A DNA stretch of 20,540 bases from Nitrospirota bacterium (GTDB lineage Bacteria; NPL-UPA2; JAADIA01): contig JAADIA010000027.1 in the NCBI GenBank assembly GCA_013151555.1, forward strand, positions 1 through 20,540. Reading direction: 5' to 3'. A program made the translations under genes and the position numbers. The notes beneath the pieces were generated by a model. The model made no database searches. It was given only the letters and a program-made list of their open reading frames with translations, and had not been told where the DNA came from. This document shows, one piece after another, positions 1-20,540 of the stretch. Within the stretch, counting starts at the first letter, position 1. Each line of letters starts with the position of its first letter.

Positions 1-867
1 ACCACCACCGCCGGCAACGAGGTCATTGTAGCCCGTGGCCGTGTTCCGGCCCGCTGCACCTATGTATCCGCCGGAGCCGGAATGTCCTGAATCGCCAGCT
101 CTAGTAGGATTGCCATATGTCCCGTCCTCACCGGAGGCACCACCAGGGTAGGCGCTGTAGCCACCGGCACCACCCCAGCCGCCATAACCGCCATAACCAC
201 CGGCAGCTACCCCACCGGCGCCGCTGCCACCACCACCGCCGCCGTTGCCGCCGCTGCCCGGGTTGAAAAAGCCGGCCAGGCCTGGAGAGCCGGAAAGGCC
301 GCTGTTCCCGGACTTGCCCGCTCTACTTGTCTTTCCATCTCCCCCACTCTTCCCCCTTACGCCCATCCCTGCATCCACAAAAGGGGTACCACCGGCGCCG
401 CCCGCGCCGCCCCGGCCGTAATCGTCAGACAAGTTAACCCCGCCCGTACCGCCGCTGCTGCCGCCGGCGCCTCTTCCCCCGGCACCGCCACCGCCACCGC
501 CACCCGTACCGCCGGTCGCGGACAGGTGGAACACGGAGCCGGCCAGGTCCGCATTATTCTGAACGATGAATGCCGCTCCCCGGCTGCCCTCGAAGGTTAC
601 CGAATCCCCGGCAAGGTCGAGATCTCCTTGGAACAAAAACTGCGCTGCCCCGTCACTGGACCGAACCCCGGTAGTGTAAGATGTCCCTTTGAATTTGCCG
701 TTGGTAATGGTAGCGCCGTTGATTTTGAGGGCGAGACTATCCGTGTTAATGATAACACTGGCTCCGTAGGCCGTGCCCGATAGCTGAAAGAGTACCCCGG
801 CCGAAAGCATCAAGCAGATACTTATGGCTAAATATCGACGTTTTCTCGTTAGGTGTTTCTGTTTCAT
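1..867 (-). CDS. Secreted glycine-rich protein, N-terminal part (cut by left edge)
   Basis: Reading the minus strand from an ATG at 867 gives 289 codons with no stop up to base 1, so the gene runs off the window. An earlier in-frame ATG at 873 is less likely: the GAGGAGG-type ribosome site touches it, while the 867 start has the usual spacing of about 7 bases. The first 35 residues are a clear signal sequence (basic KQKHLTRKRR, then a hydrophobic core ending near GTAYG). Residues about 36-112 are mixed and beta-strand-like (for example SVIINTDSLALKINGATITN). From about residue 115 the chain is dominated by glycine, with GGY/GGW runs and a short Gly-X-X stretch (GKSGNSGLSGSPGLAG). I infer a secreted or surface structural/adhesin-like protein; no enzymatic motif is visible. 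The family cannot be named and the C-terminus, which would show an anchor or autotransporter barrel, is missing. Confidence 0.75.
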   Translation of the reverse strand, partial: MKQKHLTRKRRYLAISICLMLSAGVLFQLSGTAYGASVIINTDSLALKINGATITNGKFKGTSYTTGVRSSDGAAQFLFQGDLDLAGDSVTFEGSRGAAFIVQNNADLAGSVFHLSATGGTGGGGGGGAGGRGAGGSSGGTGGVNLSDDYGRGGAGGAGGTPFVDAGMGVRGKSGGDGKTSRAGKSGNSGLSGSPGLAGFFNPGSGGNGGGGGGSGAGGVAAGGYGGYGGWGGAGGYSAYPGGASGEDGTYGNPTRAGDSGHSGSGGYIGAAGRNTATGYNDLVAGGGG

Positions 868-900
868 TGCCATTCCTCCTCGCATGTTTTATAACAAGTT

Positions 901-1020
901 AATAACCAATGACCAAATCTCAATAACCAAATAAGCCTCAATAACCAATAATCAATAACCAAACAGCATTTTTGGGGATTTGGTCGTTGGTGAATTGGTT
1001 ATTATTTGGTGTTTGGTTAT
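901..1020. repeat. Heptamer foldback repeat (AATAACC type)
   Basis: From 901 the sequence runs in 7-base steps with units AATAACC, AATGACC, AATAATC (901-967, one 11-base step at 929-939). From about 979 to 1020 the reverse-complement motif (TTTGGT, TTGGTTATT) takes over, so the two arms can fold on each other around a short centre. It lies just upstream of the ribosome site of the minus-strand glycine-rich gene, so it would be in that gene's leader. It has the same 7-base period and arm-loop-arm plan as the repeats at 14830, 15316 and 17828. Confidence 0.8.
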
Positions 1021-1522
1021 TTTTCATATTACCGCATTACTTTTTATAAAATATTCTCCATAAAAAAAGCCGGCAATTATAACTACTTGCTGCCAGCTTT
1101 TCTAACTTAAATTTTAGGCCCAATTTATCAGACCTTACCATACCACACTCTTCTAACCTTTACAACTAAGTTAAGGGGAGAGCGCCAGCTTGAAATTTGA
1201 CAAAAAACTCTCTCTTCCTCTTAATATATTAAGAAGCAATTTTCGTGCCAGGTTTTTATTATCCAGCAAAAAGCTTTGAATATTCTATTTAACTAATTGT
1301 TTGACAATCAGTTACAAATCATAGAAATTCCCTCATCCGGCTTTTGCACTTTTCTCTTAATTGCTTAAATGTTTAATTAAATGAACGACAGGAAGCTGAA
1401 AACCAGTTTAACTTATATCTATATAGCAAGTTAGATTATAATGGTGATGTTATGCAACCTGTTTTCAACAGATTGAACATTTGGAGAAGTTGTTTTTTGT
1501 GGGTGGGGGGAGTGGTAGTTCC
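1021..1522. other. AT-rich stretch without a gene
   Basis: No reading frame with a start, ribosome site and recognisable protein is seen on either strand. It is richer in A+T than the neighbouring genes. It holds one good hairpin (1065-1101, separate entry) and isolated TTGACA boxes at 1197 and 1301 without well-spaced -10 partners. No tRNA or known structured RNA was recognised. Confidence 0.5.
1065..1101 (-). terminator. Terminator-like hairpin
   Basis: AAAAGCCGGCA (1065-1075) pairs with TGCCAGCTTTT (1092-1102) with one mismatch. Read on the minus strand the stem ends in a run of seven T, as in a rho-independent terminator. No gene is visible upstream of it on the minus strand, so what transcript it would stop is unknown; it could instead end a read-through or leader RNA ahead of the glycine-rich gene. 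Confidence 0.4.
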
Positions 1523-1717
1523 GGGGACAGTCCCGATTCTACGAGCTGGCGCTCCGTAAATCGGGACAGTCCCCTCTGAGCTGGTGCTTTGTAAATTGGG
1601 AGAGTCTCCTCTGAGGTGGTGTTCTGTGAATTGGGACAGTCCCCTCTGGGCCGGCACTCTGTAAATCGGGATGGTCCCCTCTGAGTTGGTGCTCTGTAAA
1701 TTGGGAGAGTCTCCTCT
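1523..1717. repeat. Tandem palindrome array A (35-bp units, REP-like)
   Basis: GGGA(C/G)AG-type boxes start at 1524, 1563, 1598, 1633, 1668 and 1703, so the step is 39 once and then exactly 35 bases four times. Each box is a small palindrome (GGGACAGTCCC, or the variant GGAGAGTCTCC). The first two boxes also form a larger near-perfect hairpin at about 1523-1575, with GGGGACAGTCCCGATT on one arm and AATCGGGACAGTCCCC on the other. This resembles REP/BIME elements moved by RAYT transposases, but no such transposase is in the window. A copy of the array lies at 3604-3690. Confidence 0.85.
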
Positions 1718-1775
1718 TGCGTAGTTTTAGAGCTTTTTTTAATTACTATTTCTCCTCTTTTGATTTTTTAAAAAC

Positions 1776-1806
1776 TTGACAAAGTTCTATCTCTTAATGG
1801 TAAGAT
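1776..1806 (+). promoter_or_regulatory. Possible promoter of the PHP-type hydrolase
   Basis: TTGACA at 1776-1781 and TGGTAAGAT with a candidate -10 at 1801-1806. The 19-base spacer is longer than the preferred 16-18, so this is a weak prediction. It sits about 43 bases before the start codon at 1849. Confidence 0.35.
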
Positions 1807-1848
1807 TAATTGGTGACTTGATGTGTTGCGGAGCTGAAGGGGGTTATT

Positions 1849-3558
1849 ATGATGGCAAAATTGAAGGTGGGTATTTATCTGGTATTTGTCGTGATGGCGG
1901 TGGGGTTTGGGACCGGGTCAGGGGTTTCGGCTTATACTATCGAGCAGTGGGACCTTGCTGTGGGTAGCGGTGAGCGTGAAGTTTTGCCGGTAAAGCAAAT
2001 TGAGAATGCCGCTACTCTGGCAGTGGAGATTATCGATGGGGGAACGAACGAACCAACGGCGGCTATGGTGCGTCTGCTCGACGAGACGGGGCGGTTGTGG
2101 ATTCCTGAGCAGGCGGTTGCGATAACGCAAGGGGGACGTAAATACGATGTAGAACAGGGACAAAAATGGGGTTATCAGTATCGGGTCGGTTATACTTCGT
2201 GGGGTAAGTTTGCTGTTAAGGGCCGATTCAAGATAAAATTGCCGGCCGGGGTTTATTCTCTTCTTGTTCGCAAGGGTCGGGAGTATCGCGGTTACGCTGA
2301 AGAGATTACTCTGAAGGAAAACCAGGCTGAATCGCGGCGTGTCGTCCTGGACAGATGGCTTAATATGCCTAAATTGGGCTGGTATTCCGGCGATGACCAT
2401 TTGCATTATCGGCGCAGCAGCCCGGCTGTCAATGATCAACTTATGACCTGGGTGCAGGCAGAGGATATTCATGTTGCCAATATTTTGCAGATGGATAATG
2501 CTAAGCGAACGTATTTTCCCCAGTATGCCTTTGGTAAAGCCGGACGCTATCAGCGCGGCAATTTCATTCTTGTCCCTGGCGAGGAGGGTTCCCGCAGTAA
2601 GTTTTTAGGTCATATGAGCCTGCTTAATATTCAGTCGTCGATATGGGACCCGCAGAAGAATTACTACCTTTACGATGATATCATCAACGAGACAGAGCGG
2701 CAAGGTGGCTTGCCGGAATTCGACCATGTAAATACCCCTGAATGGTTTAAGAATATTATGATTACGCTCTCGGCCTACCGCGGTAAGGTAACTACCAGTC
2801 AGGTAACCCATAAACTTGTGTATGGAAAGAAGTCAGGGTGGAAGCCCCGCAACGAAGGTTGGAAGAACTACTACAAGTGGTTGGATTTGGGTTATCGGCT
2901 TAATTTGTCCAGCGGCTCGGATTCTCCCTGGGCTACTTTAGGGATGGGTTATACCCGTGTATATGTGTACACCGGGGGACCATTCGATGTTGATAAATGG
3001 TTCAAGAATCTCCAGCGCGGGAGGAGTTTTATCAGCCAGGGTGATTTTCCTCTTTTTACGGTTAACGGTCAGTTGCCGGGCAGTGAAATTTCTGTAAAGC
3101 CCGGAGAGAAAATCCATATCGAAGCGGATGTTTATGTATCACCGGATAACAGACAGCTTACCACGGTTGAGCTGCTGGTGGAGGGTAAGGTAATTAAGCA
3201 GATTAAACAAGCGGACAAGGACGTGACGAAGATCCATATCAGTGATGATTTGACTGTTAAACGCAGCATTTGGATTGTCTGTCGCTCAACTTACAGCCAT
3301 ACTTCGCCGGTATATATCCGGGTAGGTGATGAGCCCTGGTGGAATGTCGAAACTTTTAGCCGGTTGCTCGCGGATGAGTACAAACGGCTGGACGAGCTTG
3401 ATAACCGGAAGCGGATCGGCGGGAATAAAAACCTTAAGTTTGAGGATGAGAGCATTTATAAAAAACAGCGTCCTGAGCTTCTGCGGCGGGCTAAGCGGGC
3501 AAGGAAGTTTTACAATGAGCTGGAAGCAAAGTTCAAGGCGGCGCGGGGGCGGGATTGA
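1849..3558 (+). CDS. Secreted PHP-domain metallohydrolase, CehA/McbA-like
   Basis: A 569-residue protein starting at ATG 1849 with AAGGGGG five bases upstream (a second ATG follows directly). Residues 1-28 are a signal sequence ending VSA. Residues about 45-170 look like a beta-sandwich domain. The PHP-type metal site can be followed: D183-H184-L-H186 in GWYSGDDHLH, E245/E246 in VPGEEGS, H255 in LGHMS, H293 in EFDHVN and D358 in SGSDSPW. PHP enzymes bind two or three metal ions and hydrolyse phosphoesters or, in the CehA/McbA branch, ester or carbamate bonds. From about 400 comes a second beta domain and then a charged, helical tail (540-569). The natural substrate cannot be told. It stands alone, flanked by two copies of the palindrome array, and has a homologue cut by the right edge (19902-20540). 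Confidence 0.8.
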   Translation: MMAKLKVGIYLVFVVMAVGFGTGSGVSAYTIEQWDLAVGSGEREVLPVKQIENAATLAVEIIDGGTNEPTAAMVRLLDETGRLWIPEQAVAITQGGRKYDVEQGQKWGYQYRVGYTSWGKFAVKGRFKIKLPAGVYSLLVRKGREYRGYAEEITLKENQAESRRVVLDRWLNMPKLGWYSGDDHLHYRRSSPAVNDQLMTWVQAEDIHVANILQMDNAKRTYFPQYAFGKAGRYQRGNFILVPGEEGSRSKFLGHMSLLNIQSSIWDPQKNYYLYDDIINETERQGGLPEFDHVNTPEWFKNIMITLSAYRGKVTTSQVTHKLVYGKKSGWKPRNEGWKNYYKWLDLGYRLNLSSGSDSPWATLGMGYTRVYVYTGGPFDVDKWFKNLQRGRSFISQGDFPLFTVNGQLPGSEISVKPGEKIHIEADVYVSPDNRQLTTVELLVEGKVIKQIKQADKDVTKIHISDDLTVKRSIWIVCRSTYSHTSPVYIRVGDEPWWNVETFSRLLADEYKRLDELDNRKRIGGNKNLKFEDESIYKKQRPELLRRAKRARKFYNELEAKFKAARGRD

Positions 3559-3570
3559 GTTTGAGGTTTG

Positions 3571-3690
3571 GGGATAGGTGATATCCGGGGATAGGCTACA
3601 TCCGGGGACAGTCCCGATTCTACGAGCTGCGCTCCGTAAATCGGGACAGTCCCCTCTGAGATGGTGCTCTGTAAATTGGGACAGTTCCCT
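3571..3690. repeat. Tandem palindrome array B, copy of array A
   Basis: GGGACAG boxes start at 3605, 3643 and 3678 (steps 38 and 35). The stretch 3602-3680 is nearly identical to 1521-1600 and in the same orientation, so the two arrays are direct repeats on either side of the PHP-type hydrolase gene. Just before it are two 17-base units (3571-3587 and 3588-3604) that begin GGGATAGG and end ATCCG; the first folds as GGATA/TATCC. Array B has three boxes where A has six. Confidence 0.85.
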
Positions 3691-3709
3691 TGGGTAAGTT
3701 TCCTCTGGC

Positions 3710-3738
3710 TTGCTTTTTGGGTTGGTTTCTGGTATAAG
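3710..3738 (+). promoter_or_regulatory. Promoter of the helicase-exonuclease gene
   Basis: TTGCTT (3710-3715), 17 bases, then TATAAG (3733-3738) preceded by TGG (extended -10). The block 3710-3750 matches 7036-7076, in front of the amidase gene, at 36 of 41 bases by my count, which supports both as real. The predicted transcript would begin about 75 bases before the start codon at 3822. Confidence 0.6.
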
Positions 3739-3821
3739 GGAGGTTGTTAGAGCGGGCCGCATTTTGATGGGGACGGGTATTTCAGCCGCGGTTCGAATTG
3801 GTTGTAACCGGGTCCACCATT

Positions 3822-4598
3822 ATGCGTAGAGAAGCAGATAAAATTAAGGAATTCATCGAGAGAATACAGACTCTTTCTCAATACCGGAAAAGGGTCTCCC
3901 ATATTGAATATCTTCCTGCCCGGGGGAGTCATTACAAGGAGCCGGTTCATCCCCTTCCTCAAAAACTGCAAAAAGCTTTGGAAAGTCTTGGAATCAACAA
4001 ACTTTATTCTCACCAGGCAGAAGCTCTGGACTTGATAAGAGAAGGCCGGAATGTAGCTATTGTTACTCCTACTGCCAGTGGTAAGACTCTGGCTTTTAAC
4101 CTTCCTGTCCTGGAGAAAATCCTTGCGGACAATGAGAGCAAGGCCCTTTATCTCTTCCCGACGAAAGCTCTTACTCAGGACCAGATGAAGTCGATAAAAC
4201 AACTCTTCAAAGCCGTAGGGGGGGATTTCCAGGCGGAAATCTATGACGGGGATACGACTCCCTACCGAAGGTCGAAAATCAGAAAAAAAATGCCCAATAT
4301 CATAATGAGCAACCCTGACATGCTCCATGCCGCTATTCTTGCTCATCACTCTGCCTGGGCGGATTTCTTTAAAAACCTGAAATTTGTGATTGTGGATGAA
4401 ATCCATAGCTATAAGGGAATATTCGGCTGTCACGTTGCTCACATCCTGAGGAGGTTGAGGAGGGTGTGCAGTTATTACGGTTCGAATCCTCAGTTTATCC
4501 TCTGTTCGGCAACCATGGCTAATCCGGAAGAGTTTGTGGGACAGTTGACCGGTCTGGAGCATGAAATAATCAAAGAGAGCGGGCGGGGCTCCTGTTGA
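3822..4598 (+). CDS. MrfA-like DEAH helicase, N-terminal part (frameshifted)
   Basis: First half of a superfamily 2 helicase of the MrfA/YprA type (DUF1998 family), which in Bacillus works with MrfB in mitomycin-lesion repair. Visible motifs, numbered from ATG 3822: motif I TPTASGKT (82-89), motif II DEIH (192-195), motif III SAT (229-231). TTG 3798 is an alternative start; ATG 3822 fits the family's N-terminus (an LPAR motif near residue 33) but has no strong ribosome site. The frame ends at TGA 4596. The protein sequence plainly continues in the +1 frame: dropping one G from the run at 4585-4588 gives ESGRAPVEGKYFILWKP, a normal join for this family. So this and the next entry are one gene of about 960 codons split by a single base. 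Confidence 0.85.
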   Translation: MRREADKIKEFIERIQTLSQYRKRVSHIEYLPARGSHYKEPVHPLPQKLQKALESLGINKLYSHQAEALDLIREGRNVAIVTPTASGKTLAFNLPVLEKILADNESKALYLFPTKALTQDQMKSIKQLFKAVGGDFQAEIYDGDTTPYRRSKIRKKMPNIIMSNPDMLHAAILAHHSAWADFFKNLKFVIVDEIHSYKGIFGCHVAHILRRLRRVCSYYGSNPQFILCSATMANPEEFVGQLTGLEHEIIKESGRGSC

Positions 4599-4650
4599 GG
4601 GCAAGTATTTTATTCTCTGGAAACCTCTGAATTCACCTTACGGTGAGGCT

Positions 4651-6702
4651 TTGGGATTATTCAATGATTCTATAAACTGCGGGCTCAAGACTATTGTCTT
4701 CACCAAGGCCAGGAAGATAGCCGAACTAATCCATAAGTGGAGCCGGGAAGCGAATCCGGAGACTGCCGGGAGGATCAGCTCTTATAGAGCCGGATACTTG
4801 CCGGAGCAGAGAAGAGAAATCGAAAAGAGGCTCTTTGAGGGGGACTTGATGGGAGTTATCTCCACGTCTGCGTTGGAAGTTGGTATAGATGTGGGAGCTC
4901 TGGATGTCTGCATCCTGGTGGGCTATCCGGGAAGTATTCTCAGTACCTGGCAGAGGGCGGGAAGAGTTGGCCGGGAGGATAGAGAATCTCTTATCATCAT
5001 GGTAGCTCTGGAAGATGCTCTTGACCATTACTTTATGAAACATCCCCAGGACTTTTTCGGGAGCAGTTATGAGACCGCTATCTTAGACATTGGTAACTCC
5101 GTTATTCTCAAGAGTCAGCTTCGTTGTGGAGCTTCGGAACTGCCCTTGACTGAGGACGAGGAAAACCTTTTCGGTCAGAGAATGCTTCCCAGCCTGAGAG
5201 AACTTGTAGACGAAGGACAGATATTTCAATCGGCAGAAGGACGGGAATGGTACTCGAGGGAGAAACGTCCCCATCGAAAGGTTAATATAAGAAGCATCGG
5301 GGAAACCTATGTTATCGTAAATGAAGAGACGGGAAAACTAATCGGCACCGTTGAGTATCCGACTGTCTTCCGTGACTGTCACCAGGGCGCTATCTACCTC
5401 CAGGCGGGAACGGAGTATCATATTGCCGGGATCGACCTGGAGACGAAGACTGTCATTGCCAGGGAATCTTTGGTTGATTACTATACCCAGCCGACGATAA
5501 GTGAAGAAGTGCAGGTATTGAAAGCTTATAAGGAAAAACGTTTAGGGAAGATAAAGATAGCTTTTGGGAAGATTAAGGTCAGCGAGAAAGTAGTCTGCTA
5601 CGAGAGAAAAAGTTTAAGTAACCGGAAGAAGATTGATGAACATTCTTTGAGTCTTCCTTCTTTTGTCTATGAAACCATGGGTATCTGGATCGAGATTCCT
5701 TCCGCACTCAGGGAAGAGATAACCGTGCCTGGTATAGATTTTTTGGGCGGGCTGCATGGAGTAGAGCATGCTTTGATTGCGGTCTTTCCTCTCTTTGCCC
5801 TCTGTGACAGATGGGACCTGGGAGGAGTAAGTTATCTCCAACATGAACAAACCGGTCTGGCAACTACTTTCATTCACGATGCCTACCCGGGAGGAGTCGG
5901 ACTTTCGGAAAGAGCCTTTGAAGTGTTGACCGATCTCATTGAAGCTACTCACAAATTGGTAGATGGCTGTCTCTGTCGTGAAGGGTGTCCTTCCTGTATT
6001 CACTCTCCTAAATGCGGCAGTGGGAATAGACCCTTGAATAAAAAAACAACTTTGGCCATATTAGATCATCTTGCCTCCGGCAAGGAAACAATTATCAGAG
6101 TAAAGGAGAAGAAAACAATGCTTAGAGAACAGAAAACCGAACCGGCTAAATTCGACTCTCAGAAGATTATCTTCCTGGATATAGAGACGCAAAAGTTAGC
6201 TCAGGAAGTCGGGGGATGGAACTTTAAAGAAAGAATGAAGGTTTCCCTTGTTGTTATCTATAGCACAAAGGAGCAAAAATACAAATATTTTGAAGAAGAA
6301 GAAATACCAAAACTGCTTGAGGAAATATTAGCCGCTGATTTGGTGGTCGGTTTTAACATCAAAGGATTCGACTGGGCTGTGCTCCAGCCTTATTTCAGGC
6401 ATGACTTAAAGATAGTCCCAACCCTGGACATCCTGGAAATCGTTCATAATAAACTTGGTTTCCGGCTCAGTCTTTCCCATTTAGCCGAGATGACTCTGGG
6501 CAAGAAAAAGGAAGTGGATGGAATCCAGGCGGTCACCTGGTATAGGGAAGGGGATATGGAGAAGCTCAAAAAATATTGCCGGAGCGATGTGGAGATGACC
6601 AAGGAGCTTTACGAATTTGGAAAAAGATACGGATATTTGCTTTTCCAATCAAAGCAGGCAAAAGAAGGTCAGCTATTGAGGGTTCCCGTTGACTGGGAAT
6701 AA
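4651..6702 (+). CDS. MrfA-like helicase C-terminal part fused to MrfB-like DEDD exonuclease
   Basis: Second half of the frameshifted gene. Its frame is open from 4570, so TTG 4651 is only the first possible start codon and not a likely real one. It holds the second RecA-like domain (SALEVGIDVG, QRAGRVGR), then the DUF1998 region with a cysteine cluster CLCREGCPSCIHSPKC (5968-6015) expected to bind zinc or an iron-sulfur cluster. After a short charged linker (about 6100-6165) follows an RNase H-like/DnaQ-fold domain: FLDIET (acidic residues at 6178 and 6184), FNIKGFDW (D at 6370) and YCRSD (Y at 6574, D at 6586), the DEDDy pattern of 3'-5' exonucleases. In Bacillus the helicase MrfA and nuclease MrfB are separate neighbouring genes; here both activities are on one chain. 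Inferred role: repair of bulky or crosslinked DNA lesions. Confidence 0.85.
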   Translation: MGLFNDSINCGLKTIVFTKARKIAELIHKWSREANPETAGRISSYRAGYLPEQRREIEKRLFEGDLMGVISTSALEVGIDVGALDVCILVGYPGSILSTWQRAGRVGREDRESLIIMVALEDALDHYFMKHPQDFFGSSYETAILDIGNSVILKSQLRCGASELPLTEDEENLFGQRMLPSLRELVDEGQIFQSAEGREWYSREKRPHRKVNIRSIGETYVIVNEETGKLIGTVEYPTVFRDCHQGAIYLQAGTEYHIAGIDLETKTVIARESLVDYYTQPTISEEVQVLKAYKEKRLGKIKIAFGKIKVSEKVVCYERKSLSNRKKIDEHSLSLPSFVYETMGIWIEIPSALREEITVPGIDFLGGLHGVEHALIAVFPLFALCDRWDLGGVSYLQHEQTGLATTFIHDAYPGGVGLSERAFEVLTDLIEATHKLVDGCLCREGCPSCIHSPKCGSGNRPLNKKTTLAILDHLASGKETIIRVKEKKTMLREQKTEPAKFDSQKIIFLDIETQKLAQEVGGWNFKERMKVSLVVIYSTKEQKYKYFEEEEIPKLLEEILAADLVVGFNIKGFDWAVLQPYFRHDLKIVPTLDILEIVHNKLGFRLSLSHLAEMTLGKKKEVDGIQAVTWYREGDMEKLKKYCRSDVEMTKELYEFGKRYGYLLFQSKQAKEGQLLRVPVDWE

Positions 6703-7035
6703 GCGCTCATTTGTACCCGCCTGAGGCCGGTTGCTGCCGGGGGAGTAGCAGCGATCTTTACAAGGTTTGTTCCCCTTATTTATAATTAAAGTGAAATGTA
6801 AACTGAAACTATATATCTATCGGTGTTACCGAATGTTAGCATGGAAAGAGTAGTTGCGATTTTCTCCAAAGTCCAACCCCTTTTGGCTTCCTCTATTTTC
6901 CCGCGAAAAGTAAGAAGCAAAGCTTTTTTCTTGCCTGGATAAACCCCGTTATTATTGTCATCGGGCACCTCTGATTCTCTCCCGGATGAGAGTTTCGCCT
7001 ATCTGATTTTGGGTCTTGCCGGGGGTGTAATTCCC
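6703..7035. other. Gene-free interval between helicase and amidase
   Basis: No convincing gene on either strand. Small hairpins are present (GCTGC/GCAGC around 6732-6753, TCGGTGTTACCGA around 6820-6832), none with a strong T-run. Short open frames (6955-7212 plus, 6786-6968 minus) lack ribosome sites and the first runs across the amidase promoter. No RNA gene was recognised. Confidence 0.4.
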
Positions 7036-7064
7036 TTGCTTTTTGGGCTGATTTCTGGTATAAA
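7036..7064 (+). promoter_or_regulatory. Promoter of the amidase-murI operon
   Basis: TTGCTT (7036-7041), 17 bases, TATAAA (7059-7064) with TGG before it. Near-duplicate of the block at 3710-3750. It places the transcript start near 7071, which rules out the upstream TTG start at 7070 for the amidase and favours ATG 7124. Confidence 0.6.
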
Positions 7065-7123
7065 AGAGGTTGTTGGCGGGAGGCATAATCAGGGGAAGAG
7101 AAAACAAAAATCCGTTGGAGAGA

Positions 7124-7960
7124 ATGAGGAAACTGGAGCTGGGAAGAAAAATCCGAAAAGGGTTTATTTTATTTTTTTTGGTCTTTGTTCTACCAGGACC
7201 GGCTCTTGCTAAAACGAGTAGTCGGCCGGTTGCCCGGGGAAATGGGCTTGAGATCAGGACTATCATCATTGATCCGGGACATGGGGGCAAGGATCCGGGA
7301 GCGGTGGGAAGGAGAGGACTTAAAGAAAAGCAGGTGGTCCTCGATATTGCCAAGAGGTTGAAACGAATCCTTGATAGGGACAGGAACCTCAAGGTATATC
7401 TTACCAGGAGCAGGGATAGGTTTGTACCTTTGAGCAAGAGAGCCTCTTTCGCTAATCGGAGGAAAGGGGGGATTTTCTTAAGTATCCATGCCAATTCGGC
7501 TTTTACTTCAAGGGCAAGGGGGTTCGAAACCTATTATCTTTCTCAAGCAGTAGATGATACTGCCCGGGCGGCAGCTACCCGGGAGAACTCTGTGCTTAAG
7601 CTGGAAGAATTTGAAGGTTTACCGAAAGCCCGGAGGAATAATAGTAATTTGGAGACTATCCTCTGGGATATGAAATATACCGAGTTCAGAAACCAGAGCA
7701 TGGAATTGGCGGAGTTGATTCAGAAAAGACTGAGCCGGACACTCAAAATTAGAAATCGGGGAGTGAAATCTGCTCCTTTCTATGTCTTGAAAAAAGTGGC
7801 TATGCCTTCTATCCTGGTAGAAGTTGGTTTTATGTCCAATCGCCGGGATGAGGCGCTTCTTCGGGATGCTAACTTCCGGGAGAAGATCGCCCGGGCCTTG
7901 GCAGAAAGCATTCTATCTTATAGAAGAATATATAAGAAAGAGAAGGGATTTACTAAGTGA
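7124..7960 (+). CDS. N-acetylmuramoyl-L-alanine amidase (Amidase_3, AmiC-like)
   Basis: Zinc amidase that cuts the bond between N-acetylmuramic acid and the peptide stem of peptidoglycan, used in cell separation and wall turnover. I start it at ATG 7124 (GGAG just upstream; 279 residues) because the longer frame from TTG 7070 would begin at the predicted transcript start. Residues 1-25 are a signal sequence (basic, then FILFFLVFVLPGPALA), so it acts in the periplasm. Expected metal ligands H53 (DPGHGG), E154 (TRENS) and H122 (SIHANS) and the catalytic E233 (VEVGFMSN) are all present. No LysM, SH3 or AMIN targeting domain is seen; it is the bare catalytic domain. Its stop codon directly abuts the murI start. 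Confidence 0.9.
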   Translation: MRKLELGRKIRKGFILFFLVFVLPGPALAKTSSRPVARGNGLEIRTIIIDPGHGGKDPGAVGRRGLKEKQVVLDIAKRLKRILDRDRNLKVYLTRSRDRFVPLSKRASFANRRKGGIFLSIHANSAFTSRARGFETYYLSQAVDDTARAAATRENSVLKLEEFEGLPKARRNNSNLETILWDMKYTEFRNQSMELAELIQKRLSRTLKIRNRGVKSAPFYVLKKVAMPSILVEVGFMSNRRDEALLRDANFREKIARALAESILSYRRIYKKEKGFTK

Positions 7961-8794
7961 ATGACCGATGACCGAATTCCCGTAAGTAGGGAAGGAGAAA
8001 GACCGATTGGAGTTTTCGATTCCGGGGTAGGAGGGCTAACGGTTGTTAAGGAGCTCTTTGGACAGTTGCCGGGAGAGAATATTATTTATTTTGGAGATAC
8101 GGCCCGTGTTCCTTATGGGATTAAGTCGGACCGGACGGTAGTCAAATTTTCTCTCCAGAATAGTCGGTTCTTAGCTCAATTCAAGATTAAACTTCTCATC
8201 GTAGCCTGTAATACGGCTTCGGCCGTCGGTTTGGATATCCTGCGGAAAGAGTTTCCTTTCCCGGTCCTGGGAGTTATTGAGCCGGGAGCCAGGGCGGCTC
8301 TGCGGTTGGCTAAAAATAAGAGGATTGGGGTAATAGGGACGGAAGCAACTGTGAGCAGCCGGGCCTATGTTAAACTTATCGAAGGAATAAATCCCTCGGC
8401 TCGGATTTTCAGCCAGGCTTGTTCGCTCTTCGTTCCTCTGGTGGAGGAGGGATGGCTCGAAGGAGAAATAACGGCTGCGGTGGTGAGAAAATATCTGAGC
8501 TCTTTAAAGAAAAAATCGATAGATAGTCTCATTCTCGGCTGTACGCATTATCCTCTCTTGAAACCGCTTCTTCAGAAGGAGATGGAGGGGATAGTTCTTA
8601 TTGATTCGGCCCGGGAAGTAGTTGCAGAGGCAAAGAAAGTTCTCGGGGACCGGGGGATGCTCGGGGCAGGTAACCGAACTCCCTATAGACGTTACTATGT
8701 CAGTGATATGCCTGCCCGGTTTGTTAGAGTAGGGAAGATGTTCCTGGGGGAAGATATCACGCCGGTGGAACAGGTAGAGATTGAAAAGTATTAG
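7961..8794 (+). CDS. murI: Glutamate racemase
   Basis: Converts L-glutamate to D-glutamate for peptidoglycan stem peptides, in the cytoplasm and without cofactor. 277 residues, normal for the family. The two catalytic cysteines are C83 (VACNTAS) and C194 (LGCTHYP), and the substrate-binding N-terminal motif GVFDSGVGGLTV and the GDTARVPYG motif are present. ATG 7961 follows the amidase stop codon with no gap, so the two are almost certainly one transcript and both serve the cell wall. An AAGGGA sequence inside the end of the amidase gene can act as ribosome site. Confidence 0.95.
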   Translation: MTDDRIPVSREGERPIGVFDSGVGGLTVVKELFGQLPGENIIYFGDTARVPYGIKSDRTVVKFSLQNSRFLAQFKIKLLIVACNTASAVGLDILRKEFPFPVLGVIEPGARAALRLAKNKRIGVIGTEATVSSRAYVKLIEGINPSARIFSQACSLFVPLVEEGWLEGEITAAVVRKYLSSLKKKSIDSLILGCTHYPLLKPLLQKEMEGIVLIDSAREVVAEAKKVLGDRGMLGAGNRTPYRRYYVSDMPARFVRVGKMFLGEDITPVEQVEIEKY

Positions 8795-8839
8795 TTGAAC
8801 GGAGACATAACTTATGTGAGCAGTGTTGCTAAGTTGTCT

Positions 8840-8992
8840 GGATGAATTTGCCCCGATAGCAAAGCGCTGCCCCCGAGAAATCTGGAAGATTTCCGGGACT
8901 GAGTCCCTGAAATCGCTACGCGATTTCTAGGGGTAAAATTTATTCTAAATTTTCTTGCAGCTATCGGGATAATTCGTCCGCCTTAGGCGGAC
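8840..8992. repeat. Nested palindromes upstream of queD (structured leader or inserted repeat)
   Basis: Outer arms 8840-8860 and 8960-8979 pair as GGATGAATT/AATTCGTCC (one G-U) and CCCGATAGC/GCTATCGGG. Inside are four hairpins: GAAATCT-AGATTTC (8877-8893), GGGAC-GTCCC (8895-8907), GAAATCGC-GCGATTTC (8909-8927) and AAAATTTA-TAAATTTT (8935-8953). The middle ones can refold into one long nested stem closed by CCCC (8871-8874) and GGGG (8930-8933). A perfect palindrome GTCCGCCTTAGGCGGAC (8976-8992) overlaps the outer right arm and ends seven bases before the queD ribosome site. It does not match the preQ1 riboswitch pattern. It may be a leader RNA or palindromic elements inserted into one another. 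Confidence 0.75.
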
Positions 8993-9009
8993 TCATGCGA
9001 GGATTGCAT

Positions 9010-9375
9010 ATGTACGAGTTGACTGTAGAGAGTTCTTTTAGCGCCGCCCATCAACTGCGCCATTACCAGGGAGAATGTGAAAGATTGCATGGGCATAACT
9101 GGAAAGTGGAAGTCTCTATCCGTTCGGAGGAATTGGATAGCCTGGGGATGGTTGTGGATTTCAAGGAATTGAAGGGTCTGATAAATGAGATCCTGAAGGA
9201 GTTGGACCATCACTATCTTAACGAATTGCCTGCTTTTAAAGAAGCTAATCCTACGACCGAAAACATTGCCGAATTTTTGTATGGTGAGATAAAAAGCGCA
9301 ATGAAGAAGAAAGGGATTAGCCTCCAGCGGGTAAAAATATGGGAGAACGAAGGTTCCGCAGTAAGTTTCACTTGA
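9010..9375 (+). CDS. queD: 6-carboxy-5,6,7,8-tetrahydropterin synthase (QueD/PTPS family)
   Basis: Makes 6-carboxytetrahydropterin from dihydroneopterin triphosphate, an early step to the tRNA base queuosine. 121 residues from ATG 9010, chosen over ATG 8995 because GAGGA (8999-9003) stands six bases before it and the family begins at this point. Zinc ligands H14, H27 and H29 (AAHQL, LHGHNW), catalytic C23 (GECERLHGH), the DHHYLN motif and the PTTENIA motif with its conserved glutamate are present. No queC, queE or queF gene is in the window, so the pathway is inferred from the family; a pyruvoyl-tetrahydropterin role is less likely in bacteria. Confidence 0.88.
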   Translation: MYELTVESSFSAAHQLRHYQGECERLHGHNWKVEVSIRSEELDSLGMVVDFKELKGLINEILKELDHHYLNELPAFKEANPTTENIAEFLYGEIKSAMKKKGISLQRVKIWENEGSAVSFT

Positions 9376-9452
9376 ATTCTCGCATCCGGAAAGAAACTGT
9401 GTCCTCTTAAGATTAAGAATTTCTGTTGCTTTCCATAGAACCTGGAGTTGTC

Positions 9453-10538
9453 ATGGGAAAGGGAAAAAAGTTCTTATCCTCCTCTTTGTTGTTTCTTATC
9501 TTGCTGATGGGAGCTTTCTTTTTAATCTATAAATTTATCGTCCCGGTCTTAATGAAGCAAGTCATAGAGGATGGATTAGCAAAAGGACTTAAGAAAGACG
9601 TCAGTTTAGAGAGAGTTGACTTTAGCCTCTTAAGAGGAATGGAACTTCACCGTCTTTTTATTTACGAACCCGGGACGAAGAAGATATTTCTTCAGGCTAA
9701 GGAAGTAAAAGTTGATTACCATATTGATGAAATTCTTGAAAATCTTAGGAGTGAAGGTAAGGATTTCCGGAAATGGCAGCTTAACTTAAAGGCGAGTTCC
9801 CCGGAAACTATCTTTTGGGGATTCCGGTTGGAGAACCTTTCTATACCTTTTCGATTTGAAGGTTCCAAACTTATCATAGAAGATTTAAAGGCGAAGCTCT
9901 ATGGGGGTAATTTAAAAGGTTCTTATGTTTTTAACTTTGGCGCCGCCAAAAAGAATTACCGGTTTCAAGCTGCTCTTTCCCGGATTGACCTGAGCAAATT
10001 AAGAAGGAAAGCAAATTCTTCCCCGAAAAAGTTGGAAGGGATTCTTTTTGCAAGTATCAACTTGCAAGGAATTGCCGACGGTTCAAAAAACCTTAGTGGC
10101 TCTGGAAAAGTGAGTGTAGTTAAAGGGAAACTGTTGGAATTTCCCCTGCTGGGAAATCTGATGGCTATCTTTCGGATTCCTTCTCTGGAGAAAATTGTCT
10201 TCCGGAAGGGAAAGGCGAATTTTACTATATCTAAGGATATAGTTACTACTAAAGACCTGACGCTGATCAGCGATCAGGTTAAGCTATCGGCAAAGGGAAG
10301 CATTGATTTTCATGGATATTTCCGGCCTTCTTTTGTTTATAAGATTTCTTTTTCTAAAGGTTTCCTTGGCGAAGTGCCTTTAATAGGAAATATTATCTCT
10401 TCCGTTATAGATGAAGCCGGGTACCTTATTGCTCAGGTGGAATTAACCGGTTCTCTAAAAAAGCCCAAGTTTAAATTGGTGCCTTTGGTTCGAGGCCTAA
10501 AAGACTTTTTTGGAAAATTTGGTTTTTCCACTAAATAG
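9453..10538 (+). CDS. AsmA-like inner-membrane-anchored envelope protein
   Basis: A 361-residue protein starting at ATG 9453 (GGAG six bases upstream; the frame is open back to TTG 9426). Residues about 6-28 form a single membrane segment (LLFLILLMGAFFLIYKF) with a basic start, leaving a large periplasmic part. That part is rich in beta-strands (LENLSIPFRFEGSKLIIEDL, SGSGKVSVVKGKL) and ends with the pattern typical of AsmA C-terminal domains, with repeated P-L-(I/L)-G-N motifs (FPLLGNLM, VPLIGNII). AsmA-like and YhdP/TamB-like proteins are bridge-type carriers or regulators of phospholipid transport to the outer membrane. It is much shorter than YhdP or TamB. Function by family resemblance only. 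Confidence 0.65.
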   Translation: MGKGKKFLSSSLLFLILLMGAFFLIYKFIVPVLMKQVIEDGLAKGLKKDVSLERVDFSLLRGMELHRLFIYEPGTKKIFLQAKEVKVDYHIDEILENLRSEGKDFRKWQLNLKASSPETIFWGFRLENLSIPFRFEGSKLIIEDLKAKLYGGNLKGSYVFNFGAAKKNYRFQAALSRIDLSKLRRKANSSPKKLEGILFASINLQGIADGSKNLSGSGKVSVVKGKLLEFPLLGNLMAIFRIPSLEKIVFRKGKANFTISKDIVTTKDLTLISDQVKLSAKGSIDFHGYFRPSFVYKISFSKGFLGEVPLIGNIISSVIDEAGYLIAQVELTGSLKKPKFKLVPLVRGLKDFFGKFGFSTK

Positions 10539-10542
10539 TAGT

Positions 10543-10580
10543 TGAACCGGAATGCCCGGGATGTTCCCTCCCTCTTTTTT
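10543..10580 (+). terminator. Weak terminator after the AsmA-like gene
   Basis: A bulged hairpin (GAAC with GTTC, CCGG with CCGG, 10543-10565) followed by a pyrimidine tract ending in six T (10575-10580). The stem is short and interrupted, so this is tentative; its position between the AsmA-like gene and the hisH promoter is right for a terminator. Confidence 0.3.
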
Positions 10581-10641
10581 ACCTTATCGAAACCTCTGGC
10601 AACTAATCTTAATCCGGATTATTTGCTTCCCAGTTAAAAAG

Positions 10642-10669
10642 TTGACAGCAACTTAAGATGTGGTAGAAT
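10642..10669 (+). promoter_or_regulatory. Sigma70-type promoter of hisH
   Basis: TTGACA (10642-10647), 16 bases, TAGAAT (10664-10669) preceded by TGG (extended -10). The sequence TGGTAGAATCGT is repeated exactly at the pyrG promoter. The predicted transcript start near 10676 lies downstream of most of the leader and favours the TTG 10708 start of hisH. Confidence 0.75.
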
Positions 10670-10707
10670 CGTGAAGAAAGAAAAAATATTTGGAAGAGGA
10701 GATAACT

Positions 10708-11319
10708 TTGATTGCGGTAATTGATTATGGAATGGGGAACCTGCGGAGTGTAAGCAAGGCTCTGGAGAGGGTAGGCGGAGAGGTTAAGATAACCAGCAGC
10801 GTCGAGGATATTGAGAAAGCTGAAGCTATCATCCTTCCCGGGGTGGGAGCTTTTTATCAAGCGATGGAAAATTTGAAGAGCCGGGGGATTGTTGTTCCTC
10901 TCTGTCAGGCGATAGATAGCGGCAAGCTGTTCCTGGGTATTTGTCTGGGGTTGCAGCTATTATTTGAGGAGAGCGAAGAAGGAAATTGTAAAGGGTTGAA
11001 TGTTCTTCCCGGTAAAGTCAAGAAGTTTCAAATTGAAGATTTAAAAGTTCCCCATATGGGATGGAATGGGGTCCGGTTTAAGGATTCTCAACTCTCTTTA
11101 CTTGAAGGAATTCCTGAAGGTTCTTATTTTTATTTTGCCCATTCTTACTATGTGGAGCCAACGGATGAGGAAGTAATTCTGACGATGACGGAGTACGGGA
11201 TACCGTTCACCTCTGCCGTTCGGAAAGATAATATCTTCGGGGTACAGTTCCATCCGGAGAAGAGCGGGGAGAAGGGATTGAGGTTGTTGGAAAATTTTGT
11301 CCGGATAAGTAAAGAATAA
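10708..11319 (+). CDS. hisH: Imidazole glycerol phosphate synthase, glutaminase subunit
   Basis: Releases ammonia from glutamine and channels it to HisF, which makes imidazole glycerol phosphate and AICAR in histidine synthesis. I place the start at TTG 10708: AGAGGAG is six bases upstream and the protein then begins IAVIDYGMGNLRSV as HisH proteins do; the frame is open to TTG 10690. 203 residues. The class I amidotransferase triad is C79 (GICLGLQ), H182 and E184 (FHPEKSG). Its partner hisF lies downstream but is separated by guaA and pyrG, which is unusual. The unusual TTG start may lower its translation. hisH and guaA are 60 bases apart. Confidence 0.93.
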   Translation: MIAVIDYGMGNLRSVSKALERVGGEVKITSSVEDIEKAEAIILPGVGAFYQAMENLKSRGIVVPLCQAIDSGKLFLGICLGLQLLFEESEEGNCKGLNVLPGKVKKFQIEDLKVPHMGWNGVRFKDSQLSLLEGIPEGSYFYFAHSYYVEPTDEEVILTMTEYGIPFTSAVRKDNIFGVQFHPEKSGEKGLRLLENFVRISKE

Positions 11320-11379
11320 GCAATTGGGAAAAGTGGACCGGGAGGCAATTGCCCGGCCCCGGTTAAAATTGAGGGGACA

Positions 11380-12936
11380 ATGAGTAGGAAGACGACCGAG
11401 CGGGAGATGGTAGCCATTCTGGATTTTGGTTCTCAGTACAGCCAGCTGATTGCCCGGCGGGTAAGGGAACTAAAAGTCTACGGGAAACTCTTTCCTTACA
11501 ATATCCGTAGCGCTGAATTGGCTGAGATATCCCCGAAAGCTATTATCCTTTCCGGAGGCCCGGCCAGCTTGACGGCCGAGGAGAGTCCTATCTGCGAAAA
11601 AGGAATCTTCGAGTTAGGAATTCCCGTCTTGGGAATCTGTTACGGAATGCAATTGATGGGGAAGCTCCTGGGAGGGGGAGTAGTTTCTTCTTCCGCCCGG
11701 GAATATGGAAAAGCTAATCTCTGTGTGGATGAGGAAAGCGGCCTTTTCCAGGGACTGGGCAGAGATTTAACTGTCTGGATGAGCCACGGGGATCGTGTAG
11801 CTAAGCTTCCCTCCGGATTCGAAAGAATTGCCCATACTGCGAATTCTTCCATTGCGGCTATGAAGAATAAGGAGAAACAATTTTTCGGAGTGCAGTTCCA
11901 TCCGGAAGTGATTCATACTCCCCGGGGCAAAGAAATTCTTGAAAACTTTCTCTATCGGGTAGCTGAATGTTCTCCTACCTGGACAATGAAGTCTTTTGTG
12001 GAACGGTCCCTTGCAGAGTTGAAAGATAGAGTGGGAGAGGAAAAGGTTATTTGTGCCTTGAGTGGGGGAGTCGATTCTTCCTGTCTGGCTATCCTTCTTC
12101 ATCGGGCAATCGGAAGTAATCTGATAGCGGTCTTTGTGGACAATGGACTCCTTCGCAAAGATGAGGGACGGACGGTAAAGGAAAGGTTCGAAAGTTATTA
12201 CCATTTAAATTTGAAATTTATTGAGGCCGGGGAAAGGTTCCTGGAAGGGTTGGAAGGAGTTGTTGACCCGGAAGCGAAGAGAAAGATTATCGGCAAGGAA
12301 TTTATCCGGGTGTTTGAAGAGGAAGCAAGGAAAGAGAAAGGAATTAAATTCCTGGCTCAAGGGACCCTTTACCCGGATGTTATAGAAAGCCGCTCGGCTT
12401 TTGGTGGTCCCTCGGCTACTATTAAGACCCATCATAATGTCGGGGGATTGCCTGAAGATATGGACCTGGAGTTGATTGAGCCCTTCAAGGATTTGTTCAA
12501 GGATGAGGTAAGGATGGTAGGAAAGGAACTGGGACTTCCCGAGGAGCTTATCCAACGTCATCCTTTTCCGGGACCGGGATTGGCAGTGAGGATTATCGGT
12601 GAAATCACCGAAGAGCGGCTCTTTCTTTTAAGAGAGGCCGATAAGATTATGATTGAGGAGATTCGCGAGGCCGGTCTTTACGGGGAAATCTGGCAGGCCT
12701 TCGCTGTTCTTCTTCCCGTAAAGTCTGTGGGGGTGATGGGAGACGAAAGGACCTATGAGAATGTCGTGGCCCTGCGAGCAGTAACCAGTACCGATGGAAT
12801 GACCGCCGACTGGGCGGAGATACCTCATCCCGTATTGGGAAGAATCTCCAATCGCATTATTAATGAAGTCAAAGGAATAAACCGCGTAGTCTACGATATA
12901 AGTTCCAAACCCCCCAGCACCATAGAATGGGAGTAA
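11380..12936 (+). CDS. guaA: GMP synthase (glutamine-hydrolysing)
   Basis: Converts XMP to GMP using ATP and glutamine, the last step of guanine nucleotide synthesis. 518 residues, full length. The glutaminase domain (about 10-200) has C87 ([10 protein letters not shown]), H174 and E176 (FHPEV). The ATP-pyrophosphatase domain has the PP-loop LSGGVDSS (227-234). The C-terminal dimerisation domain ends with the family signature KPPSTIEWE. Start at ATG 11380 with GAGGGG upstream; ATG 11410 is a possible shorter start, closer to the usual N-terminus ([14 protein letters not shown]). It probably shares the hisH transcript. No purine riboswitch was recognised in the 60-base gap. Confidence 0.96.
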
Positions 12937-13155
12937 TTTTAATAGGGACCATTTAATTTCGTTTCTTTTTTGGTCTGCCTCTTGGCAAAGCAAGTAATAT
13001 TCTTCCGAATTGTTTCTCTAACTTTTCTATAAATACCCTTGAGCCTAACGGGCGCCCGGTAAGCGTATGTTTTCTTATATTACCCAAATCTTTTTCCCCA
13101 TTTCTTTCTATGTGTTTTGTCCCTATTTTTTGTTTTATAAAGAAGTATAAAGGAG
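12937..13155. other. Intergenic leader between guaA and pyrG
   Basis: A non-coding, T-rich interval. It has a small palindrome CGGGCGCCCG near 13050, but no convincing terminator or known riboswitch. The pyrG promoter follows at 13156. Confidence 0.4.
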
Positions 13156-13183
13156 TTGACAGTAGCGGGGGATATGGTAGAAT
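13156..13183 (+). promoter_or_regulatory. Sigma70-type promoter of pyrG
   Basis: TTGACA (13156-13161), 16 bases, TAGAAT (13178-13183) with TGG before it. AGTTGACAG and TGGTAGAATCGT match the hisH promoter with identical spacing, so the two are probably related by descent or controlled alike. Confidence 0.75.
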
Positions 13184-13206
13184 CGTAGGCGGAGATATTG
13201 TCTTGA

Positions 13207-14829
<1,623 letters not shown>

Positions 14830-14910
14830 AAGTTATAAGTTGTACCCTTCCGGGCACGGGCAAGTTATGAATTAAAACTTTTAACCTTCAACCTTCAACC
14901 TTAAACTATT
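14830..14910. repeat. Heptamer repeat between pyrG and hisF (AACCTTC type)
   Basis: Five perfect 7-base steps from 14876 to 14910 with units AACTTTT, AACCTTC, AACCTTA and AACTATT. The opposite strand motif occurs ahead of it (AAGTTAT at 14830 and 14862, AAGTTGT at 14837), so this is again a rough foldback. The repeat ends only seven bases before the hisF start codon and leaves no room for a ribosome site. Confidence 0.8.
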
Positions 14911-14917
14911 TCTAAAA

Positions 14918-15760
14918 ATGTTAGCTAAAAGAATTATTCCTTGTTTAGATGTCAAAGATGGCCGGGTGGTCAAAGGTATCCACTTTCTTAACCTGAGGGA
15001 TGCTGGGGATCCAGTGGAGATCGGAGCCTTTTATAGCCGGGAAGGAGCTGATGAATTGGTCTTCCTGGATATAACCGCTACTATTGAAAGCCGTCCTACG
15101 ATACTCCATGTAGTTGAAAAGACAGCAGAGGAAGTTTTTATTCCTCTCACTGTCGGGGGAGGGATAAAAGGAATAGAGGATATAAAACAGTTGCTTTCCT
15201 CGGGAGCGGATAAAGTATCCATAAATACGGCAGCTATTAAGAACCCGGATTTGATTAAGGAAGCCTCGGAAAGATTCGGCAGCCAGTGTATTGTAGTGGC
15301 GATAGATGCGAGAAGAGTTGAAAGTTTAAAGTCTAAAGTTAAAAGAAAAAACGAAAAAAATTTGTCTTCTTATGCATCTAACTTTCAACCTTCAACTTTT
15401 GACTTTCAACCCTCTTGGGAGGTTTACATTAATTCCGGCCGGACGCCGACGGGGTTGGATGCATTGGAATGGGCCGGAGAAGTGGAGTCTCTCGGGGCGG
15501 GGGAGATTCTTCTTACCAGTATGGATGCCGATGGAACTAAGGATGGCTATGACCTGGAATTGACTAAAAGAATATCGGATTCGGCAACTATTCCCGTGAT
15601 TGCTTCCGGGGGGGCAGGTAATCTTCAACATCTCTTCGAAGCGCTTACGGAAGGGAAGGCCGATGCCGTATTGGCAGCTTCCATATTCCATTATGGAGAG
15701 CATAGTATAAAAGAAACAAAAGATTTTCTGCGAAAACAGGGCATCATAGTGAGATCGTGA
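14918..15760 (+). CDS. hisF: Imidazole glycerol phosphate synthase, cyclase subunit, with in-frame repeat insertion
   Basis: Forms imidazole glycerol phosphate and AICAR from PRFAR using ammonia from HisH. 280 residues against about 253 in well-studied HisF proteins. The (beta/alpha)8 barrel starts [18 protein letters not shown] with catalytic D11; the second catalytic aspartate is D130 (AIDARR), exactly where expected. Directly after it, residues 134-166 replace the usual short loop of about ten residues before [13 protein letters not shown]; this segment is encoded by a heptamer repeat (15316-15414). The barrel after it is intact, with [13 protein letters not shown] and VIASGGAG, so the protein may well be active. 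No Shine-Dalgarno sequence is visible before ATG 14918. The stop codon lies in the next heptamer repeat. Confidence 0.94.
15316..15414. repeat. Heptamer foldback repeat inside hisF
   Basis: Left arm: four perfect 7-base steps 15316-15343 (AGTTGAA, AGTTTAA, AGTCTAA, AGTTAAA). Right arm: five perfect steps 15380-15414 with the complementary type (AACTTTC, AACCTTC, GACTTTC). Between them is an A-rich then mixed centre of 36 bases. The element is translated in frame as a charged and then F/Q/P/S-rich loop. It has the same plan as the intergenic elements, and its left arm shares units with the repeat after purF. Confidence 0.88.
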
Positions 15761-15807
15761 GTTACGAGTTACAAGTTACAAGTTACAAATTATAAATTAT
15801 AAAGTCT
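15759..15807. repeat. Heptamer repeat after hisF (RAGTTAC type)
   Basis: Seven consecutive 7-base steps: GAGTTAC twice, AAGTTAC twice, AAATTAT twice, then AAAGTCT. The array begins inside the hisF stop codon and ends just before the purF ribosome site. No reverse arm is visible here. Confidence 0.85.
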
Positions 15808-15824
15808 GCTGAGAGGAATTGAGT

Positions 15825-17228
15825 ATGTTGAATGACAAACCAAGAGAAGAATGCGGTATCTTTGGCGTCTTTGGGCATAAAGATGCGGCTGAGCTTACTT
15901 ATCTGGGCCTCTATGCGCTTCAACACCGGGGTCAGGAAAGTGCGGGGATTGTTGTCTCGGATGGAAAAAAAGTGAGAATCCAGAAGGGGATGGGATTAGT
16001 TACCGAAGTCTTTAAACAGAAAGGTTTGGAAGGGTATCCGTCCCATCTGGCTATTGGACATGTTCGTTACTCTACCATGGGTTCTTCCTCTCTTAAGAAT
16101 GCTCAACCGTTTTTAGTAGAATATTCCAACGGTTCTTTAGCTATTGCTCATAATGGCAACTTGGTTAATGCCCAAGAGCTGCGCCGTAAACTGGAATCCT
16201 CCGGTTCTATATTCCAATCCACTATGGATAGTGAAATAGTTATCCATCTCTTAGCCAAATCAAGGAAAAAGAATCTGCAAGACAGGGTTTTTGAAGCTTT
16301 ATCTCAAGTTAAAGGAGCCTACTCGCTCCTTTTCCTTACCGAGAAAGAATTAATTGCTGCTAGAGACCCTCAGGGGGTTCGGCCCTTGTGTTTGGGCCAG
16401 CTTGATGGGACTTATGTAATCGCTTCCGAGAGCTGTGCGTTAGATCTCACCCGGGCTAAGTTCTTGAGGGAGATTGAGCCGGGAGAAATTGTCTTCATAG
16501 ATGAGAAAGGGTTGCGTTCCTTCAAGCCTTTTCCGAAGGAGAGACATTCTTTTTGTATCTTTGAGTTTATCTATTTTGCTCGTCCGGACAGTTATCTCTT
16601 TGGAGGCAATGTGCATCTTATCAGGAGGGCTCAAGGTAGAGAATTGGCCCGGGAATATTCTCAAGAGGCAGACTTGGTGATGCCTATTCCCGATTCGGGA
16701 AATTCCGCCGCTCTTGGTTTTTCCAAGGAGTCGGGGATCCCTTTCGAAATGGGAGTGATTCGCAACCACTATGTAGGAAGAACCTTTATTCAACCTTCAC
16801 CTTACATCAGGGATTTAGGAGTCAGGGTCAAGCTCAATCCGGTCAAGGAGGTCTTGAAAGGAAAACGTGTAGTTATCGTTGAAGATTCTATTGTCAGAGG
16901 AACCACTTCCCGGACAAGGATAAAGACGTTGCGGGAAGCGGGGGCAAAAGAGATCCACATGAGGGTGAGCTGTCCGCCTTTGAAATATCCCTGCTTTTAC
17001 GGAATTGATTTTCCTACCAAAGAAGAATTAATCGCTTCCAATCGAAGCGTAGAGGAAATTGCTGACTTTGTTGGTCTGGATAGCCTGGGATATCTTAGTT
17101 TAGAGGGACTATTTAAGGCTATGCCTCTTCCCCGGGAAGAATTCTGTACGGCCTGTTTCAACGGTGTTTATCCTATCTCTATTCCCAAAGGGATGGGGAA
17201 ACATACCCTGGAGAGGATTATCAGTTGA
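15825..17228 (+). CDS. purF: Amidophosphoribosyltransferase (glutamine PRPP amidotransferase)
   Basis: First committed step of purine synthesis: PRPP plus glutamine to phosphoribosylamine. 467 residues from ATG 15825, chosen over TTG 15819 because GAGAGGA stands seven bases before it. The N-terminal nucleophile cysteine C10 (EECGIFGV) follows a nine-residue leader that must be clipped. The PRPP loop is VVIVEDSIVRGTTSR near residues 348-362. Cysteines C244, C390, C441 and C444 (FCTAC) match the iron-sulfur cluster ligands of the Bacillus subtilis type, so the enzyme is probably the oxygen-sensitive Fe-S form. HisF next door produces AICAR, a purine intermediate. The stop codon lies within a heptamer repeat. 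Confidence 0.96.
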   Translation: MLNDKPREECGIFGVFGHKDAAELTYLGLYALQHRGQESAGIVVSDGKKVRIQKGMGLVTEVFKQKGLEGYPSHLAIGHVRYSTMGSSSLKNAQPFLVEYSNGSLAIAHNGNLVNAQELRRKLESSGSIFQSTMDSEIVIHLLAKSRKKNLQDRVFEALSQVKGAYSLLFLTEKELIAARDPQGVRPLCLGQLDGTYVIASESCALDLTRAKFLREIEPGEIVFIDEKGLRSFKPFPKERHSFCIFEFIYFARPDSYLFGGNVHLIRRAQGRELAREYSQEADLVMPIPDSGNSAALGFSKESGIPFEMGVIRNHYVGRTFIQPSPYIRDLGVRVKLNPVKEVLKGKRVVIVEDSIVRGTTSRTRIKTLREAGAKEIHMRVSCPPLKYPCFYGIDFPTKEELIASNRSVEEIADFVGLDSLGYLSLEGLFKAMPLPREEFCTACFNGVYPISIPKGMGKHTLERIIS

Positions 17229-17250
17229 AAGTTAAAGGTTCAAAGTTAAA
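17223..17250. repeat. Heptamer repeat after purF (AGTTAAA type)
   Basis: Four perfect 7-base steps: AGTTGAA, AGTTAAA, GGTTCAA, AGTTAAA. The first unit contains the purF stop codon. Two of the units are identical to units in the left arm of the element inside hisF. Confidence 0.8.
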
Positions 17251-17268
17251 AATTTTTAACGATTTTTG

Positions 17269-17835
17269 ATGAGGGAAAAGTTGCGCAGTGAATATCGTGT
17301 CGGAGCTACAAAGCTGGTCCTCGTCCAAGGAGATATAAGAGATCAGGATACTGAGGCTATCGTCAATGCCGCAAATTCTGGTTTACTTGGGGGCGGAGGT
17401 GTTGACGGAGCTATTCATCGGGCCGGAGGTCCTCGAATACTTGCAGAATGTAAAGTCATCCGTGCCAAACAAGGAAGATGTCCTACCGGTGAAGCGGTCA
17501 TTACCAGTGGTGGAAACCTAACGGCTCGCTATGTTATTCACACTGTCGGTCCTGTCTGGTCCGGGGGGAAGAAGAACGAGGATGTTCTTCTTTGCCGGGC
17601 CTACCGGAACAGTCTTGCCCTGGCAAAGAAGCATAATATTCAGTCTATCTCCTTTCCCTCGATTAGCACCGGCGCTTATCGTTTTCCCCTTAAGAGAGCT
17701 GTTCCCCTGGTCCTTTCTACCGTTCGGGATTTTTTGGAAGAGCATCATTTCCAGGAAGTCCGCTTCGTGCTTTTTGGCGAGAAGGCTTTTCTGAAATATA
17801 AAGAGGTTTGGGAAGAGATAGGAACTGCAGACTAA
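17269..17835 (+). CDS. Macro domain protein, ADP-ribose/O-acetyl-ADP-ribose hydrolase type
   Basis: About 189 residues, a single macro domain of the MacroD/YmdB type: QGDI near the N-terminus, [23 protein letters not shown] with the conserved Asn/Asp of the active site, [16 protein letters not shown] and [12 protein letters not shown]. Such enzymes bind ADP-ribose and remove it, or the acetyl group of O-acetyl-ADP-ribose. Its start is unsure: ATG 17269 has no ribosome site, while TTG 17281 has GAGGG five bases before it and gives a protein four residues shorter. The stop codon TAA (17833-17835) lies inside the next heptamer repeat. No toxin-like partner (DarT) is seen, so a DNA ADP-ribosylation antitoxin role has no support here. 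Confidence 0.88.
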
Positions 17836-17948
17836 AGAGACTACAGACTATAGATAAATAGACTATAGACTAAAAGATTAAAATATTTTTGGTTTTTATC
17901 TGAAGCCTGAGGCCTAAAGTCTGAGGTCTAAAGTTTGAGGTCTGCAAT
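17828..17948. repeat. Heptamer foldback repeat supplying the waaA ribosome site
   Basis: Left arm 17828-17879: units CAGACTA, TAGACTA (three clean 7-base steps plus 8- and 9-base steps). Right arm 17900-17948: seven perfect steps with CTGAAGC, CTGAGGC, CTAAAGT, CTGAGGT, TTGAGGT and CTGCAAT, the reverse complement type of the left arm (CAGAC/GTCTG). The left arm contains the stop of the macro-domain gene. In the right arm the unit TTGAGGT provides GAGG six bases before the waaA ATG, and the last unit contains the A and T of that start codon. Confidence 0.85.
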
Positions 17949-19242
17949 GTATCTTTTCTATAACTTATTGTTACTATTTTCCTTTTTAGTAGGTCTTCCT
18001 TCTTTCTTTTTAGGTAAAATGCTTTTTACTGGTAAGTACCGGAAAAGTTTCCGGCAGAAGTTTGGATTTATTCCCTCTTCTCTTCAAGAAAAGATGGTAG
18101 GCTCTCCCTGTATCTGGATAAACGCCGTTTCGGTAGGGGAAGTCATCGCTGTTAGTTCTCTCGTCAAAGCTCTCCACAAGATGTATCCTCAAGCTTGTCT
18201 CATCTTCTCCACGGGCACGGAGACCGGTCAGGAGATGGCCCGAAAGATGGTGAAGGAAGCCACTGCCTATATCTATTATCCTTTAGACCTGCCCTGGATA
18301 GTACGCAGAACGTTAGATATAGTTAATCCAGACCTCTTTATCAATACCGAGACGGAACTCTGGCCGAATTTCCTCCGCCTGGCTAAGAAGAGAGGCGTCA
18401 AAATAATATTGGTTAACGGACGGATTTCGGTAAGGTCCTTTAGCCGTTATCGAAAGACTGCTTTTTTCTGGAGGAAGGTCCTGGATAACCTGGATGTGAT
18501 GAGCATGATCTCTGAGATTGATGCGGAAAGAATCCGGGCTATAGGTGCCAAACCGGAACGAGTGTTTGTGAATGGTAATTCCAAATATGATGCTTTGGCA
18601 GGTCGGACAGAACCCCGTTTTGAAGAGGAGCTGCGAAAGATACTGAAGATAAACGAAGAAGAAAAGGTCTTTATTGCTGCCAGTACTCATCGGGGAGAAG
18701 AGGAGATAGTTCTGCAAGCTTATAAGAGATTCCTGGAAAAGTTCCCCGGGCTACTCTTAATTATTATTCCCCGGCATATTGAGCGAGTAGGGGAGGTTGA
18801 AGAAATTGTGAAGAAGGAAGGAGTCGGTCCTTGTATCCGTCGGAGCCGGATTGAAGGAAGCAAACAATCAAGGACGGAGTCAATAATTATCCTGGATAGT
18901 ATAGGAGAATTGTTTAAGGTCTATAGCCTGGGAACGCTCGTCTTCTGTGGAGGAAGCTTCGTTCCCCGGGGAGGACAGAACATCATGGAACCGGCTGCCT
19001 GGGGGAAAGTTGTCTTCTATGGTCCGTCTATGGAAGACTTTCTTGATGCTAAAGAGCTTCTGGAAAGAGCCGGAGCAGGGATACCCGTAGAGAGCGTAGA
19101 GACATTAATAGAAAAAGGATTAGCTTTGCTTTCCCAGCCCCGGGAACTCAAAAAGCGGGGAGAAGCCGGCCGGAAAGTGGTAATGTCCTCCGGGGGAGCC
19201 GGGCAACGGAATGCCGAATTAGTAAGAGGATTGTTAAAATAG
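17947..19242 (+). CDS. waaA: 3-deoxy-D-manno-octulosonic acid (KDO) transferase
   Basis: Adds KDO to lipid IVA during lipopolysaccharide synthesis, at the inner face of the inner membrane. 431 residues from ATG 17947, with GAGG (17937-17940) six bases before it; TTG 17935 is an alternative. The N-terminal membrane anchor is residues about 3-22. The first domain has INAVSVGEVIA with the catalytic glutamate, STGTETG and TETELWPNFL; the second domain has the nucleotide-sugar region FCGGSFVPRGGQNIMEPAAWG. Length and both GT-B domains fit family GT30. It is good evidence for an outer membrane. Its last codons and stop lie in the left arm of the palindrome at 19235-19284. Confidence 0.94.
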   Translation: MYLFYNLLLLFSFLVGLPSFFLGKMLFTGKYRKSFRQKFGFIPSSLQEKMVGSPCIWINAVSVGEVIAVSSLVKALHKMYPQACLIFSTGTETGQEMARKMVKEATAYIYYPLDLPWIVRRTLDIVNPDLFINTETELWPNFLRLAKKRGVKIILVNGRISVRSFSRYRKTAFFWRKVLDNLDVMSMISEIDAERIRAIGAKPERVFVNGNSKYDALAGRTEPRFEEELRKILKINEEEKVFIAASTHRGEEEIVLQAYKRFLEKFPGLLLIIIPRHIERVGEVEEIVKKEGVGPCIRRSRIEGSKQSRTESIIILDSIGELFKVYSLGTLVFCGGSFVPRGGQNIMEPAAWGKVVFYGPSMEDFLDAKELLERAGAGIPVESVETLIEKGLALLSQPRELKKRGEAGRKVVMSSGGAGQRNAELVRGLLK

Positions 19243-19284
19243 GGACAGACACTATTTAATTAAATAGTGTCTGTCCCTATTTTA
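19235..19284. terminator. Perfect 50-bp palindrome, two-way terminator between convergent genes
   Basis: Two arms of 25 bases pair without mismatch around the centre between 19259 and 19260; the arm contains GGGACAGACACTATTTAA. The stop codon TAG of waaA (19240-19242) is in the left arm and the stop codon TAA of the nitroreductase (19284-19282) is in the right arm. Both outer ends are A/T runs (AAAA, TTTT), so it can end transcripts from both sides. The GGGACAG box is shared with the 35-bp palindrome arrays, so it may be a REP-type element recruited here. Confidence 0.85.
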
Positions 19285-19857
19285 GTATTTGTTCTGGTGG
19301 AGGATGTCGGATAGTTTTCTCTTGGGGATGTGGAGGGTGCCTTTATTGTCTTTCCAGTACTTGATGGAATCTTGCATTTCCTCTGCTATAGGTGATTCGA
19401 GGGGGTAGCCGAGAGCGATTACGGAATCGATAGGGCAATGGTCGGGAATGTTTAATAGCTTTTGCAAGGTTTCCCGTTCGATAGAACCCAGCCAACAGGA
19501 ACCGATCCCTTCTTCCATGGCGGTGAGGATGATGTTTTCAATAGCTGCGGCAGCATCGCTTACTCCGGACATCTTTGTCTTTTCTTTATTGGTAAGGACG
19601 ATAATATAAGCTGTTGGTCTTTCCCCTTCGGGAGGATTTCCCGCGGGAGCAATATAGGCTGCCCAACGCAAAGTGGAAAATACCCGGTCGACCAGATCGG
19701 GTTTGTCTACCACGATGTACTCGTTTGGCTGGAGGTTGCCTGCCGAAGGAGCTAACCGGGCTGCGTTAATCAATTTCTCCAGAGTCTCTTGGGGAAGGGG
19801 AGTTTGTTTGAACCGTCTTACCGTCCGCCGTTTGCAAATAGCTTCATAAACATTCAT
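19282..19857 (-). CDS. Nitroreductase family protein (FMN-dependent)
   Basis: 191 residues, read on the minus strand from ATG 19857 with AAGGAG eight bases upstream. The FMN-binding pattern is clear: RRTVRRFKQTPLP at the start, AARLAPSAGNLQPNEY (residues about 32-47), AAAIENIILTAMEEGIGSCWLGS in the middle and the ALGYP motif near the end. These flavoenzymes reduce nitro groups, quinones or flavins with NAD(P)H, or act as dehydrogenases; the true substrate cannot be read from sequence. It follows the PHP-type hydrolase gene by 44 bases on the same strand and is probably cotranscribed with it. Confidence 0.9.
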   Translation of the reverse strand: MNVYEAICKRRTVRRFKQTPLPQETLEKLINAARLAPSAGNLQPNEYIVVDKPDLVDRVFSTLRWAAYIAPAGNPPEGERPTAYIIVLTNKEKTKMSGVSDAAAAIENIILTAMEEGIGSCWLGSIERETLQKLLNIPDHCPIDSVIALGYPLESPIAEEMQDSIKYWKDNKGTLHIPKRKLSDILHQNKY

Positions 19858-19901
19858 TTCTGTAACTCCTTAAAGGATGCGTACCATCCTCTTTTAAATT
19901 T

Positions 19902-20540
19902 TTATTCACGTGCCCGCATATCTTTGTATACTTTCCGGGCTTTATTGATGTATCCCAGCAGATACTTTCCCTGGTCTGCTGGGATTGTGCCGTCGTTAAT
20001 CAGGTTCTCTAACTCGCTTAGTTTGCCTTCCATGTAGGTAATGCGTTTGTCAAGTCCGTCAAGATTCCAAAAAGGTTTTCCCGCAACGGTGATATAAATC
20101 GCTGTGGTATGACCCGCTGTCTTTTTACCTAACGCTTTCCCGGCAATCCATAAGCTTTGATTTACTTGAAGTTCGTATTCAAGGGTGCAATCGGTCTCTT
20201 CTTTCTTGCTTTCCGGGATGGCTTCAGCAATAGTTTTGCCCATGGAAACCAGTTCTATTTTTTTCAACGTGTCTAAGGTTGGATTTATCCGGGCCCGTAA
20301 TTTAACCTTTAGTTTCCCGGGAGCTTTGAGGGTAATCTCAGAGCCGGGAAGTTGTCCCTCTACGGTAAAATCGATTACCGGACCGGTAGAAACATAGGTC
20401 TTTCCTTCCTTAAAGGCTTTCAACCAATTTTTAAAATTAAAATCTCCCCGGACATAAACAAAGAAATTGCGATTACCAAACCATTCTGCATAAGGATAAT
20501 CAGAGCCTAAGGCGACTGTCTGTTTAAACCCTAAATTCCA
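19902..20540 (-). CDS. PHP-type hydrolase, C-terminal part (cut by right edge)
   Basis: The minus-strand frame is open from base 20540 to a TAA at 19902, 213 codons, so the start is outside the window; an internal TTG at 20423 is not a real start. It is clearly related to the C-terminal part of the 1849-3558 protein: LGSDYPY matches the metal-site SGSDSPW, GQLPGSE is identical, LWIAGKALGKKTAGHTTAIYI matches IWIVCRSTYSHTSPVYI, and both continue with a W-N after KPF/EPW and end in a charged coiled-coil-like tail. It holds the final metal-binding aspartate of the PHP domain and the beta-sandwich that follows. Function is inferred from the full-length homologue. Confidence 0.8.
   Translation of the reverse strand, partial: WNLGFKQTVALGSDYPYAEWFGNRNFFVYVRGDFNFKNWLKAFKEGKTYVSTGPVIDFTVEGQLPGSEITLKAPGKLKVKLRARINPTLDTLKKIELVSMGKTIAEAIPESKKEETDCTLEYELQVNQSLWIAGKALGKKTAGHTTAIYITVAGKPFWNLDGLDKRITYMEGKLSELENLINDGTIPADQGKYLLGYINKARKVYKDMRARE

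Follow-up and report, generated by a model that had tools for sequence, protein, structure and literature searches.

Rickettsia palindromic elements, families of about 150 bp with a conserved encoded peptide (Ogata 2000, 2002, as described in PMC10969869), are hairpin-forming repeats that insert in frame into genes for unrelated proteins, which tolerate the peptide segments so added. Repeats of 7-nt units are represented by the cyanobacterial STRR and by the TAACTGA arrays of Beggiatoaceae and cyanobacteria, which occur at many sites, mostly intergenic, with some in ORFs (PMC4679880). TAACTGA arrays repeat a single sequence in direct orientation and, read forward, contain stops in every frame; the genome described has one indirect repeat, and 25 BOGUAY proteins contain or overlap TAACTGA-type arrays, mainly at the protein ends (PMC4679880). 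Here we analyze a foldback of diverged heptamers inside hisF, found in a 20,540-nt stretch of DNA from a Nitrospirota bacterium (the window; its genome, a fragmented assembly, is called G000).

The product of hisF scores 387 bits against the curated profile model TIGR00735 (cutoff 295) and matches T. maritima HisF and HisF-LUCA in the PDB. It is the only HisF detected in G000, where the remaining matches are HisA-like or weak. hisF is clustered with hisH, guaA, pyrG and purF at window positions 10690-17228; four of these genes encode glutamine amidotransferases.

The original prediction was that a heptamer foldback is inserted in frame in hisF at 15316-15414, right behind the catalytic residue D130, and adds about 24-27 residues to an otherwise intact barrel. 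Consistent with this, window HisF aligns with T. maritima HisF and HisF-LUCA over residues 1-134/135 and again from 166/168 onward. The 31-32 window residues in between face 2-3 in those proteins, an excess of ~29; compared with the 11-residue loop of the same-phylum genome G008, the excess is 24. Up to 135 the numbering follows that of T. maritima, which places catalytic D130 at residue 130 of the window protein; the insert starts five residues past it. In an AlphaFold model, which resembles the folds of HisF-LUCA and T. maritima HisF most closely, the barrel has high confidence and the insert is predicted to be disordered (pLDDT 50-67 over the block, <50 at residues 137-142). In the known HisF-HisH complex, HisH sits on the opposite face of the barrel, and the insert should therefore make no contact with it.

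Table 1. Features of the hisF insert and its sibling repeats in the window.
Feature	Position	Strand	Remarks
hisF, imidazole glycerol phosphate synthase cyclase subunit	14918..15760	+	280 aa; insert carrier
Inserted peptide segment, residues 134-166	15317..15415	+	between strand beta5 (125-134) and strand 166-171
Left arm, purine-rich AAAGTTG-type heptamer array, AGTTGAAAGTTTAAAGTCTAAAGTTAAAA	15312..15346	+	~4 diverged copies, encodes 12 residues
A/T-rich spacer (hairpin loop)	15347..15378	+	encodes 10 residues
Right arm, same heptamer type reversed (AACCTTC), AACTTTCAACCTTCAACTTTTGACTTTCAACC	15379..15413	+	~4 copies, 12 residues, used frame open
Intergenic sibling foldback upstream of hisF, AAAGTTATAAGTT ... 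AACCTTCAACCTTCAACC	14832..14906	.	
Intergenic sibling heptamer array downstream of hisF (AGTTACA / TTATAAA)	15760..15803	.	
Intergenic sibling array, hisF left-arm heptamer type	17223..17254	.	86% identity to left arm over 29 nt; family D3
Intergenic sibling arrays, AGACTAT / TCTGAAG type	17824..17944	.	

The inserted DNA consists of two diverged AAAGTTG-type arrays in opposite orientation (Table 1). Tandem Repeats Finder and a repeat search placed arrays at 15316-15345 (consensus AGTTTAA) and 15380-15410 (consensus AACTTTC), and an inverted pair, 32 nt long, 78% complementary and with a 36-nt spacer, joins 15314-15345 to 15382-15413. The predicted location was thus right but its exact limits were not, as the arrays together cover 15312-15413, a foldback of ~102 nt. 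Across 15311-15414 the used frame is the sole stop-free frame of six; around period-7 arrays of G000, any given frame is open over 96 nt in 14% of cases. The RNA fold predicted for the segment has an energy of -23.7 kcal/mol (z = -2.3), a modest signal. Elsewhere in G000 the insert finds partial matches only, and sibling repeats lie between genes in the window. The window also holds five tandem copies of a 35-nt unit, GAGCTGGTGCTCTGTAAATTGGGACAGTCCCCTCT, at 1543-1728, with the unit recurring 2 kb away at 3601-3703, and a perfect, terminator-like 50-bp palindrome with overlapping arms TAAAATAGGGACAGACACTATTTAATTAA between two convergent genes at 19235-19284.

To place the foldback in its genome, we took a census of 776 kb of the 1.81 Mb of G000 (43%), sampled as stretches. 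This gave 101 segments of period 7; lags 5, 6, 8 and 10 gave 2, 10, 29 and 1, respectively. A Markov simulation of 267 kb of G000 produced no period-7 segment, compared with 42 observed. ORFs make up 90% of the DNA and yet 70 of the 101 segments lie between them, so that period-7 segments are strongly depleted in genes. The heptamers are of many canonical types, with degenerate copies and inverted pairs. Among neighbouring arrays no more than 100 nt apart, 22 pairs point inward (purine-rich, then pyrimidine-rich) and none outward, and arms are more alike within elements than between them (0 of 1000 permutations as high). As the inward pairs have matching arms, the foldback is a real unit. One 96-nt sibling element has ~10 near-full-length copies at 77-91% identity, which supports dispersal as a unit. 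The repeats of G000 form a dispersed hairpin class with many heptamer types. That such an element can move or grow, as originally proposed, is supported for the class by these copies, and the hisF copy itself may have done the same. A longer, MITE-like dispersed repeat was also seen (L161:9927, L166:2662, L228:9828); its arms are AAATCCG/ACTCGAA heptamers, and its copies have part of their inner sequence in common.

Other genes of G000 with in-frame arrays are miaB, uvrA, leuS, argD, pyrK, apgM and lnt; as arrays were sought inside open frames, their openness is partly a search condition. Most of those in the first six appear as gaps against solved relatives. In MiaB (L195:3286-4944, G000 C9), ~66 residues encoded by ACAGAAG/ACTATAG heptamers separate the aligned halves, between residues 262 and 329, the largest in-frame array that we observed. 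The uvrA array accounts for ~30 residues and that of argD for six, and PyrK (L158:6349-7188, G000 C82) has two separate inserts, one per orientation, at codons 63 and 195. The encoded peptides vary from gene to gene. Read directly, pyrimidine-rich AACCTTC and purine-rich ACAGAAG arrays are stop-free in all three frames, which is probably why they are common in genes. Away from its heptamer insert, uvrA (L169:2990-3130, G000 C72) has a frameshift that splits it in a stretch rich in G and A near residue 616; this could be real or an assembly error. Heptamer arrays also occur in HisH, the partner of HisF, in two other genomes, G353 included (L043:1831-1874, L184:9666-9703), at two different sites near the conserved PHMGWNQ motif.

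Alignment with close relatives, which the original prediction had proposed as a check, shows that the HisF loop is filled differently or is short in them. In the same order, G003 and G004 carry different heptamers there (CGAATAT/AAATTGC and CATCTGA/T); in the same phylum, the loop holds REP-like palindromes in G005 and G007 and is short in G006 and G008. Filling of the loop must therefore change quickly, and loop sequences cannot be aligned even between same-order genomes. Nor is the loop sequence conserved in other HisFs; such conservation was the refuting condition set with the original prediction, hence the predicted insertion of a repeat stands. The palindrome of G005 is a repeat dispersed in the phylum, with 31 matches in G006, and HisA of G005 and G007 carries the same palindrome in frame (L131, L134; G005 C24, G007 C4). 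In HisA it encodes IPRLDRGIH or a similar peptide, and a membrane protein in L127 also carries it. As the CATCTGA-type arrays of G004 had no further match anywhere in that assembly, the argument from dispersed copies rests on G000 and G005-G007. G004 has two HisF-like genes (C96 and C89), one with a repeat loop and the other aligning as if short-looped.

We then looked across 386 genomes picked across families, 29 of which had a HisF aligning well to a long-loop query. Among the loops examined, heptamer arrays fill that of HisF in L039 (Omnitrophota), L043 and L088 (Methylomirabilota) and L055 (Anaerolineaceae), and in G268 (a one-contig assembly), G233, G093, G232 and G184, besides G000, G003 and G004; several of those in other genomes are foldbacks. 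In 99 HisF genes, 14 period-7 segments fall in the loop (4.0 kb) and none in the remaining 73 kb, while lags 8 and 9 yield one segment each. A HisF tree inferred with the loop excluded needs at least seven changes of heptamer state, with 12 labelled carriers that include the weak case L143. The tree is blind to gain versus loss, but the heptamer sequences differ among carriers, which argues for separate gains; L088 and L146 (G232) have one inherited insert in common. The loops of L143 (G195), L044 and L147 show a weaker period-7 signal and are kept outside the firm cases, and those of L138 (9-mer) and L154 (10-mer) look like repeats of other periods. Distant HisFs also have repeat-free long loops at this site (L012-L015, L044, L048, L054), which makes it an old length-variable loop. 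Window HisF combines an old site of variable length with a repeat-derived filling.

How do these repeats compare with the described systems? Like Rickettsia palindromic elements, the G000 elements form hairpins, with the 32-nt arms and 22:0 inward pairing described above, and lie in frame in conserved genes, hisF and the seven others. However, heptamer foldbacks are ~70-120 nt long, are of many types, share no common peptide and are mostly intergenic. At ~102 nt, the hisF foldback falls short of 150 bp, and no family-wide sequence or peptide was found among its partial matches in G000. The predicted likeness to the Rickettsia elements thus survives as an analogy but not as membership, given the diverged 7-mer arms and the lack of a conserved element sequence or peptide: the hisF insert would work like those elements, yet is no member of them. 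Heptamer tandem arrays such as TAACTGA are the nearest repeat class. G000 arrays share with them and with STRR an exact period of 7 and many, mainly intergenic, sites, but they are degenerate and of many types, frequently form inverted pairs and occur within core enzymes; a single near-perfect heptamer in direct repeats was not found in G000. The heptamer inserts also resemble Borg tandem repeats, which lie in ORFs and make predicted disordered segments, except that Borg units are perfect and divisible by three (PMC9879509) and the heptamers are imperfect units of 7 nt. REP and MITE elements are likewise short dispersed palindromes, and in G005 and G007 the HisF loop is filled by REP-like ones, but no conserved termini were seen in the heptamer foldbacks. 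A RAYT as mobilizer showed no clear correlation with carriers in searches for Y1_Tnp (PF01797) genes, which are few: there are two in G000, none was found in G003 (only 69% complete), other heptamer-loop carriers searched have 1-10, and 5 of 14 control genomes also have them. Intrastrand triplex (PIT) elements were set aside, as in E. coli their motif is of a three-run G/C kind and occurs between genes only (PMC4666352). In the open-access literature searched, we found no description of heptamer foldbacks in core enzymes or of the HisF loop as a repeated target.

Could the segment instead be an old functional loop of the protein, whose DNA is repetitive and of low complexity by chance? Distant HisFs do have repeat-free long loops in the same place, and the site is length-variable. 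Yet the loop cannot be aligned within the order, the pattern lies in the DNA and not in the peptide (7 is no multiple of 3) and siblings lie between genes, so that this reading is mostly refuted and, in our view, very improbable. An assembly or amplification artefact, such as a chimeric inverted read, is barely credible: foldback chimeras are known artefacts and the G000 assembly is fragmented, but both hisF arms are in frame, elements recur across G000, and the HisF loops of other genomes, one-contig G268 among them, hold heptamer arrays that include several foldbacks.

Two further explanations concern how the element arose and why it is kept. A function of the hairpin as RNA or DNA (regulator site, pausing, mRNA stability) could retain the element while the protein tolerates it, which would fit the consistent inward orientation, the RNA fold z of -2.3 and the regulatory roles proposed for TAACTGA heptamers (PMC4679880). 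As sequence and type vary from gene to gene, elements are strongly depleted in genes and the fold energy is modest, we think this unlikely. It is possible, if rather doubtful, that the element grew in place without a mobile element, from a chance heptamer expanded by slippage and a second arm made by hairpin-templated copying. The arms of each element do share a heptamer type, types do vary among loci and genomes, and in most genomes no repeat category is more abundant than heptamers, with polymerase slippage as the proposed origin (Mrazek, as cited in PMC4679880). On the other hand, the same heptamer type recurs in nearby intergenic DNA (family D3), and similar copies of sibling elements, loop included, are dispersed as well. 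Growth in place competes solely with the part of our preferred reading that has the repeat dispersed as a unit.

That preferred reading, to which we give a probability of roughly 0.8, is that a hairpin repeat, either selfish or neutral and spread as a unit or lengthened by slippage, inserted into hisF and has been kept as a translated and harmless segment where the beta5-alpha5 loop has its tip. This reading agrees with the original prediction that a repeat lies in frame in HisF, in a loop that tolerates it, and that the barrel is intact. The insert would be one copy of a genome-wide class with the order 5'-purine-rich heptamer array, A/T-rich loop, inverted array-3'. Copies would be made by unit dispersal and/or replication slippage in 7-nt steps, with both arms of each element keeping one heptamer type, as slippage with hairpin copying would explain. 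Most survivors would be copies between genes, with selection presumably removing insertions that disrupt the reading frame or the protein fold. The minority in genes would survive only where the insert length keeps the frame, the used frame is stop-free and the peptide falls in a surface loop, which in HisF would be the beta5-alpha5 loop tip on the catalytic face. Target-site duplication or a clean empty site was not readable at hisF, where the nearest loops are all diverged or filled with other repeats. The peptide is probably translated in the cell, disordered and tolerated by an enzyme that would retain its activity; a gained function is not evident.

We see even odds for a broader proposal, that the HisF beta5-alpha5 loop is a recurrent, cross-phylum landing site for unrelated mobile hairpin repeats and that heptamer foldbacks are a distinct, widespread selfish class that builds disordered segments in core enzymes of many uncultured bacteria. 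The finding extends selfish DNA of the Rickettsia type inside proteins to uncultured lineages and to a class of 7-nt repeats that would be expected to break frames. Many independent fillings of its loop by differing repeats make HisF a naturally replicated experiment on the origin of new protein segments from non-coding repeats and on the changes that a TIM barrel can bear next to its active site. Collectively, ordinary enzymes appear to be gaining new segments from junk-like repeats.
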